Virus record (IMG/VR): IMGVR_UViG_3300021425_000029
Coordinates: 1 to 64,000 of that record
From: a virus
DNA length: 64,000 bases
Direction: 5' to 3' (one strand)
Shown piece after piece: positions 1-64,000 of this stretch. The notes under the pieces are model-generated. The model was not told the DNA's origin. It worked only from the letters and a program-made list of their open reading frames with translations, and searched no databases. A program made the position numbers and the translations under genes. How positions within the stretch are numbered: the first letter of the stretch is position 1; each line of letters starts with the position of its first letter.

Positions 1-709
1 CAGCAGGTTTGCCACCAAACTTTTTCATTAATGCTGTAAGTTTCTTGCCTTCGTTTTTAAAATCGCCTTCAACATGAACGGTTGCTTCGTCCAGTCCACC
101 CTTCTTGAGTTTAGCACGGAGTCGGTCTTGTGCAGAACCTTCTTCCATGTCAACATCGTCTTTCATATTTCTTAGTTTTTTCATTCTTTCACGATGTTTA
201 TCAAACACAGATTGTTGTGCCTTTTTACTAGACTTTGGTTTCTTTCTTGCACCATACTGTCCAGTGTCAACTTCTTCTTGTACAGACTCAATGTACATAT
301 TCAACTCATATCGTTTGTTGTCTAGGTTTGCAACCTGTACATGAAGTTTCTGTTTCTTGTTAGTATCTAGGATGTACTTATTAGTCTTACCACTGGATGG
401 TCTCTTCGGCCCCATTGCAACCTTGTTGTCAATATCGTCTTTGTCTACGATGAAACCTTTCTTCTTTGCGTGTGCGTATGCGTGTTGCATTGCACCAGAG
501 AAGTCACGATGATAGAGTTCGTAACCAGACGAGGACTTTGCTTCCTTAACTTCTGGTTTTTCATGGGTGTAACCCATCTTGTCCATCTTCACATGGTCTG
601 CATAGGTGTTTGCCTTATAACCCTTTCCAGTCTTGGGGTCATACATCATGTGTGGTTTGAAGTCTTCTTCACCCTTACATTCTGCAAGTATTTCTTTTAT
701 CGTTTTCAT
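1..709 (-). CDS. Hypothetical phage protein, C-terminus beyond window
   Basis: The reading frame opens with ATG at 709 and stays open to the left edge, so the C-terminus is missing. The visible 236 residues are hydrophilic and lysine-rich, with a central segment reading KVAMGPKRPSSGK followed by HVQVANLDNKRYELNMYI. There is no signal peptide or membrane segment. It is the last visible gene of a late block that begins at the TATAAATA promoter near 5830, so a virion or morphogenesis role is plausible by position only. I do not recognise the family. Confidence 0.75.
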   Translation of the reverse strand, partial: MKTIKEILAECKGEEDFKPHMMYDPKTGKGYKANTYADHVKMDKMGYTHEKPEVKEAKSSSGYELYHRDFSGAMQHAYAHAKKKGFIVDKDDIDNKVAMGPKRPSSGKTNKYILDTNKKQKLHVQVANLDNKRYELNMYIESVQEEVDTGQYGARKKPKSSKKAQQSVFDKHRERMKKLRNMKDDVDMEEGSAQDRLRAKLKKGGLDEATVHVEGDFKNEGKKLTALMKKFGGKPA

Positions 710-710
710 G

Positions 711-953
711 TTACGCTAAATCCTTATCGTGGTTCAAACCACCCTTTTTCTTTTTAACTATGAACGCATTTACTCGTGCGTATCCCCATTGTTGTGGTGT
801 AGTGCCTGGCCTGTGACCAGTCTTCCAAGCGGCAACACCACGGTTATAAACCTTCCTTAATGTAGATAGGGAGATACCAGACTTTTTTGCTTTGTCTGCC
901 AATGCACCCTCAGTGAGTTCACCTTGACTTTTTGTTAACACCATCTTTAACAT
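711..953 (-). CDS. DUF5824-like small protein
   Basis: An 80-residue basic protein whose ATG overlaps the stop of the upstream gene (TAATG), with AGGGAAACC as ribosome binding site. The core reads SGISLSTLRKVYNRGVAAWK followed by a conserved Gly/Arg/Pro/Trp segment (residues 46-60). I recognise this as the DUF5824 pattern seen in T4-like and other phages, often as a domain of larger structural or packaged proteins. The Leu-x-x-Val-Tyr-x-x-Gly helix suggests a small helical fold. Molecular function is unknown. Confidence 0.75.
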   Translation of the reverse strand: MLKMVLTKSQGELTEGALADKAKKSGISLSTLRKVYNRGVAAWKTGHRPGTTPQQWGYARVNAFIVKKKKGGLNHDKDLA

Positions 954-2893
954 TACTTGGTTTCCCTATTCTTTGCTTTTGTACGAGCAAGTCTTGCACG
1001 ATCAAGAAGACTGTCATGTTTCTTCTTGTCCTGTTCCTTCTCCCGTTTGATCTTTTCCTTTGCCGTCTTAACCGCATCTTCTTGCATCGGAGTATCTTTC
1101 TTATACTTCTTAACTAACTCGTCAGTACCTTCCTCTCCCGCACCACTCTCGGTTACGAAATTACTCGGTAATAGATCGTGAAGAACCTTTCTGTCCACAC
1201 CACTGAATGATGATGCAACCTTTTGTGCGTAGTAGTGAGTACTGTGTCTCAGTGAACCACCACCCTCTTTCTTCTTACGAACCAATAACTTCTTGAGAGC
1301 ATCAAGGGCGTTTCCGTACACCTTCTTGTTGGTGGTGACTGACTTCAACTTATTAAGCATTTTACCTTCGGTCTGTTCCGTGGTTATCGTCTTCGATGTA
1401 GTCTTGAAGTTCTTCTTACGCATGATGGTTTTATTGATAACCTCGAACTCATCCTTGTTACGATCATAGTTGATCACAACAGGTAGGTTCAGATCAGTCT
1501 GTAAGTCTTTGATCACTGCTTCACTATCAGGATTCTGTCGAATGTTCTTTGCCTTTCTCTTGGCAATCTTCTTGAACACTCGTTGCAACTCTGCCACAGT
1601 GATAGGTGGATCATTGCGTTTATCGTTCATACGATCAGCGAAATGCCTCGTGAATTCGATGTCAACATCGAACTTTGCGAGTAGTCGGTCTGCGAACTTC
1701 TCAAGGTCATTGAGTTGTTTCTGACTGACTTCTTCGTACATATCCTTGAACTGTGTGGTGTACTTTGAAGGTTTCGTTTTAGCGGTCTTATCGCCTGGAG
1801 CGGGTTTATACGCAGATGGGTCATCATCAGCTTTCTTCCCGTGTTTCTTGAAGTGTGCGTCACGTTTCACCTTAGTAGACTTCTTGAGTCCCTTGTGATA
1901 ACGTGCGGGTTGCGTTCCTTCTCTGTCCTTGATGTCAGGGTCTTGTTTCTCTGCAACTCGTTTTGCGGTTGCAGTTGCGATTGCCATTTTCTTATCCATT
2001 GGCATATCGGGATCATCTTTCTCAATCGCCTTTGCGATCTCTTCTCGCTTCTTGAGTTCTGCGGGAGTGAGTTTCTTCTCTACCAGTTCTACCGCATCCA
2101 ACCACTTACGCAGTTTCTTGTCACCACATTCAACGATGACATAGTTCGAACCCAACACGGATACGATACCTACTTCTTCGCTTTCTTTGATAACAACAGT
2201 ATCACCCAGTTCAAACAGTTCGCCTTTAACAAACTGTTCTCTGATATCTGATACTTTGGGTAGTTCGATGTGGCGTTTGAAAGATGTCTCTTCCTTGAGA
2301 CCGAGACCCTTCCTTACGTCATTGAACAACTTACGGGTATCCTTGTCTGACATAGACTTAGGAACACCCTGTGTGAAAGATGTGTAATCATTATTCTTTG
2401 CATTTTCTCGTTGTTTGGATGCAGACATTCCTTCCACACCTTCTGCATCAGGGTCTCTTCGACCCGCAGATACAACAGAAATCTTTTCGAAATTGTAGAA
2501 TCCGTGTCGTGCCTTCTTACCGTTGTATTTGTTCAACAGGACATCAAACTCACGCAGACGATCTTCTCCGACCACCATAGTGATTTGTTTGTATCCTTGG
2601 TCATACAACTTTGCAGCGATATCGAATACATTCTTAACACCCTTATCCACCATGATGTTACGACCATACTTGGGGAACATCTTGCGTAGGTGTTTTACTT
2701 TGTCAGAATATGACAGTGGGTCTTTGGGGCCAACAGACTGAGACACATAGACTTTCCAGTCTGCACCTTTGGCCTTCTTTGCAATAGTATCTAATACCTT
2801 TCCGTGTCCAATAGTAGGAGGATTCATTCTACCAAATGTAAAATAAACTTCCTTCGTCTCTTCGACTAGATAGGATTTAAAATCTTTAATCAC
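953..2893 (-). CDS. Multidomain nucleotidyltransferase / DUF5872 protein
   Basis: A 646-residue protein starting at GTG 2893, behind GAGGTGG; a longer GTG at 2926 would overlap the upstream gene more. Residues 15-200 form a cytidylyltransferase-like nucleotidyltransferase: GRMNPPTIGH carries the (H/T)xGH signature, and VVGEDRLREF matches the second nucleotide-binding region. Residues 230-275 look like a small SH3/KOW-type beta module. Residues 328-387 contain ARYHKGLKKSTK and KTKPSKYT, which I read as DUF5872. Residues 405-500 (an FTRHFADRM pattern, then VVINYDRNKDEFEVI) resemble a DUF4258/RelE-like small nuclease fold. The tail is charged and helical. NTase-DUF5872 proteins occur in marine T4-like phages; the substrate is unknown. 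Confidence 0.8.
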   Translation of the reverse strand: MIKDFKSYLVEETKEVYFTFGRMNPPTIGHGKVLDTIAKKAKGADWKVYVSQSVGPKDPLSYSDKVKHLRKMFPKYGRNIMVDKGVKNVFDIAAKLYDQGYKQITMVVGEDRLREFDVLLNKYNGKKARHGFYNFEKISVVSAGRRDPDAEGVEGMSASKQRENAKNNDYTSFTQGVPKSMSDKDTRKLFNDVRKGLGLKEETSFKRHIELPKVSDIREQFVKGELFELGDTVVIKESEEVGIVSVLGSNYVIVECGDKKLRKWLDAVELVEKKLTPAELKKREEIAKAIEKDDPDMPMDKKMAIATATAKRVAEKQDPDIKDREGTQPARYHKGLKKSTKVKRDAHFKKHGKKADDDPSAYKPAPGDKTAKTKPSKYTTQFKDMYEEVSQKQLNDLEKFADRLLAKFDVDIEFTRHFADRMNDKRNDPPITVAELQRVFKKIAKRKAKNIRQNPDSEAVIKDLQTDLNLPVVINYDRNKDEFEVINKTIMRKKNFKTTSKTITTEQTEGKMLNKLKSVTTNKKVYGNALDALKKLLVRKKKEGGGSLRHSTHYYAQKVASSFSGVDRKVLHDLLPSNFVTESGAGEEGTDELVKKYKKDTPMQEDAVKTAKEKIKREKEQDKKKHDSLLDRARLARTKAKNRETK

Positions 2894-3269
2894 TCTTCTT
2901 TCCACCTCGTTTTCTCTCCAGTTCACCCTTGCGAACCTTCGGAAGTATTTTCTTTGCGAGTTTATCTATCTTGGGTTTCATCTTATCTAGGCGTTTCTCA
3001 ATGGACGCTCTGCGACCCATTGACAGTTCACCCTTGTCAACACCCTTAGTGATTTTTTTGAAGATAGTCATCCGTGCCTGTTTCTGGGCACGCTTCTTGA
3101 GAGTATCAATATTTGCAACTTTACGAGCAGCTCTTTTGCGACCCATTGCAATCTTTGCTTTATTCTTCTTGAGAGAACGAGCGAGTTTCATACGCTGTGG
3201 GAGCGTTAACGCCTCGTCAGGTGATTCAACCACCTTTATGAATTCTTTTAGTCCCATTGGTTTGGACAT
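2886..3269 (-). CDS. Very basic hypothetical protein
   Basis: A 127-residue protein dominated by Lys and Arg (KKNKAKIAMGRKRAARK, GRRASIEKRLDKMKPKIDK), predicted mostly helical. It starts at ATG 3269 behind GAGGTAAAC. The short distance to the KxDG gene upstream and the 8-base overlap with the nucleotidyltransferase downstream indicate co-translation. High positive charge suggests nucleic-acid binding or packaging inside the head. The family has no function I know. Confidence 0.75.
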   Translation of the reverse strand: MSKPMGLKEFIKVVESPDEALTLPQRMKLARSLKKNKAKIAMGRKRAARKVANIDTLKKRAQKQARMTIFKKITKGVDKGELSMGRRASIEKRLDKMKPKIDKLAKKILPKVRKGELERKRGGKKSD

Positions 3270-3272
3270 AGT

Positions 3273-4493
3273 TTACCTCTTCGGTTTTTCCCATCCCTTC
3301 AGTATATCTGGACTGAAGTTGTTATACGAAAATTCTAGACGATCAACCAACTTGACCGCATCACCACCTAATTTATCGATAGCAACAAATCCTTCTGCAC
3401 CTGTCTTGACCTTATAACCTTTCTTGGTCTGAACAAACGAGTCTATAGAACTTATGCTATTTAATTTATTTATAAGTTTTAACTTCGCAAGAACAATACT
3501 TTTTTGCAAATCAAACATCTGAACTAGTGATTTTTTATTCCTTGGAGAGAAGAACTTCAGGATGTCATCCAACTTCTGTTGTTGAACCATCTTACCCTTT
3601 TCGGTTTTGCGTTTCTCCATCTCTGCTTTGAATTTGGTGTTAATCCACTTGATTAAACCTGTTACGTGCGTATTACTGTTAGGAATCACAGTTTGAAGCC
3701 GCACAAAAGTGTTATTATACTGTTCGATCAGTTGTGCAAGGTCTTGATTCTTCTCTAACTCACGCAGAGTAGAACCAGCGATCTTGTTGAATATCTTACC
3801 CGCATCGGATAGATGTTTGGTTACTTCGGCAGTCTCTTTCTTATCCATAGTCGCACCAGACACATCACGTAACATTGCATCCTGTGACCAGACATTGGAA
3901 GAGTTCTTAAACTTCGATACATCCACACCATAGGATGCCTTCATTGATTCAAAGTCTTTACCCGTGTAAGTAGTGTGCCAGACGATGCCAATCTTCGCCT
4001 TACGCAATGCATCTGCTTGGTCATAGGGAACTGCATAGATGATTGTGTTAGGATGGAAGGTCACATACTTCTGACCATCGATAGTATCTGTCTTGATGTC
4101 TGGTTTTGAGAACAAGAAGTCACCTTGAATGACACCCTTGATACCCAGTTCAGGTAGATGTTTCAATGCGAGTTTCATCTTGTCTGCAAGGTCACCCGAC
4201 ATATCCGCATCAATCTCTTGGGCAGACTTATAGATTTTAGGATTCTTTGCAAAGATACCTTTCTTCGCAACAAAGAAGTTTCCGTCATTGGGGTCTTCGC
4301 CACAGAAGATTGCGGGCGCACCATCCCACTTGGTTGACAGTTTACTCTTGGTCTCACCCGCCAACATATCACGGAGTTCTCTCAGTGCATTGATTGCCTG
4401 TCGAGTACCGTTGACACCACCATAGAGAACCTTGTCCTCAATGTGAGTCATGTGAGTGTTCTTCTGTTCTGTTATGAAGTCTTTAAATTCCAT
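3273..4493 (-). CDS. KxDG-motif protein, DUF6267-like, possible ligase-fold nucleotidyltransferase
   Basis: A 406-residue protein whose ATG shares a base with the upstream stop (TAATG). Near residue 55 it has KWDGAPA, which matches motif I (KxDG) of the covalent nucleotidyltransferase superfamily (ATP-dependent DNA ligases, RNA ligases, capping enzymes), where the lysine is adenylylated. About 65 residues later GVIQGDFLF resembles motif III, and VTFHPNTIIYAV follows. A long helical C-terminal half (residues 230-370) does not resemble known ligase domains. I believe this is the DUF6267 family of phage proteins. A ligase or related activity is inference from motif order, and motif V is not obvious. 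Confidence 0.7.
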   Translation of the reverse strand: MEFKDFITEQKNTHMTHIEDKVLYGGVNGTRQAINALRELRDMLAGETKSKLSTKWDGAPAIFCGEDPNDGNFFVAKKGIFAKNPKIYKSAQEIDADMSGDLADKMKLALKHLPELGIKGVIQGDFLFSKPDIKTDTIDGQKYVTFHPNTIIYAVPYDQADALRKAKIGIVWHTTYTGKDFESMKASYGVDVSKFKNSSNVWSQDAMLRDVSGATMDKKETAEVTKHLSDAGKIFNKIAGSTLRELEKNQDLAQLIEQYNNTFVRLQTVIPNSNTHVTGLIKWINTKFKAEMEKRKTEKGKMVQQQKLDDILKFFSPRNKKSLVQMFDLQKSIVLAKLKLINKLNSISSIDSFVQTKKGYKVKTGAEGFVAIDKLGGDAVKLVDRLEFSYNNFSPDILKGWEKPKR

Positions 4494-5806
4494 TATGACA
4501 CCTTCAAGTGAACAGCGGAGTTCTTTGTTTGGGATTTCGCAATACGAACCAGATAGTCCAACACTTGTTGTTCCCTACCCTTAATCGCAGTGAATAGTTC
4601 GACTACCATGTATTTGGATACCTGCCATTCAAACGGTTTCTTTTGTAGATTCGCAATCAGAGTATCTCTATCGTCTCTCTCATTGGTCATCGAATAGTTC
4701 TTCCAGAAGTTATCATAGAACATTTCTGGATTCTTTTTCAACATCTGTTCGATAGTTCTCTTATCGGTCAGTGGTCTACCAGTTGCTTCCTTCATTGCAT
4801 CACTGATACCACCATAGGATACCTTACCGTGTTTTGCCTTGTTGCCGATAATCTCACACTGGAATGTCGGGAAGGTTCTGAACTGGAGTTGGAATCCACC
4901 AGACCCATACAAGTATCCATCCTTTGCACCATAGAAGTTCTTCTTACCAAAAGTCTGTTTGGTGAACTGAGGTGCTTTGAATGGTTTACGGAAATTGACT
5001 TGTGATAGTTTGGGTTTCTTACCAGTCTTCTTGAGAGAGATACCCATGATGTCACGAGCGGCATACGCCTTGAGTAACTCGTTATTCAACTCAGAGATAC
5101 TGGATGCATTAAGAATATTGTACTTGTTCTCTGCACCACGAGCGACTGCCCAGATATCTGCGGGAGTCCACTTGTTGACATTACTGAATAGTTTCTCTTC
5201 ACGGTTGAGTTTCTTGAATGTGTTTTCAAGTGCATCAACCCATGACGAACCACGATGCCATGTGTACTGTTTCTTTTTCAATACCTTGTGAAGTATCTTC
5301 GCACCATTGATAGATGATGCAATCCACTGGTCATCCTTCAGTAGAATTTCATCTATCTTTGCATCGGTCTGTGTTTTCTGGAATGCCGCTTTGAGTTCGT
5401 CTGGAGAGAACTTTGTATTGGGGTTGTCCCATAACAATTGTGCATAGACACATTGGGCGGCTTCGGTTGCACGAGTGTTATCTGAACCCGCACCCGAACC
5501 AGATGTTCCACCACCAAACTCTTGAGTCTTTTTGAGTAGACCAAAGGACACTGATTCACCATCAAGTGTCTTGAGTGCCTTGGTGGGTAACCCTTTCTTA
5601 TCCCCTGTACGGACTGCCTTTTCTACTGCGGGGTCATACTGAAGAACAATCGAATCACCCTTGGTGGTCTCGAATGGTTCACCCGCTTTGTACTTCTTAA
5701 TGAATAGGTCAGCACGATACGCCCTATCTGGACGAACGATTTCCCCAAAGGTTAATGAGGTCTCTATAAGTTGACTAAACTGAAGCATCGATTTCCCATA
5801 AGTCAT
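4493..5806 (-). CDS. Hypothetical late protein with KTxEFGG motif
   Basis: A 437-residue protein, first gene after the TATAAATA promoter at 5825-5832. Two starts are possible: ATG 5806, or ATG 5788 (MLQFSQLI), which has GGGAAA at better spacing. Near residue 95 it carries LLKKTQEFGGG followed by a Gly/Ser stretch. Later segments are rich in Lys and aromatic residues (GKKNFYGAKDGYLYGSGGF). There is no membrane segment. It is co-translated with the KxDG protein downstream. I cannot assign a family; a DNA-processing or virion role is possible from the company it keeps. Confidence 0.75.
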   Translation of the reverse strand: MTYGKSMLQFSQLIETSLTFGEIVRPDRAYRADLFIKKYKAGEPFETTKGDSIVLQYDPAVEKAVRTGDKKGLPTKALKTLDGESVSFGLLKKTQEFGGGTSGSGAGSDNTRATEAAQCVYAQLLWDNPNTKFSPDELKAAFQKTQTDAKIDEILLKDDQWIASSINGAKILHKVLKKKQYTWHRGSSWVDALENTFKKLNREEKLFSNVNKWTPADIWAVARGAENKYNILNASSISELNNELLKAYAARDIMGISLKKTGKKPKLSQVNFRKPFKAPQFTKQTFGKKNFYGAKDGYLYGSGGFQLQFRTFPTFQCEIIGNKAKHGKVSYGGISDAMKEATGRPLTDKRTIEQMLKKNPEMFYDNFWKNYSMTNERDDRDTLIANLQKKPFEWQVSKYMVVELFTAIKGREQQVLDYLVRIAKSQTKNSAVHLKVS

Positions 5807-5824
5807 AAAAGTGTATTATAACAC

Positions 5825-5832
5825 TATTTATA
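5825..5832 (-). promoter_or_regulatory. T4-type late promoter TATAAATA
   Basis: An exact TATAAATA on the minus strand, 18 bases before ATG 5806. This is the gp55-dependent late promoter consensus of T4-like phages, and a gp55 gene is present at 42.3-42.9 kb. It would drive the late block running to the left edge. Confidence 0.8.
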
Positions 5833-6508
5833 ACAAAATGGAAGTCGAATTTTGTTCTTCGTTATATTTTTCTATAGTTTCTCGTAATGGACGAACCCAG
5901 TTGTCACGATGTTCTACAAAGATTTGGGGTTCATGATCATCAACAACAATCATGGTAACCAACTGAGTGATGGGCATTCCAGTGCGTTCTTCCCACATAA
6001 TTGAGTATGCAGACTCTTGCATAAAGTAGTTCTTGACCCAATCACGCTTCTTAGGTTTTGCAGATGTCTTGAAGTCGATGATGGATAGTTTACCATCAAA
6101 CTCGGCAACACAGTCAACACGACCAGCTACACCTAGATGATTACTGTAGAGTGGGGCTTCTTGTGCGTAGATTTTACCAATGTGTTTATCCAACAATGGT
6201 TTCATATCTTGGAAGTTTGCAATGATGTTGGGCATATACCCTGCGGTGTAGTTCGGGTCATTGTCCAAATACTTCTCAATGATTTCATGAACCGCAGTTC
6301 CACGAGTTGATGCTCGTCTTGAGATGCGATTCGCTTCTTCTTCACCAACACGCTTACGCCATGCGGCAATAGAATCACGAGACAGGATTGATAATACTGT
6401 AGTGATGGATGGTAGGTTGATTCCTTCGGGTGTCCTATATTGGCGACCCTTATCGGTAGTGACCGATTCCATCTCAGTCAGTTCAACTTGTTCGTGTATA
6501 AAATTCAT
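5828..6508 (-). CDS. PD-(D/E)XK superfamily nuclease
   Basis: A 226-residue protein with the RecB/Cas4-like nuclease core. There is an early helix with HEIIEKYL around residue 74, GRVDCVAEFDGK at 129-140, and LSIIDFKTS at 141-149, giving the acidic-acidic-lysine catalytic pattern. Such nucleases occur widely in marine T4-like phages and may act in recombination or host DNA degradation. The C-terminus overlaps the late promoter of the next block. It follows a small membrane protein gene after 3 bases, in the early cluster. Confidence 0.88.
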   Translation of the reverse strand: MNFIHEQVELTEMESVTTDKGRQYRTPEGINLPSITTVLSILSRDSIAAWRKRVGEEEANRISRRASTRGTAVHEIIEKYLDNDPNYTAGYMPNIIANFQDMKPLLDKHIGKIYAQEAPLYSNHLGVAGRVDCVAEFDGKLSIIDFKTSAKPKKRDWVKNYFMQESAYSIMWEERTGMPITQLVTMIVVDDHEPQIFVEHRDNWVRPLRETIEKYNEEQNSTSILL

Positions 6509-6511
6509 AAT

Positions 6512-6748
6512 CTATCCAGTAATTGTTTGAAATACATTTCGTAATAGTAACAACACTCCAACAGTGTTTACGATGATCAAGGCACGGTCTTTCCACAATA
6601 TCGAAACCCATAGCCATAGTGTAATACCAGCCGTTGAAAAAGTCAAGTCATAAATTTGCAGACCTTCAATACCCCTTATCGACATACCGATTAGTAGAGA
6701 AATCGATGCAACCCATTTAACATACCAGTCTAAAGATTTTTCATTCAT
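6512..6748 (-). CDS. Small membrane protein (DUF6552-like)
   Basis: A 78-residue protein with two or three hydrophobic segments (WVASISLLIGMSIRG, AGITLWLWVSILW, ALIIVNTVGVLLLL). Its start overlaps the stop of the metallopeptidase-like gene by four bases (ATGA). The pattern of a short loop, GLQIYDL, then LWLWVSILW is like a family of small membrane proteins called DUF6552, in my recollection. The function is unknown; host inner-membrane modification during early infection is one possibility. Confidence 0.7.
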   Translation of the reverse strand: MNEKSLDWYVKWVASISLLIGMSIRGIEGLQIYDLTFSTAGITLWLWVSILWKDRALIIVNTVGVLLLLRNVFQTITG

Positions 6749-7350
6749 TTAAATTTGCCATTTTTCTCACGCAGTTTTGCCATTCGGTCACGAGCGGCCT
6801 TCCACTTGTTAAAGGTCAGTGGTTTTCGAGCGTTACCATATGCAAGTCCTTTGCGTTTGAATTCATTCTTGAGAATCTTCTTCTCAGCAGTACCCATGAA
6901 CGCACCGACCATTTCAAGTAGAGTCTGTCGGAAAGATCGACCATGATGCATATGTCCGAGACAGTGAGTAAGTTCGTGTAACAGTGTATACTTAGACAAT
7001 CCACTAATAGGACATAATGAGACAGTCATACCATCGGTGTAACCCGACATAGTCTTACTTCGTCTTTGCATTGCGACAACTCTTGGAGTTCCTGCTAACA
7101 ATCGAGTCATATTATTCTCGCAAGATGCTTTCCACAACTTACCCCACTTCTTACTTTTGTAAACTCGTTTGGCGAACTTCTGTGCCTCTTTGATGTCAGC
7201 AAACTTTGTGTCATCAATTTGTCTCTGAAACATCCACTCTGCCCGATAGGTTTTCAATCGTTCTGAGTCTTTACACTTCTCACCACGATTCTGTTTCTGT
7301 TCGTGTTTCAACAGGTAGGTTGCGTATTGAAGACTATCGTAATTAGCCAT
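6745..7350 (-). CDS. SprT-like zinc metallopeptidase-like protein
   Basis: A 201-residue basic protein with LLHELTHCLGHMHHGRSF near residue 125, an HExxH zinc motif followed by HG-x-x-F as in SprT-like proteins. The lysine-rich C-terminal tail (KRKGLAYGNARKPLTFNK) could bind DNA. SprT/Spartan relatives cleave proteins bound to DNA, but peptidase activity here is inference from the motif. Its ATG overlaps the stop of a second HExxH gene (TAATG), so the two are probably made together. Confidence 0.78.
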   Translation of the reverse strand: MANYDSLQYATYLLKHEQKQNRGEKCKDSERLKTYRAEWMFQRQIDDTKFADIKEAQKFAKRVYKSKKWGKLWKASCENNMTRLLAGTPRVVAMQRRSKTMSGYTDGMTVSLCPISGLSKYTLLHELTHCLGHMHHGRSFRQTLLEMVGAFMGTAEKKILKNEFKRKGLAYGNARKPLTFNKWKAARDRMAKLREKNGKFK

Positions 7351-7787
7351 TATATAACTCCCTCATTCCAAACACGGTCAGTATAGACTTCTTGAAGGCG
7401 GAACGCTTCTTTCTCCCACGGTTGACGAGCATAAGCAGTACCGTAACCATAGACAGATGTTTTCCAACGAATCTTTCGACTCTTGGTTTTGACATCCCAG
7501 AAGTCAACCATCTCTCGTTTGACATACTGTTTGACATGAACTAGTTCGTGAATCACCGTAGTGACAAATTCACGCAGACTTTGATTCTTTTCGACATCAA
7601 TCAAAAACAGACGGTCATCTTCGTGTCTACACCAACCTTCAACACCGTCTTTGGTTAAGTCCTTTAAACGAATCTCAACTTCTAGTTTTCGGACTCTGGG
7701 GAGAAGTTCGTCTAATGTCCAGTAAGCAATTTTTTCGACAATATCTCGTTGCCACTTCTTACCACCTTTAACCAACACTACCTTCAT
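7350..7787 (-). CDS. HExxH zincin-like protein
   Basis: A 145-residue protein starting at ATG 7787, preceded by AGAGAGG at ideal spacing; a TTG in frame 15 bases upstream is less likely. It carries VIHELVHVKQYVKREM, an HExxH motif, and a downstream Glu-containing helix (QPWEKEAFRLQEVY) that could supply the third zinc ligand in the gluzincin manner. It is the first gene after a perfect sigma70-type promoter, so it should be expressed early. The protein substrate is unknown. Confidence 0.78.
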   Translation of the reverse strand: MKVVLVKGGKKWQRDIVEKIAYWTLDELLPRVRKLEVEIRLKDLTKDGVEGWCRHEDDRLFLIDVEKNQSLREFVTTVIHELVHVKQYVKREMVDFWDVKTKSRKIRWKTSVYGYGTAYARQPWEKEAFRLQEVYTDRVWNEGVI

Positions 7788-7819
7788 AAAAACCTCTCTC
7801 AACTCGACTTTACATATAC

Positions 7820-7848
7820 ATTATATGCTATTGGGCAGGTTTTGTCAA
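7820..7848 (-). promoter_or_regulatory. Consensus sigma70-type promoter
   Basis: On the minus strand TTGACA (7848-7843), 17 bases, then TATAAT (7825-7820): all twelve consensus bases at optimal spacing. An AT-rich palindrome, CTTATTTcaAAAATAAG, sits directly upstream of the -35 and could act as an UP element. It drives the two HExxH genes and the genes after them. Confidence 0.88.
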
Positions 7849-7897
7849 CTTATTTTTGAAATAAGATTCCTTTATAAATCAATGACTTAGAATTTTT

Positions 7898-8170
7898 TTA
7901 TACAATTAATCCGCTTGTGGCCTTGCGATATTCCTTCTCAATGTTCTCATTCACCTCAGTGATGAACACCACTTGACTCATTTGGATATCAACCGAAAGA
8001 ACATCGGGTTTGCCAGTTGCACAGATACCATGAGCGAAACCCATGCCCTGTTCTGTCTGGACAATCATTCGTGGGTCTGACAGAGTCACTACAGATGTAC
8101 CCTGTTGAACATACTTACCAACATACTCACCATATGCGGTCATTACTGAAACAACATCATTTTTATTCAT
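7898..8170 (-). CDS. Small beta-rich protein, possibly Sm-like
   Basis: A 90-residue protein from ATG 8170, behind ATAGGAATTGAAA. The sequence alternates short hydrophobic strands and turns (VSVMTAYGEYVGKYVQQ, SVVTLSDPRMIVQT, VVFITEVN), which suggests a five-strand beta barrel of the Sm/Hfq type. A similar profile is seen in the gene at 43.1-43.5 kb. It sits between the DUF932 gene and a promoter. The Sm assignment is weak; RNA binding would be the expectation if it holds. Confidence 0.6.
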   Translation of the reverse strand: MNKNDVVSVMTAYGEYVGKYVQQGTSVVTLSDPRMIVQTEQGMGFAHGICATGKPDVLSVDIQMSQVVFITEVNENIEKEYRKATSGLIV

Positions 8171-8226
8171 TTTCAATTCCTATAAAAGTGGGTAGGGACA
8201 ATCCCTACCCATTATCTATTATCAGA

Positions 8227-9195
8227 TTAAGCAGCGACTGCGTACTCAACCGCCTTCTCAACCGCACGAATCTTACGAGTCTGGTTCGCACCAAACCATG
8301 CGGAAGACAATCGTGAATCAACCTCACGACCCATTCTGTGGTCAGTCAAGTAGGTCACACTGTTCAGTGCTTGCCACCATGAACCTTCACCATAGTTTGC
8401 GCCAGGCTGGGTCTCCAAGAAAGAGTATGCCTTTTGACCATTCGATGATAGATCAGCAAAGTCCTTGACTTGGATGTCCTTCTTACCCTTGTAGGTTCGT
8501 GGGAATACTTCGTTGTAGTACTGAACCAAAGAGTCCATAGAGAATCGTTTGGTAGAGAGGAACTCTGCCATCTCTTTGTACTTCGCAAACTTCTCTGAGG
8601 CAATACCCATTTGTTCCTTAACCATAGCAGGGTTGAACTCATTGCGGTGGTTTAGTGTCACCGAGTTCGCAACATTCTGACCCAAAGACATGGACAAGGT
8701 GTTGTTGCAGACCACTCGAATCGGAGTGAATCGAACATCGATTGCCTTACCATACTTGTGTGGGTTAGAGAACAGCAAGTAAGAATCAACTTGGTCTCCA
8801 CCAAGGATGTCAAACGACTCCTTGATCTTCGCAAGTGCCCATACCATCTGACCACCCTTCAAAGAACCCGCAGTGTGCATTTCCATGTCACCCGCCAGAG
8901 TGTACTCCGAGAAGAACTCAAACGCAGTCTCGTTCTGTACAGGATTCCAGTTGTCACCAACAACATCAAGTACTTTATTGTCGGAAGATCGCACCAGTGC
9001 TTTCTTACCTTCAATCTCAACACCAGATGCGGTGGTCATTGTCTCTTTCTCGACAGACCAGTCTAGACCTGCCTTACTCATAATCTGGATCGGGGAAAGA
9101 TCGGGGGCGACCTTCGTTCCTAATCCGTGCCAAGGTGTCTCACCAGCGTATGCCATTTGTGCGACACCATCTACCATTTCTACTTCATGACTCAT
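8227..9195 (-). CDS. DUF932 (phage/plasmid-like) protein
   Basis: A 322-residue protein matching the DUF932 / phage-plasmid-like family: an N-terminal GETPWHGLGTKV, then LDVVGDNWNPVQNETAFEFF, and RVVCNNTLSMSLG in the middle. Family members are common in phages and conjugative plasmids of many bacteria; their biochemical role is not established. It starts at ATG 9195 behind AGGAGA, and follows another early gene after 11 bases. Length is typical of the family. Confidence 0.88.
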   Translation of the reverse strand: MSHEVEMVDGVAQMAYAGETPWHGLGTKVAPDLSPIQIMSKAGLDWSVEKETMTTASGVEIEGKKALVRSSDNKVLDVVGDNWNPVQNETAFEFFSEYTLAGDMEMHTAGSLKGGQMVWALAKIKESFDILGGDQVDSYLLFSNPHKYGKAIDVRFTPIRVVCNNTLSMSLGQNVANSVTLNHRNEFNPAMVKEQMGIASEKFAKYKEMAEFLSTKRFSMDSLVQYYNEVFPRTYKGKKDIQVKDFADLSSNGQKAYSFLETQPGANYGEGSWWQALNSVTYLTDHRMGREVDSRLSSAWFGANQTRKIRAVEKAVEYAVAA

Positions 9196-9206
9196 AATCT
9201 TCTCCT

Positions 9207-9560
9207 TTAACCTTCGACTCTATCGTGGACTGCAACTGCACCGTAGAATGATGCACCTAGTAACTTATCACAAAGGTCTGAAAACCTTGAGTCACTTGTT
9301 GTTGCATAGTTTCCACCAAACATAGTCCACTTACCTTTTTTCGAGACTGGGATTAGTCTCAAAATCTTTCTCCCACCGATGGGTTCAGCCATCACCAATT
9401 CTGCGGCAGGATAATCATCACATGGTTCAAACGGCCCATCCGCATTCACCACTGTGAAACCTTTACTGTATGAAGACTCACCACCAAGGGTAGTATCCAC
9501 ACCATCCAAAAAATCATTCCCATAAGGAACTTGTCTATAAACGCTTACATGAATTCCCAT
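9207..9560 (-). CDS. Hypothetical protein
   Basis: A 117-residue soluble protein without signal peptide or membrane segment. It has Gly-rich turns (DTTLGGESSYSKG) and a C-terminal SDLCDKLLGASFYGAVAVHD. It is co-transcribed with the 75-residue gene upstream from the promoter at 9837-9865 and with the DUF932 gene downstream. I do not recognise the family. Confidence 0.65.
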   Translation of the reverse strand: MGIHVSVYRQVPYGNDFLDGVDTTLGGESSYSKGFTVVNADGPFEPCDDYPAAELVMAEPIGGRKILRLIPVSKKGKWTMFGGNYATTSDSRFSDLCDKLLGASFYGAVAVHDRVEG

Positions 9561-9575
9561 AATTTATTTCCTCAA

Positions 9576-9803
9576 TTAAGCAATAGGGTAAATAGTATCA
9601 CCGTAGTGATCGTTAAATAATTCGTCAATCTCTTGTGCAGACAGTGAAGCGTCAACGATGAGCATCTCGTAGTCATCTTTGACGAACCAGTCATCACGGT
9701 TGCCGAACTTGTCGGTCTTTGGATTGTAGTAGTACTCGAACACAGGTTTGTTGTTCTGGTTTGTCAAGTAAACAATCGGGTTTAAGTGATTCACGCCAGT
9801 CAT
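9576..9803 (-). CDS. Small early hypothetical protein
   Basis: A 75-residue acidic protein (MTGVNHLNPIVYL...). The frame extends further upstream, but the promoter at 9837-9865 lies inside that extension, and ATG 9803 follows a purine-rich AGAGATAGAGAA, so 9803 is the likely start. It is the first gene behind one of the five promoters that share the same leader. Function unknown. Confidence 0.7.
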   Translation of the reverse strand: MTGVNHLNPIVYLTNQNNKPVFEYYYNPKTDKFGNRDDWFVKDDYEMLIVDASLSAQEIDELFNDHYGDTIYPIA

Positions 9804-9836
9804 TTCTCTATCTCTTTTCTCATTCTCAATACAAGT

Positions 9837-9865
9837 ATTATATAGGACTCGACAACTATTGTCAA
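9837..9865 (-). promoter_or_regulatory. Early promoter with shared leader
   Basis: TTGACA (9865-9860), 17 bases, TATAAT (9842-9837), all consensus. The bases after the -10, ACTTGTATTGAGAATGAG, recur after four other promoters in the window (18678, 33764, 47808, 48412). Confidence 0.88.
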
Positions 9866-9879
9866 GTCTTTTTTTCAAA

Positions 9880-10170
9880 TTAAGACCATTTTTCTGGAGC
9901 AGGGGTATATCGGATGTTTCGTTTGATATCCCATTTCTCGACAACAGGAAGACCACACTCGTCTTCATCAACACAAACATAGGCAACGGTCTTCTTGACC
10001 TCCGCATAACGATATTGTTGACCCAGACCACCTACCCACACCAAGTGAGGGAATCGGGTGAAAGGGCCGTGACCAAAGTCACCATTCTCAGAGTAGTGAA
10101 AAGACATACCGTAGTCTTTCTCAACAAACTCACCTAAAACTGGTTCAACACCTAAAGGGGCATATGCCAT
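9880..10170 (-). CDS. Hypothetical protein
   Basis: A 96-residue protein starting at ATG 10170, which overlaps the stop of the small membrane gene upstream (TAATG) behind GGAGATTAA. It contains a Gly-rich aromatic stretch (HLVWVGGLGQQYRYAEV) and an acidic VCVDEDECG. No family is recognised. It is the last gene of a four-gene overlapping set from the promoter at 10727. Confidence 0.68.
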   Translation of the reverse strand: MAYAPLGVEPVLGEFVEKDYGMSFHYSENGDFGHGPFTRFPHLVWVGGLGQQYRYAEVKKTVAYVCVDEDECGLPVVEKWDIKRNIRYTPAPEKWS

Positions 10171-10328
10171 TATTTAATCTCCATCTGGTCACGCATACCG
10201 AGACCAATAAAACCAAAACCGATTGAAGCGTAGAACAGACACTCAATGATAGACATGGTGTCCTGTTCCAAACCTCCCGCAGAACCAAATACAAAAAACG
10301 CACCAACTAAACCGTAAATCAAATTCAT
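10170..10328 (-). CDS. 52-residue membrane protein
   Basis: A small protein (MNLIYGLVGAFFVFGSAGG...) with two hydrophobic segments (residues 3-18 and 27-45). Its start overlaps the upstream stop (ATGA) and its stop overlaps the next start (TAATG), which strongly supports translation. Likely inserted in the host inner membrane early in infection. No family recognised. Confidence 0.7.
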   Translation of the reverse strand: MNLIYGLVGAFFVFGSAGGLEQDTMSIIECLFYASIGFGFIGLGMRDQMEIK

Positions 10329-10507
10329 TGACCAACTACCTCCGTAGGGTTATAAAACTTAATAGTCTCGTCATCAACCATCTCAACAGGTTTATGGTTG
10401 GTCAACTGCCAGAAGTACTGGGGCAGTAATGAGTAAGACTTCAAGGGGGCGATAAATTCAACACCGTCTTCAAAAGATACATAGGTTAAGTTACTTAATT
10501 GATTCAT
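10325..10507 (-). CDS. 60-residue hypothetical protein
   Basis: A small soluble protein (MNQLSNLTYVSFEDG...) from ATG 10507, with AAGGAGATTAAATA as an excellent ribosome binding site and a one-base overlap with the gene upstream. No motif is recognised. Confidence 0.65.
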   Translation of the reverse strand: MNQLSNLTYVSFEDGVEFIAPLKSYSLLPQYFWQLTNHKPVEMVDDETIKFYNPTEVVGQ

Positions 10508-10695
10508 TATTTAATCTCCTTACGCTGTAAAGCGTGGTCAATCCAACAATCACTGATCAAGTCACGATCCATGCGCCACTTGAACGCATCTTGGATTCGG
10601 TCAAAACGAGCCATCTCGTTATCGTTCACCATATTGCGAACAATGTAAACATACTCTTCGTTGACTCTCTTCTCTCTCATATCACTGTTTCTCAT
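10507..10695 (-). CDS. 62-residue early hypothetical protein
   Basis: Starts at ATG 10695 behind AAAAGAGAGAGAGAT; further upstream the frame runs into the promoter, so the shorter form is chosen. The protein is charged (MREKRVNEEYVYIVRNMV..., DAFKWRMDRDLISD) and probably helical. First gene after the promoter at 10727-10755. Function unknown. Confidence 0.65.
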   Translation of the reverse strand: MRNSDMREKRVNEEYVYIVRNMVNDNEMARFDRIQDAFKWRMDRDLISDCWIDHALQRKEIK

Positions 10696-10726
10696 ATCTC
10701 TCTCTCTTTTCTCATTTTGTATACAC

Positions 10727-10755
10727 ATTATAACCGCCCAGACAGGTTTCGTCAA
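10727..10755 (-). promoter_or_regulatory. Sigma70-type promoter
   Basis: TTGACG (10755-10750), 17 bases, TATAAT (10732-10727). Directly upstream lies the palindrome CTTATTTTcAAAATAAG, almost the same as upstream of the promoter at 7820. Confidence 0.8.
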
Positions 10756-10867
10756 CCCTTATTTTGAAAATAAGTGAAATAATTTAGAATAAAATGGAAT
10801 AAAAGGGAGTTTTTTAGAACTTTTTCGTATATGGAACGAAATTATCTCTACGGTTTTTCACCATTAT

Positions 10868-10900
10868 GGGGAAAAGAAGGGGAGATATTTCTATCTCCCC
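10868..10900 (-). terminator. Rho-independent terminator after pstS transcript
   Basis: Minus-strand hairpin GGGGAGATA-gaaa-TATCTCCCC (9 bp stem) followed by TTCTTTTCC, eight bases after the stop of the outer-membrane-like gene. It ends the Pho-regulated transcript. The roughly 110 bases from here to the promoter at 10755 are AT-rich and hold no gene. Confidence 0.8.
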
Positions 10901-10907
10901 AAATATC

Positions 10908-11231
10908 TTAAAATGAATAACGAATCTCTGTTTCTACGCCATGTTTCCACGCATCTACATTTGTTGATTCAATCTTACCTTTTACAGTGAAACCATTATC
11001 AAACTTAAACTTATAACCAGCTTCTGCTGATGTACCACCATCAGACATAACACCTGCTTCGAGATAAACTTTCTTACCTTTGTAACCTAGTCTCAAATGG
11101 TTAGTACCAGAACCTAGATCAATGTTGTCAAACTCGGTGAATTTGATTTTGTTTTTTGCTTCAACATATGGGCCTGCAAATGTTGATACCGACATAAGTG
11201 ATACTAATACTACTGCGATTAAACTTTTCAT
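10908..11231 (-). CDS. Small secreted beta-barrel-like protein
   Basis: A 107-residue protein with a clear signal peptide (MKSLIAVVLVSLMSVSTFA, cleavage after Ala19). The mature part alternates Gly and aromatic residues (HLRLGYKGKKVYLEAGV, SAEAGYKFKFDNGFTVKG) and ends in Tyr-Ser-Phe, which is the pattern of outer-membrane beta strands and their C-terminal signal. It follows pstS by 9 bases with AGGAGACCCC, so both should be induced by phosphate starvation. It is far shorter than a porin, with at most 6-8 strands. Its signal peptide is similar to that of PstS. Confidence 0.75.
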   Translation of the reverse strand: MKSLIAVVLVSLMSVSTFAGPYVEAKNKIKFTEFDNIDLGSGTNHLRLGYKGKKVYLEAGVMSDGGTSAEAGYKFKFDNGFTVKGKIESTNVDAWKHGVETEIRYSF

Positions 11232-11240
11232 TGGGGTCTC

Positions 11241-12239
11241 CTATAAACCTTTGAATGAATTTCTAACTTCTTTTGGTAATGGAATCATGCCCTTTTCGAC
11301 AAGATAACCATCGTCACCCCATGACTTCTCGGAAGTGAACTCGTTTACATACTCAGCGATACCTGGCACTACACCAACATGAGCCTTCTTAACATAGAAG
11401 AATAGTGGGCGAGATACTGAATATGATTTGTCTGCAATGTTTTCGAATGTTGGTTCAACACCTTCAATCAATGAACCTTGCACAACATCGGCATTCTGGT
11501 CTAAGAATGAAAACCCGAAGATGCCATATGCGTCTTTATTTTTTGTTAACTTTTGTATGATTAGATTGTCGTTTTCGCCTGCTTCGATGTATACACCATC
11601 TTCACGAATTGTATGACATATTGCTTTGTATGCTTTCTTATCAACTTTTTTCATTGCTTTAATTTCTGGAAACTTCTTACAACCACCTTCCATTGCTAAC
11701 TCGACAAATGCATCACGAGTACCAGATGTTGGGGGTGGGCCAAGAACTTCAATTCTTACATTAGGTAAAGAAGAATCAATATCAGACCAATAGGTGTATG
11801 GGTTTTCGATAAGGTTACCATTTGAATCTGGTACTTCTTTCGCAAGAGCAAGAAAGATTTGTTTACGTGTTACATTTAACACTTCACTCTCTTTACTGTT
11901 TGCAAGAACAATACCATCATATCCTACGTTTACTTCTAGTATATCCGTCACTCCATTTGAAGCACATTTTGCGACTTCAGAATCCTTGATAACACGACTT
12001 GCATTTGTAATGTCTGCATATTGTGTACCAACACCACCACAGAATAGTTTGAAACCACCACCTGTTCCAGTGCTTTCGATCTTTGGTGTTTTGATGTTTG
12101 CTTGCTTACCTACTCGTTCTGCAACGACTGTTGCGAAAGGATAAACTGTAGATGAACCTACAATTTCAACGGTTGAACGGGCGAAAGATTGGGTAGAAGC
12201 GAAGAGAGTTACTAGTACTACTACGATTAGACTTTTCAT
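11241..12239 (-). CDS. pstS: Phosphate ABC transporter substrate-binding protein PstS
   Basis: A 332-residue periplasmic phosphate-binding protein with signal peptide (MKSLIVVVLVTLFASTQSFA). Family hallmarks are VEIVGSSTVYPFATVVAE at the N-terminus, ESTGTGGGFKLFC, DITNASRVIKDSE, and the phosphate-binding GPPPTSGTRDAFVEL. Cyanophages and some marine phages carry pstS and raise host phosphate uptake during infection. No permease or ATPase gene is in the window, so it must work with the host PstCAB. The gene sits behind a three-repeat Pho box. Confidence 0.95.
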   Translation of the reverse strand: MKSLIVVVLVTLFASTQSFARSTVEIVGSSTVYPFATVVAERVGKQANIKTPKIESTGTGGGFKLFCGGVGTQYADITNASRVIKDSEVAKCASNGVTDILEVNVGYDGIVLANSKESEVLNVTRKQIFLALAKEVPDSNGNLIENPYTYWSDIDSSLPNVRIEVLGPPPTSGTRDAFVELAMEGGCKKFPEIKAMKKVDKKAYKAICHTIREDGVYIEAGENDNLIIQKLTKNKDAYGIFGFSFLDQNADVVQGSLIEGVEPTFENIADKSYSVSRPLFFYVKKAHVGVVPGIAEYVNEFTSEKSWGDDGYLVEKGMIPLPKEVRNSFKGL

Positions 12240-12288
12240 AAATGGTCTCCTAAACCTAAGTGATTAGTCGTAGGTACTTATAAGTTTA

Positions 12289-12321
12289 GGTGTTACATTT
12301 GTGTTACAGTTGTGTTATAGT
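12289..12321 (-). promoter_or_regulatory. Pho box: three 11-bp direct repeats
   Basis: Reading the minus strand: ACTATAACACA, ACTGTAACACA, AATGTAACACC, three contiguous 11-mers. This matches the PhoB box layout (11-bp direct repeats with CTGTNA(C/T) cores). A -10-like TTATAAGTA follows about 8-10 bases later, and the pstS ATG is 50 bases downstream. Host PhoB is the expected activator. Confidence 0.85.
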
Positions 12322-12333
12322 TTTATGAAGTTT

Positions 12334-14154
12334 TTATGACAGAAAAGTATAGATGTCAATGAGTTCTTCTTTACCCTTGACTTTGATCTGACCTATCGAT
12401 CTCGATTCAATGTTGGTAAGTTGTTCCATTGTGTTACTGGAGTAGATTGTTTTATATTCGAGATAGTCTCCTCGAGCGGCCGTTGCTTCGAGTCTTGCGG
12501 CAAGGTTGACTGCATCTCCGATGACTGAGTAGTCAAAACGAGATTCACTACCCATATTACCAACAATGCAATCACCTGTATTGATACCAGTGCCAACATT
12601 GATGGGGGGTAGACCCTGTTCGCTATATCGTTGTCTGAGTTCATTGGTTTTCTCTTCTATCTCTATCGCAGACTTCACTGCCATCTCTGCGTGGTTCTCA
12701 CATGGGAGGGGAGCATTCCAGAATGCCATTATACAATCACCCATGTACTTGTCGATTGTGCCACCGTTATTTAGTATAATGTTAGTCATTTCATTGAGAT
12801 AATTGTTAATTAATGTGACCAAACCTTCTGCATCGTCTCTGTTCTTGTAGTGTTCCGATATGGGGGTGAAACCACAGATGTCCATAAACAAGAAGGTCAT
12901 CTCTTTTCTCTCACCACCCAACTTCATTAGACTCGGATCGTTGGCCAACATATCAACCATGTCGGGTGATAGGTATGTGCCGAACTGTCCCTTAATCATT
13001 TGTTTCGCTTTGAACTGTGTGTAGAACTGAACAAATGAACCGTGTGCAAATACTAGGGTCAAAGTGATGATGGGGAATGTCGGGTCTAGTTGTACATAGT
13101 GTGTACCAAACAATTCATAAACCGTGTACAGAATACCACCGATTATGATAAAATATGATACACCTGATACGAGTATATTAGCCCTCCCTAACAGAGCTAG
13201 GAGTATAACACACAACACAAGAGTTGTCAAGACCTCATAGAAAATAAATTCTGATGGTCTCTTGAGAACTACTCCATCGATCATTGTCTTGATTAGGTTT
13301 GCTTGAATGTCATGGGGATACATTGCACCCATCGGTGTAGATACCACATTAGAACCTTCAAAGGTTGCGCCTACAATAATAATCGAACCTTCGGGTATCT
13401 GGTCTAGTTCAGTGAATGAATATCTCTTGAACTCATTCCAGTATGCGATTGTAACTGTACCCGTTACATCTGTAGTGATTGGTTTGAACTTGGGTATACG
13501 AACAAACTCAATACCATAGTCATCTGTGGATATCTGGTAGGACGAATCACCAGCCGCAACTCTGAGTACATCTAACGCAAATGCGGGATAGAGTCGATTG
13601 TCAAAGTTCTCTAGTAGTGGTTGTCTACGAATGATACCATCCACATCTTGGGCAGATGAGATTGTACCGTAACCAAACGAGTTGTCATGGATGATTGGTT
13701 GTGCAAACAACATACCTTCCAGTTCTGGTCGGAAGTCCTCGGCATCCCTGTCACCGAATGTCGCAGTACCGATACGAGGTGGACGATAATCTGTGTTGGT
13801 TCGATTGGATGGTGCGATTGCGACTACTGCTTGTTTCCACGATAGGATATCTGCAAAGTATTCGTCTCCTCCGAATCTGTCTGGTTCTGAAAACAAGATA
13901 TTCAGACCAATCAGACTATTCTCAATCTTGTCGATCTCGTCTGCCATTACTCTTCGGGGAATGGGATACTGTCCGAATTTGTCCAGAGTTTTCTCATCGA
14001 TATCCACCAGTACAATCTGTTCGGATACCGCAGTCTCTTGACTTCTCTGAAGAGAATCAAAAAATGAGAGTCTTGCACTCTCTAATAGAAAGGGGTCAAG
14101 TAATCGTATACCTACCATCAACCCCAGTGTGATAAGTACTTGCCATGTCTTCAT
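12334..14154 (-). CDS. CHASE2-domain class III adenylate/guanylate cyclase
   Basis: A 606-residue membrane cyclase. Residues 1-23 form a first membrane helix, 40-300 a CHASE2 sensor domain facing the periplasm (VLVDIDEKTLDKFGQYP and GSIIIVGATFEGSNVV are typical), 303-375 three membrane helices, and 415-600 the class III catalytic domain. Metal ligands D425 (FLFMDICGFT) and D473, the adenine-selecting K469 (TIDKYMGD) and D547, and the transition-state N550/R554 (VNLAAR) are all present, so it should be active and probably makes cAMP. Its ATG overlaps the stop of the FecR-domain gene (ATGA). FecR and CHASE2-cyclase neighbours are common in proteobacterial chromosomes; in a phage this is remarkable. 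Confidence 0.93.
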   Translation of the reverse strand: MKTWQVLITLGLMVGIRLLDPFLLESARLSFFDSLQRSQETAVSEQIVLVDIDEKTLDKFGQYPIPRRVMADEIDKIENSLIGLNILFSEPDRFGGDEYFADILSWKQAVVAIAPSNRTNTDYRPPRIGTATFGDRDAEDFRPELEGMLFAQPIIHDNSFGYGTISSAQDVDGIIRRQPLLENFDNRLYPAFALDVLRVAAGDSSYQISTDDYGIEFVRIPKFKPITTDVTGTVTIAYWNEFKRYSFTELDQIPEGSIIIVGATFEGSNVVSTPMGAMYPHDIQANLIKTMIDGVVLKRPSEFIFYEVLTTLVLCVILLALLGRANILVSGVSYFIIIGGILYTVYELFGTHYVQLDPTFPIITLTLVFAHGSFVQFYTQFKAKQMIKGQFGTYLSPDMVDMLANDPSLMKLGGERKEMTFLFMDICGFTPISEHYKNRDDAEGLVTLINNYLNEMTNIILNNGGTIDKYMGDCIMAFWNAPLPCENHAEMAVKSAIEIEEKTNELRQRYSEQGLPPINVGTGINTGDCIVGNMGSESRFDYSVIGDAVNLAARLEATAARGDYLEYKTIYSSNTMEQLTNIESRSIGQIKVKGKEELIDIYTFLS

Positions 14155-15269
14155 TGTACTATACTTATAGTAGTACTTACACCATTGATTACAATGGGGT
14201 CTAACTCTTTTCCGTCTTGGTCTATGTTTATTTCTGTTTCTGCGTTCTTGTCAACCGATATCTCTACGATATCGCTTACATTTCTACTCACCAATACATT
14301 CTCACCGTCAACAATAGTTGCAACCTGAGTGACTGTATCGAATCCTTCTTCTGTGCCTTGTAGGGATAACTCACCAGTAGTTTGTTGTTCTTTTAGAACA
14401 TCCTCACCCAGTGAGTCAAAGTTATCCAACATATCTTCGAGTAGTTCAACATCCAGTAAATTGATATCCAATTCATTGAACTCCAGATAGTCCTTCTCCA
14501 GTTCTTCTTCTGTTAACAAGTCCTCATCCAGAAAGTCTATGTCAAGGGGATTGATATTCTTAGCGGCACTCACGCCTGTCATGAACTCTTCTGCGGTCTG
14601 TCTTTTCTTAGGGGGATTAATAATCATGATGTTGTTCAACATATCCAGAGTCAAGTCTAGAATAGATGGTTTACTTGGGGGTGTCTCCATAACTGTTGTT
14701 GTGGTAGACTGGAATGGTTTGTTAAGTACAACTTCACCTGTCATTGTCGAAACAATAATTTCACCAGATGATACTCCATTCACATTAGGAAGAAGCACCA
14801 CTAGTGTCTTTCCGAACTCATCTACCGTAACTGTGAAGTCCGTTCCACGGATACCGATAGATGCAGTCGGGGTCTTGAGCCTGATATTCTCTTTATCAAC
14901 CTTACCCAGTTGACCAGATATAAATCTGGCAGTACCTTGGGCAAAGGTCATTGCAAGATCAGACTTACTTGGATCATCATCGAACACCACATTGTCAATC
15001 ACAATGCGTGTGTGTTCGGTCATTCTTAGTTTACTATCATCAACAAAACGAACCTGAAGGCGACCCTCACCAGTGCGAAGGTCATCCTTCGAGATTACAT
15101 CTTGTCCTTGATTTGGTTCGATCTCGTCCGAATCACGGACAATCTGTCTCCAACCTACGGCTTTATCTACTGCACCTACTTCACTACTAGTCGCAACCGC
15201 TGGCACTACCAGAGTCAGACTGAGTGATACAAATAGTAGCGTCTGTTGTACTCGTTCCCGAACCTTCAT
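14151..15269 (-). CDS. FecR-domain periplasmic protein
   Basis: A 372-residue exported protein with signal peptide (residues 1-27, ending VVPAVA). Residues 55-190 form a FecR domain: DDLRTGEGRLQVRFVDDSK, RIVIDNVVFDD, and TPTASIGIRGTDFTV are the family landmarks. The C-terminal 180 residues are acidic and leucine-rich (LDIDFLDEDLLTEEELEKD) and end in a small beta segment. It starts at ATG 15269 behind TGGAGATAGATT. Its first 83 bases overlap the end of the curlin-like gene in another frame. FecR proteins relay surface or periplasmic signals; with the adjacent CHASE2 cyclase it probably forms a sensory pair. Confidence 0.9.
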   Translation of the reverse strand: MKVRERVQQTLLFVSLSLTLVVPAVATSSEVGAVDKAVGWRQIVRDSDEIEPNQGQDVISKDDLRTGEGRLQVRFVDDSKLRMTEHTRIVIDNVVFDDDPSKSDLAMTFAQGTARFISGQLGKVDKENIRLKTPTASIGIRGTDFTVTVDEFGKTLVVLLPNVNGVSSGEIIVSTMTGEVVLNKPFQSTTTTVMETPPSKPSILDLTLDMLNNIMIINPPKKRQTAEEFMTGVSAAKNINPLDIDFLDEDLLTEEELEKDYLEFNELDINLLDVELLEDMLDNFDSLGEDVLKEQQTTGELSLQGTEEGFDTVTQVATIVDGENVLVSRNVSDIVEISVDKNAETEINIDQDGKELDPIVINGVSTTISIVQ

Positions 15270-15906
15270 AATCTATCTCCAGTGAATCTGTCTGTAGAGT
15301 TGATTCTTGATGTACCTCTATGTCCCAATAACTACCAACACCAGTCAACACGAATTCGTGTCCAGCATAACCAGAACCGTTGTATAGTAAACTATTGTTG
15401 TCACCCGCAACATCCAGATTGAATGTAAGGTCTTCAGCATCAATGTTAACATCCGCAGCGTTAAAGTCACCTTCTAATACAAAATCAAAGTCCACTCCAG
15501 TAGCGGTATCCACCGAACCGATATCAAAGTCTAGGTCGTTATTACCACCAGTGATATCAATTAAATAGTCACCTCCATCTGCACCATGAGTATTGTCCTT
15601 GTCAACATCAAACAACAAATCGTTCGTAGAACCACTGATATCAATGTCCACTGTTGAAGTACCAATAATCTTACCAATCATATTATTACTACCTCCACTT
15701 ATGTTGACATTGAAATCCATGTTGTCGCCATCAAGCAACATTTTTGTTGTATCCGAAGTTGACCCACCGACTTTGTTTCCAGAGCCGTCTTGAACAATTT
15801 CTATAACACCACCATCACCAACTTGGTCAATGTAGATTTCATTATCTGCATATGCAGCACCAATCAAGAACATCATAACAAAAGTTAATTTTTGTTTTGC
15901 GTTCAT
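15187..15906 (-). CDS. Curlin-like repeat protein
   Basis: A 239-residue exported protein with signal peptide (MNAKQKLTFVMMFLIGAAYA). It starts with EIYIDQVGDGG and IEIVQDGSGNKVG, very close to curlin repeats (I-x-Q-x-G-x-x-N). The rest has degenerate repeats of about 20-25 residues with G-x-x-N turns (GGSNNMIG, GSTNDLLFD, GGNNDLDFD, GDNNSLLYN) between D/I/F-rich strands, suggesting a beta-solenoid. Two cysteines sit near the C-terminus (CITQSDSGSASGC). It is placed between csgG and the FecR gene and may be the substrate of the CsgG pore. Typical CsgA glutamines are mostly lost, so amyloid formation is uncertain. Confidence 0.8.
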   Translation of the reverse strand: MNAKQKLTFVMMFLIGAAYADNEIYIDQVGDGGVIEIVQDGSGNKVGGSTSDTTKMLLDGDNMDFNVNISGGSNNMIGKIIGTSTVDIDISGSTNDLLFDVDKDNTHGADGGDYLIDITGGNNDLDFDIGSVDTATGVDFDFVLEGDFNAADVNIDAEDLTFNLDVAGDNNSLLYNGSGYAGHEFVLTGVGSYWDIEVHQESTLQTDSLEIDYEGSGTSTTDATICITQSDSGSASGCD

Positions 15907-15910
15907 TTTT

Positions 15911-16723
15911 TTACTTTTCTCCGTTTATAACCCAGAACCCTTTTTGGTTTCCTCTCAAAATGAGTTCCAGTACACCCGCCTCTATCGCACGTTGTGTCGC
16001 AATAGACACGGATTCGTTTTGGGTAACTCCCGATTCGATCTCAACCAGTTCTGTACCCTGCTCTATAAATTTAAACACATCTCCACCGAAAGCTGTGGAG
16101 AGTATGGTCTTACTGGATATGACATCCAACAATACCTCACCTGTTGCAACTGACACCAATCGTATATTAATTGTCACGGTGTCTATACTAAATTCACGAG
16201 AAGTACCAATGCCAAGGTATCTGGCACCCGCACCACCCGTGTCAACGGAAGTATCGTATCCTACTATACCTCCTGCAATTATCATACCAGCAAAATACAG
16301 TGCCGGCAGTTTCTGAGAGTCATTTCCCTCATAAGATTGACGAGTTTGACGAATCAACTGTCGTTCTCTCGTCAGATGGTCAAGAATTTGACGGTCTACC
16401 ACACGAAAGAATTTTCCGTCACCCGCACGAGTCAGTGCCCTTATCAGATATACATCTGGAGCCTGTGTAACCGCAGAACTAAAACTCGTTCCACCACTAC
16501 TGTTCTGTCTCTTCTGTCCCGTCTGGTCTGTAAACTTGTAAACCGCAACTGTAGGTTTCTTCTTGGGAACTCCTACATTAATCAACTCTTCTTGTAAAAG
16601 AGTGTATTGTACTTTCGGTTCTTCTCTTTCAGGTATCTCAAATTGACCTCCGCCAATCGAAGCACAACTAGATACCAAAATCACCAAGGGGAATAGTAAT
16701 AGTCGTGACATTTCCATACTCAT
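15911..16723 (-). CDS. csgG: CsgG-like curli secretion channel lipoprotein
   Basis: A 270-residue outer-membrane lipoprotein with lipobox LVSSC (Cys20). It matches CsgG along its length: VAVYKFTDQTGQ, the region around FFRVVDRQILDHLTRERQLIRQ, then YFAGMIIAGGIVGYD, REFSIDTVTINIRLVSVATGEVL, SKTILS and a C-terminal helix that includes AGVLELI. CsgG forms a nonameric pore that exports curli subunits. Three in-frame ATGs occur at 16723, 16717 and 16711; the third has a better-spaced purine stretch. It overlaps the csgF-like gene by 56 bases or less. Confidence 0.92.
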   Translation of the reverse strand: MSMEMSRLLLFPLVILVSSCASIGGGQFEIPEREEPKVQYTLLQEELINVGVPKKKPTVAVYKFTDQTGQKRQNSSGGTSFSSAVTQAPDVYLIRALTRAGDGKFFRVVDRQILDHLTRERQLIRQTRQSYEGNDSQKLPALYFAGMIIAGGIVGYDTSVDTGGAGARYLGIGTSREFSIDTVTINIRLVSVATGEVLLDVISSKTILSTAFGGDVFKFIEQGTELVEIESGVTQNESVSIATQRAIEAGVLELILRGNQKGFWVINGEK

Positions 16724-17114
16724 CTGTTACTGTTAATACCACTTCATCACCATCGGTGACATATGATATACCCGTTCCTTCTATGTTGAACTCGCCCGAT
16801 TCACTAGGGTTTTCTCCAAACATACTATCTACAATCTGTCTTGACAGTGTAGAATAAATTCTACTTTCTACATTACGAATAAATTTTGCGAGAGTTGTAT
16901 TCTCGGCATCCCTCTCCAGTTGTTTCTGCAATTCTTCCAGTTCTTTCTTTATCGTTTCTTTTCTACTATGTTCTTGATTCTCAATAGTCAGATAATGGGA
17001 TGATTGATTGATACCACTAAAGGAAGGTGACTTGAATTCATGTTCAATGGGTGCAGCTTGCAATCCTGTTGCCACAAAAAACAACAACCCGAAACTAAGT
17101 CTCATTTTCTTCAT
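16668..17114 (-). CDS. csgF: CsgF-like curli assembly protein
   Basis: A 148-residue secreted protein with signal peptide (MKKMRLSFGLLFFVATGLQA). The mature N-terminus has HEFKSPSFSGIN, which matches the CsgF segment (F-x-N-P-x-F-G-G-N) that inserts into the CsgG pore. The C-terminal half reads FIRNVESRIYSTLSRQIVD and YGNVTTITIPLGDF, again as in CsgF. A charged helix (residues 50-72) lies between. RBS GGAGAAAACAGG precedes ATG 17114. With CsgG it should form the CsgG:CsgF complex in the host outer membrane. CsgE, CsgC and CsgD are not present. Confidence 0.85.
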   Translation of the reverse strand: MKKMRLSFGLLFFVATGLQAAPIEHEFKSPSFSGINQSSHYLTIENQEHSRKETIKKELEELQKQLERDAENTTLAKFIRNVESRIYSTLSRQIVDSMFGENPSESGEFNIEGTGISYVTDGDEVVLTVTDEYGNVTTITIPLGDFGI

Positions 17115-17352
17115 CCTGTTTTCTCCTCATCTCGATTGCGGTGTCTAGTTTCTGTTGCAATCGGATAATATCATTATCAAGCATACGAATACGGTCAATC
17201 AACGCAATCAAAGTGACAGTGGCTTCGCTAAGTTGTTTTTCTACTTCTTCGGTGATGGTTTTCCACACAAAGTAAATCATGTAGAGCATACCTACAGCAG
17301 CGACTATTGGGAATCCAAAGTCCTTGATTTGCGTTACTATGTCAACTTCCAC
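17095..17352 (-). CDS. Holin-like membrane protein (UviB/BhlA type), copy 2
   Basis: An 85-residue protein: one membrane helix (FGFPIVAAVGMLYMIYFVW) followed by a coiled-coil (VEKQLSEATVTLIALIDRIRML to the end). The layout and the GFPI motif are those of the BhlA/UviB holin-like proteins. It starts with GTG at 17352, overlapping the previous stop (TAGTG). The adjacent gene is a paralogue. A holin or pore-scaffold role in lysis or in the CsgG system is inferred. Confidence 0.72.
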   Translation of the reverse strand: MEVDIVTQIKDFGFPIVAAVGMLYMIYFVWKTITEEVEKQLSEATVTLIALIDRIRMLDNDIIRLQQKLDTAIEMRRKQDEENET

Positions 17353-17630
17353 TAGTCTCGCCTCGCATCTTCTTTACCGTCCGCTCTACTGATACGGTTG
17401 AGGTCGGGTCTTATTCCGAGAACAACACACATAGTAGTATCCATACGAATCATATCATGATTCATAGTTTTTACACGATTATCAAGGCTCCCCACAATCC
17501 CATGTAATGACTTCACCTGTCCGATTACGCCATCCATTATATACTTGAGTGTCAGAAACATAAAGAAACCACCTATTAAGGCGGATGCGATAGGAAACCC
17601 CAATTCTTTTATTAGGGTAAATATATCCAT
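17352..17630 (-). CDS. Holin-like membrane protein (UviB/BhlA type), copy 1
   Basis: A 92-residue protein with the same plan as its downstream neighbour: MDIFTLIKELGFPIASALIGGFF begins a single long membrane helix, followed by a coiled-coil and a charged tail. Shared E/DFGFPI-A motif and length indicate a tandem duplication. The ATG is only five bases after TATAAATA and no Shine-Dalgarno is visible, so translation may be leaderless. First gene of the curli-like operon. Confidence 0.75.
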   Translation of the reverse strand: MDIFTLIKELGFPIASALIGGFFMFLTLKYIMDGVIGQVKSLHGIVGSLDNRVKTMNHDMIRMDTTMCVVLGIRPDLNRISRADGKEDARRD

Positions 17631-17635
17631 GCTGG

Positions 17636-17643
17636 TATTTATA
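17636..17643 (-). promoter_or_regulatory. Late promoter abutting the ATG
   Basis: Exact TATAAATA, then CCAGC, then ATG at 17630. With late-promoter geometry of T4 (start about 6 bases after the octamer) the first transcribed base would be the A of the ATG. It would drive the curli-like/cyclase operon late in infection. Confidence 0.75.
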
Positions 17644-17803
17644 CGAATAAACTTTTAAAAGGACAAAAAAAATCCCCGACTTTGCGGGGATTCTTCTTTC
17701 GATTGTATTTGGTTTTATCGGGTACGACTTTCTGTCGGTAGGGACTGTCCTTGTCGAACAAGACCCGACCATGACGAGACTTTATTCTTTTTTCCTTTTT
17801 CAT
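17639..17803 (-). CDS. 54-residue basic protein
   Basis: A small basic protein (MKKEKRIKSRHGRVLFDKD...) from ATG 17803 behind AGAGGTG, itself after a late promoter at 17823-17830. Its last 15 codons include a strong terminator hairpin, so the 3' end of the message is read through a terminator structure; either the coding region truly contains it, or the ORF end is not functional. The motif RHGRVLFDKDSPYRQKVVPD looks conserved rather than random. Function unknown. Confidence 0.6.
   Translation of the reverse strand: MKKEKRIKSRHGRVLFDKDSPYRQKVVPDKTKYNRKKNPRKVGDFFCPFKSLFV
17665..17691 (-). terminator. Rho-independent terminator inside the 54-residue ORF
   Basis: Minus-strand hairpin ATCCCCG-caaagt-CGGGGAT followed by seven T. 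It separates the small gene at 17.8 kb from the curli-like operon, which restarts from its own late promoter. Confidence 0.85.
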
Positions 17804-17822
17804 GACACACCTCTAAAACTAT

Positions 17823-17830
17823 TATTTATA
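17823..17830 (-). promoter_or_regulatory. T4-type late promoter TATAAATA
   Basis: Exact octamer 19 bases before ATG 17803, leaving room for a leader with the AGAGGTG ribosome binding site. Confidence 0.75.
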
Positions 17831-18023
17831 CTTCTTTACGAAGTTTTGAAATAAGAGTTTCTACATAATCAAGGTAGGTTTTCATTTCATCTTCACTTTC
17901 AAAGTAAGGGGTGTTAGCGGTCATTGCATTGCAAGAACTGACTCCTTCATCAGCATGATACTGAAGATCACCCAGATAGTTTTCTAGAAGTTTTGTCGCA
18001 GTTTTCATTAGACTTTCTTTCAT
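17826..18023 (-). CDS. 65-residue hypothetical protein
   Basis: Starts at ATG 18023, overlapping the stop of the upstream gene (ATGA). A helical acidic protein (MKESLMKTATKLLENYLGD...) ending in LISKLRKEV. Its stop codon region overlaps the late promoter of the next transcription unit. No family recognised. Confidence 0.65.
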   Translation of the reverse strand: MKESLMKTATKLLENYLGDLQYHADEGVSSCNAMTANTPYFESEDEMKTYLDYVETLISKLRKEV

Positions 18024-18211
18024 AAGTATGTTCCCATATCTCTTTGAATTTCTTCCCAATGATTAAGTGCAGTTTCCATTGCCATAGGGATTAAGGTTTT
18101 ATCACGAAAGAAGGCTCTCTCCACTTCCGCAATCACTACATCACGAGATTCGTTGTAGTTACTCTCAGCGATCTCTTGACACTCAAAAACAAATTGTCCC
18201 ATTCTACTCAT
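18020..18211 (-). CDS. 63-residue hypothetical protein
   Basis: A helical protein (MSRMGQFVFECQEIAESNYN...) whose ATG overlaps the stop of the 31-residue gene upstream (ATGA). An internal ATG at 18202 is an alternative start. No motif is recognised. Confidence 0.62.
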   Translation of the reverse strand: MSRMGQFVFECQEIAESNYNESRDVVIAEVERAFFRDKTLIPMAMETALNHWEEIQRDMGTYL

Positions 18212-18303
18212 ACAATCACCAAATCCAAAACAAAGGTTGTAAAAATTAAAATGTACAGTCCAAGGATTTCTCCTCTCAATGTTGCGTATTGTTCTTTATT
18301 CAT
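18208..18303 (-). CDS. 31-residue membrane peptide
   Basis: MNKEQYATLRGEILG followed by a hydrophobic helix (LYILIFTTFVLDLVIV). It starts 3 bases after the upstream stop behind GTGGAG and overlaps the next gene by ATGA. The arrangement supports translation even though it is tiny. Function unknown. Confidence 0.6.
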   Translation of the reverse strand: MNKEQYATLRGEILGLYILIFTTFVLDLVIV

Positions 18304-18306
18304 AAT

Positions 18307-18657
18307 TTACTCCACAGATTTTATTTCATTACGGATGATTGCGTTCACTATTTCTTCCGCAATCAGTTTGTGGCCACCAATGTGCCACGGATAAAGGGTA
18401 TAAGGGATAGACTCAGTACACCAGTTGTAAATGGTGACCACTTCAGTCTTGGTATCTTGGGGGTCATCCGACAGTGGGTCTTGATAGGTGACCTTAGCAG
18501 ACCACTCACAGTTGACTTTCTCATCACGACCCATATCGACATAGGTCGGTTCACCCAGAATAGACACTAACTTATCATAGGTAGTGTTGATAGTGCCTTG
18601 ACGGCAGGTCAGGTTCACATCAACATCAGTCACATATTCAATAATATTCATAATCAT
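18307..18657 (-). CDS. Hypothetical early protein
   Basis: A 116-residue protein; ATG 18657 or ATG 18651 may be used, the second at better distance from GAGGA. It contains KLVSILGEPTYVDMG, VNCEW and a VVTIYNWCTES strand, a pattern I have seen in hypothetical phage proteins of early regions. First gene after the promoter at 18678-18706. Function unknown. Confidence 0.7.
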   Translation of the reverse strand: MIMNIIEYVTDVDVNLTCRQGTINTTYDKLVSILGEPTYVDMGRDEKVNCEWSAKVTYQDPLSDDPQDTKTEVVTIYNWCTESIPYTLYPWHIGGHKLIAEEIVNAIIRNEIKSVE

Positions 18658-18677
18658 TCCTCATTCTCAATACAAGT

Positions 18678-18706
18678 ATTATACAGGGTTGAACAAGGTT
18701 TGTCAA
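18678..18706 (-). promoter_or_regulatory. Early promoter with shared leader
   Basis: TTGACA (18706-18701), 17 bases, TATAAT (18683-18678), then ACTTGTATTGAGAATGAG as at four other sites. The GAATGAGGA of the leader serves as ribosome binding site. Confidence 0.9.
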
Positions 18707-18714
18707 GGATTATT

Positions 18715-18912
18715 TTAAGTATTATCTCCGTCACGATATACGACATCGGACTTGTTGAATATCTTAGGTTTTCCACCACGCATCCACCCACCTTTCTCCC
18801 AAGGTAGCGGCAGAGTCTTGCCCTCGTACTTCTCCTGTTCCATGTGTATACTCACATAAGTGATTAAGACTGCAACAAACAAAATTATAAAACCAAGTAA
18901 GTACTCTAACAT
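18715..18912 (-). CDS. 65-residue membrane protein
   Basis: Starts at ATG 18912 behind GAGAGGTGATT. An N-terminal membrane helix (LLGFIILFVAVLITYVSI) is followed by a charged tail with WEKGGWMRGGKPKIF. Tightly coupled to the DUF3310-like gene upstream. Function unknown. Confidence 0.65.
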   Translation of the reverse strand: MLEYLLGFIILFVAVLITYVSIHMEQEKYEGKTLPLPWEKGGWMRGGKPKIFNKSDVVYRDGDNT

Positions 18913-18914
18913 AA

Positions 18915-19190
18915 TCACCTCTCGTAGTGGTCGTGAACATATAGTTGAATGATTGCATAGTGCAATACTTTTAGAATATCTTTACGATTGTAACCATCTT
19001 TGTTACCATATCGTTGGGCATACTTCATGATGTTTCCGATACAGAAACCATCACCATGGCCACCATCGATAATAAACTCAGTCGCCTGAAACTTATTCTT
19101 CGAATAGTGTTGTCCATATGTCCCATCAATATATTCAGACAATTCTTTGATTGCCTTGTCTTCGTAATACTTGTACTCAATCTTACTCAT
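18915..19190 (-). CDS. DUF3310-like protein
   Basis: A 91-residue protein from ATG 19190, overlapping the stop of the hydrolase gene (TAATG) behind AGGTGGAAC. The central FCIGNIMKYAQRYGNKDGYN followed by KDILKVLHYAIIQLYVHD matches the DUF3310 (SaV-like) family found in many phages, in which a nucleotide-metabolism or regulatory role has been guessed but not shown. Confidence 0.72.
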   Translation of the reverse strand: MSKIEYKYYEDKAIKELSEYIDGTYGQHYSKNKFQATEFIIDGGHGDGFCIGNIMKYAQRYGNKDGYNRKDILKVLHYAIIQLYVHDHYER

Positions 19191-19735
19191 TAGTTCCACC
19201 TATAAAAAATATGTTCACCGATACTACCAACCATATCCATACCACGGTCATGAATCCAATCAGGACTCACATAGGATGCATGATAGTGTGTAGCACCTTC
19301 TGTTATACCACGATACTCCCCATAAGTCAAGAAGTTTTGTGCAATTAATTTAGACCTTTCCCAACTGTCGCCCTCATTTGGTTCGTCAGACTTTCCATCA
19401 CAATACCAACTAAATTGACACTTGTGTCTTACAGGAACAACACGATCTCTTTCAAGATGCCATTCACTTAGTACCGCTTGTTGTACAACACCACAAATAG
19501 AGGATGGATACCTAGTATCGTATACACGATTCATGGTAACATCCGCAACCGCAACTTGTCCCGCAAGGGATTCGTTTCGTGATTCATGGTAGATGTTTAA
19601 GGCGAGACATCGAATATCCGATGGTGAGTGCCAAAAGGACTCTTCGGTCTGATCAATGTTGTAATTGGTTGCACTCGATACTGTACTCAGTATTCCGAGT
19701 GTAGTTATTCCTACTATTAGTCTTTTCATAATCAT
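19190..19735 (-). CDS. SleB/CwlJ-type cell wall hydrolase with signal peptide
   Basis: A 181-residue exported enzyme. After a signal peptide (MKRLIVGITTLGILSTVSSA) the domain has IRCLALNIYHESRNESLAGQ, then VADVTMNRV, typical of the Hydrolase_2 (SleB) family, whose conserved Glu in YHE(S/A)R is catalytic. It probably cleaves peptidoglycan and is the best endolysin candidate in the window; export by signal peptide would let it work without a classical holin. Its ATG lies exactly where transcription from the promoter at 19742-19770 should start. Confidence 0.88.
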   Translation of the reverse strand: MIMKRLIVGITTLGILSTVSSATNYNIDQTEESFWHSPSDIRCLALNIYHESRNESLAGQVAVADVTMNRVYDTRYPSSICGVVQQAVLSEWHLERDRVVPVRHKCQFSWYCDGKSDEPNEGDSWERSKLIAQNFLTYGEYRGITEGATHYHASYVSPDWIHDRGMDMVGSIGEHIFYRWN

Positions 19736-19741
19736 GTATCC

Positions 19742-19770
19742 ATTATACCCACTGGGGTAAAAAAAGTCAA
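19742..19770 (-). promoter_or_regulatory. Sigma70-type promoter, predicted leaderless start
   Basis: TTGACT (19770-19765), 17 bases, TATAAT (19747-19742), then six bases to ATG 19735. The predicted +1 is the A of the ATG. Confidence 0.82.
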
Positions 19771-20537
19771 GCGGTTTCTTTGAATATAATATGCAAATTA
19801 CCGTCTAAGGGACTATCGTTTGGGTCTTCCATTACTACCACTTCTTCAATGATATCTTCCATTGATCTCAATTTATCCAACTGTCTGTTTAAAGATCGTG
19901 ATTTGTCCGATGCATACAATCTTTGTAAATTTAGACTTGCGAACCCTTTGCCACCACTTCCCAACAAACCATAGAAATCCTCCAATACCCTTTCTATGTC
20001 CGAATCAAAATGTAACGCACATTGGCTCATAATGTTTTTAAACTTGCCCCTATTTCTTTCATAAAAACTTAGTTGATTTTTTAAAGGGTGTTCTGAGACA
20101 ACTGTAGGAACATCACTACTACCATCTTGAAAGTATGTCAGGGACGAGAAAGGATCGTGGCCAATTACACTAGTAATGTCCACTTCATACTCGTTGACTG
20201 CATGATCAAACTGTAACGGATCAACCCCGTGTACATCGTAATAGTTTTTCCAATAATTTATACCACAACCCATATCAACTATCTGTTCTTCTTTATTCAA
20301 ATAGTTTTCTATGAAATAAAATCCCATCAGTGATGTGAATTTACTAACTATAAGTTTTCTTGGTAGGGTAAAAGTGTTCCACTCTTCTGACCATGTGAAG
20401 TCAACCCGATCAAGTATATAATCATATTCTCTTGTTAATTGACTCCACAATTCTGTTTCAACAAAACCTTTCTTCCAACTCGTAAACCTTTCCGACTTCA
20501 CAAAGTCTTCCGATGTCTTATAATAATCAAGTTTCAT
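19767..20537 (-). CDS. SAM-dependent methyltransferase-like protein
   Basis: A 256-residue protein with a Rossmann methyltransferase motif I, QIVDMGCGINYWKNYY, near residue 86, followed by VHGVDPLQFDHAVNEYEVD as motif II. The N-terminal SEEWNTFTLPRKLIVSKFTSL precedes it. Similar proteins occur in marine myophages. The substrate (DNA, glycan or small molecule) is unknown. Co-translated with the oxygenase-like gene upstream (one-base overlap), suggesting joint action on a nucleotide or sugar. Confidence 0.72.
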   Translation of the reverse strand: MKLDYYKTSEDFVKSERFTSWKKGFVETELWSQLTREYDYILDRVDFTWSEEWNTFTLPRKLIVSKFTSLMGFYFIENYLNKEEQIVDMGCGINYWKNYYDVHGVDPLQFDHAVNEYEVDITSVIGHDPFSSLTYFQDGSSDVPTVVSEHPLKNQLSFYERNRGKFKNIMSQCALHFDSDIERVLEDFYGLLGSGGKGFASLNLQRLYASDKSRSLNRQLDKLRSMEDIIEEVVVMEDPNDSPLDGNLHIIFKETA

Positions 20538-21202
20538 TATGGGGTTTCTAGGTCTTCAACAAAATCTTGGATAGCATCATATGCTTCATTCACATATAGA
20601 TTACCATATGGGAACTTGAATGCGAGTGTGAAACGAGGACAGTTTGTCCACGCAGCGTGCCAACAATGATGTTCGGGTTCTTCTATGCGACCAAACCTGT
20701 ACCATCGTGCCTGCCATCCCTTAACATCTTTCTCTGTGATGATTTCATCTTTCTCTTTATCATAATAAGAAAAGTAACCATCACCCTCTTCACTCCATGT
20801 AAGAATGATTTGATACCCGTGTGCATTCCAGTTAGTATGCCATCCTACAAATCCATTAGGTGGATAGTAGGATGTGAGAGAGTTTGACCTTGCACCAAAC
20901 AACATAGGAAGTTCGGTCTTAGTCCACCTCATCAATGGTTGGAATATATCGGGTCTGTGTTTAACGCCTTGTGCTACTTGGAAACCATAACCCGTTTCGG
21001 GATACCCTACATGATCTTTGCCCTTAGCCATAATCTCGTGTAGATGTTCTTCTTGACAGAATCTCTCCCACTCTTCAACAGGAATGTCTCGTTGTAAATT
21101 ATCAGATAACTCTTCACATAGTTCACGATGTTCAAGAAACATATTGACGGTCTTATCAAGAGTCGCCAACAGTTCCTTGTTTCTGATTACTATCTCAGTC
21201 AT
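20537..21202 (-). CDS. 2OG-Fe(II) oxygenase-like protein
   Basis: A 221-residue protein. YYPPNGFVGWHTNWNAHGYQ and, 60 residues later, HCWHAAWTNCPRFTLAFKF give the double-stranded beta-helix layout of 2-oxoglutarate/Fe(II) dioxygenases (His ... His ... Arg). The first motif is H-x-N rather than H-x-D, so iron binding could be altered. Relatives are frequent in cyanophages. Neighbours are ThyX upstream and a methyltransferase-like gene downstream. Confidence 0.7.
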   Translation of the reverse strand: MTEIVIRNKELLATLDKTVNMFLEHRELCEELSDNLQRDIPVEEWERFCQEEHLHEIMAKGKDHVGYPETGYGFQVAQGVKHRPDIFQPLMRWTKTELPMLFGARSNSLTSYYPPNGFVGWHTNWNAHGYQIILTWSEEGDGYFSYYDKEKDEIITEKDVKGWQARWYRFGRIEEPEHHCWHAAWTNCPRFTLAFKFPYGNLYVNEAYDAIQDFVEDLETP

Positions 21203-21851
21203 TCTCTAGTGCCGCAACCACTTGTGGAAAGTGTTGTTTGATAATATCCCAACACTGATCTGCAACAATCATGTGTTCCTTCTGTGTACCATTACCCCGT
21301 CTCAAATCACAGTAGTGAATCCAACTGCGTAGTGACCCTGCCATATACAATGTGGATTCGGTCATACCCTCTGGCAACAATGCTCGTGCCTGTTCCTTAG
21401 CAATACCTTTCTCCAGTGCGGCCTTGTAAGACCTTTCTGCATCGTTCTTGATCTTTGCTTGTTCCATAGACCACCACTCTTTGAGTACACGATCATCAGT
21501 AGAGACCGAGTTCTGTCGGTTCTTCTCATCCTGTAGTCGGCACTCACGAGTCTCAAAGTGAGTCTGTTCGGCATACCGTTGGGAGAACTCTTGGAATGCA
21601 AACGACCTATGACGAATGATCTGTCTCGCAATATCACGAGTAGTGACGATCTCCATAGTCATATGAACCATCTCGAAAGGCGACCAGTGATTCTCCTTGA
21701 TCAGATACCCCAAGAGTTTAGATGCAGTCTTGGTGTTGTTCTGATTGGTGGGGTTACTCACTCTAGCAGTATACGCAACTAGTTCTGCCGCTGTGTTACA
21801 ATCTGTGGTTGCACTTGGTTGACTCAGTGCAACTAGACTTACTTTACTCAT
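21195..21851 (-). CDS. thyX: Flavin-dependent thymidylate synthase ThyX
   Basis: A 218-residue enzyme that makes dTMP from dUMP using methylene-tetrahydrofolate and FAD/NADPH. The ThyX signature RHRX7S is present (RHRSFAFQEFS, residues 80-90). ATG 21851 is preferred over ATG 21854 because AAGGAG lies seven bases upstream. It overlaps the MazG-like gene by 8 bases. Together they supply and clean the dNTP pool for phage replication. Confidence 0.95.
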   Translation of the reverse strand: MSKVSLVALSQPSATTDCNTAAELVAYTARVSNPTNQNNTKTASKLLGYLIKENHWSPFEMVHMTMEIVTTRDIARQIIRHRSFAFQEFSQRYAEQTHFETRECRLQDEKNRQNSVSTDDRVLKEWWSMEQAKIKNDAERSYKAALEKGIAKEQARALLPEGMTESTLYMAGSLRSWIHYCDLRRGNGTQKEHMIVADQCWDIIKQHFPQVVAALEND

Positions 21852-22143
21852 CATCAGACTCCTTAACAAATATTCCGTCTACCATTCGTCCCTTCCTATC
21901 TTTGATATCTGCATATGCAACCTCAAGACAGTGTTCCATTGGTAGACCATTTCTTTTTGCGATATTGATAAGAACCACCATGATATCACCAATATCATCG
22001 GCAATGTCCCTACCCTTACAAACATTGTCGGACAACTCACCCACCTCTTGGATAAGTTTACACACTTGGTCTTTGTCTGTCGCACCATCGATCAGATTAC
22101 GATCACAGTGCCACTGTTCAACCAATTTAATCAAATCATCCAT
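21844..22143 (-). CDS. mazG: MazG-like nucleotide pyrophosphohydrolase
   Basis: A 99-residue protein with the MazG EExxE...D pattern: LIQEVGELSDNVCKG and DDIGDIMVVLINIAKRNG. The family hydrolyses NTPs to NMPs, and phage forms may act on dNTPs to feed synthesis. Starts at ATG 22143, which overlaps the stop of the membrane protein gene upstream. Compact length is typical of phage MazG. Confidence 0.9.
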   Translation of the reverse strand: MDDLIKLVEQWHCDRNLIDGATDKDQVCKLIQEVGELSDNVCKGRDIADDIGDIMVVLINIAKRNGLPMEHCLEVAYADIKDRKGRMVDGIFVKESDDE

Positions 22144-22393
22144 CTTCACTTACCTCATGTTGTGTTATACTTATGCCATCAACAACCTCTTGAATATCAA
22201 TGTCACTCACTCTTAAATCATACTTGTCTCTCATATATTCCATCACGACTCTTGCAGTTGCCCTACTTCCCAGTTCAATTCCATCCTCCTGTCCCTCATC
22301 GAATCCACTTGCGAATGATGTAACCCTACTCACCCAGTAAGTTACAAACATCAGTGCGATTGTGGTCAAAGGCCATCCCCAGTATAAGTCCAT
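22136..22393 (-). CDS. Small membrane-anchored protein
   Basis: An 85-residue protein with an N-terminal membrane helix (YWGWPLTTIALMFVTYWVS) and an acidic soluble domain (DEGQEDGIELGSRATARVV...). Its ATG shares a base with the stop of gp41 (TAATG). No family recognised; the position between helicase and MazG is the only hint. Confidence 0.65.
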   Translation of the reverse strand: MDLYWGWPLTTIALMFVTYWVSRVTSFASGFDEGQEDGIELGSRATARVVMEYMRDKYDLRVSDIDIQEVVDGISITQHEVSEDG

Positions 22394-23799
22394 TATTCCA
22401 TCCTAAAGTTCTTGAAGTTTTCTGATTTCATTCTCTGACCAGCGGAACTGTTATCAAAGACTGGTTTATCATCCCATCCCTTGTCAGGGTCAGCACTAGG
22501 TATCATCTCCTCGTCATCATCATCGGTCAGTCGCATCTTACTGCGGTCAACCTTGACAGTGAATCGGTTGTGTCTAGTCGGATCATTGTAACGATTCTTC
22601 AACTGTTTGACCATAATCTTACCTAGATTATTTAGTTCCTCATTAGATATCAATGCGAACATAAGGTCAGCGGTAGCGGGTAGACCAAACGATTCAGAAG
22701 TATCCTCCAGACCAACATCATCATTAGAATAACCACTACGAGTAGTCTGAGTAGCAGACATGATAGGCACATTGAACTCAACCGCAAGACCACGCAGTTC
22801 TTCTGCGATACTCTTGATATAAGAATAAGAGTTGATTGCACCACCCATACCCTTCATACGAGATGAGGCACAGATGTTCAGATAGTCCACAAAGATAATC
22901 TCAGGTACAAAGTTCTTCTTGAGTTTCAACTCATTGAGTAACGCACGGAAGTGACTGGTGTTTGCCTGTCCAGTCGGATACTCTTTGATAATCAGTTTAC
23001 CTTGAGTCTTGGCGGCAATCTGACTAACCTTGTCAGTGAACATATCTTTAGATAGATTCTCTAACTGGTCAATCGGTACATTCAGTAAGTTCGCATCAAT
23101 CCTTTCTGCGATTCTTTCTTCTGCCATCTCCATTGTGATATACAATGCGTTCCTACCCTGCGACAATGCAGCTGCAGCGACATGACACATAAACAGAGAC
23201 TTACCCACACCAGTACCCGCAAGGGCAATGTTCAGAGTCTTGTTGGGCAGTCCACCCTTGGTGATCTGATTGAAGTAGTCCAGATCAAACGGAATGCGTT
23301 CTTCCTGTTCGTGATAGAAGTCATATCGACCATCCACATTCTCCAGATAGTCGTGACCGATGTTAGTGTCAAACGAAACACCCAGTGCCTTACTCAATAC
23401 ATCGGGTATGGCATTCTTTTGTAGGGTTGCGTGTTTACCATCAATGATAGAGATAGACTCCATCACTGCATTGAATACCGCACGGTCTTGACACCATTTC
23501 TCGGTGCGTTCAATCAACCAGTCTAGGTTTTCTGGTTCGGGGGTGAATAGGTCAGGGAGAAGGTCAACACCTTGGCGGTAGTCATCCTCTCCCATAGAGT
23601 TGTTTTCATCAATCTCAATCTTAAATGCTTCGAGTGATGGTAGTTTGTTGTATTTTGCAACGAACTTGGTTACTTCTTTGAATAGTCCTTTATAAGTCCC
23701 TTGGAAGTATTCGGGAGATAGGAATGCACCCACCTTCCGCATATACTCGTCATTCGTTAATAGATTCCTCAGAATCGTCTGTTCCAGATTGATATTCAT
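22393..23799 (-). CDS. 41: Replicative DNA helicase gp41 (DnaB-like)
   Basis: A 468-residue DnaB-family helicase, the T4 gp41 counterpart (475 residues in T4). Walker A GTGVGKS at residues 195-201, then ALYITMEMAEERIAERI (motif H1a) and IIFVDYLNIC (Walker B), QLKNRYNDP near the arginine finger. It unwinds the fork ahead of gp43 and stimulates primase. It overlaps the gene upstream by 50 bases. Confidence 0.95.
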   Translation of the reverse strand: MNINLEQTILRNLLTNDEYMRKVGAFLSPEYFQGTYKGLFKEVTKFVAKYNKLPSLEAFKIEIDENNSMGEDDYRQGVDLLPDLFTPEPENLDWLIERTEKWCQDRAVFNAVMESISIIDGKHATLQKNAIPDVLSKALGVSFDTNIGHDYLENVDGRYDFYHEQEERIPFDLDYFNQITKGGLPNKTLNIALAGTGVGKSLFMCHVAAAALSQGRNALYITMEMAEERIAERIDANLLNVPIDQLENLSKDMFTDKVSQIAAKTQGKLIIKEYPTGQANTSHFRALLNELKLKKNFVPEIIFVDYLNICASSRMKGMGGAINSYSYIKSIAEELRGLAVEFNVPIMSATQTTRSGYSNDDVGLEDTSESFGLPATADLMFALISNEELNNLGKIMVKQLKNRYNDPTRHNRFTVKVDRSKMRLTDDDDEEMIPSADPDKGWDDKPVFDNSSAGQRMKSENFKNFRME

Positions 23800-24160
23800 T
23801 ATATGTTTCTTCTAACTCCTCACTCATTTGTTCTGTCATCAATGTCTCACCAGTCTTGGTGTCTTGAGCCACCATCGTTCCTTCAGCAATAGACATTTCT
23901 ATAATACTAGAGAGTATTCTACCAACATACTCTTGAAATGTCAAGTCTTCTGTTGTAATATCTTCAGGACTTGATACTACATCAAAGTTAAAAGAAATGT
24001 GACCGTCATCGCCATCGACACCAGAAAACTCAATAGCACCAAAAGAGATAACCGTTTCAGGGTATTCTTCAAGTATACGAATATCCCATCCATGAGGATT
24101 CTCAGATGGGATGATTTCGTAATGAACCTTTTCACTTAATTGAGATTCAATTTCATTCAT
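23750..24160 (-). CDS. Hypothetical acidic protein between uvsX and 41
   Basis: A 136-residue acidic protein (NEIESQLSEKVHYEIIPS...) with start at ATG 24160 or ATG 24172, both within the end of uvsX. The C-terminal third is Glu/Asp/Ser-rich (EQMSEELEETYNEYQSG). In T4 the gene between uvsX and 41 is gene 40, a different membrane protein; no similarity is visible. Function unknown. Confidence 0.7.
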   Translation of the reverse strand: MNEIESQLSEKVHYEIIPSENPHGWDIRILEEYPETVISFGAIEFSGVDGDDGHISFNFDVVSSPEDITTEDLTFQEYVGRILSSIIEMSIAEGTMVAQDTKTGETLMTEQMSEELEETYNEYQSGTDDSEESINE

Positions 24161-25199
24161 TGACAATGTCATCCATTGATACCAATGACTTACGAGTGAT
24201 AGAGTACTGAGACTGTAGGAAATCTTTGAAGTCTGTCTCTGCCCAGATAGGCGCCCAGAACTCGTCTTCCAGAGTTTGTTTCTCCCTTACTTTGGGGTCA
24301 ACCATCTCTCCAGTCGATCTGTCAACCCTGCAATACCAACCATTACTAGGCTTACTGACATAACCACCAGCAAGAGCAGCATCCAACAAACCGCTGTTAC
24401 GCTCAACGCCACCTTGCCAAGACACGCTGATAGGAATCTTAGACTTCTCTTTGACATATCTTGACTTCTCGACATTAATGACGAAATCATATCCTGTAAC
24501 CTCCGTACCAGTTTTGTTCTGTCTACGACCCAGAATCCAGATGTTGTCTGCACTGTAGTAAATACCAGTGCCACCACCTACGATATCTTTAGGGAAGAGA
24601 CCAATTTCTTTATATGTATGGTTGACGGCAAGCATCGGAATGTTCTTCATGGTCAGGTACGGAGTACACATACGGAACAGACCTTTGAGTGCTTTTGCTC
24701 GGGACATATCAGCCACCGACTTCTCGTTAATCGCATCTTCTAGTTCTTTTTTGGATGCGAGATTGCCAATTGAATCGATGACAATAATTACATCATCTTT
24801 TCTGTCAATATTCTCAAGTTGTGCAATTAAGTCGAACTTGAGTTCCTCGACATTGGCGATAGGTGTGTGTAACACCCGAGCGGTATCAATCCCAAACTGC
24901 TCAAAGTAAGATTGGGGACTACCAAACTCACTATCATAAAAGAGCAGAACTGCATCCTTCTTTGCCTCTAGATATGCCCCTGCCATTAGCAGTGCAAAAG
25001 AGGTCTTGAAGTGCTTAGAAGGGCCTGCCAAGACTGTTAGGCCAGGCGTGACACCACCGTCAATACTTCCTGCTAACGCAATGTTCACCATCGGAACACT
25101 GGTTGGCACCATATCTTTTTCAGTGAAGAACTTACTCTCCGACAACACTTCCGTTGTCTTGATCTTGCTGTTCTTCTTTAGTTTGTCCATAATCGACAT
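24153..25199 (-). CDS. uvsX: RecA-like recombinase UvsX
   Basis: A 348-residue strand-exchange protein (T4 UvsX is 391). Walker A is GPSKHFKTS at residues 59-67, the phage-type variant; Walker B reads DDVIIVIDSIGN. DIVGGGTGIYYSADNIW corresponds to the L2 region. ATG 25199 follows GAGGAGTCAAATA and a promoter at 25253 lies in the upstream gene. It catalyses homologous pairing for recombination-dependent replication with UvsY and UvsW. Confidence 0.95.
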   Translation of the reverse strand: MSIMDKLKKNSKIKTTEVLSESKFFTEKDMVPTSVPMVNIALAGSIDGGVTPGLTVLAGPSKHFKTSFALLMAGAYLEAKKDAVLLFYDSEFGSPQSYFEQFGIDTARVLHTPIANVEELKFDLIAQLENIDRKDDVIIVIDSIGNLASKKELEDAINEKSVADMSRAKALKGLFRMCTPYLTMKNIPMLAVNHTYKEIGLFPKDIVGGGTGIYYSADNIWILGRRQNKTGTEVTGYDFVINVEKSRYVKEKSKIPISVSWQGGVERNSGLLDAALAGGYVSKPSNGWYCRVDRSTGEMVDPKVREKQTLEDEFWAPIWAETDFKDFLQSQYSITRKSLVSMDDIVNE

Positions 25200-26073
25200 T
25201 ATTTGACTCCTCACGTTCGTCTAGTTCATATTGTTTACGATAATTGTTGTTTATACTAACACACTTTTCAATTAATGTCAAGTCGGTATCAAACAAAGTA
25301 AATGCTTTTGTGTCTTTGGGGAAACACGCACCACCAAACCCACGCTTACCATCATAGCCAGGCACACGAGTATGACCCACCCCAATACGAGGGTCTTTGC
25401 CAATTGCGTTTGCAACAGTAGGGAAGTTACAACCAAACTTCTCAATCGAATCAAAGAGTTGATTGAAGAATGTAACCTTGGTCGCAAGGTATGAATTTAC
25501 TCCGTACTTGATGAATGCAGCCTCAGGCCCAGAACAGAATAGATACTCTGTTGCAGTACACAGACTGTACACATCATACAACTGTGCAAGTCCTTGACAC
25601 GCATCAGGATGACCACCAATCACATGATACTCTGCGCTTACAAACTGTTCCTTTGCATTTGATTCTGTCAGGAACTCAGGATTGATAGTCAGTCGTTTGA
25701 TGTCATCCTCAAATACGGAAGAATATAGACGATCTACAATATCAGGCGTGATTGTTGATTTGATAACAACTCCACCTTCAGTATGTTCCAACAATTTCAG
25801 AGCGGCATCTTCTACGATGGATGCATCAACAAACCCACTCTCCGCCATAGGTGTTGGCGCACAGACAAAAGTTACATGGGGTTGCCAGTCAACTAGGTCA
25901 TCGATTGTTGTATCATACTTTGGGTCAACATAAAACTTTTCGATCTCTCGGTGAGTAAACGCATAGTCTACAGCACCTCCTACAAAACCATGACCAACAA
26001 TACCAACCCTCAGTTTCTCTTGAACCATTTGGTGTTCGCCATTAGGATTGATATTTCTAGAACCTTCACTCAT
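25132..26073 (-). CDS. UDP-glucose/GDP-mannose 6-dehydrogenase family protein
   Basis: A 313-residue NAD-dependent dehydrogenase. The N-terminal LRVGIVGHGFVGGAVDYA is the Rossmann loop; INPEFLTE and GGACFPKDTKAF contain the conserved Glu and the catalytic Cys. It oxidises UDP-glucose to UDP-glucuronate or a similar pair. At 313 residues it is shorter than the bacterial Ugd (about 390), lacking most of the C-terminal domain. The last 68 bases overlap the start of uvsX. The next gene upstream is a UDP-glucuronate epimerase homologue, so a UDP-uronic acid pathway is likely. Confidence 0.88.
   Translation of the reverse strand: MSEGSRNINPNGEHQMVQEKLRVGIVGHGFVGGAVDYAFTHREIEKFYVDPKYDTTIDDLVDWQPHVTFVCAPTPMAESGFVDASIVEDAALKLLEHTEGGVVIKSTITPDIVDRLYSSVFEDDIKRLTINPEFLTESNAKEQFVSAEYHVIGGHPDACQGLAQLYDVYSLCTATEYLFCSGPEAAFIKYGVNSYLATKVTFFNQLFDSIEKFGCNFPTVANAIGKDPRIGVGHTRVPGYDGKRGFGGACFPKDTKAFTLFDTDLTLIEKCVSINNNYRKQYELDEREESNNVDYGQTKEEQQDQDNGSVVGE
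25253..25281 (-). promoter_or_regulatory. Sigma70-type promoter for uvsX
   Basis: TTGACA (25281-25276), 17 bases, TAGTAT (25258-25253), inside the dehydrogenase gene, with a leader of about 47 bases to ATG 25199. Confidence 0.75.
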
Positions 26074-27017
26074 TATTTTACTCCGTAATATTCTTTAAAC
26101 CATCGAACAAATGCATTCACACCAACTTCGATGTTCACTTTGGGTTTATATCCGAGTTCTCTCAGTTTTCCTGTATTACTCCAAGTCTCTAGAGTATCAG
26201 CGGGATGTCGAGGAGCGAGAACAATGTCTGCCTCTTTCCCTAGTTCATTACTTATACACTCAATAAAGTGCATCAAGTCTACCTGTTTACCTCTACCAAT
26301 ATTGTAAATCTCACCAGAGTCAATATCAGAGAATAGTGCAATCTTAATACCTTCGATGATGTCACCGATATAGGTAAAGTCTCGTTTCATCTTACCATAG
26401 TTAAATGCTTCGATAAAATGACCATGCATAATCTTATCAGTGAACTGGTATAGTGCCATGTCAGGTCTACCCCAAGGGCCATATACAGTGAAGAACCTCA
26501 GACCTACTGTGTTCAGTCCAGAGATTTTGAACTGACATTCGTTGCAGTACTTGGTGTATGCATAGGGATTCAACTGGTGACCAGTGACTTCATCTTCTAC
26601 CCAACCAGTCTCAGGAATCGGCGTACCACCATAGACAGAACTGGTAGATGCATAGACTACCTTGGGCACATCATACATCTTACACACTTGAATAAGATTC
26701 TGTGTTCCGATGATGTTGTCATTATGATAGAGTTGTTCATTACCAACTGAATCACGCACACCCGCTCGTGCGGCCAAGTGCATCACGATATCTGGCATCT
26801 CTTTATTGAATACCATATCCAATGCATCGAAATCCTTCAGATCACAATCAATAACTTGGTGACCAAAGTATTCCACTCTGTCGTGTTTCAGTTGTGGGTC
26901 ATAATAGTTATTGAAGTTATCAATACCAATAACCTCAAACCCATCTTCTAACAAACTGTCTGCAAGGTGCGAACCAATGAATCCTGCCGCACCAGTAATT
27001 AAAATCTTTCTACTCAT
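26073..27017 (-). CDS. NAD-dependent epimerase, UDP-glucuronate 4-epimerase type
   Basis: A 314-residue short-chain epimerase/dehydratase. ITGAAGFIGSHLADSL is the NAD-binding loop, GIDNFNNYYDPQLK is characteristic of CapI-type UDP-glucuronate 4-epimerases, and the catalytic elements TSSVYGG and YAYTK (YxxxK) are present. Product would be UDP-galacturonate. Its ATG and the stop of the primase-like gene share bases (TAATG). It may remodel host surface glycans or provide sugars for phage DNA or virion glycosylation. Confidence 0.9.
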   Translation of the reverse strand: MSRKILITGAAGFIGSHLADSLLEDGFEVIGIDNFNNYYDPQLKHDRVEYFGHQVIDCDLKDFDALDMVFNKEMPDIVMHLAARAGVRDSVGNEQLYHNDNIIGTQNLIQVCKMYDVPKVVYASTSSVYGGTPIPETGWVEDEVTGHQLNPYAYTKYCNECQFKISGLNTVGLRFFTVYGPWGRPDMALYQFTDKIMHGHFIEAFNYGKMKRDFTYIGDIIEGIKIALFSDIDSGEIYNIGRGKQVDLMHFIECISNELGKEADIVLAPRHPADTLETWSNTGKLRELGYKPKVNIEVGVNAFVRWFKEYYGVK

Positions 27018-27973
27018 TATCCATTCCTGTAAATGTATTCTAGTGCCCTGTCTGCCTCTTTATCTAGGGGTCTGTTTTCGTACCAGTTTCCAGTCTCCAT
27101 ATCCAACTCAGAACACATTGTCGCAATCTGATTAGCAGAGATAGGATAACCCTTTGACACAGCATTACCCGCCACCGCAATCATGATCTGATACATCTTG
27201 TGATACCAACCTGTACCAGTGATTGCACGATACTCGTTCTCCAATCTTCTAGGAAAGAAAGGACAGTCACGATATGATGTCCAAGTAATGTCAGTATTAT
27301 CTAGGGAATTCTTACGATGTTCCATGACCGCCTTTTGTAATTCAGGTGGCAATCTGTCCATGAATGTTTTACCCTGTGGTTCAACAAATGAATACTTATC
27401 CATCAACATATCAGGATCAAGATGTACACCCTCATTTACGAATATGAAACCATACGCATTGGGATACTGGGCGGGGACATAATACATCCGTGATAAATCT
27501 TTTGTCTGTGCATCACCCAGACCATCGAACTGTTTGTTCATGGCGAACCAGAAGTGCGGTAACTCCTTACTGCGAACCTGTCTGGTTAACGGAAACACCA
27601 ATCGGAACTTGGGTTGTTCTTCGGTTGACGATGCAGTATTGTAACAGACATAATGAAACCGTCCATACTTCTCTGCGAGTTGTTCCTTTAGGCGCTCACT
27701 AGCACTGCGACTGGAATCACCAGATAGTACATAATCATCAATATCAAGACAAGCCCAACCGCCCCATAGATCAACATTCTTATTAGACCGTGTAGTATCG
27801 GGGAAATAACGAGCAGGACTAATAAGAACACTAGAATCTCGACCACCTTTGTTACCCTCCTTATCAAACATATGATATAGTAATTCTTCGAACTCCTGCC
27901 ATGACGGAATCTCCATACCCCGATGGGTCTGGTTGTCATAGGTATTCTTGAATATAGTAAGTGAATATCTCAT
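27017..27973 (-). CDS. Primase candidate, archaeo-eukaryotic primase (PrimPol) type
   Basis: A 318-residue protein starting at ATG 27973. WACLDIDDY near residue 75 supplies the acidic pair of the AEP active site, PKFRLVFPLTRQV the following strand, and KDLSRMYYVPAQYPNAYG a third conserved element, as in AEP/PrimPol primases of plasmids and phages. The C-terminal region may be a helical primase-associated domain. No T4-type gp61 (DnaG-like) is found in this window, so this gene between polymerase and recombinase may supply primers. The ATG coincides with the predicted transcription start. Confidence 0.7.
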   Translation of the reverse strand: MRYSLTIFKNTYDNQTHRGMEIPSWQEFEELLYHMFDKEGNKGGRDSSVLISPARYFPDTTRSNKNVDLWGGWACLDIDDYVLSGDSSRSASERLKEQLAEKYGRFHYVCYNTASSTEEQPKFRLVFPLTRQVRSKELPHFWFAMNKQFDGLGDAQTKDLSRMYYVPAQYPNAYGFIFVNEGVHLDPDMLMDKYSFVEPQGKTFMDRLPPELQKAVMEHRKNSLDNTDITWTSYRDCPFFPRRLENEYRAITGTGWYHKMYQIMIAVAGNAVSKGYPISANQIATMCSELDMETGNWYENRPLDKEADRALEYIYRNG

Positions 27974-27979
27974 GGTGTT

Positions 27980-28008
27980 ATAATACCACAGTGTCCTATA
28001 AATGTCAA
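27980..28008 (-). promoter_or_regulatory. Sigma70-type promoter, predicted leaderless start
   Basis: TTGACA (28008-28003), 17 bases, TATTAT (27985-27980), six bases (AACACC), then ATG 27973. The -35 lies at the 3' end of the polymerase gene. Confidence 0.82.
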
Positions 28009-30485
28009 GAGAAAAAGTCCTCCAGTGATGCTTGAGGTTCGGCAGTCCACCCAACTGCATCTAGGATTGGTTCAAGTGGGTCAAGGAATGTCTTGGAGAA
28101 CATCTTATCATAGTCCACATACTTATCAAGTGCCAATTCACGAGGTAGGTTCTGAGGATAGGAAATCACATTCTCCTTGATAGGATTGGGTGTCTTGAGA
28201 TAGACAAACTTAATCTTCTCACCGTTCTTGATTTCCTCATGTCGCATACCCTTGGTGTGCTTGTTGTATAACAAAGCACCACGCACATGAATGGGCGTAC
28301 TCTTCTTGTAGATGGTCTTGCGGTCACTCCACTTCTTGATGTCGTTCACCCCACGAGGGAATGATACATCTTCTGCGGGTAGATTGGTAAACTCATTGCG
28401 GAACTTGGTAATAAAGTTCTGTGTCTGATTCTCAGTTCCATTGATAATAACACCAAACACTTCTTTGAACTTGTCACGCACCACTTGAGGTGTAGATGAC
28501 TTGACCGCCTCGATACCCATCATCTTGAGTTTGGGTTCTTTATACTGAACACCCTCGTTGTTATGCACATTGAGAATGTATCGTTTCTTTGCGACCCAGA
28601 TACCACGGTCAGCGATTACCTCACGACCCATCTCCATACGATTGACATATGCATTGGTGTAGTCTGCAAGGTCAGCATATGCCTTGGTCAATACAGGTTC
28701 AAAGTGTTCGGAACAAATCTTGTCCAGAAACTTCACGGGATTTTGTGGTTTGAACTTATCGACCAACTTACTCATACGAATATAGACCGAGTCGGTATCA
28801 ATCGCAATAACATAGTCCTCGTCAGTATTGAGAAGGTTGTTCATCTCACGATTGACGGCTCGTTCTGCCCAGAGAATGGATAACTGACCCGCAAGAGTAA
28901 TAGACTCCGCAACTCGTTGGTCAAAGTAACGAAACCATCTGTTACCCAATGCACCATAGAGACTGTTCATCAGAATCTTGATAGACATCTGTTGATTGTT
29001 CAGTGTCGCAATCTTGTTGGACAATGCCTTGGTCGGAGTCTGTTCATACTCCTGTTGTGCATTCAACATCTGCTTCTTGATTTCTCTTCGTTCCGCATAA
29101 TACTGTCGAATCACACTAGGGATGATACCCTCTTTCTCTTTACTAAATCGAACACCAGATGGTGCAATAGTATGGTCACCAACATTCGTATTAGTCACTT
29201 TGTTCAACATACGCTCTACATCGGTATCGACCAGACCATCTACCACAGTCTCAGGTGACATATTGTATTGAACAATAATCATGGGATACAGAGAGTTCAA
29301 GTCAAAGGATGTGACCCACTCGTGCGAACCGACTTGGGGTTCTTTCACATAACCACCCGCAAAGTCGCCTTTGGGTTTTTCTTCTTTGGACGGAACTGCA
29401 ATCTTCTTGAGGTTCAGAATACGATAGATGATGGTATCCCAGATAGTAGTAGTACCAAACACTTCTTCATAGTTCACACCACCACGATAGGCCATGGTCA
29501 TTGCAAGAGTGATCAATCCGAGTTTCTCTTCCAACAGGTCAACCAGTTCAACATCTCGGATGTTGTAGTCAATAAACTTCTGGTGGTCTTCCTTGTATAG
29601 TGTGTGTAGGTTACCGTGTTCTTCATACGAGAGTTTGCGTTCACCCAACACCACATGAGCGATATGGTCTAGTCGATAGGATTCTTGTTGACCCAGTGTA
29701 TTGTAGGTAAACTTACGGAACAGGTCATAGTAGTCAAGTTGTGCAATACCCATGAGGTCATAGGTGTCAACATCTTTCATACCCATCTTACCACGAACTG
29801 TGCGAGAGGATACCACGCCCCAAGGTGAATATCGTTTGATAGACTCTTCACCAATAACCTTTCTTGTTCTGTTAACAAGATAGGGAATATCAAACTGTTT
29901 GGTGTTCCAACCAGTGACAATGTCAGGTGATCCGTGATTCTGCCAGTAGTCAAGGAACTTATCGATCAGTTGTAATTCGGAATCACATTTGTTGTAGATC
30001 GCATTCTCTGGTGGGTCATAATCACCCAGTCCCCACACACGAAAGAAATCTTCTTTACTGGATTTGGTGCATATAGAGATAACTGGATAGTCTGCTTTTT
30101 CTGGTTCGGGGAATCCTTCATCGGATGCAACCTCAATATCGATAGTAGTGATGACAGGCAGTTCACGGTCAAACTTAATTTCGTTGGGGAACTTCTGTGC
30201 GATAAACTGCGAGATGAAATTGTTCTGTCCGTAGACTTTGAAGTTGTCTACGTGTTGGTAACGCTTCTGAAACTCAGTAGCTTCACGCATAGAATCAAAC
30301 TCTATCGGTGCAACAGGTTTACCGTCAAGGGTCTTCCATGTACATAGAGTTCCTTTAGATGGTGTTTGTGCTGACACATACATGGTAGGTTTGAAGGGGA
30401 TGCGTTTCTTGACTCGTTGTCCATCCTTGTACCCACGGTACAGAAGGGTAGAACCATATCGGTCAATTGATGTATAAAAATCCAT
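28005..30485 (-). CDS. 43: Family B DNA polymerase gp43
   Basis: An 826-residue replicative polymerase (T4 gp43 is 898). The exonuclease site is seen at DIE (116-118), the polymerase motifs at SLYP (398-401), KILMNSLYG (503-511) and DTDSVYI (563-569). The C-terminus ends with QASLEDFFS, a clamp-binding peptide like that of other phage family B polymerases. ATG 30485 follows GGAGACCC and a promoter at 30513-30541. It works with gp45, gp44/62 and gp41. Confidence 0.97.
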
Positions 30486-30512
30486 AGGGTCTCCATTGCA
30501 ATGATGTTACAC

Positions 30513-30541
30513 ATTATACAGAACAGGGCGGAGAATGTCAA
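30513..30541 (-). promoter_or_regulatory. Consensus sigma70-type promoter for gene 43
   Basis: TTGACA (30541-30536), 17 bases, TATAAT (30518-30513), all twelve consensus bases. Leader of about 21 bases with GGAGACCC. Confidence 0.88.
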
Positions 30542-31284
30542 GGAATAATTTTAAAGCCTGGATGTCTGTCTTCGGGTTTTGTTTTCATACCATCATGTTC
30601 TTGGGTGATACCCCAAGACCTAGATATCACTTGGGTCGATGACCTCACAAAGTTACAGTTCGTGCCATGAAAGTTATACACTTCGTATAGTTCTTTTGCG
30701 GTCTTACCAACACTCACACATTCGGTGTTGGGGTGATGGGTCATAAATGTATACTGACGATTCTGTCCCTTACCATCATGACTCAGGTATGTCTTGACTA
30801 GTCTCTCCACACAACCATATGGGCCACCGTTTAGAGGAAATCCTTGATTCAACAATAAGTCATTCATGTATATGGCACATCTACGAGAGAATGAATAACA
30901 GGACATGAACAGACCAAAGTTCGCATAGTCCAGTCCGTGTTCCATAGTGAAATCAAACTGTCTTTTGAATTCGTCAGGATGTTCCAGATACGAATCGTGT
31001 TCTAATACAAAGAAACGACTTCTACTTTCTGCACGTTTCTTAATGAACTGCCAATGGGTAATGTCTCCCGCTCGTTCACTCTTGGTGCTTTGTTTGTCCT
31101 TCTGCATCTTCTGGAGTAAAGGTTTCCAGTTGTAGAGAGGTTCTAATTCTGAGATAGTATCGGGAGTGTAACATTGAACAACTTCAATGTCAAGAAGGTT
31201 TTGTTTTGACCATGACTCCAATGCAACCTCTGTATACCTCACAGAGATAGGATTGTTCAGGTCTGCAATCATGTATGCTTTCAT
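30538..31284 (-). CDS. Glycosyltransferase-like protein
   Basis: A 248-residue protein. MKAYMIADLNNPISVRYTEVALESW followed by FFVLEHDSYLEHPDEF (a DxD-like acidic motif in a strand-end position) and FGLFMSCYSFSRRCA suggests a GT-A type glycosyltransferase. Such genes are frequent in marine myophages and may modify LPS or DNA bases. No clear Shine-Dalgarno precedes ATG 31284 and a terminator-like hairpin lies just upstream, so expression of this gene is uncertain. Assignment is moderate. Confidence 0.6.
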   Translation of the reverse strand: MKAYMIADLNNPISVRYTEVALESWSKQNLLDIEVVQCYTPDTISELEPLYNWKPLLQKMQKDKQSTKSERAGDITHWQFIKKRAESRSRFFVLEHDSYLEHPDEFKRQFDFTMEHGLDYANFGLFMSCYSFSRRCAIYMNDLLLNQGFPLNGGPYGCVERLVKTYLSHDGKGQNRQYTFMTHHPNTECVSVGKTAKELYEVYNFHGTNCNFVRSSTQVISRSWGITQEHDGMKTKPEDRHPGFKIIP

Positions 31285-31289
31285 AATAA

Positions 31290-31313
31290 TTGAAAGGGGC
31301 AGTTTCCCGCCCC
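31290..31313 (-). terminator. Terminator-like hairpin after hsp20 unit
   Basis: Minus-strand GGGGC-gggaaact-GCCCC followed by TTTC. The T run is short, so it may act as an attenuator between the 27-residue peptide gene and the glycosyltransferase-like gene. Confidence 0.6.
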
Positions 31314-31324
31314 CTTCTCTCTTG

Positions 31325-31408
31325 TTAGAGCAGTGGTTGTAATGCAGTCAACATCAGGGCGATAGAGACTACGGCCAACCCTACTTCCATCTTAGTATCG
31401 GATTTCAT
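31325..31408 (-). CDS. 27-residue membrane peptide
   Basis: MKSDTKMEVGLAVVSIALML followed by TALQPLL: one short hydrophobic helix. AACGAGG lies at good distance before ATG 31408 and a terminator follows the stop. Too small for family assignment. Confidence 0.5.
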   Translation of the reverse strand: MKSDTKMEVGLAVVSIALMLTALQPLL

Positions 31409-31425
31409 GTTTTTCCTCGTTTAAA

Positions 31426-31842
31426 TTAAGAGATTTTAATTTTACGAGGCTGCTTCTCTTTTGGGATTTCCAACTTCAGGGTAACTGCAAGGATACCGTC
31501 TTTGAGAGATGCACCAGTTACTAGGACATACTCACTAAGTCTAAACTGCCTTCTAAAGGCCTTGGTCGAAATACCACGGTGAATTACTTCACGGTCTCTA
31601 GACTCATGTTGACCACTAATGGTCAGGGAGCGTTCTTTCTGTTCTATATTCAGTTCTTCTTCTTTGAATCCCGCAACTGCGACCTCAATTAAAAACTCAT
31701 CATCCGATAACTTCACGATGTTGTGAGGTGGATAATGATCATTGGCGTGTTTAGTTGCGTATTCTAGTTCGTTGAACATATGGTCGAAACCAATGAATGC
31801 AGAACGTGGGAATAGTTGTTTACCTACTTTTAGATTTGTCAT
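31426..31842 (-). CDS. hsp20: Small heat shock protein Hsp20
   Basis: A 138-residue alpha-crystallin domain chaperone: PPHNIVKLSDDEFLIEVAVAGF opens the domain, ERSLTISGQHE and AFRRQFRLSEYV follow, and the C-terminal IPKEKQPRKIKI holds the I-x-I anchor. Hsp20 genes are a hallmark of marine T4-like phages and probably protect or help fold virion proteins. The gene has an unusually long 5' leader with a perfect hairpin. RBS TAGGAGATAAAG precedes ATG 31842. Confidence 0.93.
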   Translation of the reverse strand: MTNLKVGKQLFPRSAFIGFDHMFNELEYATKHANDHYPPHNIVKLSDDEFLIEVAVAGFKEEELNIEQKERSLTISGQHESRDREVIHRGISTKAFRRQFRLSEYVLVTGASLKDGILAVTLKLEIPKEKQPRKIKIS

Positions 31843-31907
31843 GTCGCTTTATCTCCTATATTAATTTAGCAAGATGAATAAGAACCCGAACATACGGCAT
31901 TCTTACG

Positions 31908-31927
31908 GTGTCACAATTTCGTGACAC
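31908..31927 (-). promoter_or_regulatory. Hairpin in hsp20 leader
   Basis: Perfect 7-bp inverted repeat GTGTCAC-gaaatt-GTGACAC about 66 bases before the hsp20 ATG and downstream of the predicted promoter, without a T run. It could be an operator or a structured leader element. Confidence 0.6.
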
Positions 31928-31951
31928 TACTATATATAAGAATTTATATTT

Positions 31952-32518
31952 CTATATAAAGTCTCTTGGGTCACAGTCAAGGTCACTCTCAAAACCAAAT
32001 GAGAATGTAACCCGTGATACTGTGGGTTGCAGTTGATGCCATGTACCCCTTGGGATAAACACGCAATCGCCTGGCTGCATAATGACAGTCTCGTCCGCAT
32101 TCCTTGGTTCTTCGTTATAACCGATAGTGATTTTACACTCACCGATCATCTGAAGTAGGAATACATCCATACTGTCTTTATGTCTCGGATACGAACCAGA
32201 GTTTTGACCAAATCCACAGAACGCAATGTTCGTGATTTGGGGCGCACCCTTTTCGTATTCAAATTTCTTTGGAGCGGGTTCTACAAAGAACTCTTCCATC
32301 TCCGTAACAATGTCTTTTGCAATCTGCGGTGCAGAGGGTCTTAGATGGAACGAGTTCATACCCAATCTTGATTTTTCACGATTCCAGTCATATAATTCTT
32401 TTGGATGACTGTTGACCAAAGCCATCGCTTCGTCCCAAGTCCATTGGATGTCCTGTTTAGACCCCCACCAATGTTTCTTGTTGCGAATATCTTCTATGTG
32501 GTCTTTAAAACCAATCAT
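31952..32518 (-). CDS. Cupin/JmjC-like protein
   Basis: A 188-residue protein with a C-terminal double-stranded beta-helix: YPRHKDSMDVFLLQMIGE gives H-x-D, and QPGDCVFIPRGTWHQLQP gives the second His with the PGD/FIPxGxWH pattern of Cupin_4/JmjC hydroxylases. Fe(II)/2OG-dependent hydroxylation is the likely chemistry. It overlaps the DUF4338-like gene by 14 bases, so it belongs to a unit with that gene and the HNH nuclease. Confidence 0.72.
   Translation of the reverse strand: MIGFKDHIEDIRNKKHWWGSKQDIQWTWDEAMALVNSHPKELYDWNREKSRLGMNSFHLRPSAPQIAKDIVTEMEEFFVEPAPKKFEYEKGAPQITNIAFCGFGQNSGSYPRHKDSMDVFLLQMIGECKITIGYNEEPRNADETVIMQPGDCVFIPRGTWHQLQPTVSRVTFSFGFESDLDCDPRDFI
31953..31980 (-). promoter_or_regulatory. 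Possible sigma70-type promoter for hsp20
   Basis: TTGACT (31980-31975), 16 bases, TATATA (31958-31953). Predicted start near 31946, giving a leader of about 104 bases. Confidence 0.55.
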
Positions 32519-33116
32519 CTAATGTAACCTTTTCAAATTTAGACAATCTATCAGTAATCAGAATTGTTTTCTTATCTTCACCTGTGGGTTTGACATACTT
32601 CTCTTTGATTCCTGCACTGTCATCCCATTTCATAGATACAGACTTTCTATCCTTTGGCAATCCCGCAGTCTCTCCAATCTTCTTCCAGTTGTCTGCAAGA
32701 TAGACTGCACCCTTCTTACCGTCTCCGATTGTAGTGAGTATGGCAATCAAGTCATCACCATATCTATCATACCAATCTTTCTTTGCACGATTACGAACTG
32801 CCTTGAGAACTTGACTTCCCAGATTAGGTATATGTTTAATCATACAGAACCGTTTGTTATCGGCAACCATGTTAAACATAGGATCAAATTCTTTTTGAGA
32901 TTTGTCAAAGTAGTTGAGTATGGATTTGGGTGTTGGTTTAAAACCACTACCAATCCAGAATGTACCGACTAACTCGTTTTCATAATAAATTAGATACTTA
33001 ATGCATCTACCCACAGTCCTTGCACTTGCAACATAACTGTGATATTTGACCACAACATCATCAGCCAGTTTCTTCTGGTGTTTAGACTCTGCGATTTTTA
33101 TAGTGAGTTTACTCAT
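32505..33116 (-). CDS. DUF4338 (DruA-like) protein
   Basis: A 203-residue protein. RTVGRCIKYLIYYENELVGTF, then NKRFCMIKHIPNLGSQVLK, KKDWYDRYGDDLIAILTTIGD and AVYLADNWKKIGETAGLP follow the order of conserved blocks in DUF4338, the family of Druantia protein DruA (N-x-RFL-I-P...LAS...DW-x-x-YG...ANW...G-T-x-G). It is shorter than bacterial DruA. It is sandwiched by an HNH nuclease (8-base overlap) and a cupin-like gene, suggesting one functional unit. Biochemical activity is unknown. Confidence 0.72.
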   Translation of the reverse strand: MSKLTIKIAESKHQKKLADDVVVKYHSYVASARTVGRCIKYLIYYENELVGTFWIGSGFKPTPKSILNYFDKSQKEFDPMFNMVADNKRFCMIKHIPNLGSQVLKAVRNRAKKDWYDRYGDDLIAILTTIGDGKKGAVYLADNWKKIGETAGLPKDRKSVSMKWDDSAGIKEKYVKPTGEDKKTILITDRLSKFEKVTLDDWF

Positions 33117-33735
33117 AATTCATAAGTAAATTTGTTAATTCTTCACGACTATATCGCATTTTTAATTCGTCTAGCAATTCCTCAGTCGGGAATCCTGGCC
33201 CGAGACCAACAGTGCGACCCATCCGATCAAAAACATACTTGTCTCCGTAAAACTTATTGCAGTAGTTACATTGAGGTATGACATTTTCAGGACTCATATC
33301 TTTACGAGGATTCATATGACCTTTCTCTAGAACAACTTTACCGTGTTCGTATCGATGACGCTTACCTTCTTTCGCACTACAAGTCGCACATTCGCAATCA
33401 TAGGCACTCTTCATCTCAGTGAAGTCAGAAGTATTTAGTTCGTTCAATCTTTTCTTGGCATGGAATGATGGGTGAGGTTCTTTTGTGGTTACCAATCGGT
33501 AGTTGCCCTTTCCATCCTGTTCGACATACCAACCAGATTGTTTACCAAGATGTCGGGCATCCTGTAGATCAGACCCTTGATAGTTGATTAGTTTGGCAAT
33601 CTCTCCCTTGGTCAACCAAGTCCCTTCGTACTCGTGTAAGACCATCAGAGTCTTGTACTTGTTGCTCCCCTCTCGGAAGTTGAACTTGACCCCATGTGGT
33701 TTCAGATAGGTTTCCCAATCAGATCGTAAACTCAT
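33109..33735 (-). CDS. HNH endonuclease-like protein
   Basis: A 208-residue protein from ATG 33735, behind GAGGA of the shared early leader. The N-terminal half has a winged-helix-like segment (YEGTWLTKGEIAKLINYQG). The C-terminal half carries a Cys-x-x-Cys, then VVLEKGHMNPRKDM and NVIPQCNYCNKFYGDKYVFD: His and Asn with two Cys-x-x-Cys pairs, as in HNH nucleases related to type II restriction enzymes. It could degrade host DNA or exclude other phages. First gene behind the early promoter at 33764. Confidence 0.8.
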   Translation of the reverse strand: MSLRSDWETYLKPHGVKFNFREGSNKYKTLMVLHEYEGTWLTKGEIAKLINYQGSDLQDARHLGKQSGWYVEQDGKGNYRLVTTKEPHPSFHAKKRLNELNTSDFTEMKSAYDCECATCSAKEGKRHRYEHGKVVLEKGHMNPRKDMSPENVIPQCNYCNKFYGDKYVFDRMGRTVGLGPGFPTEELLDELKMRYSREELTNLLMNYE

Positions 33736-33763
33736 AATATAAATCCTCATTCTCAATACAAGT

Positions 33764-33793
33764 ATTATACCACACCAGATCAAGAGTTGTCAA
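33764..33793 (-). promoter_or_regulatory. Early promoter with shared leader
   Basis: TTGACA (33793-33788), 18 bases, TATAAT (33769-33764), then ACTTGTATTGAGAATGAG as at four other loci. Confidence 0.87.
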
Positions 33794-33805
33794 GGAATTA
33801 TTTCA

Positions 33806-33931
33806 TTAATCGCCTTTGTTTTCAAAGTGATTGTCAATCCAACACTTTCCATAATATAAAATACCTAACCAAACACTGAACAGTATACCATCAAAGTAGG
33901 TCAATTCATTCCAAGCACCAACAAAGTCCAT
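33806..33931 (-). CDS. 41-residue membrane protein downstream of regA
   Basis: MDFVGAWNELTYFDGILFSV followed by a short hydrophobic segment (WLGILYYG) and a polar tail. Its ATG shares a base with the regA stop (TAATG). Function unknown. Confidence 0.55.
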   Translation of the reverse strand: MDFVGAWNELTYFDGILFSVWLGILYYGKCWIDNHFENKGD

Positions 33932-34302
33932 TACTTATTACCTATGTTATATTTGGGACACAACTCCCACTGGTCTTTATCTTTGTAACCGATAATTTTA
34001 ATCTGTCTGAGAGGAGCGCATTCTTGTGCAACCTCTTTGTTTTGAATCTCAACCAAACCCCAGTCAGACAATAATGTTGCAATCGTATTTCTACGCTGCA
34101 CATCACTCTCTTCTAGATTTGCCTTCTTACCGTCCAACATAAACAGTTCTTTAAAATGGACAATATAGTATCGTCCTTGTTTATGCAAGATGTGACAGGA
34201 TTGAAATAGTTTTTGTTCTTTGCGTGATGCGACACCGATACGGGTCAGAGTTTCACGAACTTTGAGGAAGTCATCAGGTTCGGCTAGAGTGATCTCTAAC
34301 AT
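33931..34302 (-). CDS. regA: RegA translational repressor
   Basis: A 123-residue RNA-binding repressor (T4 RegA is 122). MLEITLAEPDDFLKVRETLT, ASRKEQKLFQSCHILHKQGR and YIVHFKELFMLDGK match RegA across its length. ATG 34302 has GGAG nine bases upstream. In T4 RegA binds the start regions of many early mRNAs, including those for clamp-loader proteins, and shuts down their translation. The position next to gene 62 is as in T4. Confidence 0.95.
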   Translation of the reverse strand: MLEITLAEPDDFLKVRETLTRIGVASRKEQKLFQSCHILHKQGRYYIVHFKELFMLDGKKANLEESDVQRRNTIATLLSDWGLVEIQNKEVAQECAPLRQIKIIGYKDKDQWELCPKYNIGNK

Positions 34303-34327
34303 ACTCACAGGACTCCATGACACTAAA

Positions 34328-34705
34328 TTACTTTCTTCCACCTTTGTTCACCTTTTCTTTTATTTGTTTAATTTGAGAAGGTGAGAGGAGAGATAGTATT
34401 TGTCTTGCTTTCTCATTACTATATCCATAATAAGTTTTCACCGACTCAAGGTCATTTTCTAATTCAGGTTTTACCCACTTGGAGAAACGCTTTCGTTTCC
34501 TAATTATATTTATAAGAAACGAGAATTGTAGACGAGAGTCTAGGTGATGATACTTATTCATCTCATTTGCAATGACAACTGTGTCAGAGAAATAAGATAA
34601 GGAACGGTTGACCATGAAAGGTGCATATGCCTTTTCATCTTCACGGGTAACCATGATATCTTTCTTGGAGTAGTTAATCGCATTCACATAATCAAAAGGG
34701 TTCAT
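34328..34705 (-). CDS. 62: Clamp loader small subunit gp62
   Basis: A 125-residue subunit (T4 gp62 is 187). MNPFDYVNAINYSKKD, FMVNRSLSYFSDTVVIAN and FLINIIRKRKRFSKWVK match gp62 of T4-like phages. It starts at ATG 34705, overlapping the deaminase stop (TGATG). It joins four gp44 subunits to load clamp gp45. Unlike T4, gene 62 is separated from 44 by several small genes and the deaminase. Confidence 0.92.
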   Translation of the reverse strand: MNPFDYVNAINYSKKDIMVTREDEKAYAPFMVNRSLSYFSDTVVIANEMNKYHHLDSRLQFSFLINIIRKRKRFSKWVKPELENDLESVKTYYGYSNEKARQILSLLSPSQIKQIKEKVNKGGRK

Positions 34706-35175
34706 CAGGGAAATAGTCTCCGTTTCCAAGGTAGGTTATCAGGGTCTTTGTCATCGGTTGTTTCCAACACTATACCACACTTTTCTAGGAAAGTCAATCC
34801 TTCTTCTGTTTTAAAGTTGTGTCCATACACGACTCTTGTGATTCCTGCTTGGTAGATGAGTTTTGCACAGTCGAGACATGGGGCACACGTTGCGTAAAGA
34901 ACTGCACCCTCTGCCGACTCTGTCGATCTCGCAACCTTCGTAATTGCATTCGCTTCCGCATGAAGTACTTCCTTTTTAGTTACTAGAGTTTGGTCATCGG
35001 GCATACCAACGACATCCTCACAGTTATTGTCCCACCCACTTGGCATACCATTGTATCCAATTGAGATGATACGATTGTCTTTTACGATCACACAACCAAC
35101 CTTCATCCTTTTTGCAGATGATAGTTGTGCATAGGTCTCCGCAACCTGTAGATGTGCCTTGTCCCACTTATCCAA
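34705..35175 (-). CDS. cd: dCMP deaminase
   Basis: A 156-residue zinc deaminase. HAEANA and CAPCLDCA hold the zinc ligands and catalytic Glu. It converts dCMP to dUMP and so feeds ThyX. The start is not an ATG: TTG 35175 (LDKWDKAHLQ) has GGAG seven bases upstream and overlaps the upstream gene by 8 bases; a GTG at 35214 is possible but would overlap more. Shorter than T4 Cd (193). Confidence 0.92.
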   Translation of the reverse strand: MDKWDKAHLQVAETYAQLSSAKRMKVGCVIVKDNRIISIGYNGMPSGWDNNCEDVVGMPDDQTLVTKKEVLHAEANAITKVARSTESAEGAVLYATCAPCLDCAKLIYQAGITRVVYGHNFKTEEGLTFLEKCGIVLETTDDKDPDNLPWKRRLFP

Positions 35176-35368
35176 AATCAAACTCCATCTGCATAGGTTT
35201 CCATTCACCCTCAACCATTGTCAGTGACATAGGTTTGTAAACAGGTTCTTCTTTTGATTCTTCGATGACGATGACATACTCACCACTACATTTATGAATT
35301 CTATTTCCATATTCGTCTGTGGTCAAACAGTCCTCAATCTTATCATTGTGTCTAAGATATTTAATCAT
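35168..35368 (-). CDS. 66-residue hypothetical protein
   Basis: Starts at ATG 35368, overlapping the stop of the membrane peptide gene (ATGA). Soluble, acidic (IVIEESKEEPVYKP...). No motif recognised. Confidence 0.62.
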   Translation of the reverse strand: MIKYLRHNDKIEDCLTTDEYGNRIHKCSGEYVIVIEESKEEPVYKPMSLTMVEGEWKPMQMEFDFG

Positions 35369-35544
35369 AATCCAATCAACCCCCAACCATGATTTGCTAT
35401 TGCGTTTAAGATAATAAAGAAACAGGTTGCGATATGTACTAACCACCAGAAGGTTCTGATAACTGCAATCGCATCGGCTTGTTTATCAGTCTCTCCGACT
35501 TTCTCTCCAAGCGACTTCGCCCAGATTCTCCACCATCTACCCAT
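35365..35544 (-). CDS. 59-residue membrane protein
   Basis: MGRWWRIWAKSLGEKVGETD then a hydrophobic helix (TFWWLVHIATCFFIILNAIA). It overlaps both neighbours by short stretches, which supports translation. A TATAAATA at 35571-35578, inside the upstream gene, could drive it late. Function unknown. Confidence 0.6.
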   Translation of the reverse strand: MGRWWRIWAKSLGEKVGETDKQADAIAVIRTFWWLVHIATCFFIILNAIANHGWGLIGL

Positions 35545-35809
35545 TGACTTTCTCTACTGATAACTGTTGATATTTATAATAATCCTCGGTTGTTCGTTCA
35601 AAGGAAGTCCATGCGGCAGACATTCTAACATCCGCAAGTTCTTTGATACCAATCAACAGGTTCATGAGTTTATCTTGGTGGTCTGCTTTTAACCCCTCAA
35701 AGAATGGGTCATCACCAACATACTTCAAGACATCATCAACATCATCTGAGATATTACTGACCCGCATCAGGTCTTCTTCTAATTTCTGGATACTATTCAT
35801 ATTCAACAT
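35537..35809 (-). CDS. Hypothetical helical protein downstream of gene 44
   Basis: A 90-residue (or 87 from ATG 35800) helical protein (NSIQKLEEDLMRVSNISD...). Its start lies within the last codons of gene 44, so it is co-translated with the clamp loader. No family recognised. Confidence 0.66.
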   Translation of the reverse strand: MLNMNSIQKLEEDLMRVSNISDDVDDVLKYVGDDPFFEGLKADHQDKLMNLLIGIKELADVRMSAAWTSFERTTEDYYKYQQLSVEKVNG

Positions 35810-36731
35810 TTGCCATACACTCCGTCAGACACGCTACTAAGTTTAGTTCATGGTCTGCCACAAATGCATTCTTGTATTGATAATCAGCAAGGATTAGAAT
35901 GAGTTGTGGGATAGACGCTGGTTTTACCTTACCTTCCATTGCATCATAGATACCACGGAAGACTGCAGCGGGTTCGGTGTCCATATTATTGACCACCCAA
36001 CTACGCATCTTTTTGAAGTCTTTGTTCTTTAGTGATTGAAATAGAGTACCATAGTTACTGTTGTTATCATTAATGAGAACTCCAGTTTCCAATTTACCAG
36101 AGATAGAATGACGCTGTGCCTCGTTGAGTACTCGTCTCCAGTCTGGTGCATACTTACCAATCAGTCCTGCAATGACATCGTTATTATAGGTCACACCCTC
36201 TTCATCAAGGATAGTTTGTAGTCGGGTCATGAACTGACCACACAAACTTGCCATGATTTTCTTGGATGTGTTGAACTCATACACACTGCAACGAGAGTGT
36301 AGGGGTTCGATGACTTTGTTCTTGAAGTTGCAAGTCAGAATGAATCGACAGTTCTGAGAGAACTCTTCGATGAATCCACGCAATGCGGGTTGGGTTGACT
36401 GTGCATTAAGGTAGTCCGCCTCGTCCAATATAACTACCTTGTAGCCGCCTGAGAGAGAGACAGACGAGGCGAACTGTTTGATTTTACCACGCAGGGTGTC
36501 GATGTTCCCTTCTTCCGAACCATTGATGACAATATAGTCAAGACCCAGTTCGTCACATATCGCACGAGCGATTGTAGTTTTACCAGTACCCGCAGTACCA
36601 GTGAACATCATGTTAGGGATTTCTCCAGAGTTTACAATCTTTTGGAATGTAGTCTTTGCGTCCTCACTAAGAATAGTGTCTTGGACTTTGTGGGGCCTGT
36701 ACTTCTCGACCCAAAGGAATTCGTTAGACAT
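35793..36731 (-). CDS. 44: Clamp loader large subunit gp44
   Basis: A 312-residue AAA+ ATPase (T4 gp44 is 319). Walker A GTAGTGKTT (45-53), Walker B VVILDEADYL (99-108), and the FILTCNF sensor 1. With gp62 it opens and loads the gp45 clamp on DNA. ATG 36731 follows GGAGAC. A promoter (36770-36798) and an upstream terminator make it the head of its own unit. Confidence 0.96.
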   Translation of the reverse strand: MSNEFLWVEKYRPHKVQDTILSEDAKTTFQKIVNSGEIPNMMFTGTAGTGKTTIARAICDELGLDYIVINGSEEGNIDTLRGKIKQFASSVSLSGGYKVVILDEADYLNAQSTQPALRGFIEEFSQNCRFILTCNFKNKVIEPLHSRCSVYEFNTSKKIMASLCGQFMTRLQTILDEEGVTYNNDVIAGLIGKYAPDWRRVLNEAQRHSISGKLETGVLINDNNSNYGTLFQSLKNKDFKKMRSWVVNNMDTEPAAVFRGIYDAMEGKVKPASIPQLILILADYQYKNAFVADHELNLVACLTECMANVEYE

Positions 36732-36769
36732 ATAGTCTCCATAATAAAAAAGTGTATCATATACTTTAC

Positions 36770-36798
36770 ATTGTATATTATATGAAACAAATTGTCAA
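36770..36798 (-). promoter_or_regulatory. Sigma70-type promoter for gene 44
   Basis: TTGACA (36798-36793), 17 bases, TACAAT (36775-36770). Leader of about 32 bases. Confidence 0.78.
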
Positions 36799-36810
36799 GT
36801 ATTTTAGACA

Positions 36811-36851
36811 AAAATTTGGGGATGGGGAGGAAAGGAAACTCACCCACCCCC
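36811..36851 (-). terminator. Terminator between the gp45 unit and gene 44
   Basis: GC-rich minus-strand hairpin (GGGGGTGGGTGAG pairing with CTCCCCATCCCC, one mismatch) followed by AAATTTTT. It would end transcripts from genes 46-45. Confidence 0.7.
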
Positions 36852-36871
36852 ACGATACTGAACAGTACCGC

Positions 36872-37078
36872 TTACTCCTCAACACCTTGTTCAGACTGAT
36901 ACTCTTCACAGAGTTGAATGATCTGAACTGCTTGGTCTCTCAATTGACCAATGGTGGAGAGTTCTTCCCCTTTGAATCCACCTCGTTGTACAACCGTGTC
37001 GATTACCGCAACAGTTGAACGAGAAACTCGGTTACCCAGTTCGTAGATTGTGCTGTGGTCTTTTACTGCTTTTGCCAT
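36872..37078 (-). CDS. 68-residue protein following gene 45
   Basis: Starts at ATG 37078 behind GGAGCATAACAAA. Helical (MAKAVKDHSTIYELGNRVSR...). In T4 the RNA polymerase-binding protein RpbA follows gene 45, but that is 129 residues and no sequence match is seen. Function unknown. Confidence 0.68.
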   Translation of the reverse strand: MAKAVKDHSTIYELGNRVSRSTVAVIDTVVQRGGFKGEELSTIGQLRDQAVQIIQLCEEYQSEQGVEE

Positions 37079-37082
37079 TTTG

Positions 37083-37760
37083 TTATGCTCCGTATGTCGA
37101 TGATTTTTCAAGTGCAATATAATATTCGATAGATGATTGTTGAGATTTGAACTGAGAAATCAACTTACTAGAGATATTCACAGAGAAGTCCTCATTAACC
37201 ACTTTCAAGTTTCCTACATTAAGAATAAAGTTGAAGTCCACACCTTCTGGATATTCACCTTCTACATCGATAGAGAATGCATTACTTGTCGCATCCTTAC
37301 TGTCAATAACAGATAGACGAACTGCGCCAGTGGTTGGAGAGATAGAAATCTCATCGTGACCAAGAGCTGCAGCGGCACGTTTCACTTTACCTAGTGTATC
37401 AGTATCTAGGACGAAATTAACTTCCGCATCTGGCATATTGATATCCTTGCCTGGCGATGTCAACATCTCAGGGTCAGAGAAGAAGTACTTCACTGAGGAA
37501 CGACCAGTAGAGTCACCCACCACAACATAGTCCTTCTCGAACTTGAGTCGGGGAGAGTCAACCAATGACAGTACATTCAGAAACTCTGTCAGGTCATAGA
37601 TGCCAAATGAGGCGGGGAACTCTTCGGGGAGTTCTGCCTTGGATAAAACATTCCTTGCAACAGAAATGGTTTTAACAGTGCTACCTTCAGTGATAACAAT
37701 GTTGGGGTTAATTGTTGAATAGTTCTTGAGAACATTCAGTGTAGTATCGGATAATTCCAT
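37083..37760 (-). CDS. 45: Sliding clamp gp45
   Basis: A 225-residue clamp (T4 gp45 is 228). Starts at ATG 37760 behind GAGAGGAATACAT. LSDTTLNVLKNYSTINPNIV, PASFGIYDLTEFLNVLSLV and the domain repeat KRAAAALGHDEISI fit gp45. It tethers gp43 to DNA and, in T4, also activates late transcription with gp55 and gp33. Confidence 0.95.
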   Translation of the reverse strand: MELSDTTLNVLKNYSTINPNIVITEGSTVKTISVARNVLSKAELPEEFPASFGIYDLTEFLNVLSLVDSPRLKFEKDYVVVGDSTGRSSVKYFFSDPEMLTSPGKDINMPDAEVNFVLDTDTLGKVKRAAAALGHDEISISPTTGAVRLSVIDSKDATSNAFSIDVEGEYPEGVDFNFILNVGNLKVVNEDFSVNISSKLISQFKSQQSSIEYYIALEKSSTYGA

Positions 37761-37796
37761 AATGTATTCCTCTCGGTTTTCTAATTTATAAAGGGT

Positions 37797-37825
37797 ATGA
37801 TAACACAAGTTTCACTTAAAGTCAA
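37797..37825 (-). promoter_or_regulatory. Sigma70-type promoter for gene 45
   Basis: TTGACT (37825-37820), 17 bases, TATCAT (37802-37797). Leader about 30 bases with GAGAGGA. Confidence 0.72.
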
Positions 37826-39537
37826 GACTTTATTTTACTAAAGTTCTTTTCTTTTACGAACTCAATCTTACGATGGAAATGAGCATCTTCGAGTTCACTC
37901 TTGTGAGAGATTACAAACACATTTGTATCCTCACCTAGCGTAGAGATAATCTTCATGAGGTTCTCAATACCCTCTTCATCCAGAGATGAGTCGAATGTCT
38001 CGTCAAGGATTAGTAGATTAGTCGCCACACTGTTCTTCATCTTTGCAATCTGTCTCCAAGTAAATAGTAGGGACAAGTCAATTCGTTGTTTCTCACCCTC
38101 AGAGAATGAGTCATACGAAAAGTTGTCACGATGTCTGGATCGGATAGTCTCTTGGAAACTCTCATCCAGATCAAAGTGTACAAAGAAGTCTAGAATCTGT
38201 AGGTACTTGTTGGTCAACTGATTGATGACAGGCAAGTACTGTTTAATGATCTTGGTCTTGATACCAGTGTCTTTCAGTAACTCTGCATACACTTGGTTAT
38301 AAGAATGTTGTTCTGCAAGTTTGTACTTGGTCTCTTGCAACTGTTCCTTTTCCTCACGCAGTTTCTCTAGTGCAGAGTTTGCCTCCGACAGATCACCACT
38401 CTCATTATCAATACGAGAAATCTCATCATTCAGTTTGTCGATGTTCGTATTGATTCGCATGATCTCTTGGTTGTTTGCATCAACCTTAGACTGCCAGTTG
38501 CGAATGTGATCCTGTTGTTTGTGAAGTCCTTCGATGACCTCATTCAAAGTATCAGACTGAACCTTATGCATATCCAATGCGTTTGCGATAGTACCCGCCT
38601 TGGTCTTACACTTACTCAGATGATACTCTTTCAACTTACGATCAATCTCTTGATCACAGGTAGGACACTTGTCATTCTCCTCAAAGAACTTTGCCTGTTT
38701 GACAACATCCTTCTGTTGGGCACGAAACCCAGCGGCAAAGTCATTTAGTTCTTGGAGTTTTTTCTGATTAGAAACAATCTCAGTAGTGACCAACTTGGAC
38801 TCTGCGACATCTATACTGACTTGAGCATTCGCCTCATTGAGTTCACGGATGTCACCCTGTAGGGTCTTTATGTTCGCCAGTTTCTCGTTCTTCTGGTATG
38901 CAGTGATCTCACTCAGATCACGCAGATACTTCTTCTGTGCATTGATCTTTGTATCAACCAGATTAATGTAATGTTCGTTTGACCGTAACTGGTCTTTGTG
39001 TAAACTCATCTTTTCTTTGAGAATACCATTCATCTTGGAGAACATATTGATGTCGAGTAGGTCTTCGATAACCTCTCGTCTAGACCCACCAGCCAACTGC
39101 ATGAATGGCACAAAGGATGACGAACCCAGTACCACAATCTGGTGAAACGATTTGTGGTTCAACTTGATGATGTTCTTTTCCAACATCTGTTGGTATTCTT
39201 TTGCATGGGAGTCTTGGTTTATCATGCTACCGTTGACCCATATCTCAAACTTGTTAGGTTTGATACCACGCACAACCTTGTACTCTTGTTTACCAATGGA
39301 GAACTCAACCTCTACCAATGTACCTTTACCATTGATAGTGTTCACCAATTGACCCTTGGATATCTTCCGATGGGGTTTACCAAACAGACCAAACGACAGT
39401 GCATCGAGCATAGTAGACTTACCCGCACCGTTATGACCCACCACCAAAGTAGTCGGAGTCTCGTCAAAATTGATTTCTGTCAGGTTGTTACCTGTCGAAA
39501 GAAAGTTTTTGAATCTAAGTTTTTGGAAATTTATCAT
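37822..39537 (-). CDS. 46: Recombination endonuclease subunit gp46 (Rad50/SbcC-like)
   Basis: A 571-residue SMC-like ATPase. Walker A GHNGAGKST (34-42), zinc hook CPTCDQE (291-297) within coiled-coil arms, ABC signature FSEGEKQRIDLS, and Walker B LLILDETFDSSLD near the end. It pairs with gp47 to resect DNA ends for recombination-dependent replication. The ATG at 39537 coincides with the predicted transcription start, with no Shine-Dalgarno. Confidence 0.95.
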   Translation of the reverse strand: MINFQKLRFKNFLSTGNNLTEINFDETPTTLVVGHNGAGKSTMLDALSFGLFGKPHRKISKGQLVNTINGKGTLVEVEFSIGKQEYKVVRGIKPNKFEIWVNGSMINQDSHAKEYQQMLEKNIIKLNHKSFHQIVVLGSSSFVPFMQLAGGSRREVIEDLLDINMFSKMNGILKEKMSLHKDQLRSNEHYINLVDTKINAQKKYLRDLSEITAYQKNEKLANIKTLQGDIRELNEANAQVSIDVAESKLVTTEIVSNQKKLQELNDFAAGFRAQQKDVVKQAKFFEENDKCPTCDQEIDRKLKEYHLSKCKTKAGTIANALDMHKVQSDTLNEVIEGLHKQQDHIRNWQSKVDANNQEIMRINTNIDKLNDEISRIDNESGDLSEANSALEKLREEKEQLQETKYKLAEQHSYNQVYAELLKDTGIKTKIIKQYLPVINQLTNKYLQILDFFVHFDLDESFQETIRSRHRDNFSYDSFSEGEKQRIDLSLLFTWRQIAKMKNSVATNLLILDETFDSSLDEEGIENLMKIISTLGEDTNVFVISHKSELEDAHFHRKIEFVKEKNFSKIKS

Positions 39538-39543
39538 TGGGGT

Positions 39544-39572
39544 ATAATACCACTCTCATCATATAATGTCAA
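39544..39572 (-). promoter_or_regulatory. Sigma70-type promoter, predicted leaderless start
   Basis: TTGACA (39572-39567), 17 bases, TATTAT (39549-39544), six bases (ACCCCA), then ATG 39537. Confidence 0.82.
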
Positions 39573-39574
39573 GT

Positions 39575-39892
39575 TTATTTTTCGGTCATCCCGCACCAAT
39601 TACACTCTTCATCCTTGCCGATCATCATGGTACTTGCCTCTGCTGTACAGTAGTGTTCCCACATCTCAAACTTCTTCCTAAGTTGTTCGATACTCTTCTT
39701 GGTAGGAATACCATGAAACGCCATCAACTCTTCCTCACCATCTTCATTACGATCACGATTGCCGTCACCATTGAGTTCGGTCAAGTCCTGTTGTTTATGT
39801 TTCTGATTCTTCTTACCAAAGATTGCATCCCAATTATCTTCGTACTGTTTCCTGTCGGGAATCGGTCTTGGTTTATCTCCCTTACCGCTCAT
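39575..39892 (-). CDS. Hypothetical phage protein (MSGKGDKPRP type)
   Basis: A 105-residue protein from ATG 39892 behind ATAGGA. The opening MSGKGDKPRPIPDRKQYEDN and WDAIFGKK recur in hypothetical proteins of many tailed phages. The C-terminal ECNWCGMTEK holds a Cys-x-x-Cys that might bind metal. Function unknown. Confidence 0.72.
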   Translation of the reverse strand: MSGKGDKPRPIPDRKQYEDNWDAIFGKKNQKHKQQDLTELNGDGNRDRNEDGEEELMAFHGIPTKKSIEQLRKKFEMWEHYCTAEASTMMIGKDEECNWCGMTEK

Positions 39893-40265
39893 ATACATTC
39901 CTATATTCAAGTTCTGTTATCATCGCTTCTTTGAACTGATAGGCAATGGTTTTGACATTGTCCAACACAGCTCTAATGTGGTCAGTTTCCATATCACACA
40001 GTCGAATGTATCTCAATTCTTGTTTACCATCCTTACCTCGACTACCCCACTCAACACCTTCTCGAATCATATCAAAAGGATCATCGTCCCAAACACAGCG
40101 GTCTATCTCATCACCATTGGCAGAATGTCTTTGATATGCAAGACCACCATCAACCATATATTCCTTACCATTGGCATCAGTGTGCGTGACACAATCGTGC
40201 CGACTGCGAGAATGTAGTATTGTGCCATCGGGTGTTTCTATAGCATTCTTAATTAATTTGGCCAT
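39882..40265 (-). CDS. Conserved phage hypothetical protein
   Basis: A 127-residue protein: MAKLIKNAIETPDGTILHSR, RHDCVTHTDANGKEYMVDGG, EWGSRGKDGK. This pattern recurs in early regions of T4-like and other large phages; no role is known to me. It overlaps the genes on both sides by about 11-13 bases. Confidence 0.75.
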   Translation of the reverse strand: MAKLIKNAIETPDGTILHSRSRHDCVTHTDANGKEYMVDGGLAYQRHSANGDEIDRCVWDDDPFDMIREGVEWGSRGKDGKQELRYIRLCDMETDHIRAVLDNVKTIAYQFKEAMITELEYRNVYER

Positions 40266-40936
40266 TTGGTTATCCTCTGATAAGTATTATTAAGATTGTC
40301 ATGCACAAGTATCGCCACACCGTTCTCAACAGGGACAAACCAGTCTTCGTCAAGAATCACAGATTTGTAACTCCAACCTACTGGCAAATCGATTTTTTCT
40401 CCCAAAGTCGATAAATCGGATTCCTTCAAATCCTTGTTAACTGTCAGAGACATAGACTGCATTACATACCCAAATCCATTAGAATCAGATAACAAATACA
40501 CCTCATTCCCTTCTTTAAAAACCCATATGTTTTCTCTTGGCACCTCCATGTTAACATATGGTATTGGCGCATAAGCAAACTGTAAAGTTGTCATTTTCTT
40601 AAATTTTAGGTCACCGATATATTGCGGTTCTACTTTCGGAAACTCCATTCCCACCGAAGAGTTCATGACAAAATACCTTGGCCCATTTTCGGTGATTTCG
40701 TCTGCACCACTAGATTCGTACAATTTGTCGATATCAATTTGTTCCCACTGATCTTGTGGACATTCATGTAAACCTTGAGAACCCCAAACCTCAGTCTTGT
40801 CTTCAAAACGGATTAAAAGTTCACAATATCTGTATCCTCGCAAATCTACAAAGTGTTTAATAACAAATCTGCGTAGGTCATCTACACTACACCCAACCAA
40901 TACAAGACTTAAAAAAACAACCAATATCTTATTCAT
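40253..40936 (-). CDS. Bacterial-type lipoprotein inserted between genes 47 and 46
   Basis: A 227-residue lipoprotein: signal sequence with lipobox LVLVGCS (Cys16). The mature region has VWGSQGLHECPQDQWEQ, ADEITENGPRYFVMN and a C-terminal LPVGWSYKSVILDE with HDNLNNTYQRI. This looks like a family of secreted proteins of free-living proteobacteria rather than a phage core protein. Its ATG shares a base with the gp47 stop. A role in envelope change or superinfection exclusion is possible but not shown. Confidence 0.68.
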   Translation of the reverse strand: MNKILVVFLSLVLVGCSVDDLRRFVIKHFVDLRGYRYCELLIRFEDKTEVWGSQGLHECPQDQWEQIDIDKLYESSGADEITENGPRYFVMNSSVGMEFPKVEPQYIGDLKFKKMTTLQFAYAPIPYVNMEVPRENIWVFKEGNEVYLLSDSNGFGYVMQSMSLTVNKDLKESDLSTLGEKIDLPVGWSYKSVILDEDWFVPVENGVAILVHDNLNNTYQRITKWPN

Positions 40937-41994
40937 TATACAATCTCCATACTCTGTGCTTCTTTCATCAAGTGAGAAACTTCTTTCTTGATTCGATCTT
41001 TATCTAGGTCAGTAACAACATTGTCAATATAATCGTATACCAGTGTCTCGGTATCGTCAACAGATATGTTGTCATCATCCACATTAGAACCGATGAACTC
41101 TGCAAAGTCTTCCGCAATCTTGAGTTCGTGAATCTTCTGCGCCTGTACACGGTCAATGAATCGTTCAAACTCATAGGGGTCACCCTTGTTGGTGACAATG
41201 ACCTTGACGAACTTGTTATCCAGATACCGAAGGTCTTTGAACTTATTCATCTTCTCATGGTCATAGTAAATCTTCTCGTAGATACGCAGAGGATTCTGTA
41301 CCGCAGTCAGTTCTCTTGTTTCAGTATCAAGAATATGGAAGTGTTTGGGGTCATCACAATCGTTCCAGAAGAACTCCATCTGACTACCCAAGTAATGAAT
41401 GTTATCCATACTGGACTTGGCATGGAAGTGACCAGACAGAACCATATCGAATCTGTCAAAGTGTTTCTTACTCATACCATCCATACAGACTTGTCCCCGT
41501 GACATCTCGAAACCTTGTAGTTCCAAGTGAGCGCCCACGATATCTGCCTTACAATTAGAGAGAAACTCAAGTGTTGCTTTCTCGTTCTCAGGGTTAATCC
41601 AAGGTACTAAAGCAACAGATAAGTTGTCATACTTTACCACCGTTGGCTCCATGATAAGGTTCACTTCATTCATATAGTGACCTTGGAGTTCCTTCAGTGC
41701 GTTCAACTCATTGGTGTTCTTATAGTACACATCATGATTGCCTGGAATGATATCCATAGTGATACCATGTTCCCGCATAGGTTCAAGGAATATCTTACGA
41801 TTATGTTGCAATGCCTTGAAGTTGATAGTCTTTCGATTATCGTAGTAATCACCAAGGTGTAATATCTGTGTGATATTATTCTCAACCAAGTATGGGAAAA
41901 AGACATCCCTATAGAACCTTTCTTGGTAATCCATAAAAATGTCAGATGAGTTTCGACACCCTGCGTGTGTGTCATTTAGAATTGCAATCTTCAT
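40936..41994 (-). CDS. 47: Recombination endonuclease subunit gp47 (Mre11/SbcD-like)
   Basis: A 352-residue metallophosphoesterase (T4 gp47 is 339). NDTHAG, LHLGDYYDNR, PGNHD and SGHFHAKS form the conserved metal site. It is the nuclease partner of gp46. It overlaps the small gene upstream by four bases. Confidence 0.95.
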   Translation of the reverse strand: MKIAILNDTHAGCRNSSDIFMDYQERFYRDVFFPYLVENNITQILHLGDYYDNRKTINFKALQHNRKIFLEPMREHGITMDIIPGNHDVYYKNTNELNALKELQGHYMNEVNLIMEPTVVKYDNLSVALVPWINPENEKATLEFLSNCKADIVGAHLELQGFEMSRGQVCMDGMSKKHFDRFDMVLSGHFHAKSSMDNIHYLGSQMEFFWNDCDDPKHFHILDTETRELTAVQNPLRIYEKIYYDHEKMNKFKDLRYLDNKFVKVIVTNKGDPYEFERFIDRVQAQKIHELKIAEDFAEFIGSNVDDDNISVDDTETLVYDYIDNVVTDLDKDRIKKEVSHLMKEAQSMEIV

Positions 41995-42209
41995 GTGTCA
42001 GTCACCATAATGTCTAGGCATTCTTTACTGGTAAAGGTGTAACCAATTGCCTTCATAAAATCTTCACAAACTTGTACCATTTCATCACGAGTCAAATCCT
42101 TCTGCATCACCTCAAAGGTGACACGAGTGTTCACGGATGTATGATGTTCGTATGGGTTACAGACTAACTTTAGGTATGGTTTTTCCAGTGCTGGGTTCGT
42201 TTCCACCAT
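41991..42209 (-). CDS. 72-residue hypothetical protein upstream of gene 47
   Basis: VETNPALEKPYLKLVCNPYE..., with a C-terminal helix (MVQVCEDFMKAIGYTF). It starts at ATG 42209 inside the end of another small gene in a different frame. No family recognised. Confidence 0.62.
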   Translation of the reverse strand: MVETNPALEKPYLKLVCNPYEHHTSVNTRVTFEVMQKDLTRDEMVQVCEDFMKAIGYTFTSKECLDIMVTDT

Positions 42210-42327
42210 TCTCTTGTATCCTCACTTGTTTCATTGCTTCAGCCATAGGTAAACGATTTGCACTACTATTCTGCATCTTAATCGCCTTTCTACGAATTTG
42301 TTTTAATTCACTTTTTCTTTTGTCCAT
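42157..42327 (-). CDS. 56-residue basic protein after gene 55
   Basis: MDKRKSELKQIRRKAIKMQN, then a polar tail ending KTIPKVSL. GGAG lies nine bases before ATG 42327. The last 53 bases overlap the next gene in another frame, which is unusual for this genome. Likely nucleic-acid binding by charge only. Confidence 0.5.
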   Translation of the reverse strand: MDKRKSELKQIRRKAIKMQNSSANRLPMAEAMKQVRIQENGGNEPSTGKTIPKVSL

Positions 42328-42346
42328 TATACATCACTCCACATCA

Positions 42347-42943
42347 TTAGTCAACTATAAAATTACTTAAATCTGAATCTGCTTTGACGGTACGCCTCTT
42401 GCGTTCCTTCTTAACAATCTCCTTCCACACACTATCCTTATCTTTCACTTCATCAATACGAGTTCTGAGTTGATCAACAAACGCCTGTGCGACTTGTGCA
42501 GATTGGTCATCACCCAACTCATTATCAAGGAAAGCTTCAACACCAGTCTGTTCCATATACTTCATCTTGATGTCTTGTTGTTTCTTTTCTTTCTCAATCC
42601 TACGCAAGAACGCAAACCACGAAATCTGTGTGAAGTATGCAAACGCATTAGGTTTACCTGTACGAGTCGCTGCTTCGATGTTGTAGTTCTCAATCGCCTT
42701 GAGACAGTTTTCTACCGCATCCATCACCATCTCTTCCCGATAGGTGTATCGGACAAAGTTTGCCTTATGTGATAAACCCTCACATATCTTGAGGAAACAC
42801 TGTGCAATATAATCAGGCACAACAGGTAACGGAGATGAACTTGATTTCGCTTCCTGTACAGTCGTGCAGTAGTCTACCACCGCTTGGGAGAACTGTGCAT
42901 TGTTTACATAATGCGGTTTGTCTTTTGGTTTAATCTTTGCCAT
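42347..42943 (-). CDS. 55: Late-transcription sigma factor gp55
   Basis: A 198-residue sigma-like protein (T4 gp55 is 185). FAYFTQISWFAFLRRIEKEK is the region 2-like helix that reads the TATAAATA element, and TYREEMVMDAVENCLKAIEN precedes it. The TATAAATA sites in this window fit it. ATG 42943 follows GGAAATTGAAA and a promoter at 42974-43002. Confidence 0.94.
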   Translation of the reverse strand: MAKIKPKDKPHYVNNAQFSQAVVDYCTTVQEAKSSSSPLPVVPDYIAQCFLKICEGLSHKANFVRYTYREEMVMDAVENCLKAIENYNIEAATRTGKPNAFAYFTQISWFAFLRRIEKEKKQQDIKMKYMEQTGVEAFLDNELGDDQSAQVAQAFVDQLRTRIDEVKDKDSVWKEIVKKERKRRTVKADSDLSNFIVD

Positions 42944-42973
42944 TTTCAATTTCCATTTCGTATTGATTTCTCA

Positions 42974-43002
42974 ATTATAGATGATGTTGTAATAAAAGTC
43001 AA
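42974..43002 (-). promoter_or_regulatory. Sigma70-type promoter for gene 55
   Basis: TTGACT (43002-42997), 17 bases, TATAAT (42979-42974). It is divergent from a plus-strand promoter at 43027. Confidence 0.82.
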
Positions 43003-43026
43003 GTCAAATATTTTTTAAATTAGGTC

Positions 43027-43055
43027 TTGACATTTTCTGATTTTGCGTGTATAAT
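43027..43055 (+). promoter_or_regulatory. Perfect plus-strand promoter pointing antisense
   Basis: TTGACA (43027-43032), 17 bases, TATAAT (43050-43055): twelve of twelve consensus bases. Nothing on the plus strand downstream looks like a gene; the RNA would run antisense into the gene at 43089-43538. Just after the start GGGAGGGT and ACCCTCT can pair. Confidence 0.78.
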
Positions 43056-43088
43056 TAGCTTTGCGTTCTGGGAGGGTTGAATACCTCG

Positions 43089-43538
43089 TTAATGTACCCT
43101 CTTAGGATCGAACATATCAATCACATTAGACCCGCTATCCATACGAGAGAGATACTCGTCAATCTTATCTTTAACATTCTTTTTACTTTTGTCCACCTTT
43201 TCCTGAAATGTTTGATTGTATTCCTGTTCTCTTGTCTCATTCATTTCTGCCATATCAACAACAGCTGCATTATACTGAACAAGTAGAGTCTCGGGCGGGA
43301 AACCGATACCCACAATACTATTGAGATTTAATATAATAATATCATCGGGATGTTCCTGATATACCATCCAAGGTCTAAAAGAGAAATACTTAATTCCATC
43401 GGTAGTTTCTTGCAGAACTAGTTTCATAGCCTTTCTGATTAAAATTTCTGTTTCGTATCCATCATTCCATTGCACGACTTCACACACCACTTCTTCTCCA
43501 GAAGTTGTTTTAAACTGTCTTAATTCAGGTTCGTTCAT
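43089..43538 (-). CDS. Sm-like-fold candidate protein
   Basis: A 149-residue protein. Residues 6-95 look like a small beta barrel (FKTTSGEEVVCEVVQWNDGY, EILIRKAMKLVLQETT, IIILNLNSIVGIGFPP), compatible with an LSm/Hfq-like fold, followed by a charged helical tail (VDKSKKNVKDKIDEYLSRM). It overlaps uvsW by four bases. RNA binding would be expected if the fold call is right. An antisense promoter faces it from 43027. Confidence 0.65.
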   Translation of the reverse strand: MNEPELRQFKTTSGEEVVCEVVQWNDGYETEILIRKAMKLVLQETTDGIKYFSFRPWMVYQEHPDDIIILNLNSIVGIGFPPETLLVQYNAAVVDMAEMNETREQEYNQTFQEKVDKSKKNVKDKIDEYLSRMDSGSNVIDMFDPKRVH

Positions 43539-45019
43539 TTTAAATCCAATTTATAAATTTTGTAAGGAAACTGCTCAGTTGTATATATCTTAATTCTTTC
43601 TGCACTGTGTCGCAGTGTAAAGTTCTTGTGTGACTTGATATGCATATCATCCGCAATATCATATAACTTGGTCACAGACCCATCATCAGACTGTCTCAAT
43701 CCACGCCCTATGGACTGTAGTACTTTTACTTGGGACTTGCTAGGACTGGCGAATATAATATTATGTAAGTTCCTAATATTAATACCAGTACTGAAAGTAC
43801 CCAAACTAGCAACAATGATCGCATTCTTCTGTTTCTCCACAATACCACGAATCTGTTCACGGTCAGAGGCCTCAACTTCACCAGACACATAGTATACAGG
43901 ACGGTCACCCGCCTTATCTCTTATCTGGTCAAACAAAGGTTTACCATGTTTCTCCACGAACTGGAACAGAACCAGAGAGTTACCTTTCTGGTCTAACGCA
44001 AGGTTGGTTATAAGTCTATTACGACTCTCATTTTGAACAATGTAGTCCATCTCTTCTTGGTAGGTGTAGTCCTTTACCATATGACATATATCATTGTGAT
44101 AACGCAACAACAATACAGAGATGTCTATCTTCGCAAGTGTGCCTTTCTCTTGTAGGTCTTTGGTCATGGTGACTCGTTTGGTTGGCCCGAACAGACCTTC
44201 AAGTACGAGTTTGTTTGTTTCTGTACCGTCTAGTGTGCCCGTAGTGCCGAATCGATACTCAGCATTGACACACTTGTTCATGATACCTGACAGGGACTTC
44301 GCCTTAAATAGATGCACCTCGTCACCAAACACACAACCCATATCCTCGAACCATTCTCTCGGAAACTTGTAGATGGACTGCCATGTAGAGATGATGATAG
44401 GTTTGTCGGTTGTCTTGTCCTTACCACTATAGATACGATGTACATTGTTCGCAACATCATATCCATAGTCTTCAAAGTCTTTGTACATCTGTTCTACCAG
44501 ACTTGTTGTCGGAACAACAATGAGTATCTGTTTATCAAAGTTGTCCATATACCAACGCAACAGGTTATAGATGATAAACGACTTACCACTACCAGTCGGT
44601 GACAATAGGATTGCCCGTTTCTTTTCGATACCATGTGTTACAGCATCATACTGGTAATCACGCAACGGAAACGGCAAGTTCAGTTCTCCCTGAAACTTAA
44701 CAAGATTCTGGTGTTGGACATGATTGGTTTGTGCGGGATGACCATAGTCTGTCTCCTGTAGTTGGAGAGGATACATACGGTCAGAACAGAACTTCTTCAG
44801 ATGTTCGTAGAGACCCGTGTTGAGTTCACGAGTAATCTGATTAAAGAGTTTGATTTTGCCATCCCATTTACGAGACTTGTACGCAGGCATGAACTTATAG
44901 CCAGGCACAAAGAACGAGAAGTAATCCCGCAACTCTTGGAGTTGGTGTTGGTTACAATCAACCAACATCATGGAATGGTCTTTCAATCCAACAGTAATGG
45001 TATTAGGTAATGTAGTCAT
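43535..45019 (-). CDS. uvsW: Recombination helicase UvsW
   Basis: A 494-residue SF2 helicase. ILLSPTGSGKSFIIYNL (motif I, 137-153), GDEVHLF (motif II, DEVH), FGTTGTLDG (motif III), and QSIGRGLRQ (motif VI). In T4 UvsW processes recombination intermediates and turns off origin replication by unwinding R-loops. Next to uvsY, as in T4. Confidence 0.95.
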   Translation of the reverse strand: MTTLPNTITVGLKDHSMMLVDCNQHQLQELRDYFSFFVPGYKFMPAYKSRKWDGKIKLFNQITRELNTGLYEHLKKFCSDRMYPLQLQETDYGHPAQTNHVQHQNLVKFQGELNLPFPLRDYQYDAVTHGIEKKRAILLSPTGSGKSFIIYNLLRWYMDNFDKQILIVVPTTSLVEQMYKDFEDYGYDVANNVHRIYSGKDKTTDKPIIISTWQSIYKFPREWFEDMGCVFGDEVHLFKAKSLSGIMNKCVNAEYRFGTTGTLDGTETNKLVLEGLFGPTKRVTMTKDLQEKGTLAKIDISVLLLRYHNDICHMVKDYTYQEEMDYIVQNESRNRLITNLALDQKGNSLVLFQFVEKHGKPLFDQIRDKAGDRPVYYVSGEVEASDREQIRGIVEKQKNAIIVASLGTFSTGINIRNLHNIIFASPSKSQVKVLQSIGRGLRQSDDGSVTKLYDIADDMHIKSHKNFTLRHSAERIKIYTTEQFPYKIYKLDLK

Positions 45020-45034
45020 ACATCTATATATGTC

Positions 45035-45484
45035 TTACATACCAGCTTCAAAACTCTTCCATCTTATCATGTTGGAAATTGTTTGATGTCGCCAATTTAG
45101 ATTGTTTACTATCTCCGTGAGAGTCTCAATCAGTGTCTTCAAATACTGAATCTTCATCTCAGACTCTTGGATTTCCTTATCGGAATCGTAGTAGTACTCT
45201 TTGAAGTTCTTGGTGGTTGCACTCAACCCATCATAGGGATCGTATGCCCAACCACGAGATTCAATATCCTCTTGAGACATCTTACCTTCGTAATAGAGAT
45301 ACTTGTCTTTGAGTAGAACCTTCTGTTTGAACTCCGCTTGTTTCAGTCGCAGTTTAGTCAGAGACAGGTACTCAAGATACTTAGCATGAAGAGCTGGTGT
45401 TGCCCTTGAAGTTTCATCAAGTTGATGTTGGGGTATTTGGGAGTCTTCTTTCCACTCCGCAAGGATGCTTTCTAAATCAATCAT
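45035..45484 (-). CDS. uvsY: Recombination mediator UvsY
   Basis: A 149-residue protein (T4 UvsY is 137). IDLESILAEWKEDSQIPQ, then YLEYLSLTKLRLKQAEFKQK and the C-terminal NNLNWRHQTISNMIRWKSFE match UvsY. It loads UvsX on gp32-coated DNA. The ATG coincides with the predicted transcription start and lacks a Shine-Dalgarno. Confidence 0.93.
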   Translation of the reverse strand: MIDLESILAEWKEDSQIPQHQLDETSRATPALHAKYLEYLSLTKLRLKQAEFKQKVLLKDKYLYYEGKMSQEDIESRGWAYDPYDGLSATTKNFKEYYYDSDKEIQESEMKIQYLKTLIETLTEIVNNLNWRHQTISNMIRWKSFEAGM

Positions 45485-45490
45485 AATGTA

Positions 45491-45520
45491 ATTATACTAT
45501 AAGTTAGGGTTTAAAGTCAA
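45491..45520 (-). promoter_or_regulatory. Sigma70-type promoter, predicted leaderless start
   Basis: TTGACT (45520-45515), 18 bases, TATAAT (45496-45491), six bases (TACATT), then ATG 45484. Confidence 0.8.
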
Positions 45521-46044
45521 ATTATTTCGAATTGCGAGAACCTAAATGATGCAGCGAAAGTAACATAGGTGGTATCGCCTGTGGTAGAAACAAATTCAAT
45601 GTCACCAAGACTAGTCGGTACACAATCCAGATATCTAATTTTCTGTACAGTGTTATTGTGACTAGACAGAACATGGAGAGTGACATCCGCATAGGTTGGT
45701 ATCTTGGTATCCCTTTGTCCCGCAGACACTTGACCATCATTCACGATACGAGTCATCCAGTCAAACATCTCACGATAGGATTTCATGTCCTCGTCCAAGA
45801 TGATATTAAACGATACCTCAGAGAATGTCATCTTGTCACCCGCCAGTGGTACAGATGTAATTCTACGCACAGGTAGTTCCAACGGAGTCAACTGTGCGCC
45901 TGGATGGCTGACAGACTGAACAAAGTATTCCATGTTCGGATACCTAGTTCTGTCGATGACTACCTTAAAACCCGTAGGTTGTAAGTAGTTCAGATTGGTA
46001 GTCAGTTCTTCGTCTGTAATTTGAATGTTGCTATCTACTGGCAT
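45517..46044 (-). CDS. gp19-fold tail tube-like virion protein
   Basis: A 175-residue protein with the tail-tube pattern: FKVVIDRTRYPNMEYFVQSV, PGAQLTPLELPVRRITSVPL, GDKMTFSEVSFNIILDEDM, then FDWMTRIV. This parallels gp19 at 57.0-57.6 kb. T4 has a tube-like paralogue in the baseplate (gp54), but that is larger. It has its own late promoter (46068-46075) with AAGAGGTCGTT before ATG 46044, so a structural protein is expected even though it lies next to uvsY. Confidence 0.78.
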   Translation of the reverse strand: MPVDSNIQITDEELTTNLNYLQPTGFKVVIDRTRYPNMEYFVQSVSHPGAQLTPLELPVRRITSVPLAGDKMTFSEVSFNIILDEDMKSYREMFDWMTRIVNDGQVSAGQRDTKIPTYADVTLHVLSSHNNTVQKIRYLDCVPTSLGDIEFVSTTGDTTYVTFAASFRFSQFEII

Positions 46045-46067
46045 AACGACCTCTTATATTATACTTC

Positions 46068-46075
46068 TATTTATA
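46068..46075 (-). promoter_or_regulatory. T4-type late promoter TATAAATA
   Basis: Exact octamer 23 bases before ATG 46044, with a leader containing AAGAGG. Confidence 0.82.
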
Positions 46076-46080
46076 AGAGT

Positions 46081-46497
46081 TTAGTCCCAAAGTCCTTCAT
46101 AATATTTACCAAAGAGACGGAAACCATTTTGTATGCGATTCTGTTCTTCTTCATCGAACTCAAATCGTTCTCCTTTGTTCAATTTGCAGTCGAAAGCATA
46201 TATCATTTCTGCCATCACCCAGTCCCAACGATCATGAATCAATTGTTCATTCTCTTCGGTGTCACCTTGTAACTCAAAAGGAACATCCTCTTCATCCACT
46301 AACGGAGAACCGTGTTTGGTCTTTGCGAGTTGGTACAACATCGGTTGGATAATATCTGCCAATGTGCAATCCATTGACCATGTATCCCAAGGGTCAATGC
46401 GAATCTTTTTCTTTTGTTCGGGCGCATAACCAAACCAATGATAAAGGTATGTGTGATACCAACGCCAAGTTGGATATTTTCCTATCTTAATTTTCAT
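46081..46497 (-). CDS. Conserved phage hypothetical protein (WSMD type)
   Basis: A 138-residue protein with KIRIDPWDTWSMDCTLADII, KHGSPLVDEEDVP and RWDWVMAEMIYAFD. These three blocks define a family found in many unrelated tailed phages, often on early transcripts. Molecular role unknown. Its length here is shorter than some homologues. Confidence 0.82.
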   Translation of the reverse strand: MKIKIGKYPTWRWYHTYLYHWFGYAPEQKKKIRIDPWDTWSMDCTLADIIQPMLYQLAKTKHGSPLVDEEDVPFELQGDTEENEQLIHDRWDWVMAEMIYAFDCKLNKGERFEFDEEEQNRIQNGFRLFGKYYEGLWD

Positions 46498-46498
46498 A

Positions 46499-46654
46499 TC
46501 ATTTCACCACTTTTAAACTGACACTATCACTATCGATAATGTTCCATTCAATTGTATCACCTATTTTCAAACCAAGGTTGTCCATCTGCTCTGGTGTAAA
46601 CTCTACACACAGATTGCCCTCTTCGTCCTCAACTATTGTTAATTTGTTTTTCAT
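46499..46654 (-). CDS. 51-residue AbrB/MazE-like protein
   Basis: MKNKLTIVEDEEGNLCVEFT followed by LGLKIGDTIEWNIIDSDSVS, the swapped-hairpin AbrB/SpoVT fold (GD-x-(I/V)-x-W/V near the middle). ATG 46654 lies inside the end of the upstream gene. Proteins of this fold bind DNA as dimers, or are antitoxins; no toxin gene is adjacent. Confidence 0.7.
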   Translation of the reverse strand: MKNKLTIVEDEEGNLCVEFTPEQMDNLGLKIGDTIEWNIIDSDSVSLKVVK

Positions 46655-47012
46655 CTCGGTTATCCCACGGTGCGTTTTGGTAACAAGGTTTGGGCATCCT
46701 TTCCTTATACTTTACTAGTATATGGTGACCATCTTCAGTCTTGGTAACCTCTATACTTTCAAATACCTGTTCTCTTGGTTTTCCAAAACACTTGTTTAGA
46801 CTTTGGCCTGGCGCCATATATCTAGGGTTGTGTTTCAGAAAGTCACGGAGTTCTGCATCCCTTTTCAATTGTTGTTCTATTATATATGTAGAAAAACAAT
46901 CGGATGTTTTGTCCCAATCTTGATGTTTGTCTAGACAATCCTTTGCGACTTGATTACCATTGGCCCAAGTGAGTGGGGTCAACAGAGTCAACCCCAAGAC
47001 TATCTTATTCAT
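46629..47012 (-). CDS. Small secreted protein
   Basis: A 127-residue protein from ATG 47012 with signal peptide (NKIVLGLTLLTPLTWA). The mature part has four cysteines (KDCLDKHQDW, SDCFSTYI, NKCFGKPREQ, PKPCYQN) that could pair in the periplasm. Function unknown; the ribosome binding site AAGGG is inside the upstream gene. Confidence 0.68.
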   Translation of the reverse strand: MNKIVLGLTLLTPLTWANGNQVAKDCLDKHQDWDKTSDCFSTYIIEQQLKRDAELRDFLKHNPRYMAPGQSLNKCFGKPREQVFESIEVTKTEDGHHILVKYKERMPKPCYQNAPWDNRDEKQINNS

Positions 47013-47199
47013 AGACAATTCTACCCTTGCCTACCCATTCAATTTCTTCGAACTTCTCTTCATAGGTCTTACCATCAACAGTGAACCCAACTTCATGCAG
47101 TTCTTTCAACACAAACTTGACTGCTGCTTTGGCATTATCAAATGTGTACCATTTCAGACACTCACGACCTTGATTGGCCAGTCTCACTTCATACTTCAT
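47005..47199 (-). CDS. 64-residue hypothetical protein
   Basis: MKYEVRLANQGRECLKWYTF..., mixed alpha/beta, from ATG 47199. Part of the early unit from the promoter at 47808. No family recognised. Confidence 0.64.
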   Translation of the reverse strand: MKYEVRLANQGRECLKWYTFDNAKAAVKFVLKELHEVGFTVDGKTYEEKFEEIEWVGKGRIVYE

Positions 47200-47200
47200 A

Positions 47201-47572
47201 TTACTCTCCTAGAGTCCAAGTTCGTGGAGGGAATCCCTCCATGTAATGTTCCTGAGTAGCAACATAATTGTCACCCTCAACTTTGATGTACACTGGGCGT
47301 TCCCAGTGTTCGCAGATGTTAGACTCCTTGAAGTCTACATCATCAACGAGATCAGAACCAAGAACATATTCTTGGGCATAGTCGTTGCTCTCCGACACGA
47401 GATCGAACAGGGTATCATAGTACCCCTCGGATCGTGCATCCTCAATTGATACACCCTCTACCACATAGGTAGAACCACCCTTGTCCTTCCAGTACTGAGG
47501 GCATTCCCCAGTACCATCCCAGTCATGGGCGCCATAGTTCTCACGATATTGTGTGTAAATTACTACTTTCAT
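47201..47572 (-). CDS. Conserved early hypothetical protein
   Basis: A 123-residue acidic protein: MKVVIYTQYRENYGAHDWDG, CPQYWKDKGGSTYVVEGVS. Its ATG shares a base with the upstream stop. I have the impression that this opening is widespread in phages, but have no function for it. Confidence 0.7.
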   Translation of the reverse strand: MKVVIYTQYRENYGAHDWDGTGECPQYWKDKGGSTYVVEGVSIEDARSEGYYDTLFDLVSESNDYAQEYVLGSDLVDDVDFKESNICEHWERPVYIKVEGDNYVATQEHYMEGFPPRTWTLGE

Positions 47573-47772
47573 TATGATCTCTCCTCTTGAATTGCTTCAT
47601 AGTGTTCATTCTCAGAACGAACCTCTTCAATGTATCTCCAAGTCGCAGGGACTACACGATTATTGGACAACACTAACTCTTCACGATACTCATGGGAATA
47701 ATTGATGTCCACAACTTGAACCCATTTTTTCCTATTGCGGAGTCGGACAAAATCGTTTTCAAAAATAATCAT
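47572..47772 (-). CDS. 66-residue early hypothetical protein
   Basis: MIIFENDFVRLRNRKKWVQV..., first gene after the promoter at 47808-47836 and its shared leader. Basic N-terminal half, acidic C-terminus. Function unknown. Confidence 0.66.
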   Translation of the reverse strand: MIIFENDFVRLRNRKKWVQVVDINYSHEYREELVLSNNRVVPATWRYIEEVRSENEHYEAIQEERS

Positions 47773-47807
47773 AATTCACACTCTCAGTTCTCATTCTCAA
47801 TACAAGT

Positions 47808-47836
47808 ATTATACAACATAGAACATCTTTTGTCTA
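47808..47836 (-). promoter_or_regulatory. Early promoter with shared leader
   Basis: TAGACA (47836-47831), 17 bases, TATAAT (47813-47808), then ACTTGTATTGAGAATGAG. Its spacer starts AAAGATGT like that of the promoter at 48412. Confidence 0.82.
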
Positions 47837-47847
47837 ATACTATTTTG

Positions 47848-48036
47848 TCATAAGGGAGACACTTTTAAGAACTTTCTTCGTGCCTTTGACCATTGTTTCA
47901 TAGGTTTCTTGAACATGATTTCTTCGGTAGTACCGACCTTTATATAACCCGCCAGTTGACCTGCCTTGTTCACAATGTAGGTATGATTGGAGACATTATG
48001 CTCTCCCCAATCAGTGACCTCTTGTAAGTACTCCAT
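47848..48036 (-). CDS. 62-residue early hypothetical protein
   Basis: MEYLQEVTDWGEHNVSNHTY followed by an IVNKAGQLAGYIK strand pair and a basic tail (KKPMKQWSKARRKFLKV). Its ATG shares a base with the stop of the gene upstream. The N-terminus recurs in several phages in my recollection. Function unknown. Confidence 0.68.
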   Translation of the reverse strand: MEYLQEVTDWGEHNVSNHTYIVNKAGQLAGYIKVGTTEEIMFKKPMKQWSKARRKFLKVSPL

Positions 48037-48380
48037 TATAGTGCCCTCTTCTTACGAGGTTTGAAACCAAGCATTTCCATCGCAGCGACTGGAGAACCAG
48101 AAACCTCGTAACCATACTTCTCAGAGTAGAATCGGTTGTTATGGTCAGACAGTTCAAGATACTGTTCAACAGTAGCATTCTTGACTAGGAAGTTAATCCA
48201 AGACTTGTAGGGTTTACGACCATACTTGAATCGTGCAATAAAGGCAGGTTTCATCTTACCTACCCAAGATGGGTGACAGTCAGGATGAACCTCATCCATT
48301 GTCTTAGATCCCTCGTAAGGGCCGTTGTACATGAGAAACGAACCGTCCCATGTGAACTCTTCTTTAATAAATGCAGTCAT
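48036..48380 (-). CDS. Early hypothetical protein
   Basis: A 114-residue protein from ATG 48380 behind AAAGGTAATTG; an upstream extension runs into the promoter and is not used. Basic, with FKYGRKPYKSWINFLVKN and a C-terminal PRKKRAL. No family recognised. Confidence 0.67.
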   Translation of the reverse strand: MTAFIKEEFTWDGSFLMYNGPYEGSKTMDEVHPDCHPSWVGKMKPAFIARFKYGRKPYKSWINFLVKNATVEQYLELSDHNNRFYSEKYGYEVSGSPVAAMEMLGFKPRKKRAL

Positions 48381-48411
48381 ATCAATTACCTTTCTCATTA
48401 TCAATACAAGT

Positions 48412-48440
48412 ATTATACAGTCTGGTACATCTTTTGTCAA
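48412..48440 (-). promoter_or_regulatory. Early promoter with shared leader
   Basis: TTGACA (48440-48435), 17 bases, TATAAT (48417-48412), then ACTTGTATTGATAATGAG (one base different from the other copies). Back to back with the plus-strand promoter at 48476. Confidence 0.88.
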
Positions 48441-48475
48441 CACTTATTTTCAAAAAAAGTAAAATAAATTAGTAC

Positions 48476-48504
48476 TTGACATTGTTTGCTATATACTGTA
48501 TGAT
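48476..48504 (+). promoter_or_regulatory. Sigma70-type promoter of the plus-strand island
   Basis: TTGACA (48476-48481), 17 bases, TATGAT (48499-48504), leader with TGAGGAATCC before ATG 48529. Confidence 0.82.
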
Positions 48505-48528
48505 GGTAAACATTAATGAGGAATCCAC

Positions 48529-49650
48529 ATGAAACTAACACCAGAAGATGCTCGATATGCAGCGAGTGTATTTAACGATTACTTCGGAAAGATTCAAGAT
48601 ATCGCAGAATACAATAGGGGAATCAAGTTAGAACGCATTGCAGAAATGCCGTTCACCTTGCCCGGCATGGGCCCTGAAGAAGACTTCTTCACGGACTTCG
48701 ATATGCACCCGTCCGAAATGAACTTTGCGGTTGATTCTATGCCACTTGATGCATTTCATCAGTACCTAGAGATAACTTCATCCGCACCAGTTGAGAAGTC
48801 AATTCCAGGCAAGCAGTTAAATAAAATTGTGCGTGAAACCAACACTGGTAAAATCGTAGGTATGATTCGATTCGGTTCTCCTACTATTAATAGTAGACCA
48901 CGCAATCAACTCCTCGGTAAACCACTTGATACAACGAATCCAGAAGTCATGAAACGATTTAATGATTCTGTGATAATGGGTTTTGCTATTGTGGCTGCCC
49001 AACCATTCGGGTTCAACTACCTCGGTGGTAAGTTACTGGCAGCAATCTGTTGTTCTCATGAGATGCGTGAAGAACTCAACAAGAAGTATGATGCAAACAT
49101 CTGTATGTTCGAGACAACCAGTTTATATGGTTCTACCAAAGCACTGTCTCAGTATGATGGTATGAAACCTATACTTCGTTTTAGTGGTTTGACAGTATCT
49201 AACTTTTTGCCACTAATCAACGATGATATTTTTAGAAACCTCAACACATGGTTCGAGGATAAGATTGGCGAACCACTCGTGCCTGTGGATGCCTCATCAC
49301 GCAAACTAAAAACACAAACCAAGATGGTTGGTATCATCAAATCGTCTCTCAAGGGTGAGAAGGGATATGATGAGTTCTGTCAAACCCTAGACCATGCATC
49401 AGGTCTTACGCAACAAAAACGCAGTTTCTATTCTCATTTTGGGTACGAGAATGTAGTCCCATATCTGAACATGGAAACCGACACATTAGTCAAGAAAGAA
49501 AACTATGATCGTTTCTATCTTGATAACCAAATCGATTGGTGGAAGCGTCAAGCAACCAAACGATATAACAAGTTGAAAGAACAAAACGGAATCCGTACAG
49601 TTCTGGAGACTTGGAATACCAATGCTGACGAAATCGATATTATAAGATAA
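48529..49650 (+). CDS. DUF4338-like protein, plus-strand island
   Basis: A 373-residue protein. The centre has RETNTGKIVGMIRFGSPTI, then NDSVIMGFAIVAAQPFGFNY, GGKLLAAICCSHEMREEL and YDANICMFETTSLYG, in the block order of DUF4338/DruA-like proteins (a second, shorter member is at 32.5-33.1 kb). The C-terminal KKENYDRFYLDNQIDWWKRQ is a basic helix. Translated behind a strong ribosome binding site from its own promoter. Followed by a ParB-like gene. Function unknown; a DNA-related activity is suspected. Confidence 0.65.
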   Translation: MKLTPEDARYAASVFNDYFGKIQDIAEYNRGIKLERIAEMPFTLPGMGPEEDFFTDFDMHPSEMNFAVDSMPLDAFHQYLEITSSAPVEKSIPGKQLNKIVRETNTGKIVGMIRFGSPTINSRPRNQLLGKPLDTTNPEVMKRFNDSVIMGFAIVAAQPFGFNYLGGKLLAAICCSHEMREELNKKYDANICMFETTSLYGSTKALSQYDGMKPILRFSGLTVSNFLPLINDDIFRNLNTWFEDKIGEPLVPVDASSRKLKTQTKMVGIIKSSLKGEKGYDEFCQTLDHASGLTQQKRSFYSHFGYENVVPYLNMETDTLVKKENYDRFYLDNQIDWWKRQATKRYNKLKEQNGIRTVLETWNTNADEIDIIR

Positions 49651-49672
49651 GAATCTTATATATAATACTGTC

Positions 49673-49723
49673 AGTTCCAAATGGTCTGACACTTTAACTT
49701 AACTTTCTAGTTCCAGATGGTCT
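49673..49723 (+). repeat. Pair of 15-bp direct repeats between the two island genes
   Basis: AGTTCCAAATGGTCT (49673-49687) and AGTTCCAGATGGTCT (49709-49723), 14 of 15 identical, 36 bases apart start to start. They lie in the 94-base gap before the ParB-like gene. Confidence 0.75.
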
Positions 49724-49744
49724 AGAAAACAACGGAGAAATGAT

Positions 49745-50731
49745 ATGACTACAGTCGTAAAATCTACGCACATCAGTGCAAAACTAATTCAATCAGAAGG
49801 TGCTACATTCGTAGACTACATCGAGATTGACCCCCAAGACATCTATGTTTCTAAAACCGACTTGTCGGGCACTACAGGAAACAATCCCACACGATTTGCT
49901 TTAGACATGGGTAATGTCCAAGCACTTGCACAATCCTTCAAACAAAGTGGTCAAGACCTTTCATGTTCCACTATGGTTGTGGAGAAGTTGCCCAAACCAA
50001 TCAAGGATTTTGACACAAACCGAGTCTATTCCTACCGATTGGTCACAGGAGCGCATCGTCATGCAGCAATGACTTCTATTAAGATGGATAAGGTGATTGT
50101 TGCATTGTATGAGTTTGAGAACCGTGAAGCTCAACTTAGATTTCAGTTAGTTGAAAACAATCACGCACCGAGCAAGGCATCTACTGCCGATGATCTTTGT
50201 AATGCACTGTGTTATGCAGTGCATCAGGGTTTCATTAGAAAGGATCGCAAAGCGATGGAATCTTACCTTGCACCAATGAATAAGATTCATGGTAACACCA
50301 AGAATAAAGCGATAGCAATGGCATTAAGAGAAACTGGTGCATATCAAGACTATCACATATATACTCCCCAAGATGTGAAAGATTGGACAGCATCTAATGG
50401 TTTTGTTACAAGTGGTAAACTTGATAATAATCGCAATCAGGCTGGATGGTCTGTTAAAGAGGGGTATGAGTATGAGTTCTTGATGAGTGCTATCAAGAAA
50501 TATAGTGAGGAAGAACTGGAAAGTTATTTTGTCTGTCACGCCAAAGCACCAACAGAGAAAAAGTCTCTTGATGAAAAGCGTGATGGTATGACTTCGGAGT
50601 TTCGTAAACTAGAGAAGGCACTTGATAATGTATTTGAATACAAACGAAACAACGGCAAGTATCCTTGGTATGTGCTGGGTTTCTTACCACAAGATAATGG
50701 AAAGAAAGAAAATACCTTGATTGACGCTTGA
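49745..50731 (+). CDS. ParB/Srx-fold domain protein
   Basis: A 328-residue protein. Residues 24-150 form a ParB N-terminal-like domain: VDYIEIDPQDI, ALAQSFKQSGQ, YSYRLVTGAHRHAAMTSIKM (the G-x-R/H-R-x-A box) and AQLRFQLVENNH. The remainder includes a helical part and a C-terminal segment rich in Lys. Such proteins can be CTPases, nucleases or transcription factors. The nearby 15-bp repeats are possible binding sites. A ribosome binding site, GGAGAAATG, overlaps the region before ATG 49745. Confidence 0.8.
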   Translation: MTTVVKSTHISAKLIQSEGATFVDYIEIDPQDIYVSKTDLSGTTGNNPTRFALDMGNVQALAQSFKQSGQDLSCSTMVVEKLPKPIKDFDTNRVYSYRLVTGAHRHAAMTSIKMDKVIVALYEFENREAQLRFQLVENNHAPSKASTADDLCNALCYAVHQGFIRKDRKAMESYLAPMNKIHGNTKNKAIAMALRETGAYQDYHIYTPQDVKDWTASNGFVTSGKLDNNRNQAGWSVKEGYEYEFLMSAIKKYSEEELESYFVCHAKAPTEKKSLDEKRDGMTSEFRKLEKALDNVFEYKRNNGKYPWYVLGFLPQDNGKKENTLIDA

Positions 50732-50756
50732 CTTTCTCTGTTTAGTGTGTTACTAT
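50728..50756 (+). promoter_or_regulatory. Promoter for tRNA-Gly
   Basis: TTGACT (50728-50733), 17 bases, TACTAT (50751-50756), overlapping the end of the ParB-like gene. Predicted start is about five bases before the tRNA. Confidence 0.72.
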
Positions 50757-50767
50757 ATAAAAACAAT

Positions 50768-50839
50768 GCGGAGTTAGTATAATGATTACATTAGGTGTCC
50801 AACCTAAAGATGGAGGTTCAAGTCCTCTGCTCCGCTCCA
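50768..50839 (+). tRNA. tRNA-Gly (anticodon TCC) with G33
   Basis: A 72-nt cloverleaf with encoded CCA. Acceptor GCGGAGT/GCTCCGC, D stem GTA/TAC, anticodon stem TTAGG/CCTAA with loop TGTCCAA, T stem GGAGG/CCTCT with loop TTCAAGT, discriminator T. C2-G71, T73, C35 and C36 are glycine identity elements. Position 33, normally U in all tRNAs, is G here. Followed by its own terminator. Confidence 0.88.
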
Positions 50840-50854
50840 ATTTTTTTACCTTTA

Positions 50855-50876
50855 CCCCGCTTCTGCGGGGTTTTTT
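50855..50876 (+). terminator. Rho-independent terminator after tRNA
   Basis: CCCCGC-ttct-GCGGGG followed by TTTTTT on the plus strand, 15 bases after the tRNA. Confidence 0.93.
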
Positions 50877-50890
50877 AAGACAGATGTGAA

Positions 50891-51547
50891 ATGAAAACCA
50901 GACTCTTAGTTGATTGTATCGAAACAGACCAGTTTACTCTGGGTGTGTTGGGGAGGTCTGGCACAAGAAGTTTTGCGGATTACATCACTAGGTACTACAT
51001 GGATTTTGTGTGGGAACTCCGCAAACGAGTACATCTAGGACTCGAATCCGCTCCAAAAAGAGAACCGTCCCATCACCAATATTCGGTTACAGATATTGAT
51101 ACCTTCAACTCTATACCAAATAAGATTATGGTAGTGCGTGACCCAATAGACAGGGCAAAAAGTGGTATTGCTGTCAATTTCAATCCAGACTTTCATGGCA
51201 AACCGACTTTGCAATATATCGATTGGGACATGATTGATTATATCATTCCTTTCGAGGATATTAGTAACAAGTATCTAAATGGTTTTAATCATAATGTTGG
51301 GATAACACATGAAGCCGAAAGTTCGGTGGTCAAGGAAGTGGATCGGGTTATGAGTGAATCTGATCCTAAACAGGAAGGTGTATACTGGACAACTTGGTCA
51401 CTTGATGACTTTGATTTCACACGAGAGATTGAAACCTACAATCTTGTTCTTAAAACAAAAGAGAAGTTACCCCCCTCACTATGGATTGAGTTACTAAGCA
51501 AGGTAACCGCCTGTAATATCCCATCCAAACATCTATTAAAGTGGTAG
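50891..51547 (+). CDS. Sulfotransferase-like P-loop protein
   Basis: A 218-residue protein. FTLGVLGRSGTRSFADYITR contains a PAPS 5'-phosphosulfate loop-like GRSGTRS (21-27), and KIMVVRDPIDRAKSG (78-92) matches the 3'-phosphate-binding R-DP-x-x-R-x-x-S of sulfotransferases. The remaining fold is short for the family. It could sulfate a host or phage glycan. It lies after a strong terminator without a visible promoter or Shine-Dalgarno, so how it is expressed is unclear. Confidence 0.68.
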   Translation: MKTRLLVDCIETDQFTLGVLGRSGTRSFADYITRYYMDFVWELRKRVHLGLESAPKREPSHHQYSVTDIDTFNSIPNKIMVVRDPIDRAKSGIAVNFNPDFHGKPTLQYIDWDMIDYIIPFEDISNKYLNGFNHNVGITHEAESSVVKEVDRVMSESDPKQEGVYWTTWSLDDFDFTREIETYNLVLKTKEKLPPSLWIELLSKVTACNIPSKHLLKW

Positions 51548-51549
51548 AC

Positions 51550-51576
51550 AAAAAAAGGGAGACCCGAAAGTCTCCC
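51550..51576 (-). terminator. Terminator after gene 23
   Basis: Hairpin GGGAGAC-tttcgg-GTCTCCC with seven T on the minus strand, about 45 bases after the gp23 stop. The same stem may also stop plus-strand transcripts of the sulfotransferase-like gene. Confidence 0.85.
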
Positions 51577-51620
51577 TTAAAATATGGTGAGTTAACCTCA
51601 CTCTTATTTTTATACCAATC

Positions 51621-52934
51621 TTAGGTCAAGATGTTAGTCACCTTGAAGATACGGTAGTACTGGTTAGTCTTAGCAGTAGCAAGACCGTCAGAAGGTGTAG
51701 AACCAACAAATGGGTTTGAAGCCATTCCGTAACGAGTTTTAAACCCGATGCGAGGTTGGAAGTCATCTTCACCAACTGCTTTAACCATTTGCAGAGGAAC
51801 ATATGGGCAGTAGAATACACCACTGTCATATGGGTTCTGACCTTTATAACCAACAGTGATGTAATCAGTGTTAGCATAAGGATCGATGTATACACGGATA
51901 CGACCGTTCAATACACCAGCAAAAGTGTTACCAGTATCGTCAACCTGAAGGTTGTTGTTGATAGCAGGACTGTAGTCCAAAGAACCAGCAGCAGCAAGAG
52001 CAGTAGCAACATCTGAAGAACAGATTACAACATTACCTTTACCACGGCGAGTCTCTTTAGCAATTACATTACACTCACGGTCAATCTGAACAGTCAGACC
52101 TTTGAACTTCTCAGCAGACCAACGACCATCAGTATCAGAACTCATGTTGAAGATACCTTTGGCAGTTACATTAGACTGTTGAGCACCAGTTTTCGCCTGA
52201 GAGTTAACAGTACGAATAACTTCACGGTTGATTTCTGCAAGAATCTCAGTTGACAGAATGTTTGCCAACTCAGTTTCAGCGTCCAGACCGTGGATCGCTT
52301 TAAGGTCTTGAGCAAGTTCAAGAGTGTATTCTGCTTTCAAAGCACGAGACTTAGCAGTAACAGTTTGACGCTCAATGGTGAAACCCATTTCGTTGAAAGA
52401 AGAACCACCAGTACGACCAAGTGCTTCAGCATCAGCAGTAGGCATACCACCAGCGGCAAGAGAAGTCAAACGACCTCCTTCACTGTCAACACCGTTCCAA
52501 CCAGAAGCGTTATCTGAATCGTGAGTACCAGAACTGTCACCAGAGAACTGAGTTTCAGCTTCGTTGAACAGTGCTTCACGGTTAGAAGTAGAACCACCTT
52601 GGTAACGAGACTTCATAGCGAAGATCAAACCAGTTGGGCCATTCATAGGTTGAACACCACACACATCATAAGCGATGAGGTTAGGCATTGCACGGCGAAC
52701 CAGTGAAATCAATACTGGGTCAAAGTTGTTTACTGAACCAGTGTTGTTCGCACCAGCAGCAGCGTTTTCGGAAAGGAAACCCTGAGAAGCAGAACGCTCT
52801 TCAGCGATTGCTTTTTCTTGGTTTTCTAGGATTGCAGCGGTAACTGCACGGCGGTGATTGTCTTGGATCACGCCAGCAGACTCTTCGTTAAGAACGGGAG
52901 CCCACTTTTCGATTAAACTATCGTAAGATTGCAT
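51621..52934 (-). CDS. 23: Major capsid protein gp23
   Basis: A 437-residue HK97-fold capsid protein (T4 gp23 is 521). LISLVRRAMPNLIAYDVCGV and QPMNGPTGLIFAMKSRYQGG are the typical gp23 strand and P-domain regions; YEVIRTVN-like IL-A-EINREVIRTVNSQA lies in the A domain. An L-S-E sequence at residues 54-56 (FLSENAAAG) fits the gp21 cleavage consensus (L/I-x-E). ATG 52934, after gp22. Confidence 0.97.
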   Translation of the reverse strand: MQSYDSLIEKWAPVLNEESAGVIQDNHRRAVTAAILENQEKAIAEERSASQGFLSENAAAGANNTGSVNNFDPVLISLVRRAMPNLIAYDVCGVQPMNGPTGLIFAMKSRYQGGSTSNREALFNEAETQFSGDSSGTHDSDNASGWNGVDSEGGRLTSLAAGGMPTADAEALGRTGGSSFNEMGFTIERQTVTAKSRALKAEYTLELAQDLKAIHGLDAETELANILSTEILAEINREVIRTVNSQAKTGAQQSNVTAKGIFNMSSDTDGRWSAEKFKGLTVQIDRECNVIAKETRRGKGNVVICSSDVATALAAAGSLDYSPAINNNLQVDDTGNTFAGVLNGRIRVYIDPYANTDYITVGYKGQNPYDSGVFYCPYVPLQMVKAVGEDDFQPRIGFKTRYGMASNPFVGSTPSDGLATAKTNQYYRIFKVTNILT

Positions 52935-52949
52935 TTGAAAATTCCTTAA

Positions 52950-54005
52950 TTATCTTTTAGGGGTTGTTTTGCGAATAGTTTGGAGGTAGGATTCCATCAC
53001 AGATGATACTTCGACAGTACTGTCAGCATCTTCTACGATCTGTTCTACTTCTTCACCATCAGTTACTTCTTTGGTGAAGTACGACTCGACAACAGTTTTA
53101 ACTTTAGAGGCGAATTGATCTTCGTCTTCAAAGTCAATGTCTTCTACGAGTGACTTCAGTTTAACTACTTGAGTCTCAGCAAGGTCACGAGACGATTCAC
53201 GAATAATCGTTTCACGCTTGTAAACTTCTAGTTCTTCAGTAGTATCAATTACTTTCTGAGTAGTTTCGTTGAGTTTTGTTTCCAACTCTTCAACGGACTC
53301 AGCAAGTTCGTCAACTAGGTCAACTTTGGATTCGGGAACTTCAATGTAAGACTCTGTAAACAGGTCTTTCATTTTGTCCATGAAAGTCTCGGCAATTTCA
53401 GTACGGAGACCGTTCTGGATTGCAACTTGATTTTCTTCCATCCAAGATTCAACTACATAGTTCAGGTAGCTGTCTACTTTCTCTACAAGGTCTGCCTTCG
53501 TAGAAGAGATTTCTTCTGCGAGTTCTTCCTTGTACTGTGCTTCGATACGATCTACTTCTTCAGATAGTTTCGATTTCACAGCTGCTTCAAAAATTACTGC
53601 GGTTTTGGCCTTAAACTCATCACTGAGAGTGGCTTCAGACTCGACTAATGCATCCAGTTCAGCAGCAGTGTCAACAGTCGTTTCCACGATTGCATCTTCT
53701 TCTACTTCAACATCTTCGCCCATCATTTTACCGTATTGTGCTTGAAGGTCTGCCTTTTTCATGGCGTGTAACTTCATGCTCATAGCATTGATCATGCCCG
53801 CTTTAGTTTTTGGTGCAGGAGCTTGTTTCGCTTTGGTAGCGTCTGCTGCTTTATCTACAGATGCAATTGACTCATCTTCGTCAGTTGCATTTGCATCAGG
53901 TTTCCCTTTAGGAGCAGGAGCGCTTCCTTCTTCGAGAGTTTCTTCCACAATGTCGTTAATGTCTTCATCGTGAAGTTCAACTTCGACTTTAGTTTCTTCA
54001 GTCAT
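52950..54005 (-). CDS. 22: Prohead scaffold protein gp22
   Basis: A 351-residue acidic, mostly helical protein (T4 gp22 is 269), with Ala/Pro/Lys-rich linker (residues 30-70) and long coiled-coil regions (VDLVDELAESVEELETKLNE). It forms the prohead core and is degraded by gp21. Position between 21 and 23 is as in T4. Confidence 0.92.
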   Translation of the reverse strand: MTEETKVEVELHDEDINDIVEETLEEGSAPAPKGKPDANATDEDESIASVDKAADATKAKQAPAPKTKAGMINAMSMKLHAMKKADLQAQYGKMMGEDVEVEEDAIVETTVDTAAELDALVESEATLSDEFKAKTAVIFEAAVKSKLSEEVDRIEAQYKEELAEEISSTKADLVEKVDSYLNYVVESWMEENQVAIQNGLRTEIAETFMDKMKDLFTESYIEVPESKVDLVDELAESVEELETKLNETTQKVIDTTEELEVYKRETIIRESSRDLAETQVVKLKSLVEDIDFEDEDQFASKVKTVVESYFTKEVTDGEEVEQIVEDADSTVEVSSVMESYLQTIRKTTPKR

Positions 54006-54015
54006 AATTGACTCC

Positions 54016-54678
54016 TTACATATTAGATTTAATTAACGAGAGGAAATTTTTGAACTCTCGAACACTTGTCTCATATAAGACAGTTTTCGGAGCAGTTTTA
54101 ATTTCAGTCTCCATTTCTTCAATTACTTGAGGACACAAAACACCGTTATTCCAAACCCAGTCTACACCTTCCATTATACCATTAACAAATGCTTCAGGTG
54201 CGCTAGGGTCTTGTACGATGTCAACCGTACTAAGAATAAAGTCGTCTTTCACGACCATTGCGCCATTTCGTTGCTCAAGACTACCCATACCACGAGTTGA
54301 CACTCCTAGTTGGACACCACCATCAAGAAGACCTTTAACAATCTTACCCATTGGAGTTTCCAATATTTGTGCCTTTCCTACCACATCATTTCCCTCAAAC
54401 TTGAGGTCGGTGATGAGGTGAGAAACTTTGTCTAAGTTAACTGTCGGCCCTTCGGGGTGGTTTAGTTCCCCTACTGCCCGTTTCTTAGATACTTGTTCTG
54501 TTACATACTTGTTTACCGCATTCTCCATAATGGCCTTGGGGTAAACTCGTCCGTTTCTATTCTTTTTGTCTGCCTGTGCGAAAACACCTTCGATGATATA
54601 GTTCTTATCACCATTCTCTTTCTTCTCTACGATACACTGTAGAGTGTCGTTTTCGGTAAACTCTGTGATCAACTTCAT
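54016..54678 (-). CDS. 21: Prohead protease gp21
   Basis: A 220-residue serine protease (T4 gp21 is 212). GELNHPEG holds the catalytic His and GVSTRGMG the catalytic Ser, as in herpes-assemblin-like prohead proteases. It cleaves gp23 and core proteins before packaging. Its stop and the next gene upstream overlap by one base. Confidence 0.95.
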   Translation of the reverse strand: MKLITEFTENDTLQCIVEKKENGDKNYIIEGVFAQADKKNRNGRVYPKAIMENAVNKYVTEQVSKKRAVGELNHPEGPTVNLDKVSHLITDLKFEGNDVVGKAQILETPMGKIVKGLLDGGVQLGVSTRGMGSLEQRNGAMVVKDDFILSTVDIVQDPSAPEAFVNGIMEGVDWVWNNGVLCPQVIEEMETEIKTAPKTVLYETSVREFKNFLSLIKSNM

Positions 54679-54893
54679 TAGGTTAATTCCTTTATTACTT
54701 TTTCCGCAGACTTCTCTGCATCCTTTAGTGACTTGAAAGCGTCCAGTCGGTCACCATCAATATACACCACAAAAGGAAGTGTTCCCTTCTCCTTTACTAT
54801 AAGGACAGGGATACGCTTAATCTTCTTATCAAAGACTACTTCACCTTTCGGTTTCTTTTTGAGTTCAGACAGAAGTGTTTTGAAACTTTTCAT
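54678..54893 (-). CDS. Small basic protein at the gp68 position
   Basis: A 71-residue basic protein (MKSFKTLLSELKKKPKGEVV...) ending in a helix (DAEKSAEKVIKELT). It takes the place of T4 gene 68 (prohead core, 141 residues) upstream of 21, but no sequence match is claimed. ATG 54893 lies only five bases after TATAAATA, with no Shine-Dalgarno. Confidence 0.7.
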   Translation of the reverse strand: MKSFKTLLSELKKKPKGEVVFDKKIKRIPVLIVKEKGTLPFVVYIDGDRLDAFKSLKDAEKSAEKVIKELT

Positions 54894-54898
54894 AGTAT

Positions 54899-54906
54899 TA
54901 TTTATA
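54899..54906 (-). promoter_or_regulatory. Late promoter abutting the ATG
   Basis: TATAAATA, five bases (ATACT), then ATG 54893. Same spacing as at 17636. It should drive genes 68-like, 21, 22 and 23. Confidence 0.8.
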
Positions 54907-54926
54907 CAAATTTATTTTTTCAAACA

Positions 54927-55181
54927 CTAAAATAACCAAGTTTCCATACCACTAAACCAAGGCATAACGGAATCTGCTATCGATGTTACCACCCAATCTG
55001 TTAGTGGAGCCGGAAAGTGTTCGGGGAAGAAAAGCAATAAGATAGTATTAACGACAACTACTTTTATCATTGTCGCAACAAAAATTAACTTCAAAACAGC
55101 TATCGGTGTTACTTTCCTCTCTCCTCGTATCATCTGTGCTAGAGGAAATTGCCACTTTCCATTCTCAATAAATTTTGACAT
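54927..55181 (-). CDS. Membrane protein inserted in the head gene cluster
   Basis: An 84-residue protein with a strong membrane helix (VLKLIFVATMIKVVVVNTILLLFF) and a second weaker hydrophobic region (WVVTSIADSVMPWFSGM). Its ATG overlaps the stop of the acidic core protein (TAATG). T4 has no membrane protein here, although T4 prohead assembly is initiated at the membrane by gp40 and gp20. A role in prohead initiation is possible. Confidence 0.7.
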   Translation of the reverse strand: MSKFIENGKWQFPLAQMIRGERKVTPIAVLKLIFVATMIKVVVVNTILLLFFPEHFPAPLTDWVVTSIADSVMPWFSGMETWLF

Positions 55182-55468
55182 TATTCATCTTCATCATCGT
55201 CAAGTTCAGCAATGACTTCTTCCTCGTCATCCTCAACTTCTTCTTCGTCTTCTAATTCAATCTCTTCTTCTTCGACTTCGATATCATCATCTTGATCGTT
55301 AAATAGAGCCTGTGCAACTGCGACTTTCTGTGCTTCTAGTGCATCTGCCATCTTGTCTTGTATAAGACTCTGGAATGAACCTTCTGCATTATTCAAATCA
55401 CCATCAGTGATCTGATTGATTAATTGTTCTACCGCAGATACTTCAACTTCTTGATTTTCTTCACTCAT
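55181..55468 (-). CDS. 67: Acidic prohead core protein, gp67-like
   Basis: A 95-residue protein: NQEVEVSAVEQLINQITDGD is a helical N-terminal half, and the last 40 residues are nearly all Glu/Asp. T4 gp67 (80 residues) is an equally acidic core protein encoded right after 20. Position and composition agree. Its ATG shares a base with the gp20 stop. Confidence 0.82.
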   Translation of the reverse strand: MSEENQEVEVSAVEQLINQITDGDLNNAEGSFQSLIQDKMADALEAQKVAVAQALFNDQDDDIEVEEEEIELEDEEEVEDDEEEVIAELDDDEDE

Positions 55469-56973
55469 TAGATTTCCTCATCTTCGTCTTGGACTGAGTT
55501 CTCGCCCTCAACTTGTTTCTTCATTTCTTCGATGTCCTCATCAGACATCATCATTACATTTTTCATTGCCCACTCTCGTGAGAAATACTCACCAACATAC
55601 TGAGATACTTGGTCAAGAGTTTGCAGTCTGTTCTGTAACAGTTCCGCATTCTTTAATTCAGTAAAGTGGTTGTCTCGCTGGAAGTCTACTGTGACAAAAC
55701 TCTTCCACTCTTCCCAATCCTGTTCGGTGATAACACCTTTCAAGATTAGTTGTTTCTTGAGAATACCAGTAAACAAAGTAGCGAAACGTTTACGGAGTCT
55801 GTCAATGAACTTCTGGAACTTCACTTCGTCCCTAGAAATCTCAGTTGACCTACCCAGCGTAAATTGTGCTTCCTGTTCCAAACGAGATACTGGTACATTC
55901 AATGAACGATACAGTCTCTTCTGGAAGTACAGGATATCATCAATCTGACCAAGATTCTCACCGCCTGGCAATGTACTTATCTCTGTACCACGACCACCTT
56001 CTCTACGAGGTAACCAGAAGTCTTCGAGCATGGACATATGTTTGCGGTCATCTTTTAGTTGTCCCGTGTTGGAATCGTAAACAATCTTATTACGATAACG
56101 AGACATGATTTCTTTCATATACGCTTCTGATTTATTACGAGGCATATTACCTACATCAATGTAGAATATTCTTCGTTCAGGAGCACGAGCAAGACGGTAG
56201 ATTACAAGTGAATCTTCCATCATGCGTAATTGGTTGATTGGTTTCAATGCCTTGTGTAAATAAGACACAACCTGTTTCTTAGTCGGGTCTAATAGACCAC
56301 TAGAAACATACGAAACACTATCGGGAGAAAGTCTTACACCTTGGTTAGTTCCTGCTTTCTCTTGATAGATGTAAAATTCTTTTACCTGTTTAACTACCTT
56401 TGCACCAGTGACAGGGTCTTTCTCGTGTTTTACTTCTTTAACTTTACGAATCTTAGCGGCATCAATCGTTCTGATTTCTTGGATACCCGCTTTAAGATTT
56501 GATTCATTCACTACGAGATGGTGATACACACGACCATCAACATAGAATGAACGGAATATGTCATGACCAAGTTCGGTAAACTTCAACATACCATAGATGT
56601 TGTTGAACTCTTCGGTCATTTGTTTTTTGATATTGTCTGGAGCTTCTACTTTGTCCAGATTGAGTTCACAAGAGATATCCATCTCAGAACCAACAATTGC
56701 TTCGTTGACGATATCTTCTACAGCGGCATCAACTTCAGGGTGTGTTGCAACACCACGATATTTAATAATAAGTTGTTGGTTATCCTTTGCCTTGTTTCCC
56801 TCCATGTCAATGTATTGACCATAGTGAGAACCACTAGCAGTAACATACCCCGCACCATCATCATCGGTGGGAGCAACGATAGACTTTAACTTGTCTTTCT
56901 CTTTCTCAGACTTTTCTTGTCTCTTGATTTCAAAACCAAAAAGTTTGAGAATGTTGTTGTCTTGTTCTGCCAT
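55468..56973 (-). CDS. 20: Portal protein gp20
   Basis: A 501-residue portal (T4 gp20 is 524). GSHYGQYIDMEG, IVNEAIVGSEMDI, FYVDGRVYHHLVV and RAPERRIFYIDVGNMPRNKS, then LPGGENLGQIDDILYFQKRL, are the well conserved segments used as gp20 markers in marine surveys. It forms the dodecameric DNA entry ring. Confidence 0.97.
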   Translation of the reverse strand: MAEQDNNILKLFGFEIKRQEKSEKEKDKLKSIVAPTDDDGAGYVTASGSHYGQYIDMEGNKAKDNQQLIIKYRGVATHPEVDAAVEDIVNEAIVGSEMDISCELNLDKVEAPDNIKKQMTEEFNNIYGMLKFTELGHDIFRSFYVDGRVYHHLVVNESNLKAGIQEIRTIDAAKIRKVKEVKHEKDPVTGAKVVKQVKEFYIYQEKAGTNQGVRLSPDSVSYVSSGLLDPTKKQVVSYLHKALKPINQLRMMEDSLVIYRLARAPERRIFYIDVGNMPRNKSEAYMKEIMSRYRNKIVYDSNTGQLKDDRKHMSMLEDFWLPRREGGRGTEISTLPGGENLGQIDDILYFQKRLYRSLNVPVSRLEQEAQFTLGRSTEISRDEVKFQKFIDRLRKRFATLFTGILKKQLILKGVITEQDWEEWKSFVTVDFQRDNHFTELKNAELLQNRLQTLDQVSQYVGEYFSREWAMKNVMMMSDEDIEEMKKQVEGENSVQDEDEEI

Positions 56974-56997
56974 ATACTTGCCTTATGCTTATAATAA

Positions 56998-57027
56998 AGA
57001 GGTAAGGGATTTCTCCCCTACCCCTCT
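56998..57027 (-). terminator. Terminator-like hairpin between 19 and 20
   Basis: Minus-strand AGAGGGGTAGGGG and CCCTTACCTCT pair with one bulge, followed by TTTATTAT. It may reduce read-through from tail genes into the head genes. Confidence 0.6.
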
Positions 57028-57040
57028 ATCTATAACTAGA

Positions 57041-57568
57041 TTAACTAGTTGTATTGCTTTCCCAGTACTGAATCTGAAAATCTACCGTAAACTCTTCAAT
57101 AGCGTCTACAGTCTCATAACTTACATCAATCGCACTTACTGTTGTTGGGAAACAACCACGGAAGTTATAAGTCTTGAGAGTTTCACCATCTCTGTCCAAC
57201 TGTTCAATAATCAGGTCTGCTTGGTAATCTACAGGATTACTCAGACCAGTATTGGCTTGGTGGGCATTGATACCATTCATCCATCGTTCCATAGCATTAC
57301 GGATTGCGAAATCAGTATCATTGATAATGGTTACTGTCCAAGGTTCGAATGTACGGTCTCCAGCCATTTTCAACTGGCGACCACGGAAAGGAACTTCAAA
57401 TACATTCATTACTGACGCTGGCAACTGAGCAGTCTTACAAAGGAAAGATGTAAGTTCTACATCTCCCCCAGCATAGCCTGGAAAGTTGACTGTCGCTTTA
57501 AAGAGATTAGGACGAGCGCCCCCACCTCTAAGTTTTGATTTAAAATCATCTACGCCTAAAATTGCCAT
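57041..57568 (-). CDS. 19: Tail tube protein gp19
   Basis: A 175-residue tube subunit (T4 gp19 is 163). VDDFKSKLRGGGARPNLFKA, FLCKTAQLPASVMNVFEVPF and GDRTFEPWTVTIINDTDF are family hallmarks. It stacks in hexameric rings inside the sheath. A homologue of the same fold is at 45.5-46.0 kb. Confidence 0.95.
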   Translation of the reverse strand: MAILGVDDFKSKLRGGGARPNLFKATVNFPGYAGGDVELTSFLCKTAQLPASVMNVFEVPFRGRQLKMAGDRTFEPWTVTIINDTDFAIRNAMERWMNGINAHQANTGLSNPVDYQADLIIEQLDRDGETLKTYNFRGCFPTTVSAIDVSYETVDAIEEFTVDFQIQYWESNTTS

Positions 57569-57581
57569 TTTTCCTTACTCC

Positions 57582-59357
57582 TTAAACTGTGCCAACTACT
57601 TCTTCAAACTCGACACCAGTTCTAACTGCAACAAAGTTCAATGTTACATAGTTGATAGAACGAGCGGGTTTGATGAAGATAGAAGCAATAAATTCATTAC
57701 GGTCAACCACAGCAGGGGTATTGTTCGTTTCGTCACAGACTACACGGAAGTCGGTAATACCTCGTCTTCCCTGAATCTCACGAAGGAACGGTTCAACAAT
57801 GTTAACGAATTCTGCACGAGTAAACTCGTCATTGAACTCAAACATTACATTGCGACCCGCAATTGCGATTGCTCTTTCAACACCCAAGAACAATCTACGA
57901 ACATTGATTCTGTCAAATGCAGAAGGTCTTGATTCGTTAGTCTTGTCACCGAAGAGCATGATGCCTTCGCCTGGAATGTTTGCAATCGGGTTGATACCTA
58001 CCTTGTATAATGCATCTCTTTCTGCCTTAGTTGGAGAAAGGACAATGTCGGTGATACCGAGATATCTACCTCGTCTTGAACCAGCAGGAGAGAACCAAGG
58101 AGCAGCGACCAAGTCGGTTGCAGCCATGAGACCCGCAGTAGAAGAAGCGGCAGGAATCTTAATGTACTTGTCATTATACTTGTCAAATACTTTAAGATAG
58201 TTATTGTCTTGAACTAGATACGAGGATTTAGTATATGTGTTATTACACGCAAGAACACCCGCATTTGTACCTACTGTGATTACAGCGTTACGAGAAGGTG
58301 AGGCAACTGCCACACAATCTTTACGAGTTGAACCCGCAATACTCACTAGGTCATTAACGACAGTGGTTGCGGTTGCATCTGCAATTGATTCTGGAGCGAT
58401 CAAGAAATCTACTTCGATATTTTCTTTGTCTTCAAACTTGTCAAAACCACGAAGAACATCATCTGTTCCGAGTGATGCAGAAGTTATACCAGAGGTGAAA
58501 GACCAAGTGTTTTGAACTGAAGCAAATGTTTGTCCAGTAGCAAAATTCTCACCAGTTGTTGTTGCATTTTCACCCCACTTCGGGCCAGCAAAGTCATTCA
58601 CGCCATCTGAATCGCCAGCAAGGTGGAAGTCACCAGCATATATCCAACTAGAACGATTCTTCAAAACATCTTTATAGTAGTTTGAAGTACCGTCAGATGC
58701 CTTTGCGTTTTTGGCAACAGATAGGTATGGGAAGGTTTCTAGCACTGTTCCGACAGTTCCAGAGATGTCACCAGTTTCGTCAACGACTACAACATGAATT
58801 TCATCATTGGAAGCACCAAGATTAGAGGCGAATGCGGATGTGCTTGGAGCACCATCGAATTCGTCTTTATATGCCCAAGCGTTAAAGTCTGTGACGGCAG
58901 TACCAGAACTATCCGCAACACCCAAGATGGAAACTTTCAAAGCGTTTCCGATCTGGCCGGGATACTTAGCGATGAACGCACCGTCAGAACTATCAAGAGA
59001 TAGGTCTTCGAATGCATCAAGGTTGTTGATTGATTGTGCGGTCAAAGCACCGAGTGAAGTGTGGTTTGCGACAGCATTAACGCCATCACTATCCTGCTCA
59101 CGAACAACATAGAGTGAGTTAGAATATCTTAAAAAATACGCTGCAGAATGAAAATCTACCGTATTATCGTCAGTTGGTGCTGAGAAGGTACTCACTAGTC
59201 CAGATTCGTCTGAGACTAGAGTCGCAACTCCCACAGGCCCCCAACCGAAATTCCCCACGAATGCACCAGTAGAAGTTTGAACATTGGGGACTACGCCCGT
59301 CAGATCAATTTCTTTTACTGTTACAGCGGGAGAAGCAGAGGGTGTAAAAAGAGCCAT
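57582..59357 (-). CDS. 18: Tail sheath protein gp18
   Basis: A 591-residue contractile sheath subunit (T4 gp18 is 659). SPAVTVKEIDLTGVVPNVQT begins the N-terminal linker arm; the C-terminal core has GINPIANIPGEGIMLFGDKT, FDRINVRRLFLGVERAIAI and FVNIVEPFLREIQGRRGI. It starts at ATG 59357 behind AAAGGAAAAC, about 56 bases after a likely late start. Confidence 0.97.
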   Translation of the reverse strand: MALFTPSASPAVTVKEIDLTGVVPNVQTSTGAFVGNFGWGPVGVATLVSDESGLVSTFSAPTDDNTVDFHSAAYFLRYSNSLYVVREQDSDGVNAVANHTSLGALTAQSINNLDAFEDLSLDSSDGAFIAKYPGQIGNALKVSILGVADSSGTAVTDFNAWAYKDEFDGAPSTSAFASNLGASNDEIHVVVVDETGDISGTVGTVLETFPYLSVAKNAKASDGTSNYYKDVLKNRSSWIYAGDFHLAGDSDGVNDFAGPKWGENATTTGENFATGQTFASVQNTWSFTSGITSASLGTDDVLRGFDKFEDKENIEVDFLIAPESIADATATTVVNDLVSIAGSTRKDCVAVASPSRNAVITVGTNAGVLACNNTYTKSSYLVQDNNYLKVFDKYNDKYIKIPAASSTAGLMAATDLVAAPWFSPAGSRRGRYLGITDIVLSPTKAERDALYKVGINPIANIPGEGIMLFGDKTNESRPSAFDRINVRRLFLGVERAIAIAGRNVMFEFNDEFTRAEFVNIVEPFLREIQGRRGITDFRVVCDETNNTPAVVDRNEFIASIFIKPARSINYVTLNFVAVRTGVEFEEVVGTV

Positions 59358-59418
59358 AACTGTTTTCCTTTAGTTTCTAATTATAAGTTTTCATAATACG
59401 GTAATGTTCACATACTTT

Positions 59419-59426
59419 TATTTATA
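59419..59426 (-). promoter_or_regulatory. T4-type late promoter TATAAATA
   Basis: Exact octamer between genes 17 and 18; drives 18 and 19. Confidence 0.82.
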
Positions 59427-59428
59427 CA

Positions 59429-61069
59429 TTACCAATCTTCTACACCTACACTCGTACCCTCGAAGGTATGCCAACCCATTGCTTTCTGTTCTTCTTCCTG
59501 TCGAACTTCTTGTAAACCATCATCAATGAACCCTACAGGCGGTACATCGTCTTCGATTTCTTTCATTTTCTTTGCAAACATTATCTCTTTCAGATTGATA
59601 TCTGTCATATCTGCAAAGAATTGTGAGGACACAAAGTAACCGAACATAACCAGATTCATCATTAGGTCATCATGGTTACCATCAGATGCTTCGTATGATT
59701 GACCCTTAGAGACAAAAGTAGAGACTTCCATGATAGTATTCTCATCTACAATGTCGAGTTTGGTTGTTTCTAGGATATCTTTAATCGCAGAACAACCCAA
59801 TCGTTTCACCTTGCGATTCATCTCGACACCAATACGGTCTGCCTTGACAGCTGATTCCATATGAATATTATCATACTCCAAGTCCTGATATAATCCATTA
59901 CATACTACCTGTCCCGAATCATTGGACTCAATGATGACATATGCCTCATTGTAGAGCTTTGCGTACTTATATATAATATTAGGAAAGAGTAATGGAGATA
60001 TAGTATTATTGCGATAAACAGCAACCTGCTTGAACGGTCTTGTGCTAATGTCGATAACGTTAAACGTAGAATAATCCTGTCCTCTTCCTTTTGATACGTC
60101 TACCATCATGAGATATTCATGTTTGAAAGAACCTTTTTCAAACTCTTTGTTGGGACGGTCATATATTAATAAGTCGCCCCCTTCAAGAACTTCTGAGGGG
60201 TTTGACGCTCTAAATGATAACAATGTTTCGGCATTGATAAGAGTATCGCCTGTTCCAAAAAAGGTGTTACCAAACTCTTGGTCAAACTGCAATTGTGATG
60301 TGTTCGCAATTGTTTGTTTCTTCCACTCCTCGTCTCGGCCTGGCACATCATACCAGTTGACCGTAAACGGAGAGAATTCGTTTACCTTCTGAACAGCCCC
60401 TTCCCAAATCTTATGGAATGTATTACCGATACCATTTGCGGTAGAAGTGATAATAACCTTTGTATCCTTACCCGCAGAGATAACAGGATAGGTAGAAGTA
60501 TAGAACTCATTCGCTCTTTCCACAAATGCAAATTCGTCAAGGAATAGTAGGTTAACAGACATACCACGAATGGAACTACCAGAGGTAGCAGCGGCAATAA
60601 TGCGAGAGTTATTACTAAACTCAATCGAACCTTTGTTGAGTGCCTTCGTGCCCGGCTGCAAAAAGAATGGTAGATTCTCCAACATGAGTGTGACCCTTGC
60701 AAGCATCTCTCTTGCAGTCGCACCTTTGTTCGCCAGAATTGCGATAGTTTTTTCACTATGGAAACAAGCATACCAGATTATGTATCCTACTGAACTAATC
60801 GATTTACCAGACTGTCTACAAGCGAGAACAATAGAGAATCGATTGTTATTGAAGTGGTCAAACATCTTCTCTTGATATGGATATAGTCTAAAGGGGACTA
60901 GTCCGTGATCTAGAGAGATTACCTTGAGATATGTTTTACAAAAGTGTACAGGGTCTTTGGCACACTTAATGTATTCCTTTATTTCTTCTTCGGTAAAATT
61001 GTGTTGAACTCCATCTCTCTTGACATTTATATTACCAAGATAGCTTTCATTCTGATTCGGGTTCGACAT
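59429..61069 (-). CDS. 17: Terminase large subunit gp17
   Basis: A 546-residue packaging motor (T4 gp17 is 610). Walker A CRQSGKS (84-90), LLFLDEFAFV as Walker B, TSTANG as coupling motif, and the nuclease domain with MMVDVSKGRGQDYS, IIESNDSG and DGNHDDLMMN acidic residues. It overlaps gp16 by 23 bases. Confidence 0.97.
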   Translation of the reverse strand: MSNPNQNESYLGNINVKRDGVQHNFTEEEIKEYIKCAKDPVHFCKTYLKVISLDHGLVPFRLYPYQEKMFDHFNNNRFSIVLACRQSGKSISSVGYIIWYACFHSEKTIAILANKGATAREMLARVTLMLENLPFFLQPGTKALNKGSIEFSNNSRIIAAATSGSSIRGMSVNLLFLDEFAFVERANEFYTSTYPVISAGKDTKVIITSTANGIGNTFHKIWEGAVQKVNEFSPFTVNWYDVPGRDEEWKKQTIANTSQLQFDQEFGNTFFGTGDTLINAETLLSFRASNPSEVLEGGDLLIYDRPNKEFEKGSFKHEYLMMVDVSKGRGQDYSTFNVIDISTRPFKQVAVYRNNTISPLLFPNIIYKYAKLYNEAYVIIESNDSGQVVCNGLYQDLEYDNIHMESAVKADRIGVEMNRKVKRLGCSAIKDILETTKLDIVDENTIMEVSTFVSKGQSYEASDGNHDDLMMNLVMFGYFVSSQFFADMTDINLKEIMFAKKMKEIEDDVPPVGFIDDGLQEVRQEEEQKAMGWHTFEGTSVGVEDW

Positions 61070-61409
61070 CTATTACTTTTTCCACTTGTTCATTCTGTAT
61101 GAGACGTTGTAAGTCTGTTGTAGTTCCTACAAATAGGTTGTTGGTAGTGTTACCTAGTTGTTTGGGTTGATCATCATCCTTATTGATTTCCTTGTGTTTC
61201 TTATTCAAGTCCATCAGTTTATCGGTGACATCTGCCATGTTCTTCATCATACCAGATAACACTTCAAACGCACGAGGATGTTCACTCTCTCGTGCGACTT
61301 CTATCATCAAGTCCATACTCTCTCTACCCTTCTCAATTATATCATGGTAGGTATCACGAGAAGTAGTATAGTCATCTCTTATATTCTTATCGTTACTTTT
61401 ATCACTCAT
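61047..61409 (-). CDS. 16: Terminase small subunit gp16
   Basis: A 120-residue protein (T4 gp16 is 164). The central helical pair (YHDIIEKGRESMDLMIEVAR and FEVLSGMMKNMADVTDKLMD) matches the gp16 oligomerisation domain. It recognises DNA for packaging and stimulates gp17. Confidence 0.9.
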   Translation of the reverse strand: MSDKSNDKNIRDDYTTSRDTYHDIIEKGRESMDLMIEVARESEHPRAFEVLSGMMKNMADVTDKLMDLNKKHKEINKDDDQPKQLGNTTNNLFVGTTTDLQRLIQNEQVEKVIDVEPESE

Positions 61410-62185
61410 TATGCACTGTCCACATCAGTTTCAATAAATCCGTAATCACTATCCGCACTTACGGATGATGGGTCTGGAGTAACCTGTAAGGTCTTGATGT
61501 ATACATCACTGTCAGCGAGTCCTGCTTCTTGTAAGAACAGGTTACTGTTAACCTCACGGATAATATTCTTATTAGACTCAGGGCCATACAGAGAAATTTT
61601 CATTTCAAAGTCTAATGTATATATGATAGTTCTTCGTTGTTCAACCGCACCTTCAAAGTCATCCGAGAATGTTACACCAGACAATGTGACAGGCACATCT
61701 TCAGTCAGTGTAGGTATATCAGAAAACGGTTTGATTGTCAAGGTGTATTGTGGTGCAAAGTATGGTAGAATCTGTTCTACAATCTGTAGTGCATCATCCT
61801 GTGACTTTGCATAGACATTCAACTGAAACGAAATTATGTAGGGTGTTGATGTATAAAGTTTTCGTCTTTTATTGACATCACTAACAGCTGTTGATATCGC
61901 ATTGGTCTTGGGCAATTGACGAGTTGCATCATATTGCATATTCGTAATCTCGAAAGACATACGAGGCAACTTGATCGCCACTCTGCGTTCTGCATCCTCA
62001 CCCTTCGACATTTCCTCTAGTCGGGAAATGAAGTTTCTCTTGGGTGCATAGGATAACGGGACTTTCACCTGTGAGATAGTCTCGCCCGCACTGTTCTGTC
62101 TTAGAACATGGAGATTGTTGAACATCGATCCAAATACAGATACCGCAGTTCGTACTCTCTTATTATAAAACCAAGTTCCAAACAT
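61409..62185 (-). CDS. 15: Proximal tail sheath stabiliser gp15
   Basis: A 258-residue tail terminator (T4 gp15 is 272). MFGTWFYNKRVRTAVSVFGS, VPLSYAPKRNFISRLEEM and ISFQLNVYAKSQDDALQIVE are the conserved parts. It caps tube and sheath and joins the neck. Starts at the stop of gene 14 (TAATG). Confidence 0.94.
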   Translation of the reverse strand: MFGTWFYNKRVRTAVSVFGSMFNNLHVLRQNSAGETISQVKVPLSYAPKRNFISRLEEMSKGEDAERRVAIKLPRMSFEITNMQYDATRQLPKTNAISTAVSDVNKRRKLYTSTPYIISFQLNVYAKSQDDALQIVEQILPYFAPQYTLTIKPFSDIPTLTEDVPVTLSGVTFSDDFEGAVEQRRTIIYTLDFEMKISLYGPESNKNIIREVNSNLFLQEAGLADSDVYIKTLQVTPDPSSVSADSDYGFIETDVDSA

Positions 62186-63060
62186 TATGCAATATCTCCG
62201 AATGGATTACTCTCTGAGAAGTCAAGGAAGTCTGCCTCGAAATCATCAAAGATTTTATTTTGTGCATCTTTCTGAATCTCTTGTAATTCTGACACCAATG
62301 TTGGTGTTGCTGATGCACTTGAAGTACTACCTACAACTGCAACATTAGTGGTAAATGTGTGGAACTTACCATCGGTTGCACCGACATGAGCGAGTTGTAG
62401 GATACCATCTGAATCAGACCAGTCAGTAACCTCACCTTTCATCGAATATGTGTCGAATGTTTGGGTAACAGTTTCACCAACTTCGTAAGACAATCCTGTT
62501 CCAGTTGGCATATTCAATGCATATTGGAATGCGGCTTCTTCCTCAATAACATCGATATCCACAATGCCTGTATCCATATCCTCATCACTATACTCGAACA
62601 ACTCACATTGCATACGGAATGTAGGCAATTGGTTCAACTGGAAGAACGGAGTTTCGGTCTCTACTCTACGAATCTCAAATATAGATTGAGACAGAGTCAG
62701 ATAGATTAGGTCACCCTCACGAGGACGGAAGTTATTCTCTGCAAGACGATTACCTACAAGTTGTTTCCATCTTTTTCTTGAAACAACAAAGTTTGCTTGA
62801 TCTCTTAGTTCGATACCAAACTTAGTGAACAGGTCACCCTCACCGTCAAACGCTTCGGTGTTTTCGATATACATTTCTACCTTATAGGCAGAACCAAATC
62901 GTGAAGGAACATCATCAAGAAAGACAGAATCTTTGTTGATGATCTCACGAGGGAGGTAATAAACATCCTGTCCATACATCTTGAGGGCTTCAATAATAAT
63001 GTCCTCATAGACTGTCTGTTCAGAACGAACACCCTGTTTAAAGTATGGGTTCGTTGGCAT
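62185..63060 (-). CDS. 14: Neck protein gp14
   Basis: A 291-residue head-completion protein (T4 gp14 is 256). PTNPYFKQGVRSEQTVYEDI, ALKMYGQDVYYLPREIINKD and FGIELRDQANFVVSRKRWKQ match gp14. With gp13 it closes the packaged head and binds the tail. Confidence 0.94.
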   Translation of the reverse strand: MPTNPYFKQGVRSEQTVYEDIIIEALKMYGQDVYYLPREIINKDSVFLDDVPSRFGSAYKVEMYIENTEAFDGEGDLFTKFGIELRDQANFVVSRKRWKQLVGNRLAENNFRPREGDLIYLTLSQSIFEIRRVETETPFFQLNQLPTFRMQCELFEYSDEDMDTGIVDIDVIEEEAAFQYALNMPTGTGLSYEVGETVTQTFDTYSMKGEVTDWSDSDGILQLAHVGATDGKFHTFTTNVAVVGSTSSASATPTLVSELQEIQKDAQNKIFDDFEADFLDFSESNPFGDIA

Positions 63061-63064
63061 TATG

Positions 63065-63862
63065 TTATCCTACAAAGAAGTCTGGTGGAGTGTCATACTC
63101 ATTATATATTCTTTGTCTAACTGTCTCTATCTCTTGTTTGGCATCTTCTAGTATTTGTCTACCATTCAGTTGAACACCGCCTGGCAACACCATTCCCTCA
63201 AACTTAATAAGATTCTGTCCCCACTGTTCTTTGATAAGTGCAGTCGCATATTCTTTCAAGAAGATGTTATTATAGACTACAGGTGTAACATTAGGGTTAT
63301 TCGAAATATACATTTCTACCATAATCGTATCACCCACTTTCACATCACCACTTTGTATTGCACCAAAGATACTAAGTACTTTACTAGAATAGTTCCACTG
63401 AATTTGTGGAGTACCACTCAGTTTCATATCAATAAGTGACATATATTGTTGCATCTGTTCGTAGTATGCAATCCCGCCCGTTCCACTCTGCAAATCGTAA
63501 ATATCATTGAGTCGCATCTGATATTGGGCATCCATGAAGTTTGTACCTGAAGAGGATGTGCTAAAAGGAAGAACTCTGACAATACTAAGAATATTTTCAG
63601 GATTGAAATTTGACAAAAAGGCATCCGTGTCAGCATCAAAATCAATAAATTTACGATCCACTATTGCTTGTGTGATATCGATTTCTAAATATATACGGGC
63701 AGACCCTTCTGCATCATATTCAAGAAACAACTGCATTGCATCGTTTACACGATCTTCTATCTGTTCATCATCGACATTAATTTCGACTACGGGTGCGCCT
63801 AGTTTGCGTAGACAATATTCTATAAACTCGTCTCTGGTTGTTATTCTATTATAGTTTGCCAT
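63065..63862 (-). CDS. 13: Neck protein gp13
   Basis: A 265-residue protein (T4 gp13 is 309). RDEFIEYCLRKLGAPVVEIN, DEQIEDRVNDAMQLFLEYD and the C-terminal LPGGVQLNGRQILEDAKQEI are conserved gp13 segments. ATG 63862 is preceded by AAGGATAAATAGATAA; a GATAAATA, one base off the late octamer, sits five bases before the ATG. Confidence 0.94.
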   Translation of the reverse strand: MANYNRITTRDEFIEYCLRKLGAPVVEINVDDEQIEDRVNDAMQLFLEYDAEGSARIYLEIDITQAIVDRKFIDFDADTDAFLSNFNPENILSIVRVLPFSTSSSGTNFMDAQYQMRLNDIYDLQSGTGGIAYYEQMQQYMSLIDMKLSGTPQIQWNYSSKVLSIFGAIQSGDVKVGDTIMVEMYISNNPNVTPVVYNNIFLKEYATALIKEQWGQNLIKFEGMVLPGGVQLNGRQILEDAKQEIETVRQRIYNEYDTPPDFFVG

Positions 63863-63876
63863 TTATCTATTTATCC

Positions 63877-64000
63877 TTAGTTTAACAATGTGCCTGCATT
63901 GTTATACACATTAATTCTGTAGTGTGAGCCATGTTGTCCATCAAGTAAGTCAGCGTCCAATCCCGTTCCCGAACCATCTACTGTCTTTATTGCGGTCAGT
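63877..64000 (-). CDS. C-terminal end of a fibre- or whisker-like structural protein
   Basis: Only the last 40 codons are in the window. The frame reads TVDGSGTGLDADLLDGQHGS and then YRINVYNNAGTLLN before the stop. The D-G-(S/T)-G-x-G-x-D-A-D-x-LDG-x-H/D-G motif is common in tail fibre and neck-whisker proteins of myophages. In T4 the gene before 13 is wac (fibritin), so a whisker or fibre protein is plausible. Confidence 0.72.
   Translation of the reverse strand, partial: LTAIKTVDGSGTGLDADLLDGQHGSHYRINVYNNAGTLLN

Follow-up and report, generated by a model that had tools for sequence, protein, structure and literature searches.

Seven genes in the genome of a marine T4-like phage may form one late envelope unit in which curli-type export is joined to a FecR-CHASE2 cyclase sensor, a reading to which we give an even chance of being right. 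The window, as the whole stretch of DNA analyzed is called here, comprises the 64,000 nucleotides at positions 1 to 64,000 of IMG/VR record IMGVR_UViG_3300021425_000029, a 67-kb viral contig with a G+C content of 0.41. The T4-like character of the genome is seen in a major head protein, portal, tail sheath, and terminase encoded at 51-61 kb, and the nearest relatives of the head protein are those of Phage C48C1, Melnitz, and HTVC008M. At 12334-17630, on the minus strand, seven open reading frames run in the same direction with overlaps or gaps of at most 4 bases. These frames and the two signals found upstream of them are as follows.

17665..17698, minus strand: intrinsic terminator with a 14-pair stem and a T8 tail, upstream of the module and separating it from the preceding genes
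17636..17643, minus strand: T4-type late promoter box TATAAATA, 5 nucleotides before the first ATG, that of TM1
17352..17630, minus strand: TM1, 92 amino acids, N-terminal hydrophobic segment and probable coiled coil, phrog_18771
17095..17352, minus strand: TM2, 85 amino acids, a paralog of TM1, phrog_18771
16668..17114, minus strand: CsgF, 148 amino acids, signal peptide and conserved N-terminal pore-plug segment (F27, P30, F32, G34, L42)
15911..16723, minus strand: CsgG outer-membrane secretion pore, 270 amino acids, lipobox VSSC with invariant C20
15187..15906, minus strand: curlin-like repeat protein, 239 amino acids, signal peptide, all-beta model (pLDDT 81.6)
14151..15269, minus strand: FecR-domain protein, 372 amino acids, exported, with a FecR/PupR signaling-domain fold, an acidic linker, and a beta-rich C terminus
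12334..14154, minus strand: CHASE2 domain, membrane helices, and class III adenylate cyclase, 606 amino acids, with D425, K469, D473, S543, N550, and R554 present

A first-pass annotation of this DNA had described seven packed genes that include CsgF, CsgG, a FecR protein, and a CHASE2 cyclase retaining all catalytic residues. Both points were borne out, by the reading frames at this place and on this strand, by the six cyclase residues listed above, and by Pfam matches above the curated cutoffs for CsgG (4.2e-47), CsgF (1.1e-16), the FecR domain (6.2e-12), CHASE2 (1.6e-39), and Guanylate_cyc (2.4e-19) in the window proteins. No CsgE, CsgC, or CsgD was found within the seven-gene operon, and no RNA families were found in 10000-22000 of the window.

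The module itself is already known, and the window is one more carrier. The presence of csgF-csgG in pelagimyophages was reported by Zaragoza-Solas et al. in 2020 (PMC7029224), the Melnitz pore was modeled and a pinholin-like role for CsgG proposed by Buchholz et al. (PMC9004378), and the whole set, FecR and adenylate cyclase included, was described in Pelagibacter podo- and myophages by Wittmers et al. in 2022 (PMC9599517). Because of that last description, the earlier statement that no account placed FecR and a CHASE2 cyclase in one unit was wrong. The window has the same genes in the same order as the pelagiphage T8SS module, with one or two short genes preceding, but it has no second curlin gene, which the pelagiphage module often has.

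The idea of a functional system presupposed conservation in related phages, and a search of marine phage genomes found the operon kept, with its gene order recurring in IMG/VR loci and the same module present in HTVC008M and Melnitz. Among the IMG/VR loci fetched with the cyclase, the order TM1>TM2>CsgF>CsgG>Crl>FecR>Crl>AC was found in 32, and 16 more showed the same order with the second Crl absent. Those of the fetched loci that are without csgG have at most about 2 kb of sequence ahead of the cyclase, not enough for the gene to be seen. An assembly chimera or a chance arrangement is ruled out, since dozens of contigs and two isolates share this gene order. The cyclase is encoded by at least 599 contig stretches, and the module is also carried on a 349-kb T4-like contig whose head protein is distant (37% identity). 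A module borne by very many T4-like phages, on contigs of up to 349 kb, must therefore pay. A second set of 80 loci was fetched with the TM family; some contigs are common to both sets, which are thus not fully independent.

The operon had also been called late, and this description is supported by TATAAATA directly before the first gene and by the strong terminator upstream. The box stands 5 nucleotides before the ATG, and the message would therefore be leaderless or nearly so. In the window, the box sequence was found 10 times against 12 expected by chance, and it is the placement, not the frequency, that is informative. Of 82 distinct loci, 55 have the late box ahead of their first gene, compared with 12 of the 527 remaining genes of the clusters. 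Among the loci of the second set, a box lies before the first TM gene in 16 of 44 co-linear and 11 of 29 inverted loci, and csgF has a box in 5 of the 12 inverted loci where it heads its own unit versus 0 of 40 where it does not head a unit. The late box tracks the operon head upon rearrangement, an observation that is new here. About a third of the loci, HTVC008M among them, have no exact match to the box, and the same is true of over half of the second set. As judged from these sequence signals, the gene set is probably switched on late in infection.

The CsgG of the window is a pore family member with a lipobox; it aligns to E. coli CsgG along the whole length and, as a family profile, does so with an E value of 1e-71. 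The pore-plug motif of CsgF is essentially invariant across the family, with F27, P30, F32, and L42 unchanged in 84 of 84 sequences, and its P, F, and G are common to E. coli CsgF. In the solved CsgG-CsgF complexes (6l7a/6si7), the N-terminal part of CsgF sits in the pore. For these two reasons, the sequences do not favor the possible loss of CsgG binding by phage CsgF that was raised earlier (PMC9004378). Compared with curli (type VIII) secretion as represented by PDB entries 6l7a, 3x2r, and 6si7, the phage operon shares the full-length CsgG, the lipobox, and the CsgF plug motif, but it is without csgE, csgC, and csgD, its CsgG constriction loop is altered, and its curlin repeats are degenerate, while FecR, the cyclase, and the TM pair are added.

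The protein encoded after CsgG appears, weakly but consistently, to belong to a curlin-like family. The window protein contains 7 GxxN motifs and falls below the Pfam threshold, giving no direct match. Across its family, GxxN occurs at about ten times background, Curlin_rpt is above the cutoff in several relatives, and the top PDB matches of the family profile are CsgA (8enq, E 0.0017) and a curlin-repeat protein (8c50, E 0.021). Rows from named phage records were left out of the alignments for two structure models. The curlin-like model gave no fold match at an E value of ≤0.001; the best matches were weak, several of them to beta-helix proteins.

TM1 and TM2 are paralogs, each with one N-terminal hydrophobic segment and a likely coiled coil, and they are dedicated to the module: of 80 loci, 75 have them next to a csg, fecR, or cyclase gene, inverted-block and convergent-cyclase loci included. 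The gene or genes before csgF were named histidine kinase, and noted as short, in the published description (PMC9599517). We reject that identity for TM1 and TM2, which are shorter than 120 amino acids and have no kinase domain; Pfam found no HisKA or HATPase domain in the 85- and 92-amino-acid proteins or in 11 family members. The published "histidine kinase" is probably the TM1/TM2 pair, mislabeled, as its position and stated shortness suggest. The published module thus differs from the window in its upstream "HK," the window having a pair without a kinase domain, and this label is no ground for excluding the window from the pelagiphage T8SS module.

The model of the FecR-domain protein matches the PupR signaling domain 6ovk (E 2e-4) and a putative Parabacteroides anti-sigma factor. 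The FecR domain is common to FecI-FecR-FecA cell-surface signaling (FecR, PupR), but the phage protein has a signal peptide in place of the cytosolic anti-sigma domain and TM segment. The signal peptide is followed by the FecR domain only, the cytosolic anti-sigma part being absent, and no sigma factor, FecI, or FecA/TonB receptor is present in the module. The C terminus of the FecR protein ends in curlin-like IxIxQ strands. Homology between the FecR and curlin-like proteins was considered and rejected, their profile comparison not being significant.

All 92 aligned cyclase sequences have the metal-binding D425 and D473 and the base-binding K469 and R554, and 91 of the 92 have N550, with N550S in Melnitz only. 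As K469 and D473 were part of one search pattern, the count was repeated on 24 loci not fetched by cyclase patterns, which gave 24/24 for D425, K469, D473, and R554 and 23/24 for N550. The catalytic residues are essentially invariant, and the class III active site is intact in sequence. A Pycsar-type cyclase was rejected, as the PADLOC PycC matches cover the generic cyclase domain only and no effector was seen in the module. The pairing of a CHASE2 adenylate cyclase with a FecR protein is also known from Campylobacterota clusters (PMC9239204), where, as in the phage, an exported FecR-domain protein lies beside the cyclase. In addition, those clusters encode a phosphodiesterase and a TPR protein, whereas the phage unit is without both and is joined to a curli pore.

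A receiver for cAMP was sought among likely hosts. Of 118 Pelagibacteraceae genomes, 5 encode domains binding cyclic nucleotides, and no such domain was found in 21 phage records, of which some are fragments. For this reason a classical cAMP-CRP circuit is unlikely if the host is a SAR11 bacterium. A class III cyclase above the cutoff was seen in 2 of the 118 genomes, each time on a csgF-carrying contig. The host of the window itself, with a G+C content of 0.41, may differ from SAR11. The first-pass annotation had offered surface sensing and a cAMP signal that reprograms the infected cell or its neighbors; the sensing part fits the FecR/CHASE2-cyclase pair, an established bacterial association, but a SAR11 cell is unlikely to be reprogrammed by way of a classical receptor.

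The model that we prefer begins with the late promoter, which would drive TM1-TM2-csgF-csgG-curlin-fecR-cyclase alongside the virion genes. CsgG is an outer-membrane pore-family lipoprotein, CsgF retains its plug segment, the curlin-like and FecR proteins bear export signals, and an intact class III active site lies behind a periplasmic CHASE2 domain; up to this point the model has sequence support. Beyond it, we infer that CsgG-CsgF would export or display the curlin-like protein or proteins on the infected cell late in infection, that the periplasmic FecR protein would sense the state of export or of the fiber and set the CHASE2 cyclase, and that TM1 and TM2 may act in the inner membrane as partners of the pore or of the cyclase. 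It is the gene neighborhood that suggests the FecR-cyclase and pore-FecR links. The likeliest benefit would be a changed surface on dying cells or cell debris, which might stick to neighboring hosts or block competing phages, and the cyclase would be the read-out arm, with a target in SAR11 that is probably not a CRP-type receptor. The finding that no clumping was seen in Melnitz-infected cultures (PMC9004378) counts against this explanation, as do the lack of CsgE in the operon, the sub-threshold Pfam score and missing fold match of the window's curlin-like protein, the scarcity of cyclic-nucleotide receptors in SAR11 genomes and in the phages, and the loci without an exact late box.

A device for lysis or egress, also put forward in the first-pass annotation, is an alternative that we consider unlikely. 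In such a device, TM1 and TM2 would act as small holins or pinholins, CsgG and CsgF would permeabilize the outer membrane and so let a Sec-exported cell-wall hydrolase complete lysis, and the cyclase or FecR would provide timing. The late promoter is consistent with lysis, as are the small single-TM layout of TM1 and TM2, the weak holin-family match (phrog_4898, E 0.003, TM2 only; one family member matches YvrJ at 0.025), and a SleB-type hydrolase with a signal peptide about 1.5 kb away. However, that hydrolase is in a separate unit behind a terminator, was detected in only 40 first-set loci, and is rarely beside the module in the second set. The curlin-like, FecR, and cyclase genes are without a role in known lysis systems, none being needed for lysis, and virions are too large to pass through a CsgG pore (PMC7029224). 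That CsgF has kept its plug segment likewise speaks for a pore gated for secretion and against an open hole.

Superinfection exclusion, in which a coating or other surface change brought about by the module would keep competing phages from adsorbing to the infected cell, would accord with a module made of envelope parts only and with the argument that curli can limit phage access (PMC9599517), but late timing comes late for exclusion, and we think it quite improbable. Import of nutrients or cofactors for the phage through CsgG has been suggested (PMC7029224, PMC9599517), and the lack of a CsgE gate in the operon and the presence of a FecR domain, which points to iron, would agree with an uptake pore. 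We hold this to be highly improbable, as the FecR protein consists of the exported domain only, as the module has neither an anti-sigma part nor FecI or FecA, and as late expression, the conserved curlin, and the CsgF plug suit export better. A further alternative concerns the signal. In hosts without known cyclic-nucleotide receptors, a late trans-envelope unit might signal by cyclic nucleotide to an unrecognized receptor, or to neighbors on lysis, with the curli-type pore and TM1/TM2 serving as a sensing or release port; we give this only a small chance.

The late promoter, the dedicated TM pair, the scarce cAMP receptor in SAR11, and a bacterial version of the operon narrow the functional options. 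GTDB genomes were scanned for CsgG, and a csgF-csgG-curlin-fecR-CHASE2 cyclase operon was found on a 705-kb chromosomal contig of Hyphomonas sp. TMED17 (one MAG), a single case among 105 genomes of that family. The operon is flanked by metabolic genes, with similar G+C on both sides; its CsgG falls on the phage side of the tree, on a long branch, and its cyclase falls beside bacterial cyclases. Because this operon is chromosomal, it shows the five genes keeping company in a cellular genome as well, and this one MAG contradicts the published view that bacterial T8SS operons are without FecR and the cyclase (PMC9599517, the one paper found on bacterial FecR-curli-cyclase operons). Most other "bacterial" full-module loci look like phage contigs inside MAGs. 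An adjoining fecR and CHASE2 cyclase without curli was seen in 6 of 20 alphaproteobacterial loci versus 0 of 62 bacterial csg loci (about 1e-4, a Fisher-type count by hand), and from this count and the Campylobacterota pairing (PMC9239204) it follows that the sensor pair exists apart from curli.

Immediately 3' of the cyclase gene lies a PstS-like gene, which is followed by a small outer-membrane protein gene; these and other features outside the module are as follows.

Features of the window outside the module
10908-11231, minus strand, Phage_OMP, small cyanophage-type outer-membrane beta-barrel protein
11241-12239, minus strand, PstS-like gene
12292-12320, minus strand, PHO-box-like repeat 5' of the PstS-like gene
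19190-19735, minus strand, SleB-type cell-wall hydrolase with signal peptide, its own unit upstream of the module
48529-49650, plus strand, DruA-like (DUF4338) protein (PADLOC DruA, E 1e-7; phrog_19197)

The repeat, CTATAAC-acaa-CTGTAAC-acaa-ATGTAAC, consists of three 7-base half-sites at 11-base spacing. The half-sites resemble the proteobacterial PHO box, a likeness that suggests control of the PstS-like gene by host PhoB. The SleB-type hydrolase is a probable endolysin.

The FecR protein ends in short IxIxQ strands that look like curlin repeats (14154-14280, minus strand) and are kept in phage relatives; a profile comparison of this protein with the curlin family gave no significant match. 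Through these strands, the FecR protein could dock onto the curlin protein. In the cyclase of the isolate Melnitz (L003, 15658-17709), the transition-state Asn is replaced by Ser (N550S) and base-binding position 543 is Asp, both differing from the other members.

The phage-type module was also seen on GTDB MAG contigs (L178-L181, L183-L192, L194, L196, and L207) assigned to Pelagibacter, Flavobacteriaceae, Rhodobacteraceae, and others. These contigs are probably misbinned phage, by which curli and cyclase genes would be falsely credited to those taxa. The DruA-like gene lies close to a tRNA-Gly at 50768.

Follow-up and report, generated by a model that had tools for sequence, protein, structure and literature searches.

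In the T4-type phages RB49 and phi1, the gene downstream is driven by short cassettes called PeSLs (promoter-early stem-loops), each made of a sigma70 promoter and a terminating stem-loop. Antisense transcription has been described elsewhere: in cyanophage S-PM2, the antisense RNA CfrI maps to the 3' side of psbA (Millard et al. 2010, as summarized in PMC5931967), and in E. coli, antisense promoters at gene 3' ends repress, collision and antisense RNA contributing about equally (PMC4731013). In phage T4, UvsW is the product of a late promoter and dismantles the origin R-loops from which replication begins (PMC3016281). Cyanophages, pelagiphages and other marine T4-like phages abound in the ocean. 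When methods developed for cyanophages were applied to pelagimyophages, middle and late promoters were not detected (PMC7029224).

In this report, we analyzed a 64,000-nucleotide window, part of the 67-kb virus record of a marine T4-like phage, together with related loci. Our main finding is a predicted sigma70 promoter, designated element E, that opposes the 3' end of the operon upstream of the late sigma factor gene, gp55. The comparisons demonstrate its position, orientation, placement relative to the stop codon, deep conservation and agreement in -35 dialect with the gp55 promoter; in most of the sampled marine T4-like phages, an early antisense transcript is probably made there. We found no description of E in the open papers searched, and it is unannotated in the records examined, but it may already be visible, unnamed, in cyanophage start-site data.

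A promoter facing the uvsY-uvsW-Sm block

Nearly all genes of the window lie on the - strand, in the order uvsY, uvsW, Sm-like gene, gp55 and gp47 (Table 1). Element E occupies the gap separating the Sm-like gene from gp55 and points into the former. Its hexamers, TTGACA (43027-43032) and TATAAT (43050-43055), match the sigma70 consensus at all 12 positions, and their 17-bp spacing lies within the 16 to 18 bp expected of such promoters. No other 12/12 match exists between 40 and 47 kb or on the + strand of the whole window, the remaining ones (7848, 9865, 18706, 30541, 33793 and 48440) all being on the - strand. The initial annotation had reported such a perfect promoter directed into a gene of the opposite strand and divergent from that of gp55; both observations are confirmed here, and the first extends to other phages. 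Judging from the -10, the RNA would be expected to start at about 43062-43063. A promoter opposing a gene from just past its stop codon has the orientation expected of a cis-antisense RNA locus of the CfrI type.

Table 1. Element E and neighboring features of the window
Feature	Position	Strand	Evidence or remark
gp55, late sigma factor	42347..42943	-	phrog_234, 2.5e-51
gp55 promoter, TTGACT-17-TATAAT	42974..43002	-	11/12
Nucleotidyltransferase gene-start remnant ATGTCAAGACCTAATTTAAAAAATATTTGA, MSRPNLKNI*	43004..43033	-	direct reading against L006/L010/L018
Element E promoter, TTGACA, 17-bp spacer, TATAAT	43027..43055	+	conserved in relatives
Initially transcribed region of E, TAGCTTTGCGTTCTGGGAGGGTTGAATACCTCG	43056..43088	+	reaches Sm-like stop codon
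Sm-like protein gene, 149 aa, faced by E	43089..43538	-	phrog_471/527 group
uvsW helicase gene, overlaps the Sm-like gene that follows it	43535..45019	-	Pfam UvsW_N, 8.1e-19
uvsY, first gene of uvsY-uvsW-Sm block	45035..45484	-	Pfam UvsY, 6e-23
Sigma70-like promoter before uvsY, TTGACT-18-TATAAT, opposed by E	45491..45520	-	
T4-type late promoter box TATAAATA, before structural gene-uvsY-uvsW-Sm block	46068..46075	-	

The only + strand open reading frame at E (43077-43286, 69 codons, TTG start) is cut to about 15 codons in a relative with 67% identity (L018); a + strand gene is therefore implausible, as had been claimed, and a small + strand peptide was rejected, the frame being lost in relatives. 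Past gene loss has left a trace here: L006, L010/L014 and L018 have an intact nucleotidyltransferase gene that begins on the -35 box of E, and in the window this gene is reduced to nine codons overlapping that box, showing that a gene was lost beside a promoter that remained.

The Sm-like gene was only a possible one in the initial annotation, and structure prediction of its product has since borne out that assignment. The AlphaFold model (pLDDT 90.6) combines five or six strands with a long helix at the C terminus; its top match in the PDB, 3by7 (Z 12.5, rmsd 1.6 over 82), is a metagenome-derived Sm-like protein, which a profile search also recovers (E 7.8e-15), and spliceosomal Sm/LSm chains score Z 6-7. 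The modeled protein is thereby confirmed as a genuine Sm fold. Its match to Pfam Sm_like remained under the cutoff, and cyanophage annotations label the family 'methylamine utilization'.

Conservation at gp55 and at a second position

Close relatives (L003-L005, 67% identical, and L019) carry an identical 12/12 promoter and start region after the Sm-like stop codon, and the gene that follows E in them is a nucleotidyltransferase or a cupin, not gp55. In L006 and L010/L014, where a 2OG-oxygenase gene is inserted after the Sm-like gene, E is found at the end of the oxygenase gene.

For a wider survey, 80 loci were retrieved with gp55 as the anchor, and in 58 of the 73 usable ones a promoter scoring 10/12 or more runs antisense near an upstream stop codon. 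A stricter count considered 72 distinct gp55-upstream loci and accepted only promoters of at least 10/12 just past the stop of the preceding gene: such promoters occur at 54 of the 72 gp55-upstream 3' ends versus 1 of 160 3' ends elsewhere in these loci, and 5% of dinucleotide shuffles (19 of 360) reach this score. Lowering the cutoff to 9/12 yields 61 of the 72 loci, but also 21% of shuffles. After clustering at 80% gp55 identity, E is present in 42 of 55 clusters. Antisense promoters of 11 to 12/12 also occupy this gap in the isolates C48C1, HTVC008M, Mosig, Syn9, S-RSM4 and P-RSM4. At roughly one gp55 locus in four the element is missing or weak, which may reflect loss or promoters under the cutoff.

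The -10 of E mostly lies about 28 to 36 nt from the opposed stop codon, whereas between E and gp55 there may be as few as 18 or as many as 852 nt; where genes have been inserted (L212, L227, L232, L245 and L275), E remains at the upstream stop codon, 440 to 852 nt from gp55. The steadiness of the one distance and the variability of the other indicate that it is the end of the opposed operon to which E is tied.

Three -35 variants, TTGACA, TTTACA and TGTACA, occur among these phages, and in 45 of 52 phages E and the gp55 promoter belong to the same class. Such agreement is expected if one polymerase form uses both promoters. Common ancestry could add to it, but the agreement persists in 34 of 39 comparable clusters at 80% identity. 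At gp55 loci such as L216, L218, L220, L254, L266 and L273, both promoters have a TGTACA or TTTACA -35, which may point to a holoenzyme with another preference or to a middle-promoter dialect of the phage. In the gp55 gaps of Syn9 (L206) and P-RSM4 (L208), the two divergent -35 boxes overlap in a near-palindrome, TTGACAAACTTGTCAA, so that both cannot be occupied simultaneously.

Pattern scans revealed E, including its ..GGGGARRGYTGAATAC, in a second position, facing the 3' end of the terminase gene gp17; one contig carries both a gp17-facing and an Sm-facing copy. Among 43 distinct gp17-gp18 gaps, 13 contain E (at least 11/12, with the -10 at 28 to 34 nt from the stop) and the other 30, that of the window included, contain no site above 9/12; E is therefore optional there. 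The genes whose 3' end it faces are thus varied: Sm-like, 2OG-oxygenase, radical-SAM or gp17. A match in L017 was spurious, and several other scan matches were dropped as they lacked a -35 or the motif.

Further observations were made during these scans. In podophages of the HMO-2011 type, a strong promoter with an E-like start region, ..GGGAGGGTTGAATAC, diverges from terS (L075, 5386 -; L096, 10312 +; L131; L158; L162; HTVC115P, L200; HTVC103P, L201; HTVC033P, L202). It is followed by 400 to 900 gene-less nt and by a conserved TATATATAC plus a G-rich stretch, and in HTVC115P a terminator-like sequence lies about 80 nt past the start. In the window, the - strand ORF 12334-14154 appears by eye to encode membrane segments and an adenylate/guanylate cyclase-like domain; a candidate inside it (13230-13180 -, TTGACA-17-TATACT with E-like TAGCTCTGTTAGGGAGGGCTAATATAC) was rejected as not significant (nhmmer E 0.15-0.6). 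Another marine phage contig, L103, carries a glutamine riboswitch at 4639-4791 (Rfam RF01739, 42 bits) and, by eye, IscU/IscA-like Fe-S assembly genes at 2476-3280.

The start region and RNA folding

The initially transcribed region of E is shared with L018, L019, L010, L023 and others, and its first 25 nt or so are common to copies of E that face different genes. Bases 16 to 24 after the -10 are G-rich and T-poor (33-59% G and 0-22% T across 54 loci); they are followed by (G/A)(T/A)ATAC and then by the stop codon of the opposed gene. Across phages the start region drifts widely, and it is its composition that is kept, not a seed sequence. A second conserved start region, unlike that of E, is the leader ACTTGTATTGAGAATGAG, which several of the sense early promoters of the window (9865, 18706, 33793, 47836 and 48440, all -) share directly after the -10.

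The RNA had been proposed to begin with a pairable element. The pairing does exist in the window, where GGGAGGGT (43070-43077) can pair with ACCCTCT (43096-43102), and a folding energy of -18.5 kcal/mol (z -1.7) was obtained for the first 75 nt, a value matched by 17 of 200 shuffles. Folding is not conserved over 64 loci (mean z of -0.13 with 26 nt and of -0.27 with 60 nt), and the hairpin has its 3' arm in Sm codons that differ among relatives; a structured RNA is unsupported for these two reasons. Other candidate hairpins, UUCAG/CUGAA and AGCUU/RRGCU, suit some copies and were rejected for their poor fit to the window or to L006. An Rfam search at E gave no match, and BLASTN of E regions against phage records returned only short unrelated matches. 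Scanning genome contigs for E gave four matches, in unrelated bacteria (Treponema, Oscillospiraceae, Paenibacillus and Clostridia), and E therefore does not resemble a copy of a conserved host gene.

At the phage T5 N25 promoter, the initially transcribed sequence is known to modulate escape (PMC12464699). We infer that the start region of E likewise aids escape or early elongation, and does not act as a folded or pairing RNA. Of the interpretation first given to this locus, the antisense promoter and the Sm-fold neighbor stand; the proposal that E and the Sm-like protein form a riboregulatory unit is unsupported, since E faces the 3' ends of 2OG-oxygenase, radical-SAM or gp17 genes in other phages.

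Possible functions and known counterparts

Our preferred reading, offered tentatively and at somewhat less than even chances, is that E is an early antisense promoter whose target, until gp55 takes over, is the uvsY-uvsW(-Sm) operon and, in certain phages, gp17 as well. Host RNA polymerase with a sigma70-type factor would read E early in infection, yielding a non-coding transcript against the operon 3' end, and the purine-rich, T-poor start could make E strong without a folded RNA by helping the polymerase leave the promoter. Head-on polymerase collisions and antisense RNA would then restrain the distal genes, those of UvsW, the Sm-like protein and terminase, and this restraint would fade once gp55 redirects polymerase to late promoters. 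UvsW and terminase may be proteins that the phage wants late. The position of E at the end of the uvsW operon, its recurrence at gp17, the lateness of UvsW in T4 and the E. coli precedent make an early opposing promoter the best-supported reading. It is also favored by the late box TATAAATA that precedes the opposed block, one of nine in the window (2.8 expected); another precedes gp18. Several observations count against it. The sigma70-like promoter before uvsY implies that the opposed block is not purely late, E is lacking or weak at about one in four gp55 loci and in 30 of the 43 gp17-gp18 gaps, the HMO-2011-type podophages have a similar promoter and start motif with no opposed gene, and in T4 itself the convergent uvsY and uvsW units are parted by a terminator.

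It is conceivable, though unlikely, that E is a boundary element in which convergent transcription blocks read-through from uvsW-Sm or gp17 into the following unit, replacing a terminator. E always stands at the end of a unit, at the stop codon, and no convincing terminator was found between the Sm-like gene and gp55 in the window. For such a task, however, a promoter devoid of a conserved start region would suffice, which leaves the region common to unrelated copies unexplained, and most gp17-gp18 gaps do without E.

A weaker rival to the antisense promoter, and a rather improbable one, is a transcription-primed origin, the counterpart of T4 oriF (ori(uvsY)), where a G-rich R-loop would prime the leading strand and later be removed by UvsW. 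A G-rich, T-poor non-template strand favors R-loops. That of E has this composition right after the start, and the element as a whole is promoter-based, about 100 bp long and adjoins uvsY/uvsW. Moreover, the T4 oriF transcript is likewise directed to the uvsW 3' end (NC_000866 annotation), and T4 oriE uses an early promoter (PMC3016281). However, T4 oriF and oriG possess an AT-rich unwinding element (PMC3016281) and none was found downstream of E (65.4% AT versus 64.2% overall); neither C48C1 nor the window has a GC-skew turn at E, although some T4 origins also lack one; and a gp17 copy in some phages only would not be explained. We give a similarly low probability to a broader reading, in which E is a conserved transcription-primed control site with the G-rich first 25 nt as the signal, and would be equivalent to oriF or else serve as an antisense switch that forms an R-loop and is removed by UvsW itself. 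If true, these 25 nt of a non-coding transcript would tie together early transcription, replication and the late switch.

Two further proposals we consider quite unlikely. The first, raised by the initial annotation, is that E tunes gp55, the back-to-back promoters competing for polymerase or sharing supercoiling and so delaying the late sigma and late genes. The pairs are divergent at most loci, with abutting or overlapping -35 boxes in Syn9, P-RSM4, S-RSM4, L217, L223, L226, L247 and L290; but E does not follow gp55 when genes are inserted between them, and it is also present at gp17-gp18. The second is that E encodes a small trans-acting RNA, or a riboregulatory partner of the Sm-like protein, with the conserved 5' end as its seed. 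The 5' end shared by copies facing different genes and the real Sm fold next door fit this proposal, whereas the exchange of the opposed gene among phages, the drifting sequence, the lack of conserved structure or Rfam match and, in the window, of a terminator after a short RNA argue against it. Finally, a single AT-rich gap may hold a promoter-like sequence by chance, as the shuffles reaching 10/12 illustrate, but the enrichment at gp55-upstream ends, the conservation and the -35 dialect match make this very improbable.

That these phages retain a strong antisense promoter at a single place points to an overlooked layer of timing control, and cultured phages (Syn9, P-HM2 and HTVC008M, for example) allow E to be tested directly, in part from existing strand-specific RNA-seq. 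Like PeSLs, E is a short, strong, intergenic sigma70 promoter cassette found at more than one site; unlike them, it has no conserved stem-loop or terminator-like site and points at a gene 3' end. With the engineered antisense promoters at gene 3' ends (PMC4731013) it shares its geometry, a constitutive sigma70 promoter opposing a gene from its 3' end; those promoters are synthetic and were assayed in E. coli, whereas E is natural and predicted from sequence. T4 oriF/ori(uvsY) resembles it as a non-late promoter by uvsY and uvsW whose transcript runs towards the uvsW 3' end (PMC3016281; NC_000866). The oriF transcript, however, is the uvsY mRNA and has an AT-rich unwinding element, whereas that of E would be non-coding and without one; we rejected the convergent uvsY/uvsW layout of T4 as a parallel, a terminator separating the two units there. 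CfrI (cited in PMC5931967) is alike in being cis-antisense, in a lytic marine T4-like phage and from the 3' side of a gene. It concerns psbA in one phage, whereas most of the marine T4-like phages examined have E, with its predicted transcript, where the uvsW operon ends.
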